Translations under genes and position numbers: made by a program
The notes under the pieces: generated by a model
What the model was told of the DNA's origin: nothing
Database searches by the model: none
The model's input: the letters and a program-made list of their open reading frames with translations, nothing else
Shown: piece by piece, positions 1 through 64,000 of the stretch
Layout of the letters: each line of letters begins with the position of its first letter
Numbering within the stretch: position 1 is the stretch's first letter
Origin: Actinomyces slackii
GTDB lineage: Bacteria > Actinomycetota > Actinomycetes > Actinomycetales > Actinomycetaceae
Length of the DNA: 64,000 nt
Reading direction: 5' to 3'
NCBI RefSeq assembly: GCF_900637295.1
Contig: NZ_LR134363.1
Location: 124,001-188,000, forward strand

Positions 1-297
1 GCTGGCGGCCGCCTCCTGGGGGACGTACTGCACGGCGCGCCGGTAGGCCCGCAGGCGCCGGGCGCTGCCGGCTCGCACGGGTGCGCCGTCGAGGCTGATG
101 GTCCCGGTGTCGTGAGGGCCGGGGCGGTCGGCCAGGAGGAGGGCGCGCAGCAGCGTGGTCTTGCCGCAGCCCGATCTGCCCAGCAGGGCGGTGCTCTGGC
201 CGGAGGCGATGTCCAGGTCGAGGCCCGTGATGACGGCGCGTCGGCCGGAGCCGTCGGGGTGGGTGCGGGTCAGGCCGCGGACCTCCAGGCCGCTCAT
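1..297 (-). CDS. ABC transporter ATP-binding protein (peptide/nickel type), 3' part outside window
   Basis: The first 99 codons of an ATPase of the DppF/OppF type; the rest lies left of the window. It starts at an ATG whose ATGA overlaps the stop of the preceding ATPase gene, so the two are translationally coupled. Seen: Walker A GRSGCGKTT at residues 40-48 and the Q-loop VPQ near residue 94. By family knowledge this subunit hydrolyses ATP at the membrane for uptake of oligopeptides, dipeptides or nickel and similar metal chelates. The substrate cannot be told from this fragment. Permease genes are not on the right side, so they must lie to the left or elsewhere. Confidence 0.85.
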   Translation of the reverse strand, partial: MSGLEVRGLTRTHPDGSGRRAVITGLDLDIASGQSTALLGRSGCGKTTLLRALLLADRPGPHDTGTISLDGAPVRAGSARRLRAYRRAVQYVPQEAAAS

Positions 298-1157
298 GCG
301 GCCGCGCCGGGCTGCTCGGCGTGGTGGGACTGGCAGGCGCCGCAGGCGGCCTGGTGCGCGCCAACGGCGGCCAGGGCGCTGCTGAGCGTCTCATCGGCGG
401 CGGCGCGGCGCATGGCCGCTGTGGCGGGGTGAGCGGGACGGGTGAGCAGGCGCTCGGTGGGCCCCTGCTCGATGATCCGGCCGCCGGCCATGACGGCCAT
501 GGACTGGCAGGTGGCGGCTGCGGGCAGGTCATGGGTGATGAGGAGCAGGGCGGGGGCGCTCTCGGCCCGGGTGAGGCTGGCCAGCAGGTCGAGGATCTCG
601 GCGCGGGCGATGACGTCCAGGGCGGTGGTGGGCTCGTCGGCGATGAGCAGGGCCGGGGATCCGGCCAGGGCCAGGGCCAGGCAGGCCCGCTGGCGCTGGC
701 CGCCGGACAGGCGCGCGGGCACGCGGTCCCCCAGGCCCTCCAGGCCGACGCGGGCCAGGAGGGGCTCGGCGTCGCCCCCCTTCCTGCTGCCCTGGTCCGC
801 GGCGCAGGCCATCTCGATCTGCCGGCCCACGGGGATGAGGGGGTGGAGCGCCGGGGTGGGGTCCTGGGGAACCAGGGCGATGCGGGCTCCGCGGGGACGC
901 TGGGCGGCGGGGATCGGGAGCAGGTTGGGGCCGGCCGGCGCGGCGCCGTCGTCCTGGCCGTCGGTGACGGTCAGGCTCCCGCTGACCTGGAGATTGGGCG
1001 GCAGGAGTCCCGCCAGGGCGGCGCAGGTCAAGGACTTGCCGGCGCCCGAGGCACCGACCAGGGCGGTGGAGGTCCCCGGGGTCAGCTCCAGGTCGACGCC
1101 GTCCACCAGGGTGGCGGCGTGAGAGAGCACGCGCAGTCCGTCGAGCAGGATGGTCAC
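294..1157 (-). CDS. ABC transporter ATP-binding protein (DppD/OppD type)
   Basis: A 287-residue ATPase subunit paired with the next gene; two different ATPases in tandem are typical of peptide/nickel importers. Seen: Walker A GASGAGKS at 35-42, Q-loop VPQ near 97, signature LSGGQRQR at 150-157, Walker B LLIADE at 170-175 and the H-loop THD near 210. The start is GTG. The C-terminus carries a short Cys/His cluster (ACGAC, then SHH) instead of the usual Cys-rich oligopeptide-binding tail; this may only be a degenerate version of that tail. An imperfect Fur/Zur-like palindrome lies 20 bp upstream, which could mean metal-responsive control. Substrate unknown. Confidence 0.85.
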   Translation of the reverse strand: MTILLDGLRVLSHAATLVDGVDLELTPGTSTALVGASGAGKSLTCAALAGLLPPNLQVSGSLTVTDGQDDGAAPAGPNLLPIPAAQRPRGARIALVPQDPTPALHPLIPVGRQIEMACAADQGSRKGGDAEPLLARVGLEGLGDRVPARLSGGQRQRACLALALAGSPALLIADEPTTALDVIARAEILDLLASLTRAESAPALLLITHDLPAAATCQSMAVMAGGRIIEQGPTERLLTRPAHPATAAMRRAAADETLSSALAAVGAHQAACGACQSHHAEQPGAAA

Positions 1158-1176
1158 CGGAACACCCTAAAGGCGA

Positions 1177-1193
1177 TTGAGAATCAATTTCAA
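1177..1193 (-). promoter_or_regulatory. Possible Fur/Zur-type operator
   Basis: TTGAGAATCAATTTCAA is an imperfect 17-bp palindrome in an AT-rich patch directly upstream of the ABC ATPase pair. Its inner 15 bases match the classical TGATAATNATTATCA pattern at about 11 positions. Regulation by a Fur-family metal sensor is an inference; no regulator gene is adjacent. Confidence 0.25.
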
Positions 1194-1340
1194 CTCTGCG
1201 GATCCGCGAGCCTCGGATCCGGCGGACTCGCGCGGAAGCGCCACGAGGAGCGCCTCACCAGGGACCAGGGTCCGGTAGAACCGGGTCACGAAGCGTGACA
1301 TGCATCACATCAGACATTCATAGACGATTCTGTGTTTCGC

Positions 1341-1358
1341 CTATCGTTGCAACGATAG
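1341..1358. promoter_or_regulatory. 18-bp perfect palindrome, possible operator
   Basis: CTATCGTTGCAACGATAG is a perfect inverted repeat with no spacer, about 300 bp upstream of the betaine-uptake operon and 180 bp upstream of the divergent ABC genes. The length and symmetry fit a dimeric repressor site, for example of the TetR class. Which of the two promoters it serves is unknown. Confidence 0.4.
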
Positions 1359-1656
1359 ATCATCACAGAAGCATCACCCTCAATCTCGCGTTCGCGCATT
1401 CACAATGCCCCGAGAGGCTGACGATCACCCCGGATGTCGCTAGCCTTGATACGCACCAACGCCAACCGATGGGCGAGATGACGCGGGCCCATTGCCCTGC
1501 ACGTCCCGCCAAGCACAACGCGCTCTCTGCGCGCCTCGATGTACGCAGGTCCGTCTCGCGACCATTTCAGCGTGCAGGCAGTCGCCGCGCAATTTTTTCA
1601 CTGCGGCGCGAGATTATCCCACCTCATTCGCGCCCACCCTACAAGAAGGAGGAAGC

Positions 1657-3015
1657 GTGAGCGCTTTACGCGCAGACCACGTATTCAAGGTGTTCGGACG
1701 CTCAGCGCGACAAGCCGTCGCCGAGCTCCAGAAGGGCAGGAGCCGCGAGGAGGTCTCCCGACTGGGCACCGCCGCCGTCATCGACGCGAGTCTCGAGGTG
1801 CGCAAGGGCGAGACATTCGTCGTCATGGGACTGTCCGGGTCGGGGAAGTCCACGCTCCTGCGAATGCTCAACGGCCTCCTGCCCCTGACCTCAGGGCACG
1901 TGTCGATCGACGGGCAGGACCTGACGACGATGTCCGATAAGGAAGTGCGCGCCATGCGCAGGGAGAAGATCTCCATGGTCTTCCAGCACTTCGCCCTCCT
2001 ACCGCATCGCAGTGTCCTGGAGAACGCGGCATACCCCTTGGAGATACAGGGAGTGGAGAAAACAACCCGCCATGAGAAGGCCGCCAAGGCCCTTGAGCTC
2101 ACCGGCCTGGCAGGATGGGAGAACTCCATGCCCTCCGCGCTCTCGGGCGGAATGCAGCAGCGCGTCGGCCTGGCCAGGGCGCTGACCGCCGACACCGACA
2201 TCCTCCTCATGGATGAGGCATTCTCCGCACTCGACCCCCTCATCAGGCGGGACATGCAGGAGCAGCTCGTCGACCTCCAGGCGACCCTGGGCAAGACCAT
2301 CGTTTTCATCACCCACGACCTCAACGAGGCGATGTACCTGGGGGACCGCATCGCCGTCATGCGCGACGGACGGATCGACCAGATCGGCACGGCCGAGGAG
2401 ATCCTCTCGGCGCCCGCGAACGACTACGTCGCCCGCTTCGTCTCCGACGTCGACCGCTCCCGCGTCCTGACCGCCGACTCCCTGGTGGAGAACCCGCCCG
2501 TCGTCGTGCGACCGGGCGACGGCCCCAAGGTGGCGCTGCGCCAGATCAACGACGCCAAGGTCGAGGGGGCCTACGTCGTGACCTCCGGCAGTCGCGAGCT
2601 GCTCGGCTCGGTGTACGCCGAGGAGCTCGCCGACTCCCTGCAGCACGGGACCGCCCCCCGCACCATCAGCGAGTCCCTTGTCCACCCCGACACCACTGCC
2701 GTGCACCCGACGACCACGCTCAGCGACATGTTCTCCGCCTCCGCTGAGGCGCGCCTGCCCCTGGCCGTGACCGACGAGCAGGACCGCTTCATCGGGATCG
2801 TGCGCCGCGTGGCCATCCTCCAGGCCCTGGCAGGATCGCCCGATGAGGACGGCCCCTCCGAGGCCGATGCCCCGGGCGCCACGGCGCAGGCCGCGGACGG
2901 TGCCGCGGATCCCGCCGAGACGCACCCCGATGACAGCAGCGATCACACCAGCGACCCGGGGCACGGCACCGCCGAGACCTCGACGAGCACCGACCCTCAG
3001 GAGGAGGCACGATGA
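1657..3015 (+). CDS. proV: Glycine betaine/proline ABC transporter ATP-binding protein
   Basis: A 452-residue ProV/OpuAA-type ATPase that powers osmolyte uptake with the following permease and binding protein. Seen: Walker A GLSGSGKST at 58-66, signature LSGGMQQRV at 162-170, Walker B ILLMDE at 182-187, then a C-terminal region from about 265 to 400 with the spacing of paired CBS domains, which in this family sense ionic strength. The last 50 residues are an acidic, Asp/Ser/Thr-rich tail not usual in the family. The GTG start was chosen because AAGGAGG lies 5-6 nt upstream; longer in-frame starts have no ribosome site. The stop overlaps the permease start by 4 nt. Confidence 0.93.
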   Translation: MSALRADHVFKVFGRSARQAVAELQKGRSREEVSRLGTAAVIDASLEVRKGETFVVMGLSGSGKSTLLRMLNGLLPLTSGHVSIDGQDLTTMSDKEVRAMRREKISMVFQHFALLPHRSVLENAAYPLEIQGVEKTTRHEKAAKALELTGLAGWENSMPSALSGGMQQRVGLARALTADTDILLMDEAFSALDPLIRRDMQEQLVDLQATLGKTIVFITHDLNEAMYLGDRIAVMRDGRIDQIGTAEEILSAPANDYVARFVSDVDRSRVLTADSLVENPPVVVRPGDGPKVALRQINDAKVEGAYVVTSGSRELLGSVYAEELADSLQHGTAPRTISESLVHPDTTAVHPTTTLSDMFSASAEARLPLAVTDEQDRFIGIVRRVAILQALAGSPDEDGPSEADAPGATAQAADGAADPAETHPDDSSDHTSDPGHGTAETSTSTDPQEEAR

Positions 3016-3863
3016 GCGGCGAGCTGTGGTACAGGATCCCCCTGGGCCAGTGGGCGGAGTCCGCCGTCGACTGGGTGACCCGCTCCTGGAAGGTGGTCTT
3101 CGACGGCCTGACCCAGGTGCTGGAGTCGTGCTACACGGCGGTCGACACCATTCTGGCGACGCCCCCGTTCTGGCTCATCATCGCCGCGCTGACCGCCCTG
3201 GCCTGGTGGGCGCGCGGATGGCGGGGCGCCCTGAGCTCCGCCGCGGGCTTGCTGGTCATCTACGGCATGGACCAGTGGGACAACGCCATGAACACCCTGG
3301 CGCTGGTCCTGGTCTCCTCGTTCTTCGCCCTCATCATCGGCATCCCGCTGGGCATCTGGGCGGCACAGCGCCGAGCGGTCTCCCACACGGTCCGCCCGGT
3401 CCTGGACTTCCTCCAGACGATGCCGGCCTTCGTCTACCTCATCCCCTTCGTCATCATCTTCCAGGTCGGAATCGTCCCGGCGATCGTGGCCACGGTCATG
3501 TTCGCAGTGGCGCCGGGAGTGCGCTTCACCGAGTTGGGCATCCGTCAGGTGGACAAGGAGGTCGTCGAGGCCGGCCGGGCATTCGGTGCCACCCCCGCCC
3601 GCGTCCTCTACCAGATCCAGCTGCCGCTGGCCCGCCCCACCATCATGGGGGGAGTCAACCAGGTCATCATGCTCTCCCTGTCGATGGTCGTCATCGCCGG
3701 AATGGTCGGGGCCGAGGGACTGGGGGGCGACGTCGTCGCCGCGCTTCAACGGGTCGATGTGGCCCTGGGCACCGAGGCGGGGCTGTCAGTGGTGCTCCTG
3801 GCCATCTACCTCGACCGGGTCACGGCCGCCTTCGGCTCGCGCAGCGCCACCCGAGGGGAGTAG
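3012..3863 (+). CDS. proW: Glycine betaine/proline ABC transporter permease
   Basis: A 283-residue integral membrane permease of the ProW/OpuAB family. It begins with an amphipathic stretch, then has roughly six to seven hydrophobic segments. The binding-protein-dependent permease motif is in the second half, around GMVGAEGLG near residue 235, where the permease contacts the ATPase. It overlaps the ATPase gene by ATGA, so the subunits are probably made in fixed ratio. Together with the lipoprotein downstream it forms a complete osmoprotectant importer. Confidence 0.93.
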   Translation: MSGELWYRIPLGQWAESAVDWVTRSWKVVFDGLTQVLESCYTAVDTILATPPFWLIIAALTALAWWARGWRGALSSAAGLLVIYGMDQWDNAMNTLALVLVSSFFALIIGIPLGIWAAQRRAVSHTVRPVLDFLQTMPAFVYLIPFVIIFQVGIVPAIVATVMFAVAPGVRFTELGIRQVDKEVVEAGRAFGATPARVLYQIQLPLARPTIMGGVNQVIMLSLSMVVIAGMVGAEGLGGDVVAALQRVDVALGTEAGLSVVLLAIYLDRVTAAFGSRSATRGE

Positions 3864-3874
3864 CCGTCGCCTCC

Positions 3875-3904
3875 CTGATCCGACCTGATCCGACCTGATC
3901 CGAC
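3875..3904 (+). repeat. 10-bp tandem repeat, three copies
   Basis: The unit CTGATCCGAC is repeated three times without change just after the permease stop codon and before the binding-protein gene. It separates two genes of one operon and is probably slippage-derived. No function seen. Confidence 0.85.
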
Positions 3905-3985
3905 CCGACCGGCCACGATGAGACGGCACCGGCCGGTCACCAGACACCGACGACCACGATTGACGAACTTGACGAAAGGACCCTC

Positions 3986-4936
3986 ATGACCGCCCTCAGC
4001 CATCCCACCACCCTGTCACGTCGCAGCGCGCTGCTGGCAGGCGCAGGAGTCATGGCCGCCACCGGCCTGGCCGCCTGCTCCGGCAGCTCCTCCAGCAGCA
4101 AGAACCTGAAGATCGCCGTCCCCTCGGGCTGGGACGAGGGCGTCGCCGTGTCCAACCTCTTCTCGGTGGTCCTGTCCGACATGGACTACAAGGTCACCCT
4201 CTCCGAGGCGGACATCGGGGTCACCTTCACCGGCCTGTCCAAGGGCGACTACGACCTCATGCTGGACTCCTGGCTGCCCACGACCCACGCCGCCTACATG
4301 GACAAGTACAAGAGCGACCTCGAGGACCTAGGCACCTGGTATAACGAGGCCAAGCTGGCGCTGGCGGTCAACAACTCGGCGCCGATCACCTCCATCAGCG
4401 AGCTGGCCGGGTCCGCCTCCGAGTTCAACAATGAGATCATCGGCATTGACGCGGGAGCGGGCCTGACCCAGATCACCCAGGACAAGGTCATCCCCGGCTA
4501 CGGCCTGGACTCGATGACCTTCAAGATCTCCTCGACGGCGGCGATGCTCTCCGCGCTCGACGGCGCCATGAAATCCGGGGAGAACATCGTGGTGACCCTG
4601 TGGAGCCCGCACTGGGCCTACACCGCCTACGACATCCGCGACCTGGAGGATCCCGACGGCCTCTACGGCGCGGCCGAGCAGATCCACTCCCTGGGCCGGA
4701 AGGACTTCACCAAGGACTTCCCCGAGGTCGCCGAGATGGTCAAGGGCTTCAGCCTGACCTCCGAGCAGCTCAGTGACCTGGAGAACCTCATGATCAATGA
4801 GAACAAGGGCAAGGACAACGAGAAGTCGGCCCGGACCTGGCTGGAGAAGAACCCGGACGTCAGGGCCGCCATGGAGACGCCCTCTGCCTCCTCCTCGGCG
4901 GAGAGCACAGCCTCAGCCTCTGCCTCAGCAGGCTGA
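3986..4936 (+). CDS. Glycine betaine-binding lipoprotein of the ABC importer
   Basis: A 316-residue extracellular substrate-binding protein (ProX/OpuAC family). The N-terminus carries a twin-arginine-like signal (SRRSALLAG) followed by a lipobox LAAC with the acylated Cys near residue 31. The DSWLPTTHAAY segment near residues 93-103 is typical of OpuAC-type proteins and supplies aromatic residues of the betaine-binding cage. The extreme C-terminus is a Ser/Ala-rich tail of about 25 residues. A GAAAGGA ribosome site precedes the ATG. It lies 122 nt after the permease, separated by a short tandem repeat, and is probably co-transcribed. A copy of the dispersed composite repeat follows directly. 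Confidence 0.92.
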   Translation: MTALSHPTTLSRRSALLAGAGVMAATGLAACSGSSSSSKNLKIAVPSGWDEGVAVSNLFSVVLSDMDYKVTLSEADIGVTFTGLSKGDYDLMLDSWLPTTHAAYMDKYKSDLEDLGTWYNEAKLALAVNNSAPITSISELAGSASEFNNEIIGIDAGAGLTQITQDKVIPGYGLDSMTFKISSTAAMLSALDGAMKSGENIVVTLWSPHWAYTAYDIRDLEDPDGLYGAAEQIHSLGRKDFTKDFPEVAEMVKGFSLTSEQLSDLENLMINENKGKDNEKSARTWLEKNPDVRAAMETPSASSSAESTASASASAG

Positions 4937-4943
4937 GCCGCTG

Positions 4944-5066
4944 GAGGACGAGGGTTCGCGTCGACGACGAGGGTCTGCGTACCGGACGAGGGTTCGCGTC
5001 ATCCGACTGGGGGTAGCACAGGGGTGATTGACGCAAAGTCACGTCGTCGACGCGAAGTCACGTTCA
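4944..5066 (-). repeat. Dispersed composite palindromic repeat, copy A
   Basis: One of five related intergenic elements in this window. The 39-bp core is at 4996-5034, in reverse orientation relative to copies B-D. Its ends GCGTCA and TGACGC pair. On the low-coordinate side are three 19-bp units of the form TNNCGGACGAGGGTYTGCG; on the high side are two units of the same family in the opposite direction. It starts 8 bp after the betaine lipoprotein stop codon and ends just before a 23-bp tandem repeat and the ilvD-tail remnant. It is not coding. The pattern resembles REP/BIME-like elements, but I do not recognise the family. Confidence 0.85.
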
Positions 5067-5070
5067 CGGC

Positions 5071-5136
5071 GCCGCGCGCCCGGCCCGCACTCCGCCGCGC
5101 GCCCGGCCCGCACTCCGCCGCGCGCCCGGCCCGCAG
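5071..5136 (+). repeat. 23-bp tandem repeat, nearly three copies
   Basis: A GC-only unit (GCCGCGCGCCCGGCCCGCACTCC would be the full unit; shown here as GCCGCGCGCC then CGGCCCGCACTCC) repeats at 23-bp intervals, the third copy losing its last bases. It fills the space between composite repeat copy A and the ilvD-tail remnant. Confidence 0.8.
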
Positions 5137-5146
5137 GGCGCGCGGC

Positions 5147-5192
5147 GCCTCACATGCCGGGCCTGCCCAGGTCCAGCACCGCGTCCAGGCCT
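5147..5192 (-). repeat. Remnant of the ilvD 3' end (direct repeat, left copy)
   Basis: These 46 bp match the last codons of ilvD (8002-8047) at 40 of 46 positions, in the same orientation. Read on the minus strand they encode ...DAVLDLGRPGM and a stop, against ...[11 protein letters not shown] and a stop in ilvD. Similarity ends abruptly at the side away from the stop. The block between the two copies contains hipB, hipA, a formylglycine-enzyme-like gene and a small ORF. This is the layout left by integration at, or duplication of, a gene 3' end. No integrase is present. Confidence 0.75.
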
Positions 5193-5236
5193 GCACAGGC
5201 CGACCATTCGACTACCTTATGCTCAACGCCGGACGT

Positions 5237-5254
5237 GACGATGTTATGATCGTC
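5237..5254 (+). promoter_or_regulatory. Probable HipB autoregulatory operator over the -10 box
   Basis: GACGAT and ATCGTC form a 6-bp inverted repeat around a 6-bp spacer that contains a good -10 box, TATGAT (5245-5250), 22 bp before the hipB start codon. HipB antitoxins are known to repress their own operon by binding palindromes over the promoter, so this is the obvious candidate site. Confidence 0.55.
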
Positions 5255-5272
5255 GAGAGCAGGAGGTGAACT

Positions 5273-5527
5273 ATGGCGCAGATGGAGGTGCGCGGCGAGG
5301 TGACGTCGCCGCAGGCCCTGGGGCGCCTGCTGTGCCAGGCCCGCATGTCCACCGGGATGAGCCAGCGCGAGCTCGCCGAGCACCTGGGCATCTCCCAGCG
5401 CTACGTGTGGGAGATGGAGACCGGCAAGCCGTCCCTGTACACCGACCGGCTCTTCGCCTTCATGCGCGCCACCGACATGCGCCTGACCGCCACCCTCACC
5501 ATCGATGACAGGCTCTTCGATGAGTGA
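5273..5527 (+). CDS. hipB: HipB-type antitoxin, XRE-family helix-turn-helix
   Basis: An 84-residue DNA-binding protein. The helix-turn-helix spans about residues 15-65 (LGRLLCQARMSTGMSQRELA, then GISQRYVWEMETGK). In HipBA modules this protein binds and inhibits the kinase HipA and represses the operon. A strong GGAGGT ribosome site lies 6 nt before the ATG. The 3' end overlaps hipA by 8 nt, which supports translational coupling. The gene lies inside the block bracketed by ilvD-tail repeats, consistent with acquisition. Confidence 0.9.
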   Translation: MAQMEVRGEVTSPQALGRLLCQARMSTGMSQRELAEHLGISQRYVWEMETGKPSLYTDRLFAFMRATDMRLTATLTIDDRLFDE

Positions 5528-6770
5528 CCTGCGCGTTGAGCTGGACGGAGCCCTGATCGGCACGCTCCGGGGCGAGTGGCGCACCTTCGACTTCCACCCG
5601 GCGCGCGAGGGCATCGAGCGATTCGGCCTGGAGTCGACGGCGCTGTCCGTGGCCATCCCTCTGACATTGGCGCCCCGTCGTTCGGAGCGGGAGCGGCGCC
5701 AGGCGTGGTTCGCCGGGCTCCTGCCAGAAGGACGCATGCTCAGTCGTCTGGCCGCAGAGGCGGACCTTCCCGTTCACGACACCGTTGGCCTCCTGCGGCG
5801 CTATGGGAGGGACCTCGCCGGCGCACTGCAGATCTGGGACCCCGAGGCCCCCGGCGAGCCTCGCACGCCCCGCCTTGAACCGCTGTCCGTGCACGGCGTG
5901 GCCGACCTGCTGCGCACCGTCCAGGACTCCCCGCTGGGCAATGCCGACGCGCACGGCAGAACATCCTTGGGCGGCGTCCAGGACAAGATCGTCCTGACGC
6001 TCCAGGACGGGAACTGGCACCGGGCCTTGGACGGCTATCCGTCGACCCACCTGCTCAAGCCGCACTCCTCATTGCTGCCCACACTGATCGGGGACGAGGC
6101 CTACGGCTCCTTGATCGCCCAGCACCTGGGGCTGGCCGAGCACCGAACATGGATCGAGTCCTTCGAGGACGTCACCACCCTGGTCATCGAGCGCTACGAC
6201 CGCACGCAGGACACCCCGCCTGGGCGCGTCCACCAGGAGGATCTCAGCCAGGTGCTGGGGGTTGTGGGCGACCAGAAGTATCAGCGCATCGGCGGGCGCG
6301 TCTCCTGCACTCGGGTCGCACAGGCACTGGTGGCGCGCCTGCCTGACGCCGAGGAGTCGCTGAGATGGCTGACTCGCATGGTGACGTTGTCGGTCGCGGT
6401 GGGGAACCTGGACATGCACACCAAGAACCTCTCGATACTCCACCCCCCAGGTAGCCAGCCGCGACTTGCCCCGGCTTACGACGTCGTGCCCATGGCGCAC
6501 CGGGCGGGCGACGGAGAGATGGCGCTGGCCGTGGCCGGCGAGTACCGCCACGCAGCACTCACATGCGAGCACCTGGTCGCAGAGGCGAGATCCTGGGGCC
6601 TGGGCGCCAACGACGCGCAAGGCCTTGTCACCGGGACCGTTGAGGAGATCCGGGACTACGCCCGCGCACACGACGCCCCGCCACCGGCGGACCCCCGCCT
6701 GCCTCACATCATCACCGCATTCTGCGACCGTCTCCTGGCAGGCCAGGAGGTCGGAAGCGTCCAGGACTGA
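5520..6770 (+). CDS. hipA: HipA-type serine/threonine kinase toxin
   Basis: A 416-residue HipA-family kinase; E. coli HipA phosphorylates glutamyl-tRNA synthetase and causes persistence. Seen: an N-terminal couple_hipA-like region (about 1-105), the glycine-rich SLGGVQDK loop near residue 148, the catalytic GNLDMHTKN near 295 (HipA Asp309 region), and the metal-binding AYDVV near 320. All key kinase positions look intact, so it is probably active. I chose the ATG overlapping the hipB stop rather than one 15 nt earlier. Substrate specificity cannot be read from sequence. It is transcribed from the hipB promoter. Confidence 0.9.
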   Translation: MSDLRVELDGALIGTLRGEWRTFDFHPAREGIERFGLESTALSVAIPLTLAPRRSERERRQAWFAGLLPEGRMLSRLAAEADLPVHDTVGLLRRYGRDLAGALQIWDPEAPGEPRTPRLEPLSVHGVADLLRTVQDSPLGNADAHGRTSLGGVQDKIVLTLQDGNWHRALDGYPSTHLLKPHSSLLPTLIGDEAYGSLIAQHLGLAEHRTWIESFEDVTTLVIERYDRTQDTPPGRVHQEDLSQVLGVVGDQKYQRIGGRVSCTRVAQALVARLPDAEESLRWLTRMVTLSVAVGNLDMHTKNLSILHPPGSQPRLAPAYDVVPMAHRAGDGEMALAVAGEYRHAALTCEHLVAEARSWGLGANDAQGLVTGTVEEIRDYARAHDAPPPADPRLPHIITAFCDRLLAGQEVGSVQD

Positions 6771-6853
6771 GCCCGCGACCCAGGACGACCAGCCGCGGGC
6801 GCAGGCTTCGCATGGCCTGCGGACCGCAATGGCGCCGCTGGTAGGGTCGATGG

Positions 6854-7618
6854 GTGACTCTGCTCGAGATGGCGCGAATCCACGGCGGCGAGTTCGTGAT
6901 GCGCGACGCCCGAACATCCTCGACGCGGACCGTGGCGGTGGAGCCCTTCAGCCTTGCGACAACGCCTGTCACAGTGGCCCAGTTCTCCCAGATCCAGATC
7001 GGTCATGCCGCCGGCGACTCGGGCTTTGCCCCACTGTGCGCGGTGTCGTGGATCGACGCGGTCCGCTGGTGCAACACCGCATCCATTGCCCAGGGCCTCG
7101 ACCCCGCCTACCGGCTCGACGGCGCGACCGCGTCCTGGGACGTGGGAGCCGATGGGTACCGGCTTCCCACGGAGGCTGAGTGGGAGTGGGCCTGCCGCGC
7201 GGGGACGACGGGCCCTCGGTACGGCGAGCTCAGGGACATCGCATGGACGGAGCAGGACGGACTCGACGGCCCCGCGCCCGTGGCGACCAAGCGACCCAAC
7301 GCCTTCGGCCTGTACGACATGTTGGGGAACGTGTGGGAGTGGTGCTGGGACTACGCCGATCCGGCGCGGTATGCGGACTACCGGTCCCTTCGTGGCGGTG
7401 GGTGGGCGGACAAGGCGTGGAGCTGCCGCGCTTCCGTGCGACGCGGGAGCATGCCCACGGCCCGGTTGGACGACGTCGGGTTCCGCGTCGCCCGGGGCGC
7501 CGTGGAGCCCTCAGGTGACGACGAGGTCCAGGGGTGGTCCCACCAGCGAGACGTCTCGCGGGCGAGTATCACTGGTCCCATCCCCTTCGGTTGGACACCG
7601 CTTCGCGAGATCACCTAA
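6854..7618 (+). CDS. Formylglycine-generating-enzyme (SUMF1/FGE-sulfatase) domain protein
   Basis: A 254-residue protein with a C-type-lectin-like FGE fold: N-terminal IHGGEFVM, central LPTEAEWEWACRAG near 100-113, NAFGLYDMLGNVWEWCWD near 148-165, and RGGGWAD plus GFRVAR near the end. These are the family hallmarks. The two active-site cysteines of true FGEs are not evident in the usual GSF-x-C context, so sulfatase activation is uncertain; many such proteins serve other roles (diversified binders, hydroxylases). Start GTG, with TAGGGT 6 nt upstream and no ribosome site, suggests a leaderless mRNA and transcription separate from hipBA. There is no sulfatase gene nearby. Confidence 0.8.
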   Translation: MTLLEMARIHGGEFVMRDARTSSTRTVAVEPFSLATTPVTVAQFSQIQIGHAAGDSGFAPLCAVSWIDAVRWCNTASIAQGLDPAYRLDGATASWDVGADGYRLPTEAEWEWACRAGTTGPRYGELRDIAWTEQDGLDGPAPVATKRPNAFGLYDMLGNVWEWCWDYADPARYADYRSLRGGGWADKAWSCRASVRRGSMPTARLDDVGFRVARGAVEPSGDDEVQGWSHQRDVSRASITGPIPFGWTPLREIT

Positions 7619-7727
7619 TCACGTCAGCGCGGCCGCCTACGATGGTGCCGCCTTCTCCGGCTCCTCTTCCCGGAACACCTAAGTGTCCTTGCCGGGGAAG
7701 GAGGGAGCCAGGGAGGAGGTGAGGGCC

Positions 7728-7871
7728 GTGACCCGACCGAAAGGCCGGCACGCCAAAGTCCGCGAGGATAAGGAAACGGCCCGGCAGGTGAGCGACGTTC
7801 TTAATGCAATCGCTCGCCTGATCCGGGCCGTTGGTGTCCTTGTGGATGCCCTCGGTCGATGGTTCACATGA
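7728..7871 (+). CDS. Small hypothetical protein (47 aa)
   Basis: A small ORF preceded by a very strong ribosome site (GGAGGAGGTGAG) 5-6 nt from a GTG start; an in-frame ATG 45 nt further up has none. The first half is highly charged (Arg/Lys/Glu); the last 25 residues form a hydrophobic or amphipathic helix (ARLIRAVGVLVDALGRWF). A hairpin terminator follows within 13 bp. I do not recognise a family. It lies between the FGE-like gene and ilvD, inside the block bracketed by ilvD tails; a small membrane-active or regulatory peptide is possible. Confidence 0.5.
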   Translation: MTRPKGRHAKVREDKETARQVSDVLNAIARLIRAVGVLVDALGRWFT

Positions 7872-7883
7872 CCCATCGGCCTC

Positions 7884-7917
7884 GGGGACCCATCCGGTAG
7901 CAGCCGGGTGGGTCCCC
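7884..7917 (+). terminator. Hairpin terminator after the small ORF
   Basis: A 14-bp stem (one G-U-type mismatch), arms 7884-7897 and 7904-7917 with a 6-nt loop, starting 12 bp after the small ORF stop codon. No long T run follows. It marks the end of the accessory block ahead of convergent ilvD. Confidence 0.7.
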
Positions 7918-8001
7918 GCCATTATGCCCCACACGCGGCTGGAGTGTCCACGTGAGGAGCAGCGGGGCCTGCGCTGCGACAGGCGCGCGCCTCCCCGCCC
8001 C

Positions 8002-8047
8002 CGCCTCACATGCCGAGCTTGCCCAGGTCCCGCACCGCGCCGAGGTC
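8002..8047 (-). repeat. ilvD 3' end direct repeat (right copy)
   Basis: The functional copy of the 46-bp sequence also found at 5147-5192 (40 of 46 identical). It includes the last 14 codons and stop codon of ilvD. The two copies bracket 2.8 kb carrying hipBA, the FGE-like gene and a small ORF. Confidence 0.75.
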
Positions 8048-9889
8048 CGCGCTCGTGGCGAGCATGGCGTAGGCGCGCAGCGCCGCCGAGACCTTTCGCG
8101 GGCGCTCGACATGCGGGGTCCAGGCCGCATCCCCACGGGCCTCCTCCTCGGCCCGGCGCGAGGCGATCTCGTCGTCGGACAGGCGCACCGAGATGGAGCG
8201 GGCCGGGATGTCGATGTCAATGATGTCCCCGCTGCGCACCAGGCCGATGAGCCCGCCGGCGGCGGCCTCCGGCGAGACGTGACCAATGCTCAGCCCCGAG
8301 GTGCCCCCGGAGAAGCGGCCGTCGGTGAGCAGCGCGCACTCCTTGCCCAGGTGCATGGACTTGATGTAGGTGGTCGGGTAGAGCATCTCCTGCATGCCCG
8401 GCCCTCCGCGCGGGCCCTCATGACTGATGACGACGACGTCGCCGGCCTTGACCTGCTTGCCGAGGATCCCCTGGACGGCGTCGTCCTGGGACTCGAAGAC
8501 CACCGCCGGCCCGGAGAAGGTGAGGATCGAGGCGTCCACGCCCGCGGTCTTGACGATGCAGCCCTTGGTTGCGATATTGCCGAAGAGCACGGCCAGTCCC
8601 CCATCGGCCGAGTAGGCGTGCTCGATGTCGCGGATGCACCCGGAGACGCGGTCCACATCGTGGGCCTCCCAGCGCGAGGACTGGGAGAACATCTCGGTGG
8701 TGCGCACCCCGGCCGGGGCCGCCAGATAGCGGACGCGGTCCTCCTGGCTCATACCCGAGCCGGGCACGCCGTCGACGCCGGGGCGCATCAGGTCGTAGGC
8801 GGCCAGCTCGTCCTCGAGCGTGCCGCGCAGGACGGTGCGGGTGGAGGTGTCCAGCAGTCCGCCGCGGTCGAGCTCGCCCAGGATGCCCATGATGCCGCCG
8901 GCGCGGTGGACGTCCTCGATGTGGTAGAGGTTCGTCGAGGGGGCGACCTTGGCCAGGTGGGGGACCTTGCGCGACAGGCGGTCGATATCCGCCATGGTGA
9001 AGTCCACCTTGGCCTCCTGGGCGGCGGCCAGCAGGTGCAGGACCGTGTTGGTCGACCCGCCCATGGCGATGTCCAGGCACATGGCGTTCTCGAAGGCGGC
9101 CTTGGTGGCGATGGAGCGGGGCAGGACGGTCTCGTCCTCGCCCTCGTAGTAGGCCTTGGTGATCTCCACGATCTGGCGGCCCGAGCGCTCGAAGAGCTCG
9201 CCGCGATCGGAGTGGGTGGCCAGGAGGGTGCCGTTCATGGGAAGGGCCAGTCCCATGGCCTCGGTCAGGCAGTTCATGGAGTTGGCGGTGAACATGCCCG
9301 AGCAGGACCCGCAGGTGGGGCAGGCCAGGCGCTCGATGTCGGAGATGGTCCGGTCATCGACGGTGGGGTCGGCGGCGTCCATCATGGCGTCGATGAGGTC
9401 GAGCTTGCGGGTGGTGCCGTCGGCGGCCACCATCTTGCCCGACTCCATGGGGCCCCCGGAGATGAAGATGGCGGGGATGTTCAGGCGCATGGCGGCCATG
9501 AGCATGCCGGGGGTGATCTTGTCGCAGTTGGAGATGCACACCAGGGCGTCGGCGCAGTGGGCGCTGACCATGTACTCCACGGAGTCGGCGATGAGGTCGC
9601 GACTGGGCAGGGAGTAGAGCATGCCGTCGTGACCCATGGCAATGCCGTCGTCGACGGCGATAGTGTTGAACTCCTTGGCCAGTCCCCCGGCGGCCTCGAT
9701 CTGACGGGCCACCATCCGCCCGACGTCGCGCAGGCCCACATGCCCGGGGACGAACTGGGTGAAGGAGTTGGCAATCGCGATGATGGGCTTGCCGAAATCG
9801 GAGTCCTTGACGCCGGTGGCCCGCCACAGGGCGCGGGCGCCGGCCATATTGCGGCCGGAGGTGGAGGTGGCGCTGCGGTAGACGGGCAT
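8006..9889 (-). CDS. ilvD: Dihydroxy-acid dehydratase
   Basis: A full-length 627-residue enzyme that dehydrates dihydroxy-isovalerate and dihydroxy-methylvalerate in valine, leucine and isoleucine synthesis (and supplies pantothenate precursor). Seen: [19 protein letters not shown] at the start, [11 protein letters not shown] near 120 and [11 protein letters not shown] near 190, which hold the Fe-S cluster cysteines; the C-terminal [10 protein letters not shown] near 525 is the substrate-binding signature. A GAGGAGT ribosome site precedes the ATG. It is monocistronic as far as seen. Its last 46 bp are duplicated 2.9 kb away at the far end of the hipBA block. Confidence 0.97.
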
Positions 9890-10003
9890 GAGGACTCCTC
9901 AGGAGGACCAGTAGGACCACCCCAGATTAGCGGTCGCCGTGTCATCTCGACGCAGGTGGTCACTGTGCAGTCGACGGCGAGCCCGCCCCGCCGGCGGCAT
10001 CCC

Positions 10004-11047
10004 TCAGGCGTAACTGGCCACGATGCGCCGGGCGGCGCCGTCGACCGTCATGGTCCCGCCGTGCGGCAGGATCCACTGGGGGCGGGTGTGCCCGAAGGGA
10101 GCGCCCACGCAGACAACCGCCTCCGGGTTGTAGAGGCCGACCGTCTCGATGACCGCCTCCCTCTGCTCGGCCCGACGTCGGGCCCGGGTCTGGGCGTCCG
10201 GGCGATCCTCCAGTGAGGACGCCGGCGGTCGGGCGACGAGGACGGCGTCGACAGCGGCCAGCAGCCCCCTCTCCCCCATGGCCCGCAGCATCATCCTGAC
10301 CTCACTGGCCGATGGCAGGGCCTCGGAGGTCTCCAACAGCATGACCGCGCCATCCAGGACCCGGGGGTCCGCCGGGAAGCGGCCCGCGGCGAGGATGGCC
10401 TGGAGGACCTCCAGGCAGCCGCCCCAGGTCGGGCCCGTGACTGTGCGCCGCGGTCCCGCCCACGTCCAGCGCTCAGTGGCCTCGCGCTGCCCGTTCTCGC
10501 TCAGCGCCCGCGGGTCGAGCCAGTCGACACCGTAGTCCTCCGACTCCCCGGGCTCGGTGATCTCCAGGGACTCGCCGCTCAGGAGCGCCGCTCGCAGGGA
10601 GGCCAGGTGGATGGGGTCGACCTGCGGGCCGGGCCCCAGGTGCACCTGGGAGGAGCCGCCGTAGAAGCTCGTGACCCCGTTGCCCCAGAGCCACTGGTGC
10701 AGGTTCGTGTTGTCGGAGTACCCGAGGAAGGGCTTGGGGTCACGGCACACGGCCTCCGCCTCGAGATGGCGGATGACGGTGATCTGGTCCTCGCCGCCGA
10801 CTGTGGCCAGGATGGCCCGGACGCTGGGGTCGGCGAAGGCGGCGTTGAGGTCGCGAGCGCGCTCGGCGGGCGAGGCGCCCAGCTGGCGCGTCGTCGGGTA
10901 CTCAACAGGGATCAGGCCGGTCAGGTCGACCAGTCGCGCCATGGCCTGCTCGTGGACCGCCGGGGCGAAGCCCGGAGCCGCCAAGGAGGGCGAGAGGACG
11001 GCGATGCGGTCACCGGGTCGGGCTTTGGCGGGGCGGCGCAGATCCAT
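10004..11047 (-). CDS. LD-carboxypeptidase (S66 peptidase, MccF-like)
   Basis: A 347-residue serine peptidase of the S66 family, which cleaves the L,D-bond of murein tetrapeptides or detoxifies peptide-nucleotide antibiotics such as microcin C. Seen: N-terminal KARPGDRIAVLSPS, the nucleophile motif LGYSDNTNLH near 105-114, and GGCLEVL near 220; the catalytic His is probably in GAPFGHTRPQ near 320. It has no signal peptide, so it acts in the cytoplasm. The ATG was chosen because family similarity begins there; upstream codons are low-complexity. It stands alone between ilvD and a divergent exporter operon. Confidence 0.85.
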   Translation of the reverse strand: MDLRRPAKARPGDRIAVLSPSLAAPGFAPAVHEQAMARLVDLTGLIPVEYPTTRQLGASPAERARDLNAAFADPSVRAILATVGGEDQITVIRHLEAEAVCRDPKPFLGYSDNTNLHQWLWGNGVTSFYGGSSQVHLGPGPQVDPIHLASLRAALLSGESLEITEPGESEDYGVDWLDPRALSENGQREATERWTWAGPRRTVTGPTWGGCLEVLQAILAAGRFPADPRVLDGAVMLLETSEALPSASEVRMMLRAMGERGLLAAVDAVLVARPPASSLEDRPDAQTRARRRAEQREAVIETVGLYNPEAVVCVGAPFGHTRPQWILPHGGTMTVDGAARRIVASYA

Positions 11048-11259
11048 ACTGGATTGGACCACGCCAGTCACGCCCCGGCAAGGTGAGATTAGCGCGGATG
11101 AGTGACGCCGAGGGATCACCATCGGCCTTGCCGTGCGGCGCAGGCCAGTGGGCCGGGCGAGCGAGCTCGAGCCCGAGGCCCTCGCGGTTGAGCCTGGTCC
11201 GCAGCGTCTACGCCGCACGGAGGAGCCGCGATCCACTCAGACGACTATTCATCGAGAGA

Positions 11260-11278
11260 ATACACTCAGCGTATAGTC
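11260..11278 (+). promoter_or_regulatory. PadR promoter/operator, leaderless start
   Basis: ATAC and GTAT form an inverted repeat with a 7-bp spacer, overlapping a strong -10 box TATAGT (11272-11277). The ATG follows 7 nt after the box, with no ribosome site, so the mRNA is probably leaderless. PadR dimers typically bind spaced palindromes of this kind in their own promoter. Confidence 0.5.
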
Positions 11279-11284
11279 GCTGGC

Positions 11285-11821
11285 ATGGACTCACGACTCA
11301 CCATGCTGGGCCTGCTCGGCGCTGGTCCCAGCCACGGATACGACCTCAAGCACTCCTGGGACCGCTGGTTCTCCACCACCCGCCTCCTGGCCTTCGGCCA
11401 GGTGTACGCCACTCTCGCCCGCCTGGCCCGCGACGGCCTCATCACCCAGATCGACTCGGCCCCCGGCTCCGGCCCCGAGCGCAAGCGCTACGAGATCACC
11501 GACGCCGGCCGCGCCAAGGTCGCCGACTGGCTCGCCACGCCCGAGCCCCCCGACGCCTCCATCCAGGCCGACCTCTTCGCCAAGACCGTCATCGCCCTCA
11601 TGCTCGACGACGACGCCGCCGGGCTCCTGGACGCCCAGCGCGCCCGCCACATGGAGCGCATGCGCGAGCTCACCCGCCTCAAGACCGGCGGCGACCTGCG
11701 CACCGTCCTGCTGGCGGACCACGCCCTGTTCCACATCGAGGCCGACCTTCGCTGGATGGAGACCACGGCGGCGCGCCTGGGCGAGCTGCGCACCGCGCTG
11801 CGCGAGGAGGCCCACTCATGA
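11285..11821 (+). CDS. PadR-family transcriptional regulator
   Basis: A 178-residue winged-helix regulator. Residues 1-90 form the PadR domain (MLGLLGAGPSHGYDLK, FGQVYATLARLARDGLI, KRYEITDAGR); residues 95-175 form the coiled C-terminal dimerisation domain (Vir_act_alpha_C type). Such proteins often repress a linked multidrug or antimicrobial-peptide exporter and are released by its substrate. Here the gene overlaps the exporter ATPase gene by ATGA, so it almost certainly controls this operon. Confidence 0.9.
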   Translation: MDSRLTMLGLLGAGPSHGYDLKHSWDRWFSTTRLLAFGQVYATLARLARDGLITQIDSAPGSGPERKRYEITDAGRAKVADWLATPEPPDASIQADLFAKTVIALMLDDDAAGLLDAQRARHMERMRELTRLKTGGDLRTVLLADHALFHIEADLRWMETTAARLGELRTALREEAHS

Positions 11822-12630
11822 GCCCCGCGCGCACCGCCTCGCCCGACCGAGCCGCAGGCACTGACCAAGCCGGCGCACCGTCGTCGGCCAGCACCACCAT
11901 CATGAGCGCCCGCGGACTGCACCTGGCCTTCGGGCAGACCAAGGCCCTGCGCGGCGTCGACCTGGACATCACCGCCGGGGAGGTCCTGGCCATCACCGGC
12001 CCGTCGGGCTCGGGCAAGTCCACGCTCCTGCACGTCCTGGCCGGCGTGCTCGTCCCCGACGCCGGCAGCGTCGACTACGGCGGCACCACCGTCACCGACC
12101 TGGACGAGGCGGCCCGCTCGCGCCTGCGCCTGCACGAATTCGGCTTCGTCTTCCAGTTCGGCCAACTCCTGCCCGACCTATCCGCCCTGGACAACGTGAC
12201 CGTGCCGCTGCTGCTGACCGGCACTCCGCGCCGCAAGGCCCTGGCCGCCGCTCGCGACGCCCTGGCCGAGCTGGACCTCGCCGAGCACGCCGCCAAGCGC
12301 CCCACCCAGATGTCCGGCGGCCAGGCCCAGCGCGTGGCCATCGCCCGAGCCCTGGTCACCGGCCCGCGCATCCTCTTCGCCGACGAGCCCACCGGCTCCC
12401 TGGACTCCCTGGCCGCCGAGCGCGCGATGGAGGCGCTCGTCGGATCCGTGCGCGCTCGCGGCGCCTCCATGGTCATCATCACCCATGACGCGCGCACCGC
12501 CGCCTATGCCGACCGCGAGGTCACGGTCCGCGATGGGCGCCTGACCATCGGGGGCCCGGGCGGCGCCGCCTCGACCGCGGCTGCGGCGACTACAGCGACC
12601 ACCGCGACCACAGCGGGAGGCCCGCGATGA
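11818..12630 (+). CDS. ABC exporter ATP-binding protein (MacB/LolD type)
   Basis: A 270-residue ATPase of the FtsE/LolD/MacB class. An N-terminal disordered extension of about 28 residues precedes the domain. Seen: Walker A GPSGSGKST near 62-70, Q-loop VFQFGQ near 117, signature MSGGQAQRV near 165, Walker B ILFADE near 184 and H-loop ITHD near 221. The C-terminal tail is Ala/Thr-rich. It overlaps both neighbours by 4 nt in a PadR-ATPase-permease operon, the usual layout of a substrate-inducible peptide or antibiotic exporter. Confidence 0.9.
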   Translation: MSPARTASPDRAAGTDQAGAPSSASTTIMSARGLHLAFGQTKALRGVDLDITAGEVLAITGPSGSGKSTLLHVLAGVLVPDAGSVDYGGTTVTDLDEAARSRLRLHEFGFVFQFGQLLPDLSALDNVTVPLLLTGTPRRKALAAARDALAELDLAEHAAKRPTQMSGGQAQRVAIARALVTGPRILFADEPTGSLDSLAAERAMEALVGSVRARGASMVIITHDARTAAYADREVTVRDGRLTIGGPGGAASTAAAATTATTATTAGGPR

Positions 12631-14828
12631 CCTCCGTCGTCCTGACCCGCCTGATCCTGGCCGCCGACCGCGCCTCGCGGCGCCGCGCCCTGGGGATGGT
12701 CGCGGGCATCGCCGTCGGCGTGGCCCTGGCCCTCATCCTGCTGGCCGCCTCCCAGGCCCTGCCCATGCGCACCGCCCGCTCCAGCTGGGCGGCCCTGCAA
12801 CTGGAGCAGTCCCAGGCGCTGACCCCCGAGACAGTCCTGGCCGGCGACCAACTGGCCGTGGCCTCATCCGTGGACGTGCACGACGGCGCCCAGATCACCG
12901 TCATGCACGTCGCCCAGCCCGACGGCGGCACAACCGCCCGCATCCCCGGCGCGAGCGCCGTGCCGGCGCCGGGCGAGTACCTGGCCTCCCCCGCCCTGGC
13001 CGAGCGCATCGACTCCACGCCCGCCGACCAGTTGGGCGAGCGCTACGGCACGCGCGTGGGGACGCTCGCCGAGGAGGCCATCGAGGGCCCCGACTCCCTC
13101 GTGGTGGTCGTGGGCGCCGACCTGCCCACCGTGGCGGCCACGGGCGGCATGGTCGACCCTCAGGTCGTCACCGAGCTGAACGGCACGCCCTTCGCCAGCA
13201 TCTCCTATCAGATCGCCATGATCATCGGCGCCATCGCTCTGCTCGTCCCCGCGCTCGTGCTGGTCGCCGTCGTCACCGACCTGGGGGCCGCCCAGCGCGC
13301 GGAGCGCTTCGCGACCCTGCGGCTCATCGGCGCCACGCCCCGGCAGGTCGCCGGCGCAGCCGCCATCGAGGCGGCGGCCACCACCCTCCTGGGCACCGTG
13401 GCCGGGGTCGCTCTCTACCTGGCGAGCATCCCGGCCGCCGCCCGGATCACCATCGCCAGTTCGCGCTTCTTCCCCGCCGACCTGCTGCTGAGCCCCCTGA
13501 CCATCACGGGCGCGGTCCTGGTGGCGACGGCGGCCGCAACCCTGGTCGCCTGGTGGCGGACCCTGCGGGCCGACGTCGGCCCCCTGGGCGGGACGCGCGA
13601 GCGCCACGAGACGCGTCCGCGCCTGGTGGGTCTCCTCCCGCTGGCCATCGGGGTGATGGGCCTGGCCACGATGGGCCTGGTGCGCGACCACGCGCCGCGC
13701 CTCGCAGCCCCGGCGATCCTGGGCTCCTTCGTGCTGACCATGCTGGGGCTGCTGGCGGCCGGGCGCGTGCTGACCTGGTGGGTGGGGCGCCTCGGGCAGG
13801 CCGGCGCCCGCAGCGCCGCCCAGGTCATCGGCTTCGCGCGGATCACCCAGCACCCGAGGGCCGTGTTCCGCACGGTGTCGGGGCTGGTGGCGGCGCTGTA
13901 CGCGGTGACGGTCTTCGCCGTGGCCATCACGGCGGCCGCGGGGACGCACTCGGTGGAATCCAGTGGTGGCCGTTTGGCGCCGACGGCGATCGCCGCCTTC
14001 CCCACGAATCCCGACCCGGCCGTCGCCGCTGAGGTCGCTCAGCGTGTCAGTGCGATCCCCGGGGTGAGGCGCGTGGTCCAGGCGACCCTCACGGAGCCCG
14101 CGCGCAGCCCCGACGGCTCATTCAAGCCGGGAGACTTCGGCTCCCTGGTGCTGGAGGCGGATGACGCCCAGGCCCTCGGCGCCCCCACCGCGCCCAAGGG
14201 AGCCCGCAGCGTGTCGATCAACGCCCTATGGGTGTTCACGGGCGAGCCCGCCCGCCCCACAGCCGTGACGGGTCCCACCCCCGAGGGCCTGCCGGCCTTC
14301 ATCATCGATGTCGCACCGGGAAACCAGGAGGCTGCCGAGCGAGCGCGCACACTCCTGTTCACCTCCGATCTGCATCTGAGCAGCGCTCCGATGTCCCGCC
14401 TGGACCGGAGCGTGGTGGAGGCGGGCGCGGTGGAGAACCAGTTCGCCACCATGGGGTACATCGGGATCCTCATTGCCACGGGCATCTCCGCCGTGTGCAT
14501 GGGGGTGTCCACCATCGCGGCCCTGGTGAGCCGCAAGCGCGTGCTGGTGCTGCTCAAGCTGACCGGCATGCCCACCCGCACCGTGCGCTCGATCATCGGC
14601 TACGAGACCTGGGCACCGGTGATCGTGGTGGTCGCGCTGTCGATCGGGCTGGGAGCGCTGACCGGGTGGGGCATCGTCTCGGGCCTATCCGCCCGGAGCG
14701 TCGAGTGGCCCGAGCCGATGTACTACGTGGTCCTGGCGATCAGCCTGGTGCTGGTGGCGGCCAGTGTCCTGGGGGCGACCCGCGCCGCCCGGCGGATGCT
14801 GCAGGGGACCACGGTGCGCTTCGAGTAG
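12627..14828 (+). CDS. ABC exporter permease with two FtsX domains
   Basis: A 733-residue membrane protein, partner of the ATPase it overlaps by 4 nt. It begins with one membrane segment (about 20-45), then an extracellular domain, three segments with an FtsX fold around 190-310, further segments around 330-430, a second external domain (about 440-590) and three C-terminal segments around 600-725 ending near TRAARRMLQG. This 10-helix double-FtsX plan is that of BceB-like or Streptomyces-type antimicrobial-peptide exporters. The substrate is not evident. Composite repeat copy B follows the stop codon. Confidence 0.88.
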   Translation: MTSVVLTRLILAADRASRRRALGMVAGIAVGVALALILLAASQALPMRTARSSWAALQLEQSQALTPETVLAGDQLAVASSVDVHDGAQITVMHVAQPDGGTTARIPGASAVPAPGEYLASPALAERIDSTPADQLGERYGTRVGTLAEEAIEGPDSLVVVVGADLPTVAATGGMVDPQVVTELNGTPFASISYQIAMIIGAIALLVPALVLVAVVTDLGAAQRAERFATLRLIGATPRQVAGAAAIEAAATTLLGTVAGVALYLASIPAAARITIASSRFFPADLLLSPLTITGAVLVATAAATLVAWWRTLRADVGPLGGTRERHETRPRLVGLLPLAIGVMGLATMGLVRDHAPRLAAPAILGSFVLTMLGLLAAGRVLTWWVGRLGQAGARSAAQVIGFARITQHPRAVFRTVSGLVAALYAVTVFAVAITAAAGTHSVESSGGRLAPTAIAAFPTNPDPAVAAEVAQRVSAIPGVRRVVQATLTEPARSPDGSFKPGDFGSLVLEADDAQALGAPTAPKGARSVSINALWVFTGEPARPTAVTGPTPEGLPAFIIDVAPGNQEAAERARTLLFTSDLHLSSAPMSRLDRSVVEAGAVENQFATMGYIGILIATGISAVCMGVSTIAALVSRKRVLVLLKLTGMPTRTVRSIIGYETWAPVIVVVALSIGLGALTGWGIVSGLSARSVEWPEPMYYVVLAISLVLVAASVLGATRAARRMLQGTTVRFE

Positions 14829-14847
14829 GAGGGTGCGCGGACAGGCG

Positions 14848-14980
14848 GGGCTCATCGCCGAGCCTGGCGGACGTGACTTTGCGTCGACGACGTGGGTTCG
14901 CGTCAATCACCCCTGTGCAAGCCCCAGTTCGATGACGCAAGCCCTCGTCCGATACGCAGAACGTCGTCCCCGCCACCGCG
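14848..14980 (+). repeat. Dispersed composite palindromic repeat, copy B
   Basis: Core at 14900-14938 with GCGTCA and TGACGC ends. Two 19-bp units lie upstream (the first within GGCGGACGTGACTTTGCG) and about two lie downstream. Copies B, C and D share a further upstream stretch ending GAGCCTGGCGGACGTG. The downstream tail runs into the 53-bp direct repeat that brackets the AlbA-type gene, so the two repeat systems touch here. Confidence 0.85.
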
Positions 14981-15021
14981 ACACCGCGCGCCAAGCGGGA
15001 GGCCGATGCGATGAGGGCCCC
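14969..15021 (+). repeat. 53-bp perfect direct repeat, left copy
   Basis: Identical over 53 bp to 16479-16531, and after one mismatch GCGAG also matches. The two copies bracket the AlbA-type regulator gene and nothing else. The left end of the repeat coincides with the tail of composite repeat copy B. The arrangement suggests insertion with, or duplication of, this sequence. Confidence 0.85.
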
Positions 15022-15073
15022 TGCGAGCACTGGACCACTGGACGAGCCGCGTAAAGCACGGTTGCTCACTTCC

Positions 15074-15162
15074 CAGTCAAGCAAGTCGATCACGGGATAC
15101 TCACGCGAGAACGCCGATCCCGGAAGGCGAGAAGAGCCGGACAGCCAGGTCCAGTCAAGCAA
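15074..15162 (+). repeat. CAGTCAAGCAA pair, left side of the AlbA-type gene
   Basis: The 11-mer CAGTCAAGCAA occurs at 15074-15084 and 15152-15162, 78 bp apart. It occurs again twice on the other side of the gene, 77 bp apart, in the same orientation. I found it nowhere else in the window. The surrounding bases differ, so it is not a long duplication. Confidence 0.65.
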
Positions 15163-15198
15163 CGCTCATCGTCACCTGAGGCTTCACACCGTCGTCAC

Positions 15199-16323
15199 TC
15201 ACCCGGCTGCCGCCCATGACGGCAGGTACCTACGCGCCTTGGTCCCAGCTCCTGGGTTCTCGATCGCGATGGCTCCACTATCGAGCGCCTCCTTGATGAA
15301 ACGCGAGACCTGTGCTCGGTTCCCTGCGGTGATTCCGAACCTCTCACGCACCGACGTATTGGTCATCGGCCGCTGATTCACGTAGCGCAGACACGCGTGG
15401 AAGTAGATGGCGTTGATACGGTCATCAGTGTCCATGAGAGACAACTGCCTGGGACCGAGCAGAACCACCCGGGTGGAGCGGCCGTCCAGGACTACTCTCG
15501 GCGCTGGGAGCACAGCCTCCTCCACCGCCTCAACGATCTTGTCCCATCCACTCCCACGCTCCTCGCACACGCCGATCATCCTCATCACTCGCGCCATCCA
15601 CTCGTTGCGGGATTGCGGTGTCCCATCGACGAAGCGACGGAGATCCCTGGCGAACAGCAGGGCACCGCCAGCCGCCACGGACCAGCCGGTGCTCAACGAA
15701 TATCGAATGACCCCCGCACCGACAAGTACCTGTAACACAGCGTCCTGACTTGCAGGACGCGGAACATGCATCAACTGAAAGAACGAGTCGACGTCAAGAA
15801 TCTCAAAGAGATCACCGGGCTCCAGATCCTGCGCAACCACACAGTCCTCAAAGGTCTGAGTCGTCAGCCGCTCCCACAGATGTCTTTCGAGCACAGGCTC
15901 ACTACCGAGAACCTTGCAATACGACTGCCTCCTCATGTAAGCCTCACCCCTGAACCGAACTGGGCGCCCCACAGCGGCAGGAACCTCGAGGACGACCAGT
16001 CGATGCCCTGCACGCTCAATCTCTCCAACAAGCAGTTCACCGTCGAGGGTGAGCGAACGGGACAACCATGGGAGAAGATCCTCGTTACCCTTGCCCTTGA
16101 GCGACCGGAGATCGACTGTCGTGCCGACGACGACCAGATCCTTGTCCTGCACTCCCCACACGAGGTAGCCAGCCGGCTGGCCGACAAGTGCCGCGCTGTT
16201 GGCCAAGGAGGAGAGCCGCTCGCCGATCATCACCGGATCAGCGTTGCTCTCCTTGAACTCGACAACCTCCGACTCCCGTCCCTCGGACAGCAGTCGATCA
16301 AGAACCTTGTCCCAGTCCCGCAT
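15199..16323 (-). CDS. AlbA_2/Schlafen-type ATP-binding regulator with internal deletion
   Basis: A 374-residue member of the COG2865-like family (predicted transcriptional regulators or RNA/DNA-binding proteins). Seen: an AlbA_2 domain at about 15-125 with the VEFKES motif, the linker GGALLFARDLRRF near 225, then directly VDGTPQSRNEW and IGVCEERGSGWDK near 240-262, and a C-terminal winged-helix region (TNTSVRERFGI near 320). From family knowledge about 100 residues normally lie between the LFA-DL and PQSRNE motifs and contain the N-box of the GHKL-like ATPase. They are absent here without frame loss. The gene may be non-functional or altered. It is bracketed by direct repeats. Confidence 0.75.
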   Translation of the reverse strand: MRDWDKVLDRLLSEGRESEVVEFKESNADPVMIGERLSSLANSAALVGQPAGYLVWGVQDKDLVVVGTTVDLRSLKGKGNEDLLPWLSRSLTLDGELLVGEIERAGHRLVVLEVPAAVGRPVRFRGEAYMRRQSYCKVLGSEPVLERHLWERLTTQTFEDCVVAQDLEPGDLFEILDVDSFFQLMHVPRPASQDAVLQVLVGAGVIRYSLSTGWSVAAGGALLFARDLRRFVDGTPQSRNEWMARVMRMIGVCEERGSGWDKIVEAVEEAVLPAPRVVLDGRSTRVVLLGPRQLSLMDTDDRINAIYFHACLRYVNQRPMTNTSVRERFGITAGNRAQVSRFIKEALDSGAIAIENPGAGTKARRYLPSWAAAG

Positions 16324-16348
16324 GGTTGTCCCCTGGCTCCGACGCTCT

Positions 16349-16436
16349 CAGTCAAGCAAAACCATAGCGACTTTGCGGCGCCATTTCGCGCCTGTCAGTC
16401 CCCCAGCCGTCCGACGCGCACATGCCAGTCAAGCAA
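16349..16436 (+). repeat. CAGTCAAGCAA pair, right side of the AlbA-type gene
   Basis: Copies at 16349-16359 and 16426-16436. On the minus strand each reads TTGCTTGACTG preceded by GGTTT, so the inner copy could also supply a -35-like TTGACT for the gene. It mirrors the pair on the left side but is in the same orientation. Confidence 0.65.
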
Positions 16437-16478
16437 ACCAAGGGCGACTCACGCCTCCCGCCCTCACCCCGATACCGG

Positions 16479-16531
16479 CCCGCCACCGCGACACCGCGCG
16501 CCAAGCGGGAGGCCGATGCGATGAGGGCCCC
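16479..16531 (+). repeat. 53-bp perfect direct repeat, right copy
   Basis: Identical to 14969-15021. It is preceded by GATACC, reminiscent of the CGATACGC found at the same relative place in copy B of the composite repeat, so the duplicated stretch may originate from the end of that element. Confidence 0.85.
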
Positions 16532-16605
16532 GCGAGGCCGACGGCGGCCGGCCACGCGGGTGGTCGGCCGCCGTCGGGAGGTGGGCGGTCAGGGCAGGGC
16601 GGGCC

Positions 16606-17013
16606 TCACATGACGCCGAGGATCTCGGTGACGAAGACGAGGGTGTCGCCACCCTTGATGCCGGCCTGGGGGACACCGCGGTCCCCGTACCCCAGCTCGG
16701 CGGGGATGGACAGCAGGACGCGCGAGCCCACCCGCTGCCCCACCAGGCCGTCGTCCCAGCCCCGGATGACCATGCCCACACCCACCTGGAAGCTCAGCGG
16801 CTGGCCGCGGTCGTAGGAGTTGTCGAAGACCTGGCCGTCCCAGACCTGGCCCAGGTAGTGGCAGGCGATGTTGTCGCCGGCCTCGACGACCTGTCCGTCG
16901 CCGGCCTCCAGCACCTGGACCTGCAGGCCCTCGGGGGCCTGGGAGCCGGGGAAGGTGAGAGCGGGCTTGGAGCCCTTGTCGCCCTGGACGGTGGGCATGT
17001 TCGTGTTGATCAT
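16606..17013 (-). CDS. FKBP-type peptidyl-prolyl cis-trans isomerase
   Basis: A 135-residue cytoplasmic FKBP. Seen: HYLGQVWDGQVFDNSYDRG at about 52-70, VIRGWDDGLVGQRVGSRVLL near 82-101, IPAELGYGDRG, and VFVTEILGV at the end. These supply the aromatic pocket (Tyr, Asp, Phe, Trp). No signal peptide is present. It catalyses proline isomerisation in protein folding. The ATG lies 6 nt after a TAGGGT box with no ribosome site, so the mRNA is probably leaderless. Confidence 0.95.
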   Translation of the reverse strand: MINTNMPTVQGDKGSKPALTFPGSQAPEGLQVQVLEAGDGQVVEAGDNIACHYLGQVWDGQVFDNSYDRGQPLSFQVGVGMVIRGWDDGLVGQRVGSRVLLSIPAELGYGDRGVPQAGIKGGDTLVFVTEILGVM

Positions 17014-17249
17014 GCCGCCACCCTAGGCCAGTGGGCGGGCCGCGCCGGGCACCGGGGCCTCGGCTCGCGGCGAACCGGCCCTGCCGCCGGGCCGGCCGGC
17101 CGCTCCCCCGGCAGAGTCGGCCCTCCCGGATGCGTCAGGCCGGCCCGGTCTGGGGCGCGCGATGGCGCCGCTCAGAACGAGCCGGCCTGGCAGTGCGGCA
17201 GGAGCAGGACGAGTCGGCCTCCTCGAGCCCCTCAGTCCCCTCAGTCCTC

Positions 17250-18179
17250 TCAGTCGCGGAAGTAGGACAGCAGCCGCAGGAACTCCAGGTACATCCACAC
17301 GATGGTCACCACCAGCCCGAAGGCCGCGGCCCAGGCGTAGCGCTGGGGGATCTGGTTCTCCACGCCGCTCTGGATGTACTCGAAGTCCACCGCCAGCATG
17401 AAGGCGGCCATGACCACCGCCACCAGGCCCAGGATGACGCCCAGCGGGATGCCCATGATCTCGATGCTGCGCAGACCCCACTGCCCGCTGGTGACGCCGA
17501 ACATCATGAGGCCCAGGTTGATGAGGCTGAACAGGGCGTAGCCGCCGATCGCCACGAAGAGCACGCGACGGGCGCGGCCCTGGACCCGGAAGCCGCCGAA
17601 GGCGTAGGCGCACAGCATCGCGACGAAGGTCGCCCCGGTGGCGAGCACGGCCTGCATGACGATGCCCGGGTAGCTGTACTCCATGTAGCCCGAGAAGGCT
17701 CCCAGCAGCAGGCCCTCGAAGACCGCGTAGGCGATGATGAGGGCCGGGGAGGGCTTGGACTTGAAGCTGTTGACCAGCCCCAGGACCAGGCCGCCGATCA
17801 GGCCGGCGAACATCGCCATGACGCCCAGGCCCACAGTGGCCGGGGTGGTGATGAGGTTCCAGGACACCGCGCCGACCGCCACGATGACGGCGAACAGGCC
17901 CGCAGTGCGGATGATGACGTCGTCGTAGGTCATCCGGCGCATATCGGCGCTGGTGGCCGACGGCGCCCGGTACTGCGCCTCCATGGAGGCCAGCTGATCA
18001 GGGCTCACGCCGCCGTACTGCTGGGGCATCTGCCCGTAGCCGGTCTGCTGGGGCGCCTGCCCGTAGCCGGGCTGGTAGCCGGGCATGGTCGGGTAGCCGT
18101 TCGGGGTTGTCTGTGCCGCTTCGCGCACGCCGCCGCCCGGTTGGAAGGCCGAGCTGCGGCTGAAGTAGGGGTTGCTCAT
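17250..18179 (-). CDS. Bax inhibitor-1/YccA family membrane protein
   Basis: A 309-residue protein with a disordered Gly/Gln/Tyr/Pro-rich N-terminus (about 1-80) followed by seven membrane segments between about 88 and 300. The segments contain the family motifs GLVLGLVNSF, YAVFEGLLLGAFS and LAVDFEYIQSG. In other bacteria the family forms pH-dependent calcium leak channels; the role here is inferred only at family level. AAGGAGA lies upstream of the chosen ATG. It is single and leftward. Confidence 0.88.
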   Translation of the reverse strand: MSNPYFSRSSAFQPGGGVREAAQTTPNGYPTMPGYQPGYGQAPQQTGYGQMPQQYGGVSPDQLASMEAQYRAPSATSADMRRMTYDDVIIRTAGLFAVIVAVGAVSWNLITTPATVGLGVMAMFAGLIGGLVLGLVNSFKSKPSPALIIAYAVFEGLLLGAFSGYMEYSYPGIVMQAVLATGATFVAMLCAYAFGGFRVQGRARRVLFVAIGGYALFSLINLGLMMFGVTSGQWGLRSIEIMGIPLGVILGLVAVVMAAFMLAVDFEYIQSGVENQIPQRYAWAAAFGLVVTIVWMYLEFLRLLSYFRD

Positions 18180-18316
18180 ATGGTCTCCTTGGTTCGGGGC
18201 TGCGGGACCTGTCCGCGCAGCGGCCCGGCGCATGCGCGGGCCTCACCGGGCCCAACACCGGAACTGGGCTCATTATGCCCGCAGCCCCGGATCGCAGAAA
18301 GCCCGCGCGCGCCGCC

Positions 18317-18390
18317 TCGCCAGGCCTCGCCCTATCTCCCCAGGCCTCGCCAGGCCTCGCCCCATCTCCCCAGGCCTCCCCAGGCCTCCC
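18317..18390 (+). repeat. CCAGGCCTCGCC-type tandem repeats
   Basis: Irregular short repeats built from CCAGGCCTCGCC, CCCATCTCCC and CAGGCCTCCC lie between two divergent genes. They look like slippage-derived low-complexity sequence. No gene seen. Confidence 0.7.
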
Positions 18391-18450
18391 CGGGTGCACG
18401 GGTACCGGAGCTGCTGGCGCTCACACGCATCTTGGGGCAGACTCCTGGCC

Positions 18451-19065
18451 ATGCGCGCACGCACTCTGTTCCTCATCCCCGCGCTACCCCTTCTCGCGCT
18501 CGGGATCACCGCCTGCCAGACCTACACGCCAATCGCCATCACCAGCGTGGAGCCATCCAAGGGCGCATCCGACAGCGCATCCGAGAGCCCCTCCGAGTCC
18601 CCCTCCCCCGAGCCTGAGGACTCCCCCACCCCGAGCCCCACCTCGTCTCCGGACTCCACTCCTGAGAGCGTCGCCATCACCAGCCTGTCCGTCGGGGACT
18701 GCATCCTCAACCCCGGCGAGAACTCCGGCGCCACGATGGAGCGGGTCGATTGCGGCGTCTCGCACTACGGCGAGATGTTCTACACCGGGACCTCAGGATT
18801 GACCGACTACGACGAGACCAGCCTGACCGATGAGATCCAGCTGGCCTGCGAAAGCGCCATGACCAGTTACATGGCTCCTGGCAGCACCGATGGCTACTCC
18901 TTCAAGTACTGGTACCCCCAGGCAACGGCGTGGGCGGCGGGCAACCACGACTACTACTGCGTCGCCATCAAGGAGGACGAAACCGATTTCACCGGCACGC
19001 TCAAGGGCGGAGGCTCGGACGGGGGCTCAGGCGGGGGCTCGGGCGGAGGCAGCGAGACCACCTGA
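18451..19065 (+). CDS. Secreted lipoprotein with septum-formation-like domain
   Basis: A 204-residue predicted lipoprotein. Residues 1-22 form a signal peptide with lipobox GITAC; then comes a Ser/Pro/Glu-rich linker (about 35-70), a compact domain starting LSVGDCI at about 76 with paired cysteines (GDC, RVDC, LAC, YYC), and a Gly/Ser-rich tail. The GDC start and cysteine pattern resemble the actinobacterial septum-formation domain (PF13845 type). A CAGACT box 7 nt before the ATG and no ribosome site suggest a leaderless mRNA. Function not established. Confidence 0.75.
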   Translation: MRARTLFLIPALPLLALGITACQTYTPIAITSVEPSKGASDSASESPSESPSPEPEDSPTPSPTSSPDSTPESVAITSLSVGDCILNPGENSGATMERVDCGVSHYGEMFYTGTSGLTDYDETSLTDEIQLACESAMTSYMAPGSTDGYSFKYWYPQATAWAAGNHDYYCVAIKEDETDFTGTLKGGGSDGGSGGGSGGGSETT

Positions 19066-19419
19066 GCCCAGCGGCTCTGAACCTGCGCCGTCGCGAGGAG
19101 CGCAGCGCACCGCAACCTCCTCCCCTCGGAGGACCACTCTCCACCACCGGTCCCGGAGGCTCCCGGAAGCGCTTTCCTCTCCCTGGCCGATTACTCTGAC
19201 ACCGCGCCCTTCCTAGCCTGATGCCAGCGAGCCGGACCAGCATTCCGGCCACCGGAGCATCCCGGGCACGAAAGTCGCGCACCACGATCGGAGCGGTCGG
19301 TCTGACCAACCTGGCCGTGACGCCTCAGCGCGACCGCGCCGCGACGGCCACAACGACCGCCGTCGCGCCCAGGGCCCTGGTGCCGCTGCTGTCCAACCGG
19401 CTCGCCCTCCCCCACCGGG
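19066..19419 (+). other. Intergenic region upstream of the NarL-type kinase
   Basis: About 350 bp without a supported gene. It contains GGAAGCGCTTTCC at 19165-19177, a near-palindrome resembling LacI/CcpA-family operators; this is a weak call. Codon bias in the last 200 bp is somewhat gene-like in frame with a 68-codon ORF, but there is no ribosome site and it overlaps the next gene, so I do not call it. Confidence 0.4.
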
Positions 19420-21387
19420 ATGCCTGAGCACAATCGCGAGGACACGCGCATGACCACCCTGACCGAGCCGGAGCACTCCAGCTCCACCTACGCTGACCGA
19501 CCGTCACCGGGCGCAAGCGGCGGTCAGCGGCCCCTCATCGCGCGGACCGAGCCCTCCCGAGCCCAGGGCCGGCCGCCGGCGGACTCCCCCAGCCTCTACC
19601 TCCTCAGGGCAGCCGCCCAGGCCATGCCCAGCCTGTCCGGGCAGCACTCCGACCCCCGTGCGCGCACGATCCTGCCCGGCAATGACACACTTGCCCCGAT
19701 GCCTTCCTCCTTCACGCATGCGCACCCGGGCCCGGCAGCCTCCGCGGCCCGCTCGACGCTCCTTGGCCGACTGAAGGACTGGCGCCTCAACCACCCCATC
19801 CAGGTCGACGCCCTGCTCGCCCTGGGATTCCTGGTGATCGGCGCCCTGTGGGCCCTGCTGGCGGCCACCAGCACCCGGGTGTACAGGACCACGCCCCCTG
19901 ACGCACTGAGCATCATCCCGGTGCCCGTCGCGACTCTGCTCGTCGTCGCTGCCGCCCTGGCGCTGCGGCGCCGCGCCCCCCTGGCCTGCGGGGCGGTCGT
20001 CCTGGCGGCCTCGCCACTGGCCATCGTGTTCATGAAGTACGTGATGGGCCGTGGGGCCGACACCGTCGAATACGGCCTCTACCTCATGATCCTGCCCGTC
20101 CTGCTGAGCATCTCCATCTCCGTGGGGACTGTGAGCTCCCACAGCCGGATCTCCACCTCCTGGGCGGGCTGGGTGGTCGCCACCATGATCCCGCCCCTCA
20201 CCTTCCTCCTCATCGGCGAGGCCGATCCCCTGACCCCGACCGAGCAGGCGCGCGAGTGGACCCCCTACGCCGTCATCTTCCTGGCGGCGCAACTCGTGGG
20301 CCTGTCCGCCCGGTCCAACCGCATGCGCCTGGAGGAGGCGGAGGCGCGCTCGGTGCGCCTCGCCCTGGCCCGCGAGCAGAGCGCCCTGCTCGCCGCCGCC
20401 GAGGAGCGCAGCCGGATCGCCCGGGAGATGCACGACGTCGTGGCCCACTCCCTGGCCGTCATGATCACCATGGCCGACGGCGCCAGTGCCACCATCGATC
20501 GTAAGCCGGAGCAGGCCAAGCAGGCCCTGGAGATGCTCTCCGAGGCCGGCCGCACCGCCCTGGCCGACACCCGGCGCCTGGTGGGCGTGCTGCGCGAGGA
20601 CCCCAGTGTGTCCACCAGGCACTCCGAGCAGTCCGGTCACTCGGCCTCCGGCGCTGCCAGCACTGCTGGCACTGACCCCACCGAGCCCACTGAGCCCGCC
20701 GAGCCCGCTGGCCCGGCGGGGCCCCGCCCCGAGGGCGACCAGGCTGGGGCGACCGGGGGGCGCTGGCACCGCAAGGCCCGTCGTCGCACGGGCGGCGATG
20801 CGCCCGCCTCGGCAGCCGGCCCCCAGGTGCGCGACCTGCCCATGCCCGAGTTCGCCCCACCGGGGACCGTCGCCCCCATCGAGCCCAGCGCGCCGATCGA
20901 GGACCTGCGCCACCAGGCCACCTCCGACAGCACCGACCCCACCACCGGGACCCTGCCCACCGCACCGGCACCCGAGCAGGCCGATATCGGCGCCCTGGTC
21001 GCCCGCTTCACCAAGGCCGGCGTGCCGGTGTCCTACTCCTGGTCGGGCAGGGACCTGCCCGACGACAAGGCGCTGCAGCTGACGCTGTTCCGCATCGCGC
21101 AGGAGGCGCTGACCAATGTGCTGCGCTACGCCCCCACCACCTGCGCGGTGACGGTCGCCGTCGAGCGGCACAACGGGACCGTCGTGCTGACCGTTGACAA
21201 TGAGGCCGCTCCCGGAAGCCGGCCCATGCACGGCTCGGGCAAGGGCCTGATCGGCATGCGCGAGCGCGCGGCGGTCTATGGTGGGTCTGTGCAGGCCGGG
21301 CCCACCGCCTCCGGGTGGCAGGTGCGCGCGGTCCTGCGCTGGGATGAGAACGACGAAGGAGCCTCCTCATGGCAGACGCCCCTGTGA
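19420..21387 (+). CDS. Sensor histidine kinase, NarL/DesK-like class
   Basis: A 655-residue membrane kinase. A disordered N-terminus (about 1-115) is followed by five membrane segments (about 125-300), the HisKA_3 dimerisation domain with phospho-acceptor REMHDVVAH at 333-341, and a HATPase domain from about 545 (RIAQEALTNVLRYA, GKGLIGMRERA). Between them is an unusual Pro/Ala/Glu/Thr-rich insertion of about 130 residues (400-530) that separates the two catalytic domains. The true start is uncertain: ATG at 19420 or 19450, neither with a good ribosome site. It overlaps the response-regulator gene by 19 nt, so the two form one system. Confidence 0.9.
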   Translation: MPEHNREDTRMTTLTEPEHSSSTYADRPSPGASGGQRPLIARTEPSRAQGRPPADSPSLYLLRAAAQAMPSLSGQHSDPRARTILPGNDTLAPMPSSFTHAHPGPAASAARSTLLGRLKDWRLNHPIQVDALLALGFLVIGALWALLAATSTRVYRTTPPDALSIIPVPVATLLVVAAALALRRRAPLACGAVVLAASPLAIVFMKYVMGRGADTVEYGLYLMILPVLLSISISVGTVSSHSRISTSWAGWVVATMIPPLTFLLIGEADPLTPTEQAREWTPYAVIFLAAQLVGLSARSNRMRLEEAEARSVRLALAREQSALLAAAEERSRIAREMHDVVAHSLAVMITMADGASATIDRKPEQAKQALEMLSEAGRTALADTRRLVGVLREDPSVSTRHSEQSGHSASGAASTAGTDPTEPTEPAEPAGPAGPRPEGDQAGATGGRWHRKARRRTGGDAPASAAGPQVRDLPMPEFAPPGTVAPIEPSAPIEDLRHQATSDSTDPTTGTLPTAPAPEQADIGALVARFTKAGVPVSYSWSGRDLPDDKALQLTLFRIAQEALTNVLRYAPTTCAVTVAVERHNGTVVLTVDNEAAPGSRPMHGSGKGLIGMRERAAVYGGSVQAGPTASGWQVRAVLRWDENDEGASSWQTPL

Positions 21388-22091
21388 GCAGCTCTGCTGC
21401 CGACTCCGAGCAGGAGGAGGCACGCAGCGTCAGCGTGGTCCTGGCTGACGACCAGGCCCTCATGCGGATGGGCTTCCGCATGGTGCTCGACGCCGAGAAC
21501 GGGATCGAGGTGGTCGGGGAGGCCTCTGATGGCGCCACCGCCATCGCCCAGGCCCGTGCCCTGCGCCCCGACGTCATCCTCATGGATGTGCGCATGCCCG
21601 GCATGAACGGGATCGAGGCCACCGAGGTCATCGTGCGCGAGTGCCCCGGCACCCGCATCCTCATCCTGACCACCTTCGATCTGGATGAGTACGCCTTCTC
21701 CGGCCTGCGCGCCGGGGCCTCCGGCTTCCTGCTCAAGGACACCCGGCCCACCGAGCTCGCCGAGGCCATCCGCACCGTGGCCTCGGGGGAGGCCGTCGTC
21801 TCCCCGCGCATCACGCAGCGCATGCTGGAGATGTTCGCCACCGCCCTGCCCGATGCCGGCACCAGTGCCGCCGGATCCGGCGAGGACCCGCGGATCGCCT
21901 CCCTGACGCCCCGGGAGCGCGAGATCCTCGTGCTCATGGCCCGCGGGATGTCCAACGCGGAGATCGCCGACCACCTCGTGGTCTCCGCGACCACCGTGAA
22001 GACCCATGTGGGCAATGTGCTGGCCAAGCTGGATGTGCGCGACCGCGTGCAGGCCGTCGTCGTCGCCTACGAGACCGGCCTCATGACCTGA
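21369..22091 (+). CDS. Response regulator, NarL/LuxR family
   Basis: A 240-residue transcription factor. The receiver domain at about 15-135 has acidic residues ADDQ, phospho-acceptor Asp in ILMDVRMPG, Thr in LTTF and Lys in LLKD. A LuxR-type HTH at about 175-230 follows (LTPREREILVLMARGMS, ATTVKTHVGNVLAKL). It should be phosphorylated by the kinase encoded just upstream. The target genes are not evident. Its stop codon is the first base triplet of a 76-bp hairpin that ends at the stop codon of convergent pth. Confidence 0.95.
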   Translation: MADAPVSSSAADSEQEEARSVSVVLADDQALMRMGFRMVLDAENGIEVVGEASDGATAIAQARALRPDVILMDVRMPGMNGIEATEVIVRECPGTRILILTTFDLDEYAFSGLRAGASGFLLKDTRPTELAEAIRTVASGEAVVSPRITQRMLEMFATALPDAGTSAAGSGEDPRIASLTPREREILVLMARGMSNAEIADHLVVSATTVKTHVGNVLAKLDVRDRVQAVVVAYETGLMT

Positions 22092-22164
22092 CTCCGCCAA
22101 TTTGCGTGAGTTCGTGCTTTTCCAGGCCCGGAGAAGTACGAACTCACGCAAATTGGCGGAGTCA
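22089..22164. terminator. 76-bp stop-to-stop hairpin between convergent genes
   Basis: Arms 22089-22123 and 22130-22164 pair over 35 bp (two G-U wobbles) around the 6-nt loop AGGCCC. The outermost triplets are the TGA of the response regulator and, on the other strand, the TGA of pth. It can serve as a bidirectional terminator; the length and AT-richer arms (CCAATTTGCGTGAGTTCGT) are far beyond a normal terminator. Confidence 0.85.
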
Positions 22165-22776
22165 CGGGGTGTGGAGGCGCTGCTGGGCCTCCTCGAAGCC
22201 CAGGAGGGCGACCTGCTCGACGGCGTCGGCCGCCCGCTCCAGGGTGACGGCCAGCTCCTCGCGCTCTCGCGCCGGGACATCCGACAGGACGAAGGCCGCG
22301 GGGTCCTGCCGGCCGGGTGGCCTGCCCACGCCCACGCGCAGGCGCGCGTAGTCCTTGGCGCCCAGAACCGAGGAGATCGAGCGCAGGCCGTTGTGGCCGC
22401 CCTCCCCTCCCCCGCGCTTGAGCCGCAGCTCGTGGGCGGGCAGGTCGAGCTCGTCGTGGATGACCAGGAGCCGGTCCGTGCCCACGCCGTAGTAGTTGGC
22501 CAGTGCCTTGACCGGACCGCCCGAGACATTCATGAAGGACGTCGGGGCCGCCAGGATGGCGCGAGGCCCGGGAGCGCCCCCGGGCGCCATGCCCAGGCGC
22601 GCCTCGGCCACGTGGGCGCGGGCCTTATGCGCGGACATCCGGGCCCCGGCACGCCCCGCCAGCACATCGATGACCATATGTCCGATGTTGTGGCGGTTGC
22701 GGGCGTACCGGGGCCCGGGGTTGCCCAGCCCGACGACGAGCCAGGGGTCAGAGCTCACCGGGCTCATTGGGCTCAT
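22162..22776 (-). CDS. pth: Peptidyl-tRNA hydrolase
   Basis: A 204-residue enzyme that releases peptides from peptidyl-tRNAs lost by ribosomes. Seen: [20 protein letters not shown] at 13-33 holding the catalytic His, FMNVSGG near 82, [15 protein letters not shown] near 104-118 with catalytic Asp, and [13 protein letters not shown]. It is the last gene of a leftward run and lies 12 nt after rplY, a conserved actinobacterial pairing. Confidence 0.97.
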
Positions 22777-22788
22777 CGGCTCACCGAC

Positions 22789-23382
22789 TCACTCGGCCTC
22801 AGGGGCCTCGGGCTCGGCGGGAGCGGCGGTGGCCACGACGTTCTTGTCGGCCACGTTGACCACGGCGGTCTCGGGGTCGGCGACGGCCTGGACGCCCTCG
22901 GGCAGGGTCAGGTCGGCCACGGTCAGGACGGTGCCGCCGGCAACCCCGGTAATGTCGACGTCCAGGGTCTCGGGGATGGAGACCGCGGGAGCCGACAGGG
23001 TCACGTGGGAGGCCTCGATCATGTGGATGGTGCCGGGGGCAGCCTCGCCGACCACGGTGACGGGGACCTCGACCTCAACGCGCTCGGTGAGGTTGACCAG
23101 GAGGAAGTCGACGTGCTGAACGCCGGGGCGGATGGGGTGGCGCTGCACCTCCTTGGCCAGGGCCAGGAGGGTCTCTCCCTCGATGTCGAGCTCGACCAGG
23201 GCGTTGTCGTTGCTGCGCAGGGCCAGACGGGTGGCGTGCTCCTCCAGCAGGAGGTGGCGGGGCTCGGTGCCGTGGCCGTAGACGACGACGGGGACCTGGC
23301 CGGCGCGGCGGGCCTGGCGGGCCGAGCCCTTGCCGAACTCGGTGCGGTTGACGGCCTTGAGGGTGACGGCGTCATTGGTCAT
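22789..23382 (-). CDS. rplY: 50S ribosomal protein L25/general stress protein Ctc
   Basis: A 197-residue CTC-form L25 that binds 5S rRNA. Residues 1-95 form the L25 domain (KGSARQARRAGQVPVVVYGHG), and 96-185 the TL5/CTC C-terminal beta domain; an Ala/Pro/Glu-rich tail ends the protein. AAGGAGC precedes the ATG. A candidate promoter lies about 140 bp upstream, between this gene and the CRISPR-like array. Followed by pth. Confidence 0.97.
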   Translation of the reverse strand: MTNDAVTLKAVNRTEFGKGSARQARRAGQVPVVVYGHGTEPRHLLLEEHATRLALRSNDNALVELDIEGETLLALAKEVQRHPIRPGVQHVDFLLVNLTERVEVEVPVTVVGEAAPGTIHMIEASHVTLSAPAVSIPETLDVDITGVAGGTVLTVADLTLPEGVQAVADPETAVVNVADKNVVATAAPAEPEAPEAE

Positions 23383-23520
23383 GGTGCGCTCCTTGTGCTC
23401 ATGCGGGGCGCGGGCCCCGCTGGTGGTCCGGCGGGCGCGAGGACGCGCAGTGCCGCGGGCACCACCACGTCGATCACGGATGCGCGCCGTTGGCGCGTCC
23501 CTCGCCGGGGCAACTCGGGA

Positions 23521-23549
23521 AGTTTATCCCACCGGCCGGCCCCTCCCAA
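23521..23549 (-). promoter_or_regulatory. Candidate promoter of rplY-pth
   Basis: On the minus strand TTGGGA (23544-23549) and TAAACT (23521-23526) are separated by 17 bp, about 140 bp before rplY. It sits in the only AT-rich patch of this gap. If real, rplY-pth have their own promoter downstream of aroD and the array. Confidence 0.4.
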
Positions 23550-23579
23550 TGCGGTGGTCCTCACGCCGGCGCCCCGAAG

Positions 23580-23730
23580 CCCCGGCGCCCCGCCGGCGCG
23601 GACGGGATCGAACAGGAAAACCGACAGCCCTCCACCGAATCCCCGGCGCCCCGCCGGCGCGGACGGGATGCCCGACGGCTACATGACCGTGATCACCAGC
23701 CACCCGGCGCCCCGCCGGCGCGGGCGGGGT
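23580..23730. CRISPR. Three-repeat CRISPR-like array (29-bp repeats, 32-bp spacers)
   Basis: Two identical 29-bp repeats (23580-23608, 23641-23669; start CCCCGGCGCCCCGCC, end GGCGCGGACGGGAT) and a third with three substitutions (23702-23730) enclose two different spacers of exactly 32 bp (23609-23640 and 23670-23701). The 29/32 geometry and the CCCCGC...GCGG hairpin are those of type I-E arrays; the degenerate end repeat marks the trailer end at 23730, touching the aroD stop codon. No cas gene is in the window. Coordinates fit perfectly, so chance is unlikely, but functionality is unknown. Confidence 0.7.
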
Positions 23731-24587
23731 CAGGGCGCCAGGAGCGCCAGGACGCGGCGGACCTCCTCGATGGGCAGCTGGCCGGGCGCCGAGGCGGGCC
23801 CGGAGGCGACGGCGAAGGTGAGGGCCGAGCCGAAGACCGGGGCCACCCGGCTCACCGCCCCAAGGGCCCCCATGGAGATGGCGGCCACGGGGATGGACAG
23901 CCGGGCCTGTGCTCGCGCGCCCACGCCCAGCAGACGGACGACATCGGCGCCGTCGGCGGGCATCACGGCGATCTTCGCCAGGTCAGCGCCGTGGGAGGCC
24001 ATCGCGGACAGGACCGCCTCCATCCGCGCATCGGGGGGCGTGGCGACGACGTCGTGGAAGGAGCCCACCACATCGATCCCGAGCCCATGGGCCGCAGCCG
24101 CCACCGCGGCCAGGCAGCCCCGCTCGACCTCCACGTCGATCGCCGCCACCGCCGCCGCCACCGCTGCCGTCCCGCCTGTCCCGGCAACCCCCTCCAGGAG
24201 GCTCAGGAGGAGGGCCTCGTAGTCGCCGTCGGGCAGGGCGACCCGACCGCCCTCAGCCCGGGTGCGGCAGGTCAGCAGCAGGGGCGCGCCGGCACCGGCC
24301 ACCGCCAGGCAGGCCTCCAGCGCCGCCCGGCAGGCCTCGGCCGTGCCCGCCTCGCCCGACCCGCCGGACCCGCCCGACCCATCAGCCCCGGTCGGCTCAC
24401 CCAGGGCGCGGGCGACGCCGTCGAGCAGGTCGAGGCGCAGCTCGAGCACGTCGGCACCGGCGGCGACGGCGCTGCGGGCCTGGTCGGCCGCCTCGGCGGG
24501 GCCGGGCCCGGTCAGGGAGACGACGATGGCCGGCGCCCCCGCGCCGATGCGCGCGCCTCCCCACCTCAGGGTTCGGGTCTCCTTCAT
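23730..24587 (-). CDS. aroD: 3-dehydroquinate dehydratase, type I
   Basis: A 285-residue type I dehydroquinase, third step of the shikimate pathway. Seen: ADVLELRLDLLD near 44-55 (substrate-binding Glu/Arg), GSFHD near 178 (catalytic His), LAKIAVMP near 205 (Schiff-base Lys) and PVAAISMG near 240. A Gly/Ser/Ala-rich insertion sits around 65-80. GAGAGGAGCG precedes the ATG. It lies 45 nt after ppx in the same leftward run. Its stop codon overlaps the last repeat of the CRISPR-like array. Confidence 0.93.
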   Translation of the reverse strand: MKETRTLRWGGARIGAGAPAIVVSLTGPGPAEAADQARSAVAAGADVLELRLDLLDGVARALGEPTGADGSGGSGGSGEAGTAEACRAALEACLAVAGAGAPLLLTCRTRAEGGRVALPDGDYEALLLSLLEGVAGTGGTAAVAAAVAAIDVEVERGCLAAVAAAAHGLGIDVVGSFHDVVATPPDARMEAVLSAMASHGADLAKIAVMPADGADVVRLLGVGARAQARLSIPVAAISMGALGAVSRVAPVFGSALTFAVASGPASAPGQLPIEEVRRVLALLAP

Positions 24588-24632
24588 GCTCGCTCCTCTC
24601 GATCCGCCTCAGGGCTCGGTGATGCGCCGGGC

Positions 24633-25616
24633 TCAGGGCCGGGCGGGCGCGCCCTCGATGGCGGGCGCGTCCTCGATGAGGGACAGGGCGATCCCGTCGA
24701 GGATGTCGTGCAGGCTGGTGATGACGCCGCGCAGGGGCCTGCCGGCGGCGGAGGTCTCGGCGGCCACCCGCTCCACCACCTCCTGCCACACCAGGGCGCC
24801 GGCGGCGATGACGTCGCGGCGGCCGGGGGCGAGGTACCCCCAGGACTCGCGCTGGGCGGGGGTGGAGTGGAGGATGGCGCGGCAGGAGGCGGCGACCTGC
24901 TCGGCGCTGAGCTCGGCGCCGTCGATCGCCTCGGGCTCGAAGGCCTCCAGCCCCAGGGCGTGGGCGGTCACGGTGGTGACGGTCCCGGCCAGGCCCACGA
25001 TCCGCTCGGGCGCGCTCAGGTCGACGGCGTCGGCGGCCTCATCCAGCAGGGCGCGGACCTCGGCGCGGGCGGCCGCCTCCGCGTCGGGGGTGACGCCGCC
25101 GGCCAGGTGGCGCTCGGTGATGCGCACGCTGCCCACATCCAGGCTGATGGCGGCGCGCGGCTCGCCAGTCCCCAGCACCAGCTCGGTGGAGCCACCCCCC
25201 AGGTCCACCACGAGGCGCTCGGCGTTGCCGCCCACCCCCAGCAGGGAGCCGGCGAAGGACAGGCGGGCCTCCTCCTGGCCGGTGATGACCTCCGGGTCCA
25301 CGCCCAGGGCGGCGCGCACGCCGGCGATGAACTCCTCGCGGTTGTCGGCATCCCGGGTTGCCGAGGTCGCCACGAATCGGCGCTGCTGGGCGCCGTGGGC
25401 GCGGCAGTCGGCGGCGTAGTCCTCGACGACGGCCAGGGTGCGCTCCAGGGCGGCCGGGTCGAGGCGCCCGGTGCGGTCCACCCCTTGGCCCAGGCGGACG
25501 ATCTCGTTGCGGCGCGCCACCGGCTCCAGGCCGAGGCGGCCGTCGTCGTACCGGGCGTCGGCGATGAGCAGGCGGATGGTGTTGGTTCCGCAGTCGATGG
25601 CGGCCACACGGGTCAT
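24633..25616 (-). CDS. ppx: Exopolyphosphatase (Ppx/GppA family)
   Basis: A 327-residue enzyme of the actin-like ATPase superfamily that degrades polyphosphate or pppGpp. Seen: IDCGTNTIRLLIAD near 7-20 (phosphate 1), ATSATRDADN near 77-86, ITGQEEARLSF near 111, and VVDLGGGSTELVLG near 137-150 (phosphate 2). GGAAGGAC precedes the ATG. The shorter, two-domain form is usual in actinobacteria. It follows ftsB and the DUF501 gene, a conserved order. Confidence 0.93.
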   Translation of the reverse strand: MTRVAAIDCGTNTIRLLIADARYDDGRLGLEPVARRNEIVRLGQGVDRTGRLDPAALERTLAVVEDYAADCRAHGAQQRRFVATSATRDADNREEFIAGVRAALGVDPEVITGQEEARLSFAGSLLGVGGNAERLVVDLGGGSTELVLGTGEPRAAISLDVGSVRITERHLAGGVTPDAEAAARAEVRALLDEAADAVDLSAPERIVGLAGTVTTVTAHALGLEAFEPEAIDGAELSAEQVAASCRAILHSTPAQRESWGYLAPGRRDVIAAGALVWQEVVERVAAETSAAGRPLRGVITSLHDILDGIALSLIEDAPAIEGAPARP

Positions 25617-25724
25617 GGATGTCCTTCCGGATGGGGGGTCGGCGGGGCCGGGGGCACCGGAGGAGCCGACGGTGAGCAGGGTAGCCGGATCGCCGGGGCC
25701 ATGAGTCGCCGCGCACCGGCCGGC

Positions 25725-26222
25725 TCAGCAGTGGCAGTGCTCCGGGTCCCACATGCCGCGCTCGGCCAGCACGGCCAGGGCCCGGTCCCCCATGGGGTTG
25801 ACCCCGGGGCCGGCGGCCAGGGAGTGCCCCACCACGGCGTGCAGGCACTTGACGCGGGTGGGCATGCCCCCGGCTGAGATCCCCTCGATCTCGGGGACCT
25901 GGCCGAGCTCGGCACGCCTGGCCAGGTAGTCCTCGTGGGCGCGGGCGTAGGCGGCCGCGAGCTCGGGGTCCTGGGCCAACTCGGCGTTGAACTCCTCCAT
26001 GAGGTGCTCGGCCTCCAGCGTGGAGCAGCCCTTCACGGCGGCGGGGTGAGTGAGGTAGAAGCTCGTGGGGAAGGGGGTGCCGTCGTCGAGGCGGGGGGCG
26101 GTGCGCACCACGGCGGGCCGCCCGCAGGCGCAGCGCGCGGCGATGGACACGACCCCTCGGGGCACCCTGCCCAGCTGCTCGGCCAGGGCCTCCAGGTCCT
26201 GGGGGGCGGGGGCCTGGGTCAT
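25725..26222 (-). CDS. DUF501 domain-containing protein
   Basis: A 165-residue protein conserved in actinobacteria between ftsB and ppx; function unknown. Seen: LGRVPRGVVSIAARCACGRPAVV near 17-40, PFPTSFYLTHP near 50-60, MPTRVKCLHAVVGHSLAAGP near 120-140, and a C-terminal CXC (HCHC). Conserved cysteines and histidines suggest a metal site. Its start overlaps the ftsB stop by 4 nt. Confidence 0.88.
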   Translation of the reverse strand: MTQAPAPQDLEALAEQLGRVPRGVVSIAARCACGRPAVVRTAPRLDDGTPFPTSFYLTHPAAVKGCSTLEAEHLMEEFNAELAQDPELAAAYARAHEDYLARRAELGQVPEIEGISAGGMPTRVKCLHAVVGHSLAAGPGVNPMGDRALAVLAERGMWDPEHCHC

Positions 26223-26854
26223 GGCGTCTCCTGCGCTGTGGGTGCGGGGCTGGGTGCGGGGCTGGGGGTGGACTGGGGGCCGTCGCTGGGCTCGGGCGGG
26301 GCCCAGCCGCGCTTGGCCGGGTCCTCGGGCGCGGCCGACTGGGGCGCCTCGCCGGCGAGTCGGGCCGATTCGCGCAGCCTGTCATACCAGGGTGCGCGCC
26401 GGGAGCTCTCCCCTGCGGTCTGGCCGTCGGGGTCCTCGGCGTACTTCTCGGCACCGACGACGACGTAGGTGGTCTCCCCCGGCATCACGTAGCCGAGGCG
26501 CTCTCGGACCTGGGATCGCACGTAGTCCTCATCCTCCCACTGGCTGAGCTCGCGCTCCAGCGCGGTCGAGGTGGCCTGGGCCCTGGCGAGGCGGTCGACG
26601 ACGTCGTCGTACTGGGCGCGCTGGGACAGGTAGGCGCGCAGGGAGGTGAAGACCAGGGCGAAGGCGAGCAGGGAGACGACGACGAGCATGACCACCCGCG
26701 GGGGGATGCTCCGCTCGGCGGCCATGGGCGCAGCGGTCTCGGGCGCCTCCTGCTCGGCCGTGCCCCGGGCGGGGGTCGAGGACTGGCCGGGATGCGTCCC
26801 CGAGCCGCGCGAGCCCCGGCGGGCGGAGGAGCGGGAGGGTCGTCTCGGCGTCAT
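26219..26854 (-). CDS. ftsB: Septum formation initiator, FtsB/DivIC family
   Basis: A 211-residue single-pass divisome protein. A basic cytoplasmic N-terminus (about 1-50) is followed by a membrane segment (VVMLVVVSLLAFALVF near 55-70), then a coiled coil (about 75-105) and the conserved YVRSQVRERLGYVMPGE near 110-126. The C-terminal 80 residues are Pro/Ser/Ala-rich and disordered. The ATG lies 6 nt after CAGGAT with no ribosome site, so it may be leaderless. In most actinobacteria eno lies directly upstream; here eno is 7.6 kb away. Confidence 0.9.
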   Translation of the reverse strand: MTPRRPSRSSARRGSRGSGTHPGQSSTPARGTAEQEAPETAAPMAAERSIPPRVVMLVVVSLLAFALVFTSLRAYLSQRAQYDDVVDRLARAQATSTALERELSQWEDEDYVRSQVRERLGYVMPGETTYVVVGAEKYAEDPDGQTAGESSRRAPWYDRLRESARLAGEAPQSAAPEDPAKRGWAPPEPSDGPQSTPSPAPSPAPTAQETP

Positions 26855-27078
26855 GGGACGATCCTGCCCCAGGCCTGCGGGCGAGGACGGGCGCGACACA
26901 GGCTGCGTCGCTCACGCCAGGGCACCGGCGCGGCGGGAGGAAGTCCGAGCGCAGGACGGCGCCGGTCCGCGGATGGCGCGGATGGCCTCGGATCACGGCA
27001 CGGCGGGAGCGAGGCCCGCAGGATTGGCGCGCCAACTGTCCTGGTCGGCTGCCTCGACTGCCAGCGGCTGATACGGCC

Positions 27079-27109
27079 TTGCCTGTGAGCGCGCTCGAAG
27101 CCCTACCGT
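27079..27109 (+). promoter_or_regulatory. MerR-type promoter with 19-bp spacer and internal palindrome
   Basis: TTGCCT (27079-27084) and TACCGT (27104-27109) are separated by 19 bp, the overlong spacing typical of MerR-regulated promoters. The spacer contains the perfect palindrome GAGCGCGCTC. The merR ATG follows 7 nt after the -10 box with no ribosome site. This fits an autoregulated, leaderless MerR gene. Confidence 0.6.
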
Positions 27110-27116
27110 CAGGGAT

Positions 27117-27581
27117 ATGGACTCCGCGGCACTCACTGACGCACTACGGCTCGCCGTCGACCCGGCAGGAGGGGTGAGCGTCGACGCCCTACGTGATCTC
27201 GTCCGCGATGACGCCGACTCAACAGCGTGGGACATCGCCACAACCGCCGACTACCTCGGGGTCAACCCGCACACGCTGCGCTACTACGAGCGCATCGGCC
27301 TGCTCCAGGTGGCCCGCGATCGCCTGGGTCATCGCGTCTATGACGCCGCCGCGCTGCGCCGGCTCGTGTTCATCACCCGGATGCGCGCATCCGGGATGTC
27401 GATTGCGGACCTGCGCCGCTACGTCGAGCTGATCGAGGCCGGCCCCGACACGGTGCCCGCGCGCCTCGATCTGCTCCTGGAGCACCGCGACACGCTGCGC
27501 CGGCAGATCGCCCAGCTGCAGCTGTCCTTGGCCGTGACCGAGTTCAAAATCGCCACCTACAGTGAAGGACCCCGCCCATGA
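27117..27581 (+). CDS. MerR-family transcriptional regulator
   Basis: A 154-residue regulator. An N-terminal extension of about 38 residues precedes the winged HTH (TADYLGVNPHTLRYYERIGLL at about 42-63) and a coiled-coil dimerisation helix (about 110-145). It has no cysteine cluster for metal binding, so it belongs to the small-molecule or redox-type branch (AdhR/NmlR-like). It overlaps the carboxymuconolactone decarboxylase gene by 4 nt and is probably its regulator. That pairing is common. Confidence 0.92.
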   Translation: MDSAALTDALRLAVDPAGGVSVDALRDLVRDDADSTAWDIATTADYLGVNPHTLRYYERIGLLQVARDRLGHRVYDAAALRRLVFITRMRASGMSIADLRRYVELIEAGPDTVPARLDLLLEHRDTLRRQIAQLQLSLAVTEFKIATYSEGPRP

Positions 27582-28002
27582 CCGCCTCGCAGCATGACAT
27601 CACCTCTCCGGAGAATCTCAGACGGCGTCACCGCGGACAGGACGTCCTGGCCAGGATCGACGGTGACCGGGGAGAGGCGGTCATCGACGCCCTGTCCGAT
27701 ATCTGCCCCGCCATGGGCCACCACATCGCCGCCTTCGCATTCGGCGACATCTACGACCGGCCCGGCCTCGATGCCCGCAGCCGCCAGCTGGTCACCCTCG
27801 GCGTCCTCACTGCTCTGGGGGGGGCTGCGAGCCTCAGCTCAAGGTGCACATCGGGGCCGCGCTCAACGTCGGCCTCAGCCGGGAGGAGATCGCCGAGGCC
27901 CTTCTCCACGCCACCGTCTACTGCGGCTTCCCCAAGGCGCTCAACGCCATCTTCACCGCCCGTGAGGTCTTCGAGGATCGCGACCAGCAGTCGACCGCGT
28001 GA
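27578..28002 (+). pseudogene. Carboxymuconolactone decarboxylase family protein, frameshifted in a G8 tract
   Basis: The first 80 codons encode a CMD-family protein (RSRQLVTLGVLTALGG near 66-81, with the typical 'R..e.vtl..l.a.gg' start). At a run of eight G residues (27817-27824) the frame shifts. Removing one G restores CEPQLKVHIGAALNVGLSRE and AEALLHATVYCGFPKALNAI and a stop at 28002, giving about 141 residues with the CMD Cys/His region. So the gene is either off, phase-variable through the homopolymer, or a sequencing error. CMD proteins are alkylhydroperoxidase-like; the partner is the MerR gene. Confidence 0.85.
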
Positions 28003-28012
28003 GCCTTCTGAA

Positions 28013-28209
28013 GGGATGCGCGGGCAGGTGGGGCTCCTCGCAAAGCCTGGCGGACGTGCGTTTGCGTATCGGACGTGCCTTCGCGTACCGGACGTGCGTT
28101 TGCGTCAATCACCCCTGCGCTAACCCCAGTCGGATGACGCATACCCTCGTCCGATACGCACATCGTCGTCCGCGCCACCGCGCACGGCCGAGCCCCATCC
28201 ATCCGTGCA
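28013..28209 (+). repeat. Dispersed composite palindromic repeat, copy C
   Basis: Core at 28102-28140. Three 19-bp units lie upstream (for example TATCGGACGTGCCTTCGCG and TACCGGACGTGCGTTTGCG) and two downstream. The 3' tail CGCGCCACCGCGCACGG then CCCCATCCATCCGTGCA is shared with copy D, nearly base for base. It lies between the CMD gene and the kinase gene. It and copy D bracket the two-component/exporter cassette in the same orientation. Confidence 0.88.
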
Positions 28210-28255
28210 TCCCTGTGGGGGGCACCGGCATCGGGGGGTCGCGCCAGGCGCTCCC

Positions 28256-29560
28256 CTACTGGTCATCATCCGAGCCCGCGTCCCGCCGTCCACTCCCTGG
28301 CGTCGTCTGCTGGCGGGCCTCGGGCAGTTCCATGACGACGCTCAGCCCACCGGCGGGCCTGGCGCTCAGGCCCAGCTCGCCGTCATGGGCCGTCACCACG
28401 GCCGAGACGATGGCCAGGCCCAGTCCGTACCCGGTGCCGCTGGCACGGCCCTGGCCGCGCACGAAGGGCTCGCTCAGCGCCGCGACCTCCTGGGTGCTGA
28501 CCACCGGGCCGTCATTGTCGACGGCGAATCGGACCCCGCCCGGGCCGCGCCCCGTGCGCACCGAGATCCAGCCGCCCTCGACGTTGTGGCGCACGGCGTT
28601 GCGCAGCAGGTTCGAGACGGCCTGGCGGAGCAGCACCGGATCCCCCGAGGCGGGGGCCGCCTCCAGCGCCTGCTCCACGCGCAGGCCGCGCATCTGGGCC
28701 TGCTCGGCGACCTGCGCCAGCTCGGCGCGGACCATGCCCGCCAGATCGACCTCCTCATACCTGATGTCCCCGGCCTGAGCATCGGCCAGATCCAGGAGGG
28801 CGTTGACCATCTCCCCGTTGAAGCGATTGACCTCCAGCACCTTGCGCAGGACCGCGCGCAGGTCCTCAGCCGAGGCGCCGGGATCGCCCAGGGCCACCTC
28901 GATCATCGCCTGAGTGGTGGCCAGCGGAGTGCGCAACTCGTGGGAGGCATTGGCCGCGAAGCGGCGGTGAGCCCCGAAGGACCGCTCCAGGGAGGCCAGC
29001 ATGCCGTCGAAGGTGTCCGCCAGCTCGTGGATCTCATCCTTCGGGCCAGTCAGTGCCAGTCGTTGGCTGAGATCGCCCGAGGCCGCCCGCCTGGCGGCGG
29101 TGCTCACGGAGGTCAGCGGCCGGAGCATCCTGCCCGCCAGGACCCAGCACACCACTGCGGACAGGAGGGTCAGCACCAGCAGGACGATGACTGCCGCCCA
29201 CAGGATCGAGGTGTACGTGGCGTACAAGGCGTTCTCAGCATCCCTCAGCATCGCGTCGGTCTCCGGCGAGGAGAAGTCGATCTGCTCCGCTGGGATCTCC
29301 TGCGAGTCACCGGTCCCGTCCGCGATGATATGCACCTCGAAGATGGTGTAGGAGGAGACCAGGGCGATGAGGATCGCTCCCGTGACGGCCATGAGGCCGG
29401 TGTAGGTCAGCGCCAGGCGGGCGCGGATGCTCAGGCGCCGCGCACGGCGCAGGCCCGTCTCTCCCGTTTCTGACAGACCGCCGCCCGCCGGCGGGGGCTG
29501 GACCACCGGTGCCTCCGGGGCGCCGGCGGTTGAGCGCGAGCCCCGTCTCATGCGTCTCAT
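28256..29560 (-). CDS. Sensor histidine kinase, OmpR-partner class
   Basis: A 434-residue two-transmembrane kinase. Membrane segments at about 50-72 and 118-142 enclose a short extracellular loop with many acidic residues. A HAMP domain (about 145-195), HisKA with phospho-acceptor NASHELRTPLATT near 213-225, and HATPase with SNLLRNAVRHN near 322 and GTGYGLGLAIV near 382 follow. The ATG overlaps the response-regulator stop by ATGA. It is divergent from the lipoprotein-exporter operon it probably controls. Confidence 0.93.
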   Translation of the reverse strand: MRRMRRGSRSTAGAPEAPVVQPPPAGGGLSETGETGLRRARRLSIRARLALTYTGLMAVTGAILIALVSSYTIFEVHIIADGTGDSQEIPAEQIDFSSPETDAMLRDAENALYATYTSILWAAVIVLLVLTLLSAVVCWVLAGRMLRPLTSVSTAARRAASGDLSQRLALTGPKDEIHELADTFDGMLASLERSFGAHRRFAANASHELRTPLATTQAMIEVALGDPGASAEDLRAVLRKVLEVNRFNGEMVNALLDLADAQAGDIRYEEVDLAGMVRAELAQVAEQAQMRGLRVEQALEAAPASGDPVLLRQAVSNLLRNAVRHNVEGGWISVRTGRGPGGVRFAVDNDGPVVSTQEVAALSEPFVRGQGRASGTGYGLGLAIVSAVVTAHDGELGLSARPAGGLSVVMELPEARQQTTPGSGRRDAGSDDDQ

Positions 29561-30216
29561 GCGCTGAACCGGTAGCCCGCGCCGCTCAGCGTCTGGATCA
29601 CCCAGGGGTCGCCCAGCTTGCGGCGCAGGTGGGAGATGGTCACGCGCACGGAGTTGGTGAAGGGGTCCGCGTTGGCGTCCCATGCCCTCTCCAGCAGGTC
29701 CTCGGAGCTGATCACTCCCCCGTCGGCCTCCATGAGGACCTGGAGGATGGCGAACTCCTTGGGGCTGAGGCGGATGGGGCGCCCGTCGCGCCGCACCTCC
29801 CGCCGGAAGGGGTCGAGCCTGACGCCGTGGGCCTCGATGACAGGGCTGCGCGCGGGCTGACTGCGCCGCTCCAGGGCCCGCAGCCTGGCCACCAGCTCGA
29901 GGAACTCGAAGGGCTTGACGAGGTAGTCATCCGCGCCCAGCTCGAAGCCCTCGACCCGCGAGTCCAGCCTGCCCGAGGCGGTGAGCATGAGCACCCTGGT
30001 GGTGGGGTGCTCCTCGACGACCCGGCGGCAGACCTCATCACCGTGCACCACGGGCAGGTCCCGGTCCAGGATCACCACGTCGTAGCGGCACTCCTCGACC
30101 TGCTCCAGAGCCCGGCCCCCATCGCCGACGACGTCGACGGCCATGGCCTCGCGGCGCAGGCCAGTGGCGATGGCCTCGGCCAGGTAGTCCTCGTCCTCCA
30201 CGATCAGCACGCGCAC
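29557..30216 (-). CDS. Response regulator, OmpR/PhoB family
   Basis: A 219-residue regulator. The receiver at 1-115 has EDED near 7, phospho-acceptor ILDRDLP near 50 and VKPF near 102. The winged HTH at 125-218 contains LSPKEFAILQVLM and VRVTISHLRRKLG, ending GAGYRFS. GTG start preceded by GAGGGGG. First gene of the two-gene operon with the kinase; the 230-bp divergent gap to the lipoprotein gene is the likely target region. Confidence 0.94.
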   Translation of the reverse strand: MRVLIVEDEDYLAEAIATGLRREAMAVDVVGDGGRALEQVEECRYDVVILDRDLPVVHGDEVCRRVVEEHPTTRVLMLTASGRLDSRVEGFELGADDYLVKPFEFLELVARLRALERRSQPARSPVIEAHGVRLDPFRREVRRDGRPIRLSPKEFAILQVLMEADGGVISSEDLLERAWDANADPFTNSVRVTISHLRRKLGDPWVIQTLSGAGYRFSA

Positions 30217-30445
30217 TGCCGCCCCCTCGATACCCGCAGGCGCTCATCGCGCCTGACACCGTGAACCATCGACGCCCAGATTGAACCACCCCCGACGTTG
30301 CCACGGCATAAGCGGTGCCGTGAACGCCATGACAACACCGGCCCCGATTGTCTTCTCCCCGAGGGCAGGGCGCACCCGCGCCTGTCCGCGCACCAAGGGC
30401 TGCACCACATGGTTCAGCCAACAGACCCAGCACGGAGGGATACCC

Positions 30446-30982
30446 ATGACCACCAGAAGGACCGGCATGATCAGGGCGGCCGCGGCGACCAGGATGACCG
30501 CGGCCGCCGGGGCGGTCTGCGCGGCGATGGCGCTGAGCCTGCTCGCCGGCTGCTCCCAGTCCCCGACTGCGGGATCGTCCTCCCAGGCCTCTCTCGACGC
30601 CGCCAGCATTCAGGAGAACTCGCTCTCCATCGCCCGGTGCATGCGGGACAAGGGCTTCGACGTCCCCGATCCTGACAGCGATGGAAACCTGAATATGCCC
30701 ACGACGGACGACCCCGAGGCCGTTGAGAAGGCCTTCAAGGAGTGCGAGGACAGCGCCGGCCCGCTCCCGGGGGCCGAAGACGTGTCCGAGGAGGAGATGC
30801 GGCAGTTCCACGTCCGGCTGGCCGAGTGCTTGCGTCAGGAGGGCTACGACGTCGCCGACCCTGCGCCGGGCGAGAATCTGGCCGTCGATGAGAGCATCCC
30901 CGAGGAGGCCCTGAACACCTGCTCCGAGAAGGCCGACGCCGAGTCTCCCAGTGCGCCGGCGACCACGAAGGGCGGCAAGTGA
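30446..30982 (+). CDS. Lipoprotein with duplicated Cys-pair motif
   Basis: A 178-residue predicted lipoprotein. Signal peptide to lipobox LLAGC near residue 36. The mature part is a two-fold internal repeat: ARCMRDKGFDVPDPDSDGN, later KEC, and AECLRQEGYDVADPAPGEN, later NTC, each with two cysteines that could form disulfides. Similar small proteins are often next to HlyD-like/MacB-like exporters in actinobacteria; role unknown. CGGAGGGA precedes the ATG. The stop overlaps the start of the next gene. Confidence 0.8.
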   Translation: MTTRRTGMIRAAAATRMTAAAGAVCAAMALSLLAGCSQSPTAGSSSQASLDAASIQENSLSIARCMRDKGFDVPDPDSDGNLNMPTTDDPEAVEKAFKECEDSAGPLPGAEDVSEEEMRQFHVRLAECLRQEGYDVADPAPGENLAVDESIPEEALNTCSEKADAESPSAPATTKGGK

Positions 30983-32184
30983 TGCGAGCCCTCAATGACC
31001 GCGCGCCCGCACCCTCGGAGTCCACGAGCACTGAGAAGGGCGCCACCGCGCATGACCGGCCCGAAATCACGGATGCCGCCCGACCCGACGCTCCCGCGAG
31101 CGCGGCCCGCCCCATGCGACGCCGCGCCCTGCTGGCCGGCGGGGCCTGCGCCGCCCTGGCCCTGACCGCGGGCGCCGTCATGCGGGCCAGACGGATCGGA
31201 CCGTTCTCAGCGCCCTCGGAGCCGTCCTCCCTGCCCTTCAGCGGGGCCACCGACACAGTGAGCCGCGGGGACCTGCAGGGTCAGGCCTCGGTGTCCGGGA
31301 CACTGCGCTACTCCGAGGCCCGCACTCTCAAGTCGGGCTTCGAGGGCGTGCTCATCGGCCTGCCCGCCTCCGGAACCGTCCTGACCCAGGGCGACCTCCT
31401 GTACCGCGCGGGGGCCGAGGCCGCCTACCTCATGCACGGCACCGTGCCGGCCTGGCGGACCCTCGAGGCGGGCGTGGACGACGGCGAGGACGTCCTCCAG
31501 CTCCAAACGGCCCTGAGGTCCATGGGCTACTTGGAGGGCGAGCCCGATGACCGCTTCGGCCGGGCCACCGCCAGCGCCGTCTTGCGGTGGCAGAAGGATG
31601 CGGGGCTGTCGCGCACCGGGACCGTCCCGCTGGGGCAGGTGGTCTTCTCCCCCGGGGATCTGCGGGTGGGTTCGGTCAGCGCCAAGCTCGGGGACCGCGC
31701 GGCCATGGACTCCGAGCTCTACGCGGTCACCAGCACCACCCAGGTGGTTGATGCCCCCGTCAAGCTCTCGGACCAAGGGCTGGCCGTCGTCGGAGGGACC
31801 GTGACCATCACGATGCCCGATTCCACGACGACCTCCGGCACCATCAGCGCAGTGGGCACGCCCACGGAGAAGTCGTCGGGATCGGGGGATTCCAAGGAGA
31901 GGATCATCCCGGTGACCATTACCCTGGACGACGCCGGGGCGAGTGCCGCCTTCCAGGAGGTCTCGGTGACGGTGGCCCTGCCCAGCCAGACCCGCGAGGA
32001 CGTGCTCTCAGTGCCCCTGGGCGCGCTGCTGGCCCTGAGCCCGCAGCAGTACGGCGTCGAGATCGTCGAGTCCGATGGCACCACCCGCAAGGTGCCGGTC
32101 ACGACCGGGCTGTTCGCGGCCGGGCGCGTGGAGATCTCCGGCGAGGGGATCACCGCGGGGCAGTCAGTGGTGGTGCCGCAGTGA
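30979..32184 (+). CDS. HlyD/MacA-like export adaptor with peptidoglycan-binding domain
   Basis: A 401-residue membrane-anchored protein. After a cytoplasmic N-terminus of about 47 residues comes one membrane segment (RRALLAGGACAALALTAG near 48-66), a lipoyl/barrel-sandwich half, and a PG_binding_1 domain near 165-210 (LQLQTALRSMGYLEGEPDD, RFGRATASAVLRWQ). The second half has the beta-barrel and membrane-proximal folds of periplasmic adaptors. Such a protein in a single-membrane bacterium probably couples the MacB-like pump to the wall. GTG-ATG double start; the ATG at 30982 is equally possible. Confidence 0.85.
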   Translation: MMRALNDRAPAPSESTSTEKGATAHDRPEITDAARPDAPASAARPMRRRALLAGGACAALALTAGAVMRARRIGPFSAPSEPSSLPFSGATDTVSRGDLQGQASVSGTLRYSEARTLKSGFEGVLIGLPASGTVLTQGDLLYRAGAEAAYLMHGTVPAWRTLEAGVDDGEDVLQLQTALRSMGYLEGEPDDRFGRATASAVLRWQKDAGLSRTGTVPLGQVVFSPGDLRVGSVSAKLGDRAAMDSELYAVTSTTQVVDAPVKLSDQGLAVVGGTVTITMPDSTTTSGTISAVGTPTEKSSGSGDSKERIIPVTITLDDAGASAAFQEVSVTVALPSQTREDVLSVPLGALLALSPQQYGVEIVESDGTTRKVPVTTGLFAAGRVEISGEGITAGQSVVVPQ

Positions 32185-32897
32185 TGAGCCGCATCCTGTC
32201 CCTGCGAGACGTGTACCGCACCTACGGGGAGCCGCCCGTGACCGCCTGCGCGGCCGTGAGCCTCGAGGTCGATGATGGCGAGCTGGTCGCCATCGTGGGC
32301 CCCTCGGGCTCGGGGAAGTCCACGCTCCTCAATCTCATCGGCACCTTGGACCGCCCCAGCTCGGGCACGGTCGAGATCGACGGCCTCGACGTCGGCGCCC
32401 TGGACGATGCGAGACTCTCGGCGCTGCGCGCCAGTCGGATCGGCTTCGTCTTCCAGCAGTTCCACCTATCCGACGGCGTCACGGCGCTGGACAACGTCGC
32501 CGACGGCCTGCTCTACAGCGGCACGCCCCGCTCCGGCAGGCTCCAGCGCGCTCGCCGGGCGCTCGAGCGCGTCGGGCTGGGGCACCGCATGGATCACCGC
32601 CCTCACCAGCTCAGCGGCGGCGAGCGCCAGCGCGTGGCCATCGCCAGGGCGGTGATCGGCGATCCCGCGCTCCTGCTGGCCGATGAGCCGACCGGGAACC
32701 TCGATTCGGTCTCGGGGGCCTCGATCGTCGAGCTCCTCCACGAGCTGCACCGGCAGGGGACCACCATCATCGTCATCACTCATGACAACGAGCTCGCCTC
32801 CCACCTCCCCCGGCGTATCAACCTGAGCGACGGCCGCGTTGTGGGCGACTCGTTGCGGAAGGAGGACGCGCATGGCAGCGCACGCATCACGCACTGA
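32181..32897 (+). CDS. ABC exporter ATP-binding protein (MacB/LolD type)
   Basis: A 238-residue ATPase. Seen: Walker A GPSGSGKST near 41-49, Q-loop VFQQFHL near 92, signature LSGGERQRV near 145-153, Walker B LLLADE near 165-170 and ITHD near 200. It overlaps the adaptor gene by 4 nt and the permease gene by 26 nt. Together they form a MacAB-like exporter, probably induced by the divergent two-component system and active on antimicrobial peptides or similar amphiphiles (inference). Confidence 0.92.
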   Translation: MMSRILSLRDVYRTYGEPPVTACAAVSLEVDDGELVAIVGPSGSGKSTLLNLIGTLDRPSSGTVEIDGLDVGALDDARLSALRASRIGFVFQQFHLSDGVTALDNVADGLLYSGTPRSGRLQRARRALERVGLGHRMDHRPHQLSGGERQRVAIARAVIGDPALLLADEPTGNLDSVSGASIVELLHELHRQGTTIIVITHDNELASHLPRRINLSDGRVVGDSLRKEDAHGSARITH

Positions 32898-34113
32898 GAC
32901 CGGCGCCGCCCGCCGGGCAGCAGTGGGGCTCCGACCCTCACGGCTGCTCCCGGCCGATGCCCTGCGCCTGGGGCTGACCGGCCTGAGGGCCCGGCCCGCC
33001 CGGGCGCTCCTGTCGGCCCTGGGCATCGCCATCGGTATCGCCGCCATGGTCGCGGTGGTGGGGGTCTCCGCCTCCAGTCACGCCCAGCTCACCGCCCAGC
33101 TCGACTCACTGGGCACCAATCTGCTGACGGCGGGCAGTGGCCAGGATATTTTCGGCAAGGCCACGTCCCTGCCCCAGGACTCCGTGGGCAAGGTGCGGCT
33201 CATCGAGGGGGTGCGCAGCGCCTCGAGCACCGGGACGGTCAAGAACTCACTGGTCTACCGCAGCCCCCTGATCGACAAGAACGCCTCCGGCGGGATCGCC
33301 ACCCTGGCTGCCGAGCAGTCGCTTCTGGATGTCGTGGCGGGGCGGGTGAGCAGGGGCGGATGGCTCAACGAGGCCACCGCGGACTATCCGGCCACGGTCC
33401 TGGGGAGCAGCGCCGCAAAAAGGCTGGGAGTGGTCTCGCCGGGGACGAATGTGTGGATCGGGGGGACGTGGTTCACGGTGGTCGGCATCCTCGAGCCGGT
33501 CGCGCTGGCCCCCGAGCTCGACAACGCCGCGCTCATCGGCCAAGGCGCGGCCTCCTCCCTGCTGGGGCACGATGGCAAGCCGAGCAAGGTGTACACACGC
33601 AGCGATGACGACGCCGTGCCCACCGTCCGGTCCCTGCTGGCTCCCACGATCTCACCGCAGTCCCCCAACGAGGTGAAGGTCTCCCGCCCCTCCGACGCGC
33701 TGGAGGCCAAGAACGCCGCGGACAGGGCGCTGACCGGTCTGATGCTGGGGGTGGGCTCCATCGCCCTGCTCGTCGGCGGCATCGGCGTGGCCAACACGAT
33801 GATCGTCTCGGTGCTGGAGCGGCGCAGGGAGATCGGGCTGAGGCGGTCCCTGGGCGCCAGGCGCGGTCATATCCGGATCCAGTTCATGACCGAGGCGCTG
33901 GTGCTGTCCCTCGCCGGAGGGGTCTTGGGCAGCCTCATCGGCGTCGCGGTATCAGGCGGGATGGCTGCGCTGCGCGGCTGGCCCTTCGACCTGCCGCCCC
34001 TGGCGATCGTGGCGGGGCTGGGGATCACCGTGGTCGTCGGCGCACTGGCGGGCGCCTATCCCGCGGTGCGCGCGGCCCGCACGCCTCCGACCTCCGCGCT
34101 CAGCGCGCATTAG
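32872..34113 (+). CDS. MacB-like ABC exporter permease
   Basis: A 413-residue permease with the four-helix MacB plan: helix 1 at about 45-68 followed by a large extracellular MacB_PCD domain (70-290), then three C-terminal helices (about 295-400) with the FtsX motif VLERRREIGLRRSLGARRGH near 315-334. AAGGAGGA lies 7 nt before the chosen ATG. Last gene of the export operon; composite repeat copy D begins about 90 bp after the stop. Confidence 0.92.
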   Translation: MAAHASRTETGAARRAAVGLRPSRLLPADALRLGLTGLRARPARALLSALGIAIGIAAMVAVVGVSASSHAQLTAQLDSLGTNLLTAGSGQDIFGKATSLPQDSVGKVRLIEGVRSASSTGTVKNSLVYRSPLIDKNASGGIATLAAEQSLLDVVAGRVSRGGWLNEATADYPATVLGSSAAKRLGVVSPGTNVWIGGTWFTVVGILEPVALAPELDNAALIGQGAASSLLGHDGKPSKVYTRSDDDAVPTVRSLLAPTISPQSPNEVKVSRPSDALEAKNAADRALTGLMLGVGSIALLVGGIGVANTMIVSVLERRREIGLRRSLGARRGHIRIQFMTEALVLSLAGGVLGSLIGVAVSGGMAALRGWPFDLPPLAIVAGLGITVVVGALAGAYPAVRAARTPPTSALSAH

Positions 34114-34201
34114 ACCCGCTGCGGCAGGAGAGGAGGGTTGGGACGCGCAGCGGGGGCCTTCCCCGGCCCCGCGAACGGATGGGGCCGGGGAAGCGCCCGG
34201 C

Positions 34202-34383
34202 GGGGTGCGCCAGCCGGATCGTGGGTCTCTCGCCGAGCCTGGCGGACGTGCCTTTGCGTATCGGACGTGACTTCGCGTCAATCACCCCTGTGATAACCCC
34301 AGTCGGATGACGCGAACCCTCGTCCGATACGCACATCGTCGTCCGCGCCACCGCGCAAGGCCGCGCCCCATCCATCCGTGCAG
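34202..34383 (+). repeat. Dispersed composite palindromic repeat, copy D
   Basis: Core at 34275-34313. Two units lie upstream (including TATCGGACGTGACTTCGCG) and two downstream. The tail after the core matches copy C at nearly every base for about 70 bp. It lies between the exporter permease and the eno terminator, completing the bracket around the two-component/exporter cassette. Confidence 0.88.
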
Positions 34384-34400
34384 CCTCCTGGGGTGCTTAA

Positions 34401-34439
34401 ACGCCTCGAGGCGGCCCGTGACAGGCCGCCTCGAGGCGT
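34401..34439 (-). terminator. Rho-independent terminator of eno
   Basis: A perfect 16-bp stem, arms 34401-34416 and 34424-34439 with a 7-nt loop, starting 24 bp after the eno stop codon. On the minus strand it is followed by TTTAAGC. Confidence 0.85.
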
Positions 34440-34462
34440 CAGTGATCCGCGATCAGGCTCTC

Positions 34463-35776
<1,314 letters not shown>

Positions 35777-35874
35777 TTAGCGGTACCAGCCTAGCGCCAG
35801 CGCCAGAAACCCACGAGGGCCTTGGTCACCCCAGTGACGTATTGTTCACGCCCGGCGAGAATCCGGGCCGGAGG

Positions 35875-36420
35875 TCATTGCTGGGGGGCCTGCTGCATCT
35901 GCGCGGGGTTGGAGATCATCCAGGGCTGGGTGTCGTAGCGCGGGGAGATGGTCTTCTTGCTGGCATCCCATGTCGCCTGGGCCTTGTCCGTGATCGCGGC
36001 CTGCTCCTCCTGGGAGAGCTGGGAGATCTCCTGCCCGAGGACATTGATGCGCATCACCGCCAGCGCCTGCGAGGACATCCCCTCGGCGGACACCCCCTGG
36101 GAGACGAGGAACTGGCGGACCTCATCGTCGGTGACCTCAATGCCGTAGGCCCCGGCGGCATCCTCCAGGATCGGAGTCCGCACCATCCCGCTGAGGGTCT
36201 GGCCGGGGTCGATGCCCCGGGCCGCGATCTCCTCGGAGACCGCCTGGAGATCCCTCTCGCTGACCTCCACGGTCTGGGCCTTGCCGGAGGAGTCGGTGAA
36301 CTGGACCCGCGCCGCGATCCCGGGCTCGGCCGTGCAGCCCACCAGCATCCCCGCGGCCAACAGGGCGGGCAGCGCCAGTCGTGCGAGGCGAGTGGTGCGG
36401 GCTGTTCGGAGGGTCATCAC
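35875..36420 (-). CDS. SurA N-terminal-like lipoprotein
   Basis: A 181-residue predicted lipoprotein. Signal peptide with a basic start (RTARTTRLARLALP) and lipobox LVGC near residue 29. The mature part resembles the helical SurA_N/trigger-factor-like chaperone region (VEVSERDLQAVSEEIAARG, EVRQFLVSQGVS, LGQEISQLSQEEQ) without an isomerase domain. A chaperone or foldase role for secreted proteins is inferred. GGGAGC lies upstream of the ATG. Confidence 0.75.
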   Translation of the reverse strand: MMTLRTARTTRLARLALPALLAAGMLVGCTAEPGIAARVQFTDSSGKAQTVEVSERDLQAVSEEIAARGIDPGQTLSGMVRTPILEDAAGAYGIEVTDDEVRQFLVSQGVSAEGMSSQALAVMRINVLGQEISQLSQEEQAAITDKAQATWDASKKTISPRYDTQPWMISNPAQMQQAPQQ

Positions 36421-36498
36421 GTGCTCCCGGATGAGGCTGTGCAGGTCTCCAGCAGCATAACAGCCGACTCCTCCTCGCCCCTTGCGCCTCTATCCCTC

Positions 36499-36563
36499 GA
36501 GGTAGACATTTTCCGCCGAGGTCGACGGCGAATGCGTCTACTTCGGCGGGAAATGTCTATCTC
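36499..36563 (-). repeat. Long imperfect hairpin between glycosyltransferase and SurA-like genes
   Basis: Arms 36499-36522 and 36540-36563 pair over 24 bp with three G-U-compatible differences; the 17-nt loop can pair further. It begins 28 bp after the glycosyltransferase stop codon. The arms (GTAGACATTTTCCGCCGA and partner) are AT-richer than the surroundings. It may be a terminator or a member of a mobile hairpin family. Confidence 0.7.
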
Positions 36564-36590
36564 GGCGCGGGGGGCCGCAGGCGCGGGGGA

Positions 36591-37751
36591 CTACCTCGGC
36601 GCGGGGGCCAGCTCAGCGCGGGGGGCCAGCTGCCCCCACAGGGACATCCACTGGTCGACGACGGCGGAGGCGCTGAAGGCCCTGCCGTGCTCGCGCGCCT
36701 GGCGGCCGGCCCGGGCACGGGCGGCGTCGTCCCGCATGAGCTCGGACAGCGCCTCCTCGAAGGCGCGGCGATCATCGAGGGCCACAAGGCGAGCACTCGG
36801 CCCCGCGGCCAGGCGCACCCCGGGAGTGGCGTTGTACGCGATGGTGGGCACGCCGGCCATATTCGCCTCGAGAATCGACATCGCCAGTCCCTCGGCCTGG
36901 GACGGCAGGGCATGGATGGCGGCGCCGTTGAGGACCGGCGCCACATCGGACACCGTTCCGCACAGCTCGATATCGGCATCGGCGCCCTCCACCATGGCTC
37001 GCAGCTCCCCCTCCATGGGGCCAGCGCCGTAGATCCGCAGCTTCCAGTCTCGCGGAGCCACATGGGCGAAGGCCTCGATCAAGTGATCGACCTGCTTGGC
37101 CCGTGCCAGCCGGCCGATGTAGACCACGGTGCGGGAGTGCTCGACGTCCGCCTGCTCCCGGGCCTCGGGGGCCGGGTTGGCCAGGAAGACGGAGGGCAGC
37201 CCCCAGCGCTCCAGCTCCTCGGCGCCCTCGGGGGTCAGGGCGGTGATCGTGCAGGAGCTCTCCGCGGCGCTGTGCAGCAGGCTCCGCTGCTGCTGGGTCA
37301 GGGCGAGGACGTCGGCATGGACCTGGGAGACCAGGACCGCGGGCCGAACCCCGGCCTGGGTCAGCAGCCGCACGGAGTCCAGGCCCGCACCCACCACGAG
37401 CGTCCCGGGCTCCCAGGTATCGGCGATGCGGCGCAGGCGGGCCTTGGCCAGCGGCCACCACACCGGGGTGATGGCCCGGCGCAGGGGCTTGAGGGCGGGT
37501 TTGGAGCGCGAGTAGCCGGCCATCTCGGTGCTCAGCCGACGGCCGGGCATCGCTGTGATCACATGGTGGCTCTCTTTGAACTCCTCGTCGCAGGGACCGA
37601 AGCACAGCAGGTCGACCCGAAGGCCGCGCTGGCGCATATGGGACGCCAGCAGGTCAACGGCCGAGACTATGCCGTTGGGGCGGTGCAGATCGTCCATGAC
37701 GAAGACAACTCGTGACAGGGATGGCGACTCGGGCGCCGGGGAGGAGATCAT
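36591..37751 (-). CDS. Glycosyltransferase, family 4 (GT-B fold)
   Basis: A 386-residue transferase. The N-terminal Rossmann half begins VVFVMDDLHRPNGIVSA (glycine-containing acceptor loop); the C-terminal GT1 half shows VVYIGRLARAKQVDHLIEAF near 207-227, LRIYGAGPMEGEL near 235-248, and the nucleotide-sugar motif PSQAEGLAMSILEANMAGVP near 283-302 (E-x7-E). It probably adds a hexose to a wall polymer, teichoic acid-like glycan or lipid. The acceptor is unknown. Possibly leaderless: TAATAT ends 6 nt before the ATG. Confidence 0.88.
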   Translation of the reverse strand: MISSPAPESPSLSRVVFVMDDLHRPNGIVSAVDLLASHMRQRGLRVDLLCFGPCDEEFKESHHVITAMPGRRLSTEMAGYSRSKPALKPLRRAITPVWWPLAKARLRRIADTWEPGTLVVGAGLDSVRLLTQAGVRPAVLVSQVHADVLALTQQQRSLLHSAAESSCTITALTPEGAEELERWGLPSVFLANPAPEAREQADVEHSRTVVYIGRLARAKQVDHLIEAFAHVAPRDWKLRIYGAGPMEGELRAMVEGADADIELCGTVSDVAPVLNGAAIHALPSQAEGLAMSILEANMAGVPTIAYNATPGVRLAAGPSARLVALDDRRAFEEALSELMRDDAARARAGRQAREHGRAFSASAVVDQWMSLWGQLAPRAELAPAPR

Positions 37752-37926
37752 TTCGTTATATTATCCCCCCGACCGGCAGAAACATGGCTGATCGGGTGGT
37801 CGATTCTGTCGTGTGCGTCTCGCCTCGTCGTTGATGCCGGCTGGCCAGGGCCGCCCCGGGCGGGGACGATCTCATGGAGGGGCGCCCGCGGGAGCCACAG
37901 CCGCCCGAGGCGGGCGCCTGCAGCAG

Positions 37927-37977
37927 GAGGGCCGGTCGTGCCAGGAGACCCGAGCTCTCCTGGCACGACCGGCCCTC
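37927..37977 (-). terminator. Terminator of the large surface-protein gene
   Basis: A perfect 22-bp stem, arms 37927-37948 and 37956-37977 with a 7-nt loop, 16 bp beyond the surface-protein stop codon. Confidence 0.85.
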
Positions 37978-37992
37978 GCAGGCACGGCGCCG

Positions 37993-40900
37993 TCAGCTGT
38001 GCCGGCTGCGCACCAGCACCACGCCGGCGATGACGGTCAGCAGGGCCGCCAGTACCGGCAGGGCGATAGCCGCCCCCGTTCTCGCCAGGGCGCCGTCCTT
38101 CGCCCCCGAGGAGGCCGACGACGTCGCACCGGGCTGCGCGTCAGACCCGCCGCCAGCGGCAGTGGACCCGGTCTGGCCCGGGTTGGGCGTGTCGCTCCGA
38201 CCGGGCGCGGGCTTGTCCGTCTGGCCCGGGTCAGGCTTGTCCGACGGGCCGGGCACGGGGCTGTCCGTCTGGCCGGGATCCGGCTCGTCCGACTGACCCG
38301 GGTCCGGCGCGCCCGACGGGCTGGGGTCGGGAGTGCCCGGGTCCGGCGTGCCCGATGGGCTGGGGTCCGGCTTGTCCGGCTGATCCGGGTCGGGATCCGG
38401 ATCGGGATCCGGATCGGGCTGCTTGGCATAGGCGTTGGCGAAGCTCAGCGCCTGCGTGGCGCCCTTGGCGGCGACCGTGGCCTTCTGCTCCCCCGGAGCC
38501 GTGAGCACGTATCCCGGGATCTGGGCCGCATCGCCGTCCTCGGCCACGGTGCACGTGCTGCCCACCGGCACCTGCGGCCCGCTGACGGCCTCGCCGCCGG
38601 CCACCGCCGTCAGGCTGCCCGTGGCCCCGGAGTCGCAGGTGTAGGTGAAGGTGTAGTCCCGCCCCTGGGCCTCATCGGCACCGGTCGCGGTCTTGGTCAC
38701 CGAGAAGGTACCGGTGTCGCGGGTGTAGGTGTTGACGATGCCCACCTGATCGGCGACGCCACGGGTCACGATCGTCACCGTCTGCTCACCGGGCCCGGCC
38801 AGGGTGTACCCGGCGATGGCCGCGCCGGCCACATCCTCGACCAGGGTGCACTCCGTGCCCAGCGGCACCTGGGGCCCGGCCACCGGGGCGCCTCCGGCCG
38901 CCACGGTCACCTCCCCTTCGCTGCCGTCGGAGCAGGTGTAGGACACCATGTACTCCTGGCCGGCCAGGTCCTTGCCGTCATTGCTCGTGGCGACCTTGGT
39001 CACCGCGAAGGCACCGGTGTGGCGCGCGTAGGTGTTGGTGGCCTCGACGCTGACCGTCGCCCCCTCGGTGATGGTCAGGCCAGCCTCGCCACCGGCCACC
39101 TCAGCGCCGTCGACCGTCAGTGAGGTGATCAGGTCCGCGCCCTCGACGGAGGCATCGGCCTCGCTCAGGGTGCACTCCCCCACGGGAAGGTCCGCGATGG
39201 TCCGCGATGCGCCTCCCGCCACGCTCACCGTCTCTGTGACCGTGTCCCCGCCGGTGGTGCGGCAGGTGTAGGTGAAGGAGTAGGTCCCTCCGGCCAGGGC
39301 CGCGCCGTCGCCGGCCACGGTCTTGGCGATCGTCAGCGAGCCGACCTTGGGGGTGTAGGCGTTGGTGAAGCTCAGGTCCTCCACGGCGTCGCGCCCCGCG
39401 ATCGTCACCGTCTGCTCGGCCGGGGCCGTCAGGGTGTACCCGGGCAGCTGGGCGGAGTCCGACTCCTCGGCGACCGTGCACTGGGCCCCGACCTTGACCC
39501 GGGGGCCCGTGATGCTGGTCTGGCCGGCTTGCACCGAGACGCGCCCGGCGACGCCGTCGGTGCAGGTGTAGGTGAAGGAGTAGGCCTTGGCGTCCACGGC
39601 GGCGCCCTGGGCGCCCGTGACCTCCTTGCTCACCGAGAAGGTCCCGTAGTGCTGGGAGTAGGTGTTGACCACCTGGACGCCGGTGGTGGCGCCGTCGCGA
39701 ACGTTGATCGTCACCTCGCCGTCGACCGGCTGACCGTCCACGCTCCAGGTGGTGGACAGCTCCGTTCCCGGCACCGAGGCGTCGGCCTCGCTCAGGGTGC
39801 AGGTCCCCTCGGGGATGCCCTCCACGGAGAGGGTCTGGCCGCCCTTGAGGGTCAGGGAGTCCTTGGTGGTCGAGCCGTCAGCGCCGGCGCAGGTGTACTC
39901 CACGGTGTAGAGCCTGTCGGCCCCGGCACTGGCGGCACCGGTCCCCGTCACGGACTTGGCCACCTGGAAGGAGCCGGTCAGCGCCCGGTACTCGTTGCCG
40001 ACGGCGACCTGGGAGGTGGCGTCCTTGGCGATGGTCACGCTGGCGCCGGGCTGGTCATCGACGCTCCACGTGGTGGCGACGGTGTATCCGGGCCGCTCGC
40101 CGTCGGTCTCCGACAGGGAGCAGACCGTGCCGGCCGGCAGCGTGGGACCGGCCACCGCCGTGTCACCGGCGACGGCGATCTGGCCGTCGCTCCGCTCCCC
40201 GCCGGGCAGCTCGCACTGGTAGGCGATGGTGAAGGTCTCGCCCTGGAAGCCGCCGTCACCCGTGACGCGCTTGGTCACCGAGAAGGTGCCGGTGTCCAGG
40301 GTGTAGGCGTTGGTGAAGCTCAGGGCCGCCACCTGCCCCTTGGTCTCGATGCGCGCGGTCTGGTTGACCGGGGCGGTCAAGGTGTGGCCCTCCACGCCCG
40401 CGCTCGTGACGTCCTCCCACACCGAGCAGGTCGAGCCCACGGGCACCTGCGGCCCGGTGACGACCTGTCCGCTCCTGACGGTCAGTGACCCGGTGGCCTG
40501 CTCACCGCCCGGCAGGAGGCAGTCGTAGGAGAAGCCGTAGTCCTTGGCGGACAGGTCCACGCCATCGACCCCCGTGACCTCCTTGGTCACCGAGAAGGTG
40601 CCCGTGTGACGGGTGTAGGAGTTGGTCGCCTCGATCACGGCATGAGCGCCGCTGGCGACCGGGAAGGAAGCGCCCTCGGCCAGGGGCTGGCCGCCCACCG
40701 TCCAGGTCGTGCTCAGGTCCGTGCCATCGACGGCGGCGTCGGCCTCGGTGACGGTGCAGCTGCCGACCGGTACGCGCTTGCTCACCGTCGAGCCGTGGAC
40801 GAGGCTGACCGTGTCGGTAGTGGTGCTGCCGTCCACGCCGGTGCAGGTGTAGGCGATGGAGAACTGCCTGCCCGCGGCCGCGGCGGCGCCGTCCCCGGTC

Positions 40901-43053
40901 ACCGTCTTGGAGATCTGGAAGGTCCCGGACTTGACGGTGTAGGTGTTGACGACCTCGACCTGGGCGGTGGCGTCCTTGGTGATGGTCAGCTGGTCCCCCT
41001 GAGCGCCGTCGACGCTGATCCGGGTGACGACGTCGTAGTTCTCCCGGGTGCGGGTCTCCTCGGACTCGCTGACGGTGCAGGTCGTGCCCGTGGGCAGGGG
41101 CGCATCGGGCGACCCGGTGGCCCCGTTGCCCACGCTGAGAGTGCCGTCGACCTGGCTGCCGTCGGGAAGGCTGCAGGTGTAGGCGACCTCGAAGGCGTCG
41201 GCGGCGAAGGCGCTGGTGGCCGGGGCCACCGTCTTGGAGACCTGGAAGGTGCCGGTGTCGCGGGTGTAGGAGTTGGTCACGCTGGCGGTGGTGGTGCCCT
41301 GCTCCTCGGGGAGGATCTCGACGACGACGGGATCGGGCGCGGTCAGGGTGTGGCCCTCGACATCGGCTCCTGTGACGTCCTCGGTCACGGTGCAGGAGGT
41401 CCCGGCCTGAATCCTGGCGCCCGTGTCATGGGCCTGGCCGTTGGCGGCCACGTTCTCCAGCCTCCCCGAGGTCCGGGCGCGGTCATCGCACCGGTAGTCG
41501 AAGGAGTAGGTGCGCCCGGCGCCATCCAGGCCGTCCACCCGCTTGGCGATGCTCAGCGTGCCGTAGCGGACCTCCACCGAGTTGGTCAGTCCCACGGCCA
41601 CGGAGGTCTTGTTCCCGATGGTCAGGGCGGAGGTCTCCTGGTTGCCGACGCGGAAGACCGGGTTGGACCAGGCCAGGCCGGGGTTGGCCGGGGAGGCGGT
41701 GGCGGGGTCCTCGCTCAGTGTGATCCGCGTGCCCTGCGGGAAGCTGCCGGGGTAGACGGCGGCCTTGCCCACGGTCACCGTCATGGTGGTGGAGCCATTG
41801 ACGCCGTCGAGGGTGCCCGGAGGGCTCCAGCCCGGGTACTGGTCGGCGGTGGCGGGCAGGGTGTAGTTCACGGCCACCTCGAAGGTGGTGCCGGGCGCCA
41901 CGGACTCCGCGCCTGCGCCGTCGACGTACTTGACGATCTCGAAGCCGCCCTTGCCCTCCTCGAAGGCCACGTTGACCTTGAAGGTATCGTTGTAGAAGCG
42001 CGAGGCGTCCGCGGTGGCGGTGGTGCCCTCGATGGCCGCGTGGTTGCGGTAGATGACGCCCTCCTGGGCATTCCCGGCGTTGATGAGGGTCGGGACGCTC
42101 AGGGCGTAGTTGGTGTCGGGCTGGAAGATGCCGGTGACGGTCATCGTGGCCTCGGTGCCGCTCTCATTCATCTCCACCGTGTAGGTGAAGTCGGAGCCCT
42201 CAGCGGTGTAGGTCCGCCCGGCGGCGTTGAGCAGGCTGACGGAGGAGGCCGAGGTCGCCGAGGAGGCGGCCCGGAACACCCAGTTGCTCAGGTTGGGGTT
42301 GAAGGTCTGACCCGGCCCGACCTTCTCCTTGATGACCAGGGTGGAGGTGGTGGTGCCGTCGGCCACGAAGCCGGGCTGGACCGTCTGGAGGTGTTCGGAG
42401 CCCACGGTGATGGACCACATGACCACGGTGGAGGCCGCCGACAGGGGCGTGGCGACCTTGGAGAAGCCGGCGGGACGGTAGCTGGGGACCGGGGCCTCTC
42501 CGATGCCCCCGGTTCCGGGCAGGTCGACGGCGGTGGTCACGCCGTTGAGGTCCATATCCGTGGTCTCGGCGGCCACCCGCGTGGTGGCGATGAGCAGGGC
42601 GTTGCCCGAGCCCTGGAAGTTGGAGAAGCCCTCATTGCGCAGGCGCTCGACCTCGGCGTTGAAGGTGCAGGTGATGGTCTTCTCCGCCAGGGCGCAGGAC
42701 CCCACGGTCACCTGCTGCCCGTTATGCGGCACCATGATGGGAGTGGTGCGGGGGAACTCCCGGTTGCGGAAGGCCGCCCCCAGATCGATGCTGAAGGAAT
42801 CGCCCTCCGTCAGCGAGGCGGCCCTGGCATCCCAGTCGAAGGTCAGTTTGGCGACGTCTCCCACGCGCAGCGCCCCGGCGCCCTGGGGCACGCCGTTGGC
42901 GTCCGACTTCTCCAGCCCGGACACCGATATCGCGATGTCCGCGTTGGGGGCCGCCACTGCGGGCGCCGCCGGGAGCAGGAGACTGAGGATCACCGCGCAT
43001 GCGGCCAGGATCGAGGCGAGCGCGCGGGCGCGACGTGGGCGAGGGATATGCAT
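37993..43053 (-). CDS. Large wall-anchored surface protein with ten tandem repeats and LARTG sorting signal
   Basis: A 1686-residue secreted adhesin-like protein. Signal peptide (about 1-35) ends VAAPNA. A unique N-terminal region of about 480 residues resembles that of the two smaller surface proteins nearby. About ten repeats of 100-110 residues follow, each of the form TGTFSVTKxVTG ... FxYTC ... VPVGSxCTVxE ... SFTNAYT (DUF5979-like, Ig-like stalk). Each has a Cys pair. Then comes a Pro/Asp/Ser-rich wall-spanning stretch (PDPDPDPDPDQPDKPDPSPS type) and a C-terminal signal LARTG, hydrophobic helix, RSRHS. LAxTG fits class E sortases. GGAG precedes the chosen ATG. Confidence 0.9.
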   Translation of the reverse strand: MHIPRPRRARALASILAACAVILSLLLPAAPAVAAPNADIAISVSGLEKSDANGVPQGAGALRVGDVAKLTFDWDARAASLTEGDSFSIDLGAAFRNREFPRTTPIMVPHNGQQVTVGSCALAEKTITCTFNAEVERLRNEGFSNFQGSGNALLIATTRVAAETTDMDLNGVTTAVDLPGTGGIGEAPVPSYRPAGFSKVATPLSAASTVVMWSITVGSEHLQTVQPGFVADGTTTSTLVIKEKVGPGQTFNPNLSNWVFRAASSATSASSVSLLNAAGRTYTAEGSDFTYTVEMNESGTEATMTVTGIFQPDTNYALSVPTLINAGNAQEGVIYRNHAAIEGTTATADASRFYNDTFKVNVAFEEGKGGFEIVKYVDGAGAESVAPGTTFEVAVNYTLPATADQYPGWSPPGTLDGVNGSTTMTVTVGKAAVYPGSFPQGTRITLSEDPATASPANPGLAWSNPVFRVGNQETSALTIGNKTSVAVGLTNSVEVRYGTLSIAKRVDGLDGAGRTYSFDYRCDDRARTSGRLENVAANGQAHDTGARIQAGTSCTVTEDVTGADVEGHTLTAPDPVVVEILPEEQGTTTASVTNSYTRDTGTFQVSKTVAPATSAFAADAFEVAYTCSLPDGSQVDGTLSVGNGATGSPDAPLPTGTTCTVSESEETRTRENYDVVTRISVDGAQGDQLTITKDATAQVEVVNTYTVKSGTFQISKTVTGDGAAAAAGRQFSIAYTCTGVDGSTTTDTVSLVHGSTVSKRVPVGSCTVTEADAAVDGTDLSTTWTVGGQPLAEGASFPVASGAHAVIEATNSYTRHTGTFSVTKEVTGVDGVDLSAKDYGFSYDCLLPGGEQATGSLTVRSGQVVTGPQVPVGSTCSVWEDVTSAGVEGHTLTAPVNQTARIETKGQVAALSFTNAYTLDTGTFSVTKRVTGDGGFQGETFTIAYQCELPGGERSDGQIAVAGDTAVAGPTLPAGTVCSLSETDGERPGYTVATTWSVDDQPGASVTIAKDATSQVAVGNEYRALTGSFQVAKSVTGTGAASAGADRLYTVEYTCAGADGSTTKDSLTLKGGQTLSVEGIPEGTCTLSEADASVPGTELSTTWSVDGQPVDGEVTINVRDGATTGVQVVNTYSQHYGTFSVSKEVTGAQGAAVDAKAYSFTYTCTDGVAGRVSVQAGQTSITGPRVKVGAQCTVAEESDSAQLPGYTLTAPAEQTVTIAGRDAVEDLSFTNAYTPKVGSLTIAKTVAGDGAALAGGTYSFTYTCRTTGGDTVTETVSVAGGASRTIADLPVGECTLSEADASVEGADLITSLTVDGAEVAGGEAGLTITEGATVSVEATNTYARHTGAFAVTKVATSNDGKDLAGQEYMVSYTCSDGSEGEVTVAAGGAPVAGPQVPLGTECTLVEDVAGAAIAGYTLAGPGEQTVTIVTRGVADQVGIVNTYTRDTGTFSVTKTATGADEAQGRDYTFTYTCDSGATGSLTAVAGGEAVSGPQVPVGSTCTVAEDGDAAQIPGYVLTAPGEQKATVAAKGATQALSFANAYAKQPDPDPDPDPDPDQPDKPDPSPSGTPDPGTPDPSPSGAPDPGQSDEPDPGQTDSPVPGPSDKPDPGQTDKPAPGRSDTPNPGQTGSTAAGGGSDAQPGATSSASSGAKDGALARTGAAIALPVLAALLTVIAGVVLVRSRHS

Positions 43054-43310
43054 GGCACTCCGTTCCGGGATGCCGGGGACGGGCATCCTAGTGACGAGAC
43101 ACGACTCGCGCCCTCAACCAGAAGGGGCGAAACGGTGCACCATTATATCCGTCGCCCTTCCGGGAACAATGTCGGTCCGCAACAATTCCGTTACACCGTT
43201 GCCATGCCTCAGCCATCCGCTCGGCGCGCGCACTCGAAATCGTATTGATTCGAGAATGTCGGCCGATTTTTTTGGAGATATCCGCTCACCGCCGCCAAGG
43301 CGACCCCCTC

Positions 43311-46300
43311 TCAGCGGCGCCGGTAGGCGGTGGCCTCGGTCTCGTAGTCGGCGTCCCCGGCGACCACGGCGCGCAGCAGTACCTCGGCCCAGCGCAGCAC
43401 CTGGGCGCCCGACAGCGCCCCGGCCCCCATGCGGCCCGAGCCGGGGGCGGGCACCACGATGGTGCGGGTGGCGGGCTTGAGGGTGGTGCCCGGGTAGAGG
43501 CGGTTCAGTCGCATGCGCCCCGACTCGGGAAGATCCACCGGGGCGAATCGCACCGACTTGCCCTGGGCGACGATCTCGGTGACCCCCAGCTCGGCGGCCA
43601 GGGCGCGCAGCCGCGCCAGTCCCGCCAGGAGCTCGGTGGCCTGGGGCACGGGACCGTAGCGGTCGGCCAGCTCCTCGAGGACATCGCTGACGTCGTCCTG
43701 CGACCGGGCGGCGGCGAACTTAGTGTAGGCCTCCAGGCGCAGGCGCTCGTGGGGGATGTAGTCCTCGGGCACGGTGGCATCCACCGGCAGCTCGATGCGC
43801 AGCTCGGCGGGCTCCTCGTCCTCCTGGGCGGGCAGCGCCTGACCGCCCTTGGCGGCCAGGGACCTCTTGTAGGCCGAGACGGCCTCGGAGACCATGCGCA
43901 CGTAGAGGTCGAATCCCACCCCGGCGATGTGCCCGGACTGCTCGCCCCCCAGCAGGTTGCCCGAGCCGCGGATCTCCAGGTCCTTCATGGCCACCTGCAT
44001 GCCCGCCCCCAGATCGGTGTTGGTGGCGATGGTGCGCAGGCGCTCCAGGGAGGTCTCCGTCAGGGGCCGGTCCCCGGGGTAGAGGAAGTAGGCGTAGGCG
44101 CGCTCGCGCCCGCGGCCCACGCGCCCCCGCAGCTGGTGGAGCTGGGAGAGCCCCATGCGGTCGGCGCGGTCGACGATGAGCGTGTTGGCGTCGGTGACGT
44201 CCAGGCCCGTCTCCACGATGGTGGTACACACCAGGACGTCGATCTCCTTGCGCCAGAAGGCGTCGATGACCTGCTCCAGGCGGTGCTCGCCCATCTGCCC
44301 GTGGGCGGTGGCCACCCGCGCCTCGGGGACGAGCTCGGCCAGGCGCGCCGCGGTGGACTCGATGTCCTCGACCCGGTTGTGGACGAAGAACACCTGCCCC
44401 TCGCGCAGCAGCTCTCGGCGGATGGCGGCACTGACCTGCTTGGTCTCGTAGGCCCCCACATAGGTGAGGATGGGGTGGCGGTCCTCGGGCGGGGTGGCCA
44501 GGGTGGACATCTCCCGCAGCCCGGTCACGGCCATCTCCAGGGTGCGGGGGATGGGCGTGGCGGACATGGACAGGACGTCGACATCCGTGCGCAGCGCCTT
44601 GAGGGTCTCCTTGTGCTCGACCCCGAAGCGCTGCTCCTCGTCGATGATGACCAGGCCCAGGTCCTTGAAGCGCACCTGGCCGGTGATGAGGCGGTGCGTG
44701 CCCACGACGACATCCACGTTGCCCGCGGCCAGTCCCGCCAGGACCTTCTCGGACTCCTCGGCGCCCTGGAAGCGGGAGAGCTGGGCCACGGTGACGGGGA
44801 AGCCGGCGTAGCGCTCGGTGAAGGTCTGGGCGTGCTGGGAGACCAGCAGGGTCGTGGGCACCAGCACGGCGACCTGCTTGCCGTCCTGGACGGCCTTGAA
44901 GGCGGCCCGCACCGCGATCTCGGTCTTGCCGTAGCCCACGTCCCCGCAGATGAGCCGGTCCATGGGCTGGGCCCGCTCCATATCGGCCTTGACCTCGTCG
45001 ATGGTGGAGAGCTGGTCGGGGGTCTCGGTGTAGGGGAAGGCCTCCTCCAGCTCGGCCTGCCAGGGGGTGTCCGGGGAGAAGGCGTGCCCCGTGGCGGCCG
45101 AGCGCGCCGCGTAGAGGCGCACCAGCTCCCCGGCGATCTCGCGCACGGCCTTGCGCGCCCGGGCCTTGGTCTTGGCCCAGTCGGCCCCGCCCATGCGGCT
45201 CAGGGCCGGGGCATCCCCGCCCACGTACTTGGTGACCTGATCCAGGGCGTCGGTGGGCACCAGGAGGCGGTCCCCGGGCTGGCCCCGCTTGGAGGGGGCG
45301 TACTCGATGACGAGGTACTCGCGGGTGGCGGCCGCCTTGCCCGAGCCCACGGTGCGCCGGGTCAGCTCGATGAAGCGCCCCACCCCGTGCTGGGCGTGGA
45401 CCACGAGGTCGCCGGCGTGCAGGGACAACGGATCCACGCTGCGCCGGGCGCGACGGGCGGGCAGGGCGCGCTCGCCGCGGGGCCCGGCCGGGGCGCGCCC
45501 GGTGAGATCGGACTCGGCGATGAGGGCCAGGCGGGGGCCCTCGGCCAGGAATCCGTGGCCGGCACTGGCCTGGGTGACGCGCACGACGCCGTCGCCGGGC
45601 GGCCCGCCCAGGGGCTCGCGCCCCAGCTCGGCCGACTCGCTGAGGTCGGTGACGATGCGGGAGGGGACATCGCCGTCGGCCAGGAGCTGGGCCATGCGAC
45701 GGCCGGGGCCGGGGCCGTCGGTGGCCACAACGACGCTCCAGCCCTCACGGGCCATGGCCCCCAGGTCCTTGACGGCGGCCTCGAGCTGGCCGCGGTAGGC
45801 CCGCGGATCGCCCAGGGGCAGCTGGAGGGTCTGCGGGCCGGCGGCCAGTGAGGTCAGCGACCACCAGCCCCGGTTGGTCGACAGGGCCAGGGCCCGGGCC
45901 TCGGCCAGGTGGGCGAAGGCCGCGGCGGACAGGTCCACCGGCACGGTGCCGCCGCTGGCCGCCGAGGTCCAGGCGGCGGCCAGGAACTCCTCGGTGGTGG
46001 CGGCCAGGTCCTCAGCCCGCTTGCGCACCTGCTCGGGCTCCAGCAGGACGGCCAGGCGATCCCCCACCAGGTCGAGCAGGGGGACCATGGACTCGACCAG
46101 GACGGGGGCCAGGGACTCCATGCCCTCCACGGCGATGCCCTGGGAGATCCTCTCCAGCAGGTCGGCCGCCCCGGGGACGGCGCCGGTCAGGGAGCGGGCG
46201 CGCTCTCGCACCTGGGGGGTGAGCACGAGCTCACGGCAGGCGGTGGCGCGCACCCCGGGCAGGGACTCGATGGTGCGCTGGTCGGCCACGGCGAAGGAGG

Positions 46301-47012
46301 AGACCTCCTCGATCTCATCGCCGAAGAAGTCCACGCGCACGGGCCGGGGCTCCCCGGGCGGGAAGAGGTCGAGGATGCCGCCGCGCACCGCGTACTGCCC
46401 CCGGGACTCGACCATGTCCACCCGGGTGTAGGCGGCCGACTCCAGGCGGCGGGCGGTCTCCTCCAGGCCCACCTGCACCCCGGGGAGCAGGTCGATGGGC
46501 TCGATATCGCCCAGGCCGGCGATGACGGGGGCGAGCAGGGCGCGCACCGGGACGATGAGCGCGCGGATGGGACCGGCATCCCCCTCCCGCCCGGGATGGG
46601 CCAGGCGGCGCAGCACGGACAGGCGCCGGGCCACCGTGTCCGAGCGGGGCGAGAGGCGCTCGTGGGGCAGGGTCTCCCAGGCGGGGAAGACGGCGATGTC
46701 GTGGGAGGGCAGGTAGCCGGCCAGGGCCGCAGCGGTCTCCTCGGCCTGCCGGCCGGTGGCGGTGATGATGAGCAGCGGGGTGCCCGAGTCCTGCTCATCG
46801 GCCTCATCGGCCTCATCGGCCTCATGGCCCGCCCCGCCGTCGATCGCGGCCACCGCCTCCTGCCCCAGCGCCATGGCCGCCAGGATGGCGGGCCGCGCCC
46901 CGGGGGCCACGACGAGGCTGCGATCGACGCGGGTGCGCGAGGAGGCGTCGCGCACGACCTGGGCGATGAGGGGGTCGGTCAGCAGTGGGGGCAGCAGGGC
47001 GGTCAAGCGCAC
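43311..47012 (-). CDS. mfd: Transcription-repair coupling factor
   Basis: A 1233-residue ATP-driven translocase that removes stalled RNA polymerase and recruits UvrA. Seen in order: UvrB-like N-terminal domains, a D2/D3 region, the RNA-polymerase-interacting CarD-like domain (HAGDLVVHAQHGVGRFIEL near 550), helicase motif I GDVGYGKTEIAV near 690, DEEQRFG near 790, LSATPIPRTLEMA near 815, motif VI region RVGRGRERAYAYF near 960, and the TRCF C-terminal domain. An Asp/Glu/Ala-rich insertion occurs near residue 65-75. GTG start, TAGACT 7 nt upstream: probably leaderless. It sits between two surface-protein genes. Confidence 0.97.
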   Translation of the reverse strand: MRLTALLPPLLTDPLIAQVVRDASSRTRVDRSLVVAPGARPAILAAMALGQEAVAAIDGGAGHEADEADEADEQDSGTPLLIITATGRQAEETAAALAGYLPSHDIAVFPAWETLPHERLSPRSDTVARRLSVLRRLAHPGREGDAGPIRALIVPVRALLAPVIAGLGDIEPIDLLPGVQVGLEETARRLESAAYTRVDMVESRGQYAVRGGILDLFPPGEPRPVRVDFFGDEIEEVSSFAVADQRTIESLPGVRATACRELVLTPQVRERARSLTGAVPGAADLLERISQGIAVEGMESLAPVLVESMVPLLDLVGDRLAVLLEPEQVRKRAEDLAATTEEFLAAAWTSAASGGTVPVDLSAAAFAHLAEARALALSTNRGWWSLTSLAAGPQTLQLPLGDPRAYRGQLEAAVKDLGAMAREGWSVVVATDGPGPGRRMAQLLADGDVPSRIVTDLSESAELGREPLGGPPGDGVVRVTQASAGHGFLAEGPRLALIAESDLTGRAPAGPRGERALPARRARRSVDPLSLHAGDLVVHAQHGVGRFIELTRRTVGSGKAAATREYLVIEYAPSKRGQPGDRLLVPTDALDQVTKYVGGDAPALSRMGGADWAKTKARARKAVREIAGELVRLYAARSAATGHAFSPDTPWQAELEEAFPYTETPDQLSTIDEVKADMERAQPMDRLICGDVGYGKTEIAVRAAFKAVQDGKQVAVLVPTTLLVSQHAQTFTERYAGFPVTVAQLSRFQGAEESEKVLAGLAAGNVDVVVGTHRLITGQVRFKDLGLVIIDEEQRFGVEHKETLKALRTDVDVLSMSATPIPRTLEMAVTGLREMSTLATPPEDRHPILTYVGAYETKQVSAAIRRELLREGQVFFVHNRVEDIESTAARLAELVPEARVATAHGQMGEHRLEQVIDAFWRKEIDVLVCTTIVETGLDVTDANTLIVDRADRMGLSQLHQLRGRVGRGRERAYAYFLYPGDRPLTETSLERLRTIATNTDLGAGMQVAMKDLEIRGSGNLLGGEQSGHIAGVGFDLYVRMVSEAVSAYKRSLAAKGGQALPAQEDEEPAELRIELPVDATVPEDYIPHERLRLEAYTKFAAARSQDDVSDVLEELADRYGPVPQATELLAGLARLRALAAELGVTEIVAQGKSVRFAPVDLPESGRMRLNRLYPGTTLKPATRTIVVPAPGSGRMGAGALSGAQVLRWAEVLLRAVVAGDADYETEATAYRRR

Positions 47013-47101
47013 GGGCCAGAGTCTAGGAGATCGTCCAGGGCTGGGAGGCTCCGCGGGGGCGTGCCGGCCGGGGCGCCGCGCCGCCGTCGGGGCATAGGGA
47101 G

Positions 47102-47131
47102 GGCCCCGCCGCCCGGGGAGGCGGCGGGGCC
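47102..47131 (-). terminator. Terminator between surface-protein gene 2 and mfd
   Basis: Perfect 12-bp GC stem, arms 47102-47113 and 47120-47131, about 40 bp beyond the surface-protein stop. A second smaller hairpin (CGCCCAGC with GCTGGGCG) lies between it and the stop codon. Confidence 0.75.
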
Positions 47132-47169
47132 TGGGACGCCCAGCGAGCAGGGGGTGCTGGGCGCCGGGT

Positions 47170-48837
47170 TCACGCCTTGCGGCGTCGAACCAGGACTGCT
47201 CCGCCCACCAGCGCCAGGGCTGCGGCCGCCGCCGGCACCGCGATGCTCGCGCCGGTTCTGGCCAGCTCGCCATCCTGCCGGGCCCGGGCCTGCCCGGCGC
47301 TGGGCGAGGCCTGAGCCCCCTGGGACTGACCGGTCCCGGTGGCTGGCGCCGGGGGCGCCGAGGAGGGCTCAGCCGTGGCCTGGGAGGAGGAGCGGGCGGT
47401 GTAGACGTTGTTCACCACGACCGTGGCGGTGGTCTGCGGCGCGATGACGACGCCGGCACTGGGCACGCCATCGACCGTGAGATGGGTGTCCACGGCGTGG
47501 CCCGCGCGCTGGCGGGTGGAGTCGGACTGGCTCACCGTGCACAGGCTCCCGGCCTGGACCTCGGGGCTCTCGACGGCGGTGCCGGCCTGGACCTCCAGCA
47601 GTCCGGAGCGCACCTTGCCGTTGGGAAGGATGCAGGAGTAGCCGATCTCGAAGGCATCCGCGCTGAAGGCCGAGTCCTGCGGCCCCACGGTCACCTGCAC
47701 CGACAGGGTGCCCATCGCGGCGAGCTCCAGGGCCGTCTCCACCTCGATCCCGATGGTCCGCCCCTCCTGGATCACCAGGCTCGTGGCCTCCTGGCCCGCC
47801 ACTCTCACAGCCCCCGCGCCCCAGGTGTAGCCCACAGGCGCCTCGGCCGTGGACTGGGGGGCGTGAAGGCTCACCGTGGTGCCGGCGGGCAGGGCCCCGT
47901 CAAGGCTCGCGGGGCCGCTCAGAGGGGCCTGAAGGGTGAGGACTCCGCCGGTGGCCTCGGCGTTGAGCTCGCCGGGGGGCTGCCATCCGGGGTATGAGCC
48001 TGCCGTGGTCCCCTCGGGCAGGGTGTAGGTGAGCTGGACGGCGAAGGCGGTCTGCGGAGAGACCTGGTCGGAGGCGGGGCCGGAGGCGTAGGCGCTCAGG
48101 GAGACGCCTCCGTAGCCGGGCTCCTGCTGGGCCGGGGAGGCCTGGGGGGCGGGCAGCGAGACGGTGGCGCGCTGCTGGGCCCGAGCGCCCTCCACCGCCA
48201 CCGAGCTCTCATAGACCAGGCCGGCACGCGCTCGGGACTCCGGACCGGAGACGGGGGCCGGAGCGAGGACCTCGTACTCGGCGTCATCGGCGAAGGGCCC
48301 GCGGATGACGATGCGGGCCTGGGAGCCCGCCTCGCTCGCGCCGATGGGGACGACCTCCAGGGAGAAGTCACCGGAGTCGGTGGTGGTGGCCCCGGGGGCT
48401 CCATCATCCAGGACGACGCTCTCGTCGCGCCCGCCGCCCGAGGCGCGCAGGCTCCAGTCAGCGGCCTGGGGCAGGCTCTGGCCGGCGCCCAGGACCGCGG
48501 TCAGGACGATCTCCTGGGAGGTGGTGCCGTCGAAGTCGACCGCCTCGCCGGCCTGGGCGTACGCGGACTCCAGGGCCTGGGTGCTCAGGCCGATCCGCCA
48601 TTCGACCGCAGAGTCCTGCGCGCCCAGCGCACCGGCGTCCAGGCGCAGGGCCTGGTCGGCGGATGGCGGAGCCGGGGAGGCGGAGGGCCGGGCGGGGTCG
48701 GCGGCGTCGACAGGGTCAGCAGCGGCCGCGCTGGCGGGGAGCATCAGGGCGAGCGCGGCCGCCAGGACGATGAGCACCCGTGCAGCGCGGCGGCTGAAGC
48801 GATCAGGAATCGCGGCACCCTCAGCGGTGGATGGCAT
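47170..48837 (-). CDS. Wall-anchored surface protein with LARTG sorting signal (middle of three)
   Basis: A 555-residue secreted protein. Signal peptide about 1-40 (VLIVLAAALALMLPASAAAA). The body contains the YPGWQPPGELN segment that recurs in all three surface proteins, and one DUF5979-like repeat near 410-500 (DAFEIGYSCILPNG, AGSLCTVSQSDSTRQ, VVVNNVYT). A Ser/Ala/Pro linker leads to LARTG, a hydrophobic helix and RRRKA. AGAGGA precedes the ATG. It looks like a one-repeat version of the large protein. Confidence 0.88.
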   Translation of the reverse strand: MPSTAEGAAIPDRFSRRAARVLIVLAAALALMLPASAAAADPVDAADPARPSASPAPPSADQALRLDAGALGAQDSAVEWRIGLSTQALESAYAQAGEAVDFDGTTSQEIVLTAVLGAGQSLPQAADWSLRASGGGRDESVVLDDGAPGATTTDSGDFSLEVVPIGASEAGSQARIVIRGPFADDAEYEVLAPAPVSGPESRARAGLVYESSVAVEGARAQQRATVSLPAPQASPAQQEPGYGGVSLSAYASGPASDQVSPQTAFAVQLTYTLPEGTTAGSYPGWQPPGELNAEATGGVLTLQAPLSGPASLDGALPAGTTVSLHAPQSTAEAPVGYTWGAGAVRVAGQEATSLVIQEGRTIGIEVETALELAAMGTLSVQVTVGPQDSAFSADAFEIGYSCILPNGKVRSGLLEVQAGTAVESPEVQAGSLCTVSQSDSTRQRAGHAVDTHLTVDGVPSAGVVIAPQTTATVVVNNVYTARSSSQATAEPSSAPPAPATGTGQSQGAQASPSAGQARARQDGELARTGASIAVPAAAAALALVGGAVLVRRRKA

Positions 48838-49350
48838 GGATATGTCCTCTTCGGGAAGGAGGCGGATGGGGATGGACCGCCTGACTATGAAGAGATTATT
48901 GTGCGAATCCAACAGCCTCAACTCTATTGCATCATTTTGGAAACCTGTTACGGAACCGTGACTCCTCACCACCCTTACTGTCACGGACATGTCACGAGAT
49001 CGCCATTCTTTGGCTTAATTTTGAGACAATAAGATGTACTTTCACGATTCTTTCAGGTTACTCTAATGCAATTCCCACCCGCCGTTGAGCCTTCTGTGGA
49101 GGCCCGGCCGGGGCGCCGGTCTTGTCGGTTTCCTCCAACTCCGCCCCCTGACTGAGCTGATCGGGCCGGCCGGGCTGACTGGGCCCGACTGGGCCGACGG
49201 ATCCGGCCGCGGGCCTGATGGTGCGCCAGGCCGCCGACGCGCGCCAGGAACCGCGCACCAGGAACGCAGCAGGGCCCCCCACCCATGGGGTGGGGGGCCC
49301 TGCGCCGAGACTCGACGGAGGAGAGGAGGTTGGCCGAGCTCGACCCCGGT
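48838..49350. other. AT-rich promoter region between two surface-protein genes
   Basis: About 510 bp without a gene. The 200 bp next to the middle surface-protein gene (48880-49075) are clearly AT-richer than the rest of the window, with TTTTGG, TTAATTTTGAG and ATTATTG patches suitable for promoters or silencer binding. The right third carries the terminator of the next surface-protein gene. Confidence 0.6.
49269..49303 (-). terminator. Terminator of surface-protein gene 3
   Basis: A perfect 16-bp stem, arms 49269-49284 and 49288-49303 with a 3-nt loop, about 47 bp beyond the stop codon. Confidence 0.8.
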
Positions 49351-51147
49351 TCAGGCCTTGCGGCGGCGAACCAGGAGCATTCCGCCGATCAGCGCGGCGC
49401 CGGCCGCGATGATGGGCACGATGATGGTGGCGCCGGTACGGGCCAGAGCCGGTGCGGGATCACCAGTGGCAGCGGCAGCGGCGGTTCCCGGGGCGCTGGG
49501 CTGGGACGAGGCGAGGGACGACGGCGAGGCCGTCGGCTCGGGGGGAGCCGGCGCCCCGGAGGGAGCCGGGCTCTCGGGCGCATCAGGATCCTGCGGCGCT
49601 CCGGTCACGGTGTTGGTCACGACGACCTCGTTGACCGTGCCGTCACCGATGGTCAGCGTCGTCGCCTGGACGCCATCCACGGTGAACACCGCGGAGCCCC
49701 AGGAGAAGCCGGGAGCCGGCGTGACCCCGTCGAGGGCGGCCTCCTTGAGCGCGACCACAGTTCCCACGGGGAGGATGGACCCAGGGGCCTGCCCCACGAT
49801 CACCGTGCGCAGATCGGCGGTGACCTCGACCGTCAGCGTCCCGCCGGTCCGGTCGGCCTTGAGGGTGCCCGGCGGCGCCCAGCCGGGGTAGTCATCGACC
49901 GTGAGGCCGTTGGGAAGCGTGTAGTCGACCTCGATGGTGTAGGCGGCGTCGGCGGGGATCTGGGCGGCGGCATCGGCCTCGACCCTCTTGGTCACCGCGA
50001 GGCCACCGCCTCCCAGTCCCAGGGTGACCTCGGAGTCGAAGCTCTGCGCGAAGGAGGTGCTGGCCTGCCGGCCCAGGCTGGCCGCGGGCAGGGAGACCTC
50101 GTTGGCGTAGGTGAAGCCGGGCACCGCCTTGCCGTTCTGACCGTTGGTGGCCTCCGCGGCGAAGACGACGTTGTAGTTGGTCCTCGGGGCGAAGGGTCCG
50201 GTCAGGGTGATGGTGGCCACGTTGCCCGCGTAGGACACGTCGATGCTGAAGGCCCCGGCCTCGGTGGTGGTGGGGCCGGCCTGCTTGGTGCTGTCGAGCT
50301 CGAGCCAGTGGTCGGCCGACCTGGGGACCTCGGCGGAGTTGATGCGGGTCAGGCTCCAGGCCGTGGGCTCGGGGAAGGACTGCCCCTCACCCAGGGTGTC
50401 GGTCAGCACGATGGTGCGCGGCGTGACGCCGTCGAAGGTCACGGGATCGCCCGCGCGCTGGTAGGCCTCGGTCAGACCGGCCGTGCCCACGCCGATGTAC
50501 CAGGTCACCCCGGTGGAGTCCTCGGTCATGCCGCCGGCCTCCTTGACCAGGGCGATGTCCTCGTAGCGGCGCGGGTCCGGCCCGATGCCGCCGACCGCGG
50601 GCAGATCGACCTGCATGGGCTCGCCGTTGACGGTGAGATCCAGGTGCGTGGCGGTGGTGGTCCGCAGGGGGGTCACCTGGATGCGCCCGGTGCCGGAGAC
50701 ATCCTTGTAGCCCTGGGCGATCTTGGCCGGCAGGACGCCGTTGAAGGTGCAGGTCATGGTCTGAGCGGTGATGGCGCAGGTGGCGACCTCCACCGGGCTG
50801 CCGTCGCCCAGGTCCGCCGTCAGGGACTCGGTGCCGGTCACACGGTAGCCGAGCTCGCTGGGCAGGCCGATGCTGAAGGAGTCGCCCTCCTTGAGATCCG
50901 CCTCCCGGGCATCCCAGGCGTACTCCATGCGGGCCACGGAGTCGTTGACGTAGAGGGGCCTATCGAGGGGAGTGCCGCCGTCGTCGATGGCGGTCAGCGC
51001 CACGCTGGTGATCCTGACCGGCGAGTCGGTGTCCGCATGCGCCGGAGCCATGGAGACAGCGGCCACCGCCAGTACGAGGGCTAGTAAAGACAGGCATGCG
51101 GCAGCGGTCCTGGGAACCACTGTCAGGCGCCGAGATGGGGTATTCAT
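49351..51147 (-). CDS. Wall-anchored surface protein with LARTG sorting signal (right of three)
   Basis: A 598-residue secreted protein. Signal peptide about 1-38 ends APAHAD. The N-terminal region (about 45-190) is clearly related to that of the large protein: ARMEYAWDAREADLKEGDSF against AKLTFDWDARAASLTEGDSF, MTCTFNG against ITCTFNA, DLPAVGGIG against DLPGTGGIG. It contains YPGWAPPGTLK near 430 but no Cys-paired tandem repeats. A Pro/Ala/Ser linker leads to LARTG, a hydrophobic helix and RRRKA. Probably an adhesin or a pilus-like minor subunit; no sortase gene is adjacent. Confidence 0.88.
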   Translation of the reverse strand: MNTPSRRLTVVPRTAAACLSLLALVLAVAAVSMAPAHADTDSPVRITSVALTAIDDGGTPLDRPLYVNDSVARMEYAWDAREADLKEGDSFSIGLPSELGYRVTGTESLTADLGDGSPVEVATCAITAQTMTCTFNGVLPAKIAQGYKDVSGTGRIQVTPLRTTTATHLDLTVNGEPMQVDLPAVGGIGPDPRRYEDIALVKEAGGMTEDSTGVTWYIGVGTAGLTEAYQRAGDPVTFDGVTPRTIVLTDTLGEGQSFPEPTAWSLTRINSAEVPRSADHWLELDSTKQAGPTTTEAGAFSIDVSYAGNVATITLTGPFAPRTNYNVVFAAEATNGQNGKAVPGFTYANEVSLPAASLGRQASTSFAQSFDSEVTLGLGGGGLAVTKRVEADAAAQIPADAAYTIEVDYTLPNGLTVDDYPGWAPPGTLKADRTGGTLTVEVTADLRTVIVGQAPGSILPVGTVVALKEAALDGVTPAPGFSWGSAVFTVDGVQATTLTIGDGTVNEVVVTNTVTGAPQDPDAPESPAPSGAPAPPEPTASPSSLASSQPSAPGTAAAAATGDPAPALARTGATIIVPIIAAGAALIGGMLLVRRRKA

Positions 51148-51326
51148 GGAGTTCCTTTGCGGGCAGACCGGGCCGGGGATGAGCCCTGATTTGAGACTAT
51201 GGGCCCACGCTGGAACGAGACAACCGCGTAACCAGGCTCCGCCAATGTTTTACAGAATTGTGATCTGCCGGCGGTGAGAACCTCGAAAACTCACGCGGCG
51301 CGCTGTTTCTTTGCCCAAGCGCACAT

Positions 51327-51378
51327 GGGCCGGGCCCCGAGCCGGAACCGCAGGGGTTCCTCGCTCGGGGCCCGGCCC
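51327..51378 (-). terminator. Terminator of prs
   Basis: A perfect 16-bp stem, arms 51327-51342 and 51363-51378; the 20-nt loop contains a second small hairpin (GGAACC with GGTTCC). It starts 14 bp after the prs stop codon. Confidence 0.8.
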
Positions 51379-51391
51379 GGGGCGTCAGGCG

Positions 51392-52375
51392 TCAGACGAT
51401 CCCCGTGTCGAACAGGGAGGTCACGGAGCCGTCGTCGAACACGGCCTTGATGGCGCGCGCCAGCAGGGGGGCGATGGGCAGGACCGTGAGCTGCTCGAAC
51501 CGCTTGCCCGCGGGAATGGGCAGGGTGTCGGTGACCACGACCTCACGGGCCCCGCAGGTCGAGAGGCGGTCCACCGCCGGGCCTGAGAGCACGCCGTGGG
51601 TGGCGGCCACGATGACGTCCTTGGCTCCGGAGTCCAGCAGGACCTGGACCGCCTTGGCGATGGTTCCGCCGGTGTCGATCATGTCGTCGACCAGCACGCA
51701 GGAGCGCCCCTCGACCTCACCCACCACCCGGTTGGCCACGGACTCGTTGGGCCGAGTGACATCCCGCGTCTTGTGCACGAAGGCCAGGGGGGTGCCCCCC
51801 AGCTGATTGGCCCAGCGCTCGGCCACGCGGATGCGCCCGGCATCCGGGGAGACCACGGAGGTGGAGGCCGCGTCGACTCGTGTGCGCACATAGTCCACGA
51901 GCACGGGCTGGGCCCACAGGTGATCCCAGGGGCCGTCGAAGAAGCCCTGCTCCTGGGAGGTGTGCAGGTCCACGCTCATGAGGCGGTCGGCCCCCGCGGC
52001 CTTGTAGAGATCGGCCACCAGGCGGGCCGAGATCGGCTCGCGCCCCATGTGCTTCTTGTCCTGGCGGGCATAGGGGAAGAAGGGGGCCACCACGGTGATG
52101 CGCTTGGCCGAGGCCCGCTTGAGGGCGTCGACCATGATGAGCTGCTCCATGAGCCAGTCATTGACGCGATCCCCATGGGACTGGACGACGAAGACGTCGC
52201 ATCCGCGCACGGACTCGTTGAAGCGGACGTAGGTCTCCCCATTGGCGAAGTCGTAGGCCGTGGAGGACAGCACCTCCGTGCCCAGCTCGGCGGCCATCTC
52301 CTGGGCCAGCTCGGGGTGGGCGCGGCCCGAGGCGATGACCAGGCGCTTCTCGCCTCTGGTGATGATGCCCGTCAT
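51392..52375 (-). CDS. prs: Ribose-phosphate pyrophosphokinase
   Basis: A 327-residue PRPP synthetase feeding purine, pyrimidine, His and Trp synthesis. Seen: ANGETYVRFNESVRG near 45-59, FFPYARQDKKH near 100-110, VDLHTSQEQGFFDGP near 132-146, and the PRPP-binding VLVDDMIDTGGTIAKA near 225-240. AGGAAGGGA lies upstream of the ATG. It lies directly downstream of the glmU-like gene in the same direction, the usual actinobacterial pairing. Confidence 0.97.
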   Translation of the reverse strand: MTGIITRGEKRLVIASGRAHPELAQEMAAELGTEVLSSTAYDFANGETYVRFNESVRGCDVFVVQSHGDRVNDWLMEQLIMVDALKRASAKRITVVAPFFPYARQDKKHMGREPISARLVADLYKAAGADRLMSVDLHTSQEQGFFDGPWDHLWAQPVLVDYVRTRVDAASTSVVSPDAGRIRVAERWANQLGGTPLAFVHKTRDVTRPNESVANRVVGEVEGRSCVLVDDMIDTGGTIAKAVQVLLDSGAKDVIVAATHGVLSGPAVDRLSTCGAREVVVTDTLPIPAGKRFEQLTVLPIAPLLARAIKAVFDDGSVTSLFDTGIV

Positions 52376-52442
52376 GACGTGATTCCCTTCCTGTGGCCGA
52401 CTCGGCCCTCGATGGCGGTGATGCTCGCAGCGCGCATGATCA

Positions 52443-53444
52443 TCAGCTCTCCCCGGCAGGGGCGTCCTCGGAGCCGAGCTGGCTGAAGGGTGCGACAACC
52501 GCGCCCGCGGGGATCTCGGCGTCGGTGAGGATGGCGTAGGCGCCCACCCGGGCGCCCTGGCCGATCCGGGTGGCCCCGCGCAGCAGTGCCCCCTGCTCCA
52601 GGATCACATCCTGGGCGAGCTCCACGGTGACATCCACCCAGGTGGAGGCCGGATCGGTGACGCCCACTCCCTGGGCCATCCAGGCCGCCAGGGTGCGGCG
52701 GTTGAGCTCGGCCCCGAGCTCGGCCAGCTGGGCGCGGTCATTGCAGCCCTCGACCAGCCAGTGGTCGGCGGCCACCAGGGCGCTGGTGGAGCGCCCGGCC
52801 CCATGGGCGTGGGCCACCACATCGGTGAGGTAGACCTCGCCCTGATCGTTGTCGGTGCCCAGGGTGTCCAGGGCCTGGCGCAGATGCTCGGCGTCGAAGA
52901 CGTAGACGCCGGCGTTGATCTCGGTGATGGCCAGCTGCTCCGGGGTGGCGTCGCGGTGCTCGACAACCGCCTCCACGGAGCCGCCCTCCCCGCGGATGAC
53001 GCGGCCGTAGCCCGAGGGGTCCTCCAGGGTGGTGGTCAGCAGGGTCACGGCGTCGCCGCGCTGGGCGTGCTGCTCCAGGAGGGCGGACAGGGTGGCGGTG
53101 TCCAGCAGGGGGACGTCCCCGCTGGTGACCACCACGGGGCCGGTCAGTGAATCGGGCAGGGCCGCCAGGCCGCAGGCCACGGCGCGGCCGGTGCCGGGGA
53201 TGTCGTCCTGGTCCGCCGCCACGGCATCGGGGGCGATGCGGGCGAGGTGAGCCACGACCGCATCGCGCTCGTGGCGGACCACGACCACCAGGTGGGCCGG
53301 CTCCAGGCCGCGGGCCGCGGTCACCGCGTGATCCAGGAGGCTGCGCCCCCCGATGGGGTGGAGCACCTTGGGGGTGGCCGAGCGCATACGGGTTCCCTTG
53401 CCAGCGGCCATGACGATGACGGCGGCGGGTGCAGTGGGTGCCAC
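52443..53444 (-). CDS. Shortened GlmU: UDP-GlcNAc pyrophosphorylase domain only
   Basis: A 333-residue protein. The N-terminal NTP-transferase is intact: VIVMAAGKGTRMRSATPKVLHP near 9-30, GTGRAVACGL near 82, TSGDVPLLD near 103, GYGRVIR near 145, EINAGVYVFD near 170. The left-handed beta-helix begins (DPASTWVDVTVELAQDVILE, GATRIGQGARVGAYAIL) but stops after about 60 residues, where GlmU proteins continue for a further 130-150 residues containing the acetyltransferase active site. So uridylyltransfer is predicted but not acetylation of glucosamine-1-phosphate. A normal stop codon follows; the GTG start has AGAGGAC upstream. Linked to prs and tRNA-Gln as glmU usually is. Confidence 0.8.
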   Translation of the reverse strand: MAPTAPAAVIVMAAGKGTRMRSATPKVLHPIGGRSLLDHAVTAARGLEPAHLVVVVRHERDAVVAHLARIAPDAVAADQDDIPGTGRAVACGLAALPDSLTGPVVVTSGDVPLLDTATLSALLEQHAQRGDAVTLLTTTLEDPSGYGRVIRGEGGSVEAVVEHRDATPEQLAITEINAGVYVFDAEHLRQALDTLGTDNDQGEVYLTDVVAHAHGAGRSTSALVAADHWLVEGCNDRAQLAELGAELNRRTLAAWMAQGVGVTDPASTWVDVTVELAQDVILEQGALLRGATRIGQGARVGAYAILTDAEIPAGAVVAPFSQLGSEDAPAGES

Positions 53445-53541
53445 GTGTCCTCTTCTCACTCGTTGCCCGGCCTGGGAGCAGGACGGGCTGGATGATGCGC
53501 GGGCCATCGAGCGGCCCGCATGATGCGCCGCCGACGCCCGC

Positions 53542-53612
53542 TCCGCCCCCAGGATTCGAACCCGGACCTCAAGGCTCCAAAGGCCTGCGTGCTGCCATTA
53601 CACCAGGGCGGA
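53542..53612 (-). tRNA. tRNA-Gln, anticodon UUG
   Basis: A 71-nt cloverleaf on the minus strand. The 7-bp acceptor stem (TCCGCCC with GGGCGGA) is perfect. The D arm is GTGTAATGGCAGCAC, the anticodon loop CTTTGGA with anticodon TTG, and the T arm GGGTTCGAATCC. One mismatch closes the anticodon stem. The CCA end is not encoded. It lies upstream of the glmU-like gene. Confidence 0.92.
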
Positions 53613-53751
53613 ATGCGCCGCCCGCCTCTGGCGGGCGCGGCGCCGGCCCAGTGTCTCATGACAGCGCCGCGCTCCCCTCCTGGACAAGGAGCACATGACC
53701 TGCCTCACAGATCATCGCGTTCTCCCCTTCGGCGCGCCACCAGTGCCCCGG

Positions 53752-55005
53752 TCAGCGCCCTGCGGCGATGTCGGTGCGGTACTGGGCGCCCTCCAGGCCG
53801 ATCATGGCGACGGCCTCATAGGCGCGGTCGCGAGCCTGGGCGAGGTCCTGTCCGACGGCGACCACGGACAGGACGCGCCCTCCCGTGACCTCCAGGCCGC
53901 CGTCGTCGCCCAATCCGGTACCGGCCTGCAGCACATGGACGCCTTCCAGGGCCTCGGCCTCCTCAATGCCGGTGATGCGCCCGCCCGTGGTCACGGTCCC
54001 CGGGTAGCCCGGGGCGGCGATGACCACGTCCACGGCCGCCTCCTGACTCCAGGTCGGCTCGGGAGCCCGGGCCAGGGAGCCGGTGGCCGCGGCCAGGAGC
54101 AGCTCGGGCAGGGAGGAGGTCAGCCGCGCCAGAACGGCCTGGGTCTCGGGATCGCCGAAGCGCGCATTGAACTCCACCACGCGCAGGCCGCGCGAGGTCA
54201 TGGCCAGGCCGCAGTAGAGCAGCCCGATGAAGCTCGTCCCGCGCCGGGCCATCTCATCGACCACGGGCTGGGCGACCTCGCGCACCACCTGCTCGGCCAG
54301 GTCGGCCGGGGCCCAGGCCAGCGGGCTGTAGGCGCCCATGCCGCCGGTATTGGGGCCGGCATCGCCGTCGGCCAGGCGCTTGTAGTCCTGGGCAGGGGCC
54401 AGCGGGACCACCGTGGCGCCGTCGCACACGCAGAAGACCGAGGCCTCCGGGCCGTCCAGGAAGTCCTCGACCACCACTCGCCCTCCCTCCTTGGCCAGGC
54501 AGGCCAGCCCATGGGCCAGGGCGGCGGCGCGGTCCTCGGTGACCACCACGCCCTTGCCGGCCGCCAAGCCGTCCTCCTTGACCACATGGGGGGCGCCGAA
54601 GCGGTCCAGGGCCGCGGACAGCTCTGCCTCGGTGGAGCACACGGCGGCCTCGGCGGTGGGCACGCCCGCGGCGGCCATGACCTCCTTGGCGAAGGCCTTG
54701 GAGCCCTCCAGGCGGGCCGCCTCAGCGCCCGGCCCGAAGACCGGGAAGCCGGCCTCGCGCAGGACGTCGGCCACGCCGGCGACCAGTGGGGCCTCGGGCC
54801 CGACGACGACGAGGTCCGCCTCCATCTGGGCTGCCAGCTCGACGACCTCCTCGGGCGCGGCCGGGTCGATGTGGAGGTTGGTGGCGATCGCCGCGGTTCC
54901 CGGATTCCCGGGGGCGACCACCAGCTCGGTTATCTGCGGATCACGGACGAGGGCGCGGGCCAGGGCGTGCTCGCGCGCGCCGGAGCCCAGGAGCAGGATC
55001 TTCAC
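53752..55005 (-). CDS. purD: Phosphoribosylamine-glycine ligase (GAR synthetase)
   Basis: A 417-residue ATP-grasp enzyme, second step of purine synthesis. Seen: KILLLGSGAREHALA near 2-16, VVAPGNPGTAAIA near 30, VVGPEAPLVAGV near 66, KEDGLAAGKGVVVT near 140-153, VEDFLDGPEASVF near 175, YSPLAWAP near 215, and RFGDPETQAVL near 285. The GTG start lies 6 nt after TAGGCT with no ribosome site: probably leaderless. purA is at the far right edge but not in the same operon. Confidence 0.96.
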   Translation of the reverse strand: MKILLLGSGAREHALARALVRDPQITELVVAPGNPGTAAIATNLHIDPAAPEEVVELAAQMEADLVVVGPEAPLVAGVADVLREAGFPVFGPGAEAARLEGSKAFAKEVMAAAGVPTAEAAVCSTEAELSAALDRFGAPHVVKEDGLAAGKGVVVTEDRAAALAHGLACLAKEGGRVVVEDFLDGPEASVFCVCDGATVVPLAPAQDYKRLADGDAGPNTGGMGAYSPLAWAPADLAEQVVREVAQPVVDEMARRGTSFIGLLYCGLAMTSRGLRVVEFNARFGDPETQAVLARLTSSLPELLLAAATGSLARAPEPTWSQEAAVDVVIAAPGYPGTVTTGGRITGIEEAEALEGVHVLQAGTGLGDDGGLEVTGGRVLSVVAVGQDLAQARDRAYEAVAMIGLEGAQYRTDIAAGR

Positions 55006-55096
55006 CGGACCAGCCTAGCGAGCCCAACGGCCTCAGGCGGCTTTGGCGGGAGCATTCATCGTCGTCGCCTGCGCCGGCCCGTGCCAGGATGTGCCC

Positions 55097-55195
55097 ATGA
55101 GCGCTCAGGCCGCCCGGATCCCCGCGCAGCGCCCGGTGCTGCGCGGATCGGCTGAGCGCCGCTGCCTGACCGCCGTCGTGGGGGCGGCGCCATGA
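55097..55195 (+). CDS. Possible 32-codon leader ORF coupled to the PH-like membrane protein
   Basis: A short ORF starting at an ATG with AGGAT 6 nt upstream and ending in TGA that overlaps the ATG of the next gene (ATGA). The peptide (MSAQAARIPAQRP...) is basic and unrecognised. The only support is the coupling geometry; GC-rich DNA makes chance ORFs common, so this is tentative. Confidence 0.25.
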   Translation: MSAQAARIPAQRPVLRGSAERRCLTAVVGAAP

Positions 55196-56286
55196 CCGCC
55201 CGGCGCAGAAGGCCGGGCGTGGCGACGACTCTGCCCGATCAGCCGGCCCGTGGCAGCGGGCCCGGTGCGTCTGCCGGCTCAGAGCGCTACGTCCGCCGGC
55301 CGGTGAGCACGGAGCGCCAGGCAGGGGCCTTGTGCCTCCTGTCGATCGCATTCCTCGCATGGCTCATGTGCAGGCTATGGATCGACAGCATCGATCGACC
55401 TTGGGCGGGCCTGCTCTTCTTCGGCGTGCTCCTGGTTGTGGTCGTGCTGGGCGCCCTGCGCGGTCTGCGCCCCCGCCTCATCGCCGACGCCGAGGGCCTG
55501 CATGTGCGCAACACGCTGCGCAGCCATCACCTGCCCTGGCCGGCCTATCGCAGCGAGCTCGTCGTCGTCCCCATCGGCGGCCTGCAGCTCGGTCCGATCC
55601 AGGTCTACCGCGCCGTCCAGTACCGCCCTGCCGGAGGCGGTCGCTCCATCACGATCCACGCCTTGGCCCGCTCCGGTGGGACCGTGCCTGAGGCGGCGCT
55701 CAAGGAGCTGTGGGACTGGGGCAGGCTCCGCGGCTACACCGGCGGGCGGAAGGGCTCGGGAGCCATCGCGCCACAGGTCACCACTGCCCCGGCTGACGCG
55801 CTGGCGCTCCCTGTCGACCTGAGCGCCGACCGCCTGGAGCTGCGGGACAGGGACATCTCCTGGCGGCTCAGCCTGACGGATCTCAACCTGTGGGGGCGAA
55901 CCACCATCGATGCCGAGGGCTTCCACGTGAGCGGACTGCTCAGCCGTGAGATGGCATGGCCCTCCTCGCGCTCCAGCCTGCATATCGTCGTGCACCACTG
56001 GGGACACTCAGGCGTGACCGCCCTGGCCTACCTGGTCACCACAGCCGGCAGCCGCGAGCGCCTGCCAGGGATCGGCGCCATCGGCACGGATCCGGCCCAG
56101 GTGCTGGTGGCCGAGCGCCAGCTCGACCTGATCTGGAAGTGGGGGCAGCGCCGGGGCCTGACCCGCGGCAAGGATCGTTATCGCATACTCACGGACCTCG
56201 ATCAGGAGCGGGAGCGGACCTCATCGAGGGCCTACCTGCGGAGCCTGCGTCGGGGCCTGGGCCGGCAGGCGACTCAGGACCAGTAG
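55192..56286 (+). CDS. Membrane protein with PH-like domains, function unknown
   Basis: A 364-residue protein. A basic N-terminus (1-42) is followed by two membrane segments (about 43-62 and 70-92), then two similar beta-rich modules: LIADAEGLHVRNTLRSHHLPWPAY near 96-119 and TIDAEGFHVSGLLSREMAWPSS near 242-263. The phrase 'EGLxVxNxL...xPWxxY' is typical of bacterial PH domains in small actinobacterial membrane proteins. Each module is followed by ELWDWGRLRGYTGG or LIWKWGQRRGLTRG, so the soluble part is a duplication. Ends overlap the convergent membrane gene by 13 bp. Confidence 0.7.
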   Translation: MTARRRRPGVATTLPDQPARGSGPGASAGSERYVRRPVSTERQAGALCLLSIAFLAWLMCRLWIDSIDRPWAGLLFFGVLLVVVVLGALRGLRPRLIADAEGLHVRNTLRSHHLPWPAYRSELVVVPIGGLQLGPIQVYRAVQYRPAGGGRSITIHALARSGGTVPEAALKELWDWGRLRGYTGGRKGSGAIAPQVTTAPADALALPVDLSADRLELRDRDISWRLSLTDLNLWGRTTIDAEGFHVSGLLSREMAWPSSRSSLHIVVHHWGHSGVTALAYLVTTAGSRERLPGIGAIGTDPAQVLVAERQLDLIWKWGQRRGLTRGKDRYRILTDLDQERERTSSRAYLRSLRRGLGRQATQDQ

Positions 56287-57506
56287 GGCAGGCGGAAGTA
56301 GGCGAAGATCTGCCTGGCCGACGGGGGCTCGGTGAAGCCGCCGTTGCGCCGGCTGGTCCACACCTGCGGACCGCCCCAGGCCACGGGGTCCAGCTCCTCG
56401 AACTCCTCCTCCACCCGGATGCGCAGCGCCGGGTCGGTCTCCTGGAGCGCCGAGCCGTGCTGCTCCAGCGCCTCGACAACCCTGGCCTGGATCTGGGTCA
56501 GCAGGCTGGCCATCACCGGCAGCCGCCAGAGCATCGACTCCCATCGGCTCTGCCCCAGCCAGGCATAGGCCACTGCCAGATAGAGAACATGGAAGCCCCA
56601 GTAGAGGAGGTAGGGCAGAAGCGCGTTCTCATCGCTCCACAGGAGGACCACCGCCACTGAGACAGTGCCCAGGAGCATGCCCAGGAGCAGTTCAACGGTC
56701 GTCAGCCCCCGCACTGAGCCTCTCAGCTCCGTTGCCCGCGCCCACAGCAGCGCCCATTTGAGGAACACGAGCACCGCCCCCAGGATGAGGGAGAACAAGC
56801 CGTAGCCCACCGCGGCACCGGGCGCGCCCACCCCGGAGAGCAGCGCCACCAGAGCCAGCAGGGCCAGGTCCAGGGCCACCAGGCGACGCGCACTGGCCGC
56901 GATCCACGCCACCGCCCTGCCCATGCGCGAGTGCGGCAGCATCGGCCGGGCCAGGACGATGCCCCGCGAGCCCGAGCGCCGGATATAACGCTGCCCGGCG
57001 CTCAGGGCCATGACGTACTCGATCACCGAGCCCACCAGAGGCGAGCGCGCCACCTCGATCATGCCGAAGACCGCCGCGGAGACGAGCAGCCCACTGACCA
57101 GGTGCACGGCGAATCCCGGATTGGCCTCCAGAACCGTTGCCCCGGCTTTGCCGGGGGCCAGGGAGTCGCGCCACACCTGAGTCCCGCTCAGGCGCAGCCA
57201 GCTCAGGGTGATGACGATCAGCGCCAGGACGAGGGCGGCGGCATTCATCAGCTCGCAGATCATGGCGCGCAGCAGGACGCTCTTGATCTCCGCCTCGCCG
57301 GTCAGGCGCAGGCTCAGCAGCAGGGGCCCAGAGGCGAAGACGATCGCAACGGCCAGCTCGCACAGGTTGAACAGCTCGCTGCCGCTGATCCTGCCCAGCC
57401 AGGCCAGGGACCACCCGCCTGTGGCCACGACAATGGTCGAGACCAGGATGGGGACGGCGACAACGAGGAGCCACTGCCGCGTCAAGCGGTAGAGCACGGG
57501 GGACAT
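56274..57506 (-). CDS. Polytopic membrane protein, function unknown
   Basis: A 410-residue protein with about eight hydrophobic segments (around 12-32, 40-62, 80-105, 133-155, 205-230, 235-255, 275-293 and 298-318) and a cytoplasmic C-terminus of about 90 residues rich in Arg/Glu and Trp. It begins PVLYRLTRQWLLVV, and central loops are basic (RYIRRSGSRG). No family recognised; it could be an integral part of an uncharacterised transporter or envelope protein. The ATG follows a TAGGCT box by 7 nt with no ribosome site, so it is probably leaderless. Confidence 0.7.
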   Translation of the reverse strand: MSPVLYRLTRQWLLVVAVPILVSTIVVATGGWSLAWLGRISGSELFNLCELAVAIVFASGPLLLSLRLTGEAEIKSVLLRAMICELMNAAALVLALIVITLSWLRLSGTQVWRDSLAPGKAGATVLEANPGFAVHLVSGLLVSAAVFGMIEVARSPLVGSVIEYVMALSAGQRYIRRSGSRGIVLARPMLPHSRMGRAVAWIAASARRLVALDLALLALVALLSGVGAPGAAVGYGLFSLILGAVLVFLKWALLWARATELRGSVRGLTTVELLLGMLLGTVSVAVVLLWSDENALLPYLLYWGFHVLYLAVAYAWLGQSRWESMLWRLPVMASLLTQIQARVVEALEQHGSALQETDPALRIRVEEEFEELDPVAWGGPQVWTSRRNGGFTEPPSARQIFAYFRLPYWS

Positions 57507-57555
57507 GGGCCGAAGCCTACGTCCAGCCCGAGGATGGGCCCAAGCGGCGGAAGCC

Positions 57556-57645
57556 AGCCCCTCCAGGTCGGGGATGACCGCCCGCGTTCTCGACCCACGA
57601 CTTCTGAAGCAGGGGTCGTCCCCTCCAGGCCGGGGATGACCGCCC
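57556..57645. repeat. CRISPR-like direct repeat pair (28 bp, 34-bp interval)
   Basis: 57556-57583 and 57618-57645 match at 25 of 28 positions (right copy starts GTCCCCTCCAGGCC, ends GGGGATGACCGCCC) and are separated by 34 unrelated bp, giving a 62-bp period. CCCC...GGGGATGACCG resembles actinobacterial type I-E repeats. Two repeats are too few to be sure; it may be the relic of an array or a simple duplication. No cas genes nearby. Confidence 0.4.
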
Positions 57646-57710
57646 CATGTCAGACCGGGCGGCCCGGGACCGCGGGCGCCGACGTCGTGCGAGAACCACG
57701 ACCGAACGGG

Positions 57711-57863
57711 CGTCGACGACGAGGGTTCGCGCCGACGACGAGGGTCTGCGTACCGGACGAGGGTCTGCGTACTGGACGAGGGTTCGCGTCATCCGACGGG
57801 GGTTAGCACAGGGGCGATTGACGCAAAGGCACGTCTGATACGCAAAGTCTCGTCGTCGACGCA
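57711..57863 (-). repeat. Dispersed composite palindromic repeat, copy E
   Basis: The most regular copy. Core at 57786-57824, reverse orientation relative to B-D. On the low side four consecutive 19-bp units (ending with TACCGGACGAGGGTCTGCG and TACTGGACGAGGGTTCGCG) run into the core; on the high side two oppositely oriented units follow. It abuts the pckG terminator on its right. Confidence 0.88.
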
Positions 57864-57894
57864 GACACCCCCGGGATCATCTCCCGGGGGTGTC
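57864..57894 (-). terminator. Terminator of pckG
   Basis: A perfect 13-bp stem, arms 57864-57876 and 57882-57894 with a 5-nt loop, about 50 bp after the pckG stop codon. Confidence 0.8.
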
Positions 57895-57944
57895 AGTGCG
57901 AAGAGCTCAGTGCCGGCTCACGCCGACTCAGAGTCGCTGTCGCG

Positions 57945-59789
57945 TCAGGCCTTGGCGGCCTCGATGCGCTCGCGGAACTTGGCCAGCTGCTCGGTGATGG
58001 CCGCGGGCACCGCGTCACCGAACTGCTTGAAGTACTCCTCGGTGGAGTCGATCTCGGCGGCCCAGGCCTCGGGGTCGATGTCGTACATCTTGTCCCACTC
58101 GGCCTGCCCCAGGTCCAGGCCCTCGAGGTTGAAGTCCTCGAACTTGGGGTAGCGGCCGGTCACGCCGTCGATGGCCTCGACCTCGCCGCCGGCGCGGCGC
58201 ACGATCCAGTCCAGGACGCGGGAGTTGTCCCCGAAGCCGGGCCAGATGAACTTGCCGTTCTCGTCCTTGCGGAACCAGTTGACCTGGTAGACCTTGGGGA
58301 AGCTCTCGCCGAGCTGGTCCTGAATCTCCAGCCAGTGGCCCCAGTAGTCGGCCATGTTGTAGCCGCAGAAGGGCAGCATGGCGAAGGGGTCGTGGCGCAG
58401 GGAGCCGACCTTGGCGTCCAGGGCGGCCGCGGTGACCTCGGAGGCCACGGAGGCGCCGATGAACACGCCGTGGGCGGCCTCGTACTGCTCGGCCACCAGG
58501 GGCACGTTGGTGGCGCGGCGACCGCCGAAGAGGATGGCGTCGATGGCCACGCCCTCAGGGGCCTCCCAGTCCGGGCAGATGATGGGGCACTGCGAGGCCG
58601 GAGTGGTGAAGCGCGAGTTGGGGTGGGCGGCCTTCTTGCCGGCCTCGGCATCGGCGGGGGTGTAGTCGTTGCCCTGCCAGTCGATGAGGTGGTCGGGCAG
58701 CGGAGCGTCGATGCCCTCCCACCACACGTCACCGTCGTCGGTCAGCGCGACGTTGGTGAAGATGGTGTTGGCCTTCATGGTCTCCATGGCCATGGGGTTG
58801 GTGTCGTAGGAGGTGCCGGGGGCCACCCCGAAGAAGCCGGCCTCGGGGTTGATGGCGCGCAGGCGCCCGTCCTCGCCCTGGCGCATCCAGGCGATGTCAT
58901 CCCCGATGGTCTCGACCTTGTAGCCGGGGATCGTGGGCTGGAGCATGGCCAGGTTGGTCTTGCCGCAGGCCGAGGGGAAGGCCGCGGTGACGTGGTACTG
59001 CTTGCCGGACTTCTCCTCGGTCAGGCGCAGGATGAGCATGTGCTCGGCCATCCAGTTGTCGCGCCGGGCCATGGTCGAGGCGATGCGCAGGGCGTAGCAC
59101 TTCTTGCCCAGCAGGGCGTTGCCGCCGTAGCCCGAGCCGTAGGACCAGATCTCGTTGGTCTCCGGGAAGTGGGTGATGTACTTCTCGTCATTGCAGGGCC
59201 AGGTGGTGTCCTCCTGGCCGGGGGCCAGCGGCGCGCCCACGGAGTGGACGGCGGGGACCCAGGGGCGGCCCTCGTTGATGAGGTCCATGGCCGCGGTGCC
59301 GATGCGCGCCATGATGCGCATGTTGACCACGACGTAGGGGGAGTCGGTGATCTCGATGCCCAGCTGGGAGATGGGGCCGCCCAGGGGGCCCATGGAGAAG
59401 GGGATGACGTACATCGTGCGACCGGCGTAGGTGCCGTCGAACTTCTCGTGGAGGATCTTCTTCATCTCGGCCGGGTCGAACCAGTTGTTCGTGGGGCCGG
59501 CGTCCTCCTCCTTCTCCGAGCAGATGTAGGTGCGGGACTCCACACGGGCCACATCGCTGGGCAGGGAGCGGGCGAGGAAGGAGTTGGGGCGCTTGTCGGG
59601 GTTGAGGCGGGTGAACACGCCGGCCTCCACCATCTCAGTGGTCAGGCGGTCCCACTCCTCATCGCTGCCATCGGCGAAGTAGACGGACTCGGGCTTGCCC
59701 AGCTCCGCGATACGAGTGACGAACTCGATCACATCCTCGGGAACGTTGGCGGGCGCTGCGGCGCGGACATCCTGCTCAGACACGGTCAT
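57945..59789 (-). CDS. pckG: Phosphoenolpyruvate carboxykinase (GTP)
   Basis: A 614-residue GTP-dependent PEPCK interconverting oxaloacetate and phosphoenolpyruvate. Seen: [20 protein letters not shown] near 125-145, [21 protein letters not shown] near 230-250, the kinase-1a loop [12 protein letters not shown] near 278-289 with catalytic Cys, DDIAWM near 304, [15 protein letters not shown] near 400-414, FGGRR near 420, and [13 protein letters not shown]. The GTP-type active-site cysteine distinguishes it from ATP enzymes. GAGGAAGGGA lies upstream of the ATG. It can serve anaplerosis by CO2 fixation in capnophilic actinomycetes (inference). Confidence 0.98.
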
Positions 59790-60016
59790 ATGAGTCCCTT
59801 CCTCGGGGTTGGTCTCGACTCGTTTTCGGTCAGGGCCATCCTTGCGCACACGGGCCGTCAGAGCACATTCCCGAAGGTCCCAACCCGCCGATGCGTCCCA
59901 CCATCCGGTCCGTGGATTCCGCCACATGGTGGGTTTTCCCGGCCTTCCATGGGGGCGCATCCCCGCGCTTTCCGCCCTGAGAGAAGACTGAAGGACCGGC
60001 TGTTAACGTGCTGGCC

Positions 60017-60763
60017 ATGCCCTCCCGCGCCATCGCCCGATCTCTGACCACCGCCCTGGCCCTCCTGTGCCTCAGCGCCTGCTCAGCGAGCATGGAGATG
60101 ACCATCTCCCCCCAGGGCACCTACAGCGCCGTCGTCGAGCTGCGGGACACCACCGGGACCTCCTTCACCGAGGAGTCCGAGTGCACCGCCCTTGGCGACC
60201 CCCAGTCGCTGGGCGTCCCGGACGGCACCACGGTGACCACGGAGTACCTCACCGGAGACAAGGACAAGGGCTGCCTGGTGACCGTCTCGGGGGTGAGGAT
60301 CCCCAGCGCCGATGAGGCGGACAACGCCCTGGTGGTACGCGACGGCGACCAGTTCTCCGTGACCCTGCCCCGCTTCGGCGGCGCCGCCGGGGCCACGCCC
60401 GGCAGCGCCGATGACTCCTTGAACTCAGTGGTCGAGGCACGGGTCGCCATCACCTTCCCGGGAGCGGTCACCCGCGCCCCCGGGGGGACGGTCACCGGCA
60501 GCACCGTGGTGTGGGACGACGCCGATGTCCTGGCCGAGGGGGTCAGCGCCTCCGGATACGCCCAGCAGGGCCGGGGGGTGTCCTGGTGGGAGCGGATCGG
60601 GGCGGCCTACTGGGGGCTGGCGGCCCTGACCGTGGCGGGCCTGGTCCTAGGCGCTGCCACCGTGCGGCGTCGACGGCGCCGACGGCGCCGGGAAGGGGAC
60701 CAGGCGCCGAGCACCCGGTCAGCCAAGGGATCAGCGGCCCGGGCCCGACGCCGTCGCCGGTGA
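60017..60763 (+). CDS. LppM-like lipoprotein, paralog 1
   Basis: A 248-residue lipoprotein. Lipobox LSAC near residue 22; a beta-rich LppM-type domain (about 25-180) with ITFPGAVTRAPGGTVTGSTVVW; a membrane segment near 200-220; a very basic tail ([19 protein letters not shown]). It is the most divergent of four tandem relatives and the only one with a clear lipobox. The ATG 7 nt after TAACGT is preferred over a GTG 9 nt upstream, which would overlap the -10 box. M. tuberculosis LppM affects phagosome handling; function here is unknown. Confidence 0.8.
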   Translation: MPSRAIARSLTTALALLCLSACSASMEMTISPQGTYSAVVELRDTTGTSFTEESECTALGDPQSLGVPDGTTVTTEYLTGDKDKGCLVTVSGVRIPSADEADNALVVRDGDQFSVTLPRFGGAAGATPGSADDSLNSVVEARVAITFPGAVTRAPGGTVTGSTVVWDDADVLAEGVSASGYAQQGRGVSWWERIGAAYWGLAALTVAGLVLGAATVRRRRRRRRREGDQAPSTRSAKGSAARARRRRR

Positions 60764-60905
60764 GGTCGAGGGCCGGCCTGCGCCCCAGGCCGCCAGCGCC
60801 GCCTCGGTTCAGCCGCTCGGCCGTCGACCATGGGGAGAACGCCCCCGTCCCGCAGGTCGCTTCAGGGCTTCCCCGCACCGGCGTCAACCGCTACCGTGGC
60901 CGAGC

Positions 60906-61703
60906 ATGAGCACGACCCTCACCGCCCCTGTCGCGCCGGTGCGGCGGGGCCTGCTCGCGGCGGGCCTCGTCGGACTGCTGTCCGTCTTGGCGCTCCTGCC
61001 CGCCGTCGGCCACGCCCAGCCCCTTCCCATCTCAGCCGATTCATCCGATGCCTCGAGCGAATTCGAGGTCGAGATCAATCTCATCATCAGGTCAAACGAC
61101 ACCGTTATCGCCAAGTACGTCCTCACCGACAGGGCGGACTACGACCTGCTCACCGAGGATGACTGCAGGACTAAGAGCCTCATTCTCACCCGCTCGAAGG
61201 ACTCCAGGACCAAGACGAGCTTCTCCTTCGAGGACAAGGGCGACTCGCGCGTGTGCACCATCGAGGGGGTCGCGAAGATCGAGGACGTGGAGGTCACCCA
61301 TGAGGGCGATGAGTACGTCGCCACATTTGAGGACGATCACCCGGGCTCGGATCAACGTGCCAGCATCTCCGTCAGCTTCCCGGGCGAGGTCACCCAGGCC
61401 GACGGCGGCACGGTCGACGGCACCACCGTCACCCTGGACTCCCTGGGCCACACGGTGCGGGGCAAGGAATCATCAGGATTCCCCTGGCTATCGCTGGGCC
61501 TGGGACTCGTCGTCCTGCTCGCCGTGGGCGGTGGCGTGGCCGGCGTCCTGGTGAGCCAGAATAAGAAGAAGAAGGCCGCTGCCGCGGCCCAGGCGGGCGG
61601 CTACATCCCCCAGCCCTTCCCCGGCCAGTACCCGCAGGCCCCCGGCCAGTACCCGCAAGCCCAGTTCCCCGGTCAGTACCCGCAGGCCCCCGGCCACTCC
61701 TGA
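60906..61703 (+). CDS. LppM-like membrane-anchored protein, paralog 2
   Basis: A 265-residue secreted, C-terminally anchored protein. Signal peptide (about 1-38, cleavage after GHA), LppM-like domain (about 45-195) with LTEDDCRTKSL, SFEDKGDSRVCTIEG and SVSFPGEVTQADGGTVDGTT; two cysteines could form a disulfide. A membrane helix near 200-220 is followed by SQNKKKKAAAAAQAGGY and a Pro/Gln/Tyr/Gly repeat tail (GQYPQAP). TACCGT lies 8 nt before the ATG. Upstream 120 bp and most of the gene are duplicated in paralog 3. Confidence 0.8.
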   Translation: MSTTLTAPVAPVRRGLLAAGLVGLLSVLALLPAVGHAQPLPISADSSDASSEFEVEINLIIRSNDTVIAKYVLTDRADYDLLTEDDCRTKSLILTRSKDSRTKTSFSFEDKGDSRVCTIEGVAKIEDVEVTHEGDEYVATFEDDHPGSDQRASISVSFPGEVTQADGGTVDGTTVTLDSLGHTVRGKESSGFPWLSLGLGLVVLLAVGGGVAGVLVSQNKKKKAAAAAQAGGYIPQPFPGQYPQAPGQYPQAQFPGQYPQAPGHS

Positions 61704-61960
61704 GCAGTCTCACCTTGGTGCCCTGCGGGTCATTCGTCGACCATATGCTGCGCGGTTGTCGCGATCGTCTGGCTCCGGTCGCGCTCGATGCAGCGGAGCA
61801 GGGACGCCCGCGAAACACCGCTCGTCCCAACGAGTCAGGCGCCAGGCCGCCAGCGCCGCCTCGGTTCAGCCGATCGGTCACCAGGCATGGGGAGAACGCA
61901 CCCATCCCGCAGGTCGTTCCGGGCTTCCCCGCACCGGCGCTAACCGCTACCGTGACCGCC

Positions 61961-62812
61961 ATGAGCAAGACCCTCACCACCCTTGTCGCGCCAGTGCGGC
62001 GGGGCCTGCTCGCGGCGGGCCTCGTCGGACTCCTGTCCGTCTCGGCGCTCCTGCCCGCCGTCGGCCACGCCCAGCCCCTTCCCACCTCCTCCGATTCATC
62101 CTCCTCGGCCGACATGTCGGCCGAGCTCAGCCTGACCATCAAGTCCGATGACACCGTCGTCTCGAAGTCCGTCGTCACTGACAAGTCGGACTACAACTTC
62201 CTCACCGAGGAGAACTGCACCGCAGACAGTTTCACTCTCAACGGCGCCGATGAATCGAAGACCGAGGCGAGCGCCTCCTTCGAGGACAAGGGCGACTCGC
62301 GCGCGTGCACCGTTGAGGGGACCTACAAGATCGAGGACCTGGAGGGGATCACCCACGAGGGCGATGAGTACGTCGTCAAGCTCGACGGCCCTGGGAGCTC
62401 GAGCTCTGATTCCTTCGACGTCAAGGTCTCCATCACCTTCCCGGGCAAGGTCACCGAGGCCGACGGCGGCACGGTCGACGGCAACACCGTCACCCTGACC
62501 TCCCTGGACCACACGGTGCGGGGCAAGGACTCACCGGGACTCCCCTGGCTGTGGCTGGGCCTGGGACTCGTCGTCCTGCTCGCCGTGGGCGGCGGTGTGG
62601 CCGGCGTCCTGGTGAGCCAGAATAAGAAGAAGAAGGCCGCTGCCGCGGCCCAGGCGGGCGGCTACGTCGCTCAGCCCCTTCCCGGGCAGGTCCCCGGCCA
62701 GCAGGCGCAGGCCCCCGGCTACTCCCCGACCCAGCCGCTGCAGTCCAACCCCTACCCGCCCCAGGGACAGGCCCCCGGCTACCCGCCGGCCCAGCCGCCC
62801 TACCAGGGCTGA
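61961..62812 (+). CDS. LppM-like membrane-anchored protein, paralog 3
   Basis: A 283-residue close relative of paralog 2 with the same plan: signal peptide (RRGLLAAGLVGLLSV identical), LppM-like domain with LTEENCTADSF, SFEDKGDSRACTVEG and SITFPGKVTEADGGTVDGNT, a membrane helix identical over about 20 residues, SQNKKKKAAAAAQAGGY, and a longer Pro/Gln/Gly tail. Divergence is concentrated in the exposed domain. TACCGT lies 7 nt before the ATG: leaderless. A strong terminator follows. Confidence 0.8.
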   Translation: MSKTLTTLVAPVRRGLLAAGLVGLLSVSALLPAVGHAQPLPTSSDSSSSADMSAELSLTIKSDDTVVSKSVVTDKSDYNFLTEENCTADSFTLNGADESKTEASASFEDKGDSRACTVEGTYKIEDLEGITHEGDEYVVKLDGPGSSSSDSFDVKVSITFPGKVTEADGGTVDGNTVTLTSLDHTVRGKDSPGLPWLWLGLGLVVLLAVGGGVAGVLVSQNKKKKAAAAAQAGGYVAQPLPGQVPGQQAQAPGYSPTQPLQSNPYPPQGQAPGYPPAQPPYQG

Positions 62813-62835
62813 GCGCCTCCTATCAGCTCCCCACC

Positions 62836-62871
62836 CCAGCGCCCGTCCCGCATATGCGGGGCGGGCGCTGG
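62836..62871 (+). terminator. Terminator after LppM-like paralog 3
   Basis: Palindrome with arms 62836-62853 and 62854-62871 (18 bp, one G-U pair, centre CATATG), 24 bp after the stop codon. Confidence 0.7.
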
Positions 62872-62919
62872 CTGTCTCCAGATTTCCCGCCGCCGTCACG
62901 ATCCGATTACGGTAGGGGC

Positions 62920-63582
62920 ATGCACCCCGCCTCCGATCCGCGCGTGTCCCCGGCCCGGACCGCTCTCCCCCTCCTCCTGGCCCCATTGCTCGCCATGGCC
63001 CTTCTGCTCGCGCCGTCATCGGCGCAGGCCAAGGCCAACGACGACTACAGCCTGTCCTTCGAGGTCACGCTGTCCCCGGATGACACCTACGCGATGAAGA
63101 TGGTCCTCCAGGACCGCGCCAAGGACCAGCCGCGGATCACCAAGGAGACCTGCACGGTCGAGAAGCTCTTCCAGAGCAGCGCGCAGCCCCCCAAGGACGC
63201 CAAGGCCTCCTTCACCGAGGAGGGCGGGACCCGCACCTGCACGATCACCGGCTCCGAGGACATCTCGCTGACCAATGGGCTCATCACCCATGAGGAGGAC
63301 GAGTACGTGGTCAAGACCGAGGGCCTGACCGGCGACTCGGCAGTGAAGATGAGCCTGTCAGTGACCTTCCCCGGCGCGGTGACGCAGGCCGACGGCGGCA
63401 CGGTGGAGGGCAGCACCGTGACCCTTGAGAGCGTTGACGACCACGTCCTGCGAGGCAAGGACTCCGCGGGGCCCTCATGGCCGCTCGTCGCGGTGGGCGT
63501 GCTGGCGGGCCTCACCGCCCTGGGCGCCCTGGCCGCCCTGGTCGTCGTCCTCCTGCGCCGCAAGCGCGCCCAGCAGCCCTGA
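62920..63582 (+). CDS. LppM-like membrane-anchored protein, paralog 4
   Basis: A 220-residue relative of the three preceding proteins. Signal peptide about 1-38 ends AQAKA; domain with ITKETCTVEKL, SFTEEGGTRTCTITG and SVTFPGAVTQADGGTVEGST; a membrane helix near 188-212 and the short basic tail RRKRAQQP. It lacks the Gln/Pro tail. TACGGT lies 6 nt before the ATG: probably leaderless. It has its own promoter and terminator, so the four genes need not be co-regulated. Confidence 0.78.
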   Translation: MHPASDPRVSPARTALPLLLAPLLAMALLLAPSSAQAKANDDYSLSFEVTLSPDDTYAMKMVLQDRAKDQPRITKETCTVEKLFQSSAQPPKDAKASFTEEGGTRTCTITGSEDISLTNGLITHEEDEYVVKTEGLTGDSAVKMSLSVTFPGAVTQADGGTVEGSTVTLESVDDHVLRGKDSAGPSWPLVAVGVLAGLTALGALAALVVVLLRRKRAQQP

Positions 63583-63604
63583 GGCGCGCAGCCACTCTCA
63601 CGCG

Positions 63605-63644
63605 CATCTGGCCGGCACCGCCCTCATGCGGTGCCGGCCAGATG
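63605..63644. terminator. Bidirectional terminator between LppM-like paralog 4 and purA
   Basis: A perfect 17-bp stem, arms 63605-63621 and 63628-63644 with a 6-nt loop, placed between two convergent stop codons. Confidence 0.85.
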
Positions 63645-63664
63645 AGTTCTGAGCCCGCCCGCGC

Positions 63665-64000
63665 TCAGCCGATGAGCCGATGGCGGGAGATGGTGGCCTC
63701 ACGGCCCGGCCCCACGCCGATCGCGGAGATGCGGCATCCCGCCAGCTCCTCGATGCGCAGCACGTAGTCCTGGGCGGCGCGCGGCAGGTCGGAGAACTCG
63801 CGCACCCCGGAGATATCCTCGCTCCAGCCCGGCATCTCCTCGTAGACGGGCACGGCGTGGTGGAAGTCGGACTGGGTCAGCGGCATCTCCTGGCTTCGAC
63901 GCCCATCGACCTCGTAGGCGACGCATACCGGGATGGTCTCGTGCCCGGTGAGCACATCGAGCTTGGTCATGACCAGGTCGGTCAGTCCATTGACCCGGGC
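63665..64000 (-). CDS. purA: Adenylosuccinate synthetase, 3' part (5' end outside window)
   Basis: The last 111 codons of purA, reading in from the right edge (ARVNG then [16 protein letters not shown]). Seen: [39 protein letters not shown] and the C-terminal [14 protein letters not shown], which are family signatures. The enzyme joins IMP and aspartate using GTP in AMP synthesis. It converges on the LppM-like cluster. Confidence 0.95.

Follow-up and report, generated by a model that had tools for sequence, protein, structure and literature searches.

Dispersed composite palindromes of Actinomyces slackii and a predicted nuclease-type gene family bracketed by repeats

Structure and Copy Number of the F1 Element

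The window analyzed here is a stretch of 64,000 nucleotides of the Actinomyces slackii chromosome, whose base 1 is genome position 124001. It contains five copies of a composite palindromic repeat, here termed F1, all of which were located at sequence level, in agreement with the original prediction. Copy 1 (4947..5064, minus strand; core 4996-5034, minus) begins about 10 bp past an OpuAC-family gene (3986-4936). Copy 2 (14870..14968, plus; core 14900-14938, plus) lies near an ORF with Schlafen AlbA_2 and HATPase_c_4 domains (15199-16323), and copy 3 spans 28053..28170 (plus; core 28102-28140, plus). Copy 4 (34245..34343, plus; core 34275-34313, plus) has an FtsX permease gene on one side and the enolase gene on the other, and is distinct from a hairpin on the enolase side. 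Copy 5 spans 57718..57854 (minus; core 57786-57824, minus). Three copies thus lie in one orientation and two in the other, the split that had been described. The extents first given for copies 2-4 proved somewhat long; counted units yield the limits listed here.

Each copy is built from a core and inward-pointing 19-bp units whose number per side varies, again as predicted (left/right counts for copies 1-5: 2/3, 2/2, 3/2, 2/2, and 2/4). The proposed fixed core holds in length and start, being 39 bp long and beginning GCGTCAATC in all five copies, but not in its end, which is CGGATGACGC in four copies and TCGATGACGC in copy 2.

A search of the whole chromosome (3,220,508 bases, one contig) with a 23-base core pattern, allowing up to three mismatches, returned 55 F1 cores, while the reversed pattern gave none. 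Chance GC-rich similarity, which had been named as a possible refutation, is therefore excluded. By central sequence, and in a grouping of our own, the 55 cores comprise 43 of type A, nine of type B, and three intermediates, with type-B cores 6-8 substitutions away from the consensus. The usual layout is two inward 19-bp units, the 39-bp core, and two further inward units, for an element length of about 100-116 bp. A column table of 45 copies, compiled after dropping eight near-duplicates out of 53, showed core ends GCGTCA (one base variable in one copy) and TGACGC (invariant), a central TGTGC, and a unit of GACGWGNNTTYGCGT plus four spacer bases, pointing inward with two per side; conservation among these copies falls off past about two units per side. 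Two left units were counted in 36 of 53 copies and two right units in 45 of 53 (range 0-4). The unit centers (the W and NN positions) draw on a limited set of types, chiefly AGCC, TGAC, AGGG, TGCC, and TGCG, and 45 of the 53 copies have AGGG as their first right unit. DNA outside the units is mostly unrelated between copies. At genome positions 1252452-1253985 and 3190326, F1 elements are split or truncated by sequence that carries repeats of the form TGTCACCGATGTCCTGAGACA, which are probably insertion-sequence ends.

Genomic Placement and Neighboring Genes

With a home-made gene caller, all 53 tested cores (of 55) fell outside called genes, bearing out the claim that F1 is always intergenic. 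Neighboring gene pairs were oriented ++ in 17 cases, -- in 16, convergent in 14, and divergent in three, and three copies had no called neighbor on one side. Compared with 140 local gaps of at least 120 bp, divergent pairs were depleted at F1 (3/50 vs. 32/140, Fisher p 0.01) and convergent pairs enriched (14/50 vs. 19/140, p 0.03). The accompanying claim that copies sit beside accessory loci does not hold as a general rule, since many of the scanned neighbors are core genes, among them those for enolase, PEPCK, fumarase, rplL, rpoB, ribonucleotide reductase, GroEL, topoisomerase I, and glutamate dehydrogenase. By eye, we spotted a separate hairpin beside the enolase gene and another beside that for PEPCK.

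A few neighborhoods drew attention in their own right. Undecaprenyl diphosphate synthase-type genes at 107816 and 1981039 each have an F1 copy beside them. A DDE_Tnp_1 gene (1041737-1043260; locus L152, 11736-13260) is flanked by direct, identical 109-bp sequences made up of the F1 core and right half (1041612-1043414 overall). This length is far above that of a usual target duplication and may reflect either recombination or an unusual insertion. Finally, an ORF of 252 aa (983869-984627, minus strand; locus L151, 3869-4627) is enclosed by two type-A F1 copies whose flanks are similar. It had no match in Pfam or PADLOC and is a second candidate partner gene.

Distribution Around the Origin

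F1 is strongly concentrated around dnaA, located at about 663.9 kb. Within 705 kb of this gene, a region covering 43.8% of the chromosome, lie 52 of the 55 cores (binomial 1e-15). When neighbors within 6 kb were merged, 40 of 43 remained near dnaA, with a circular mean of 660.9 kb, 3 kb from dnaA (Rayleigh z 17). Counts per 100 kb stay level to about 600 kb from dnaA and then fall, the drop lying near 0.6-0.7 Mb on both arms. Intergenic DNA made up 17.5% of 400 kb sampled near dnaA and 16.1% of an equal length far from it, and core strand relative to replication direction showed a non-significant split (31 vs. 18, p 0.085). GC skew was too noisy to be informative as a check on the origin, so its position rests on dnaA; a second DnaA_C match, below the cut-off, occurs at 1494 kb.

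Related Families and Phylogenetic Range

The A. slackii genome contains further repeats, one of which shares the F1 plan. This second family, F2, has CGCCGAGGTAGAC units 19 bp apart, arranged 2+2 inward around a 9-bp center; its census gave 60 half-matches, corresponding to about 31 elements, of which one lies in the window (36496..36567, unstranded). A third family, F3, is represented in the window by a palindrome of GCGTGAGTTCGTGCTTTTCC and its inverse (22104..22149, unstranded) and elsewhere brackets one of the genes discussed below (gene C). Two dispersed inverted repeats were also recorded: F4 (GTTGTCCACGGTGAACAAC) at 88, 409, 706, and 1215 kb, with ends about 107 bp apart, and F5 (GTCGCCGATGCACATTCATC) at 89, 409, 811, 1170, and 3110 kb. 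Among the stretches read, F4 and F5 were mostly origin-near. F2 shows an origin bias as well, with 30 of 31 elements within 1 Mb of dnaA (p 8e-6) and 22 of 31 within 705 kb (p 0.002), and F3 is without clear bias (five sites in near stretches plus the window, three in far stretches).

The literal F1 sequence was found nowhere else. With up to two mismatches the core was absent from 38 relatives; tandem F1 units were absent from 48 congeners and a related pattern from 393 genomes of the class; and the exact core pattern was absent from an 84,980-species collection and from viral contigs, searches that may have left out records of or near the A. slackii genome itself. A BLAST search of a 112-base F1 sequence against congeners returned short matches alone (best E 0.003). 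Absence of the core elsewhere had been offered as grounds for dismissing the family; it holds for the literal sequence in relatives and fails within the genome itself, with its 55 cores.

The architecture, in contrast, is shared by congeners with different sequences. We ran a sequence-free scan that required only a pair of repeats in each arm, set at a fixed period, and a second arm inverting the first; the counts it gave at other periods, chiefly multiples of three in apparent coding sequence, were set aside. In A. slackii the scan peaked at period 19, counting 24 elements across 400 kb close to dnaA against one across 400 kb far from it. In congener G024 it found 13 elements at period 19 in 400 kb, ten of which belong to an F1-like family with GRCGTSRCTTYGCG-like units related to those of F1 and a different core, although an 18-mer search of the same genome had detected no shared repeats. 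This family is not origin-biased (six elements in 200 kb near dnaA, four in 200 kb far). One related F2-type single element occurs in congener G044, and more palindromes with periods of 19-20 and other sequences were seen at congener loci. The plan recurs across the genus as its sequence turns over.

Tests of RAYT, RNA, and Target-Duplication Models

The original prediction had proposed a RAYT-like transposase as one possible partner. The Y1/HUH RAYT profile (PF01797) had no match in the whole A. slackii genome at E 0.1, while eight of 14 control genomes were positive, and no GTAG tag is conserved at F1 in the column table of 45 copies. The absence of PF01797 rules out a RAYT/Y1 transposase of the genome itself as the F1 partner.

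A structured RNA, also among the roles first suggested, fared no better. We found no overall covariation between the F1 arms in the 45 copies, in which a few single column pairs co-vary (uncorrected p 0.02-0.04) and the central dinucleotides of the outer units pair less than in shuffles (4 vs. 15 expected). No Rfam match fell on F1 elements in the five loci tested; miRNA-type matches in one locus (L015) were below the gathering score and lay on F2 palindromes. We therefore rejected this option. Folding better than shuffles was seen for six single strands of the five window copies (z -1.5 to -5.9), and as DNA for three copies (z -2.3 to -3.1), so folded DNA is a possible substrate.

No convincing target duplication was detected in 25 copies, searched at lengths of 3-9 and end offsets of -12 to +13, a comparison in which ends may be eroded; the best of 4732 combinations gave three matches against 0.4 expected. 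Without a target duplication, a single-strand or repair-based route fits better than a DDE transposase, and old, eroded copies fit too. Empty sites could not be aligned, as similarity to congeners ends at the end of the enolase gene and the intergenic DNA is unalignable.

Repeat-Bracketed Nuclease-Type Genes

Gene A (1254252-1255307; 351 aa) lies between rplL and rpoB and is surrounded by seven type-B F1 copies, one of which, upstream of the gene, is interrupted by an insertion sequence. A tblastn search with A, run over grid-placed stretches that had been set before F2 and F3 were known, identified two paralogues: gene B (1280271-1281134), with an F2 element on either side (1280002 and 1281192), and gene C (3118910-3119860), enclosed by a pair of identical F3 palindromes (3118823 and 3120050). 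A family HMM built from A-C was run over approximately 2.4 Mb from four species (60 stretches of 20 kb from A. slackii and 20 of 20 kb each from species G020, G021, and G024), together with the window and short loci. It retrieved exactly two further distinct members from the fetched stretches, both in G020. Gene D (E 2.9e-87) lies between direct copies, 84 nt long and 87% identical, of a palindrome whose arms measure 29 bp, and gene E (E 2.9e-37) between inverted arrays of 23-bp units. With the HMM rebuilt on these hits and its filters off, the next match (E 0.023) lacked the motif and stood far apart from the five members; no family gene was found in the 400 kb each of G021 and G024.

All five family genes are therefore bracketed by repeats, and by a different repeat family each. 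The bracketing repeats of A-D are direct and 87-100% identical. The D palindrome recurs once more in G020 and the E units in five further G020 stretches; across 2.0 Mb from the remaining three species, the D palindrome had no match and the E units two weak ones. A 14-base pattern for the E units lacked specificity (50 matches in G020 vs. 56 in the 2.0 Mb of other species). The N-terminal part of the E frame contains a run of 24-bp tandem repeats (locus L258, 5196-5507), which could be upstream DNA or a variable linker. Bracketing repeats lie about 1.1-1.5 kb apart, and 0.9-1.4 kb of this interval is taken up by the family ORF, so these units look like single-gene units. In the approximately 40% of the A. 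slackii genome that was read, no family gene was bracketed by the 43 type-A cores. No homologue of gene A was found in plasmids, nor of gene D in phages, and a search of viral contigs with alignment A1 gave 75 pattern matches with none confirmed.

We assessed how unusual such bracketing is by comparing 450 bp upstream with 450 bp downstream of genes that were called in these stretches and encode 150-600 aa, scoring shared repeats of at least 35 bits. Flanking repeats were shared in 22 of 1183 called genes, four of which were family members, leaving 18 of 1179 others. Against this background the five of five family genes stand out (Fisher 1.8e-9), a figure for which the family-gene flank windows were 60 bases longer per side and B, missed by the gene caller, was included. 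With identical handling, four of four family genes scored (9e-8), and with A also dropped, having been noticed before the test, three of three (4.8e-6); these p values are indicative, as genes are not strictly independent, and the background is raised by the siting of some A. slackii stretches on known repeats. Family genes are associated with bracketing repeats. Inspection of 14 of the 18 other positives revealed, among others, transposases, CRISPR-adjacent genes, duplications, and genes between F2 copies. The genes found between F2 pairs also include those for a LacI regulator, methyltransferases, and a GNAT protein, so the family is not alone in being bracketed. Near 1.6395 Mb, CRISPR-type repeats (GGATCATCCCCGCGTGCGCGGGGTTTAC) adjoin a DDE_3 transposase gene (locus L223, 18650-19504).

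The five proteins share invariant residues E241, D272, E283, D285, K289, and R302 (A numbering) in their alignment. The spacing of these residues fits a PD-(D/E)XK active site, and we take their catalytic role from family motifs. The best profile match to a solved structure was 3hrl, an 'Endonuclease-Like Protein' (E 0.0045), weak and the sole match near significance; next came a TetR regulator and PvuRts1I (E 0.2-0.3) and the mobile-intron protein 3r3p (E 1.5), all non-significant. Weak matches to PADLOC AbiEi models were obtained for genes A, B, and C (A at E 2.5e-6), A scores 21.6 bits against PF18741 (MTES_1575, a PD-(D/E)XK-type family), below its cut-off of 38.2, and B and C had no Pfam match at E 0.1. 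From motifs and profile matches, we infer that A-E form an AbiEi/DUF559-like, PD-(D/E)XK-type (Vsr-fold) family with predicted nuclease activity.

Interpretation and Alternative Explanations

F1 occurs as dispersed copies of fixed plan with mostly unrelated flanks, in intergenic positions off divergent gene pairs, and the five nuclease-type genes are each bracketed by repeats. We regard it as very likely that F1 elements are REP-like mobile palindromes, in line with the earlier description of an undescribed REP/iteron-like family. A functional link between palindromes and the nuclease-type gene is probable, and there is slightly less than an even chance that the gene product is the mobilizer. 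The overall reading that we favor, and to which we would give about an even chance, is that F1 elements are non-autonomous and that the autonomous unit encodes a predicted Vsr/DUF559-type nuclease rather than a RAYT. Of the roles first suggested, a substrate for a trans-acting recombinase comes nearest, with a different type of enzyme: the protein bracketed by repeats is AbiEi/DUF559-like and PD-(D/E)XK-type. Against our reading, A is bracketed by type-B cores, which make up nine of the 55, and type-A copies bracket the unrelated 252-aa ORF.

In the proposed mechanism, a palindrome, nuclease-type gene, and second palindrome would form an IS-like autonomous element of about 1.3-1.7 kb, and solo palindromes would be its non-autonomous copies, as REPs are to a RAYT. 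The units of F1 are putatively of a protein-binding type. The protein of each element would bind the units of its own family, either as double-stranded iterons or in the form of a hairpin, extruded or single-stranded, and its C-terminal region would cut at the palindrome. Such cutting would let copies spread via the replication fork or break repair, filling the role of RAYT for REP with a different enzyme fold. Clustering of F1 at the origin would then mirror sites at which insertion was favored or tolerated.

The main rival holds that the nuclease-type genes are passengers of a homing type, for which the palindrome serves as both recognition site and homology arm; the protein would insert its gene there without spreading the solo palindromes. 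This explains the direct, 87-100% identical brackets of A-D well, as they would be expected if a gene entered and duplicated one palindrome. Further genes also lie between paired palindromes, and the very weak, non-significant match to mobile-intron protein 3r3p points the same way. Left unexplained by homing are the origin of the 55 solo copies and the inverted arrays around E, and we judge this account unlikely. Less likely still is that F1 is a chromosome-organizing site, with some 50 loading or occlusion sites, bound by some protein, marking the origin-proximal half; Noc and SlmA sites are the comparators for such marking. The confinement of 52 of 55 cores to within 705 kb of dnaA, at counts that stay level to about 600 kb instead of declining gradually, would suit such a site, as would the similar intergenic space in both halves sampled (17.5% vs. 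16.1%) and the lack of clear bias in F3. A chromosome-domain function read from the origin bias of F1 is nevertheless weakened, because F2 shares that bias (30 of 31 within 1 Mb) and the F1-like family of G024 is without it (six near, four far). Moreover, tandem F1 units are absent from the 48 congeners, and the strand split of 31 vs. 18 is non-significant.

Two further accounts seem to us highly improbable, and to a similar degree. One is a transcribed structure, such as a bidirectional terminator, an mRNA stabilizer, or another structured RNA, for which the better-than-shuffled folding of six strands, the avoidance of divergent gene pairs, and the few co-varying column pairs speak. Most variable arm positions do not co-vary, however, the outer central dinucleotides pair in four cases against 15 expected, elements in five loci drew no Rfam match, and the enolase and PEPCK genes have separate hairpins beside them, as seen by eye. 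The other is a MITE of a conventional DDE transposon. Some transposons, of the Tn7, Mu, and Tn5053 types, have multi-site ends, which the two tandem inward units at each end of F1 resemble. Such a MITE is at odds with the lack of a convincing target duplication in 25 copies, and the sole DDE_Tnp_1 gene seen beside F1 (1041737-1043260) has on its flanks copies of no more than part of the element.

Comparison with Known Repeat Systems and Implications

REP-like palindromes are common in bacteria, and many of their families have no known enzyme. Like the repeats of REP/REPIN-RAYT systems, F1 consists of short, dispersed, intergenic palindromes of species-limited sequence that lie off divergent promoters, and a gene is bracketed by copies of its own repeat family (F1 type B in the case of A, other families in that of B-E). 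Unlike in those systems, the genome lacks a Y1/HUH RAYT and the bracketed gene is AbiEi/DUF559-like and PD-(D/E)XK-type; F1, F2, and the E family are built of tandem units of 19-23 bp, and F1 has no conserved GTAG. BOX, NIME, and other composite bacterial repeats likewise combine a core with a variable number of modular units. F1 shares this feature and differs from them in its inward, symmetric arrays and in bracketing a nuclease-type gene.

CGTC-tagged REPs, as characterized by Di Nocera et al. (2013; PMC3733652), consist of a stem of 8-9 bp, a loop of 4-5 nt, and a CCA-type tail. That study reports no dedicated transposase for this type and lists five phyla in which CGTC repeats occur, with the word Actinobacteria absent from the main text. 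The GACG of F1 units is the complement of CGTC, and dimers and a location in convergent or unidirectional gene pairs are common to both; the F1 unit consensus GACGWGNNTTYGCGT, however, has no such stem of its own. The weak matches of A, B, and C to PADLOC AbiEi recall the AbiE type IV toxin-antitoxin systems (PMC3985639), which are built as a bicistronic AbiEi-AbiEii pair; here the repeats appear to enclose one gene, its protein has a C-terminal PD-(D/E)XK-type region, and the repeats are dispersed over the genome. No publication tying AbiEi/DUF559 proteins to dispersed palindromes was found among the matches listed in a search of open-licence PMC literature.

These elements could, tentatively and with somewhat less confidence than we place in the mobilizer role itself, represent a new class of mobile DNA. 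In such a class, single-gene units would encode an AbiEi-like protein whose PD-(D/E)XK region acts as transposase or mobilizing nickase of species-specific palindromes, several of them ended by tandem units; solo copies would be REP-like, could accumulate to dozens in a genome, and in A. slackii would cluster near the origin. A family repeatedly bracketed by palindromes of its own species offers a candidate enzyme that belongs to neither the HUH nor the DDE class, and confirmation would explain what one group of solitary AbiEi/DUF559-like genes does. A set of repeats centered on the origin, level in density and then dropping, also opens the question of what shapes the distribution of repeats along the chromosome.
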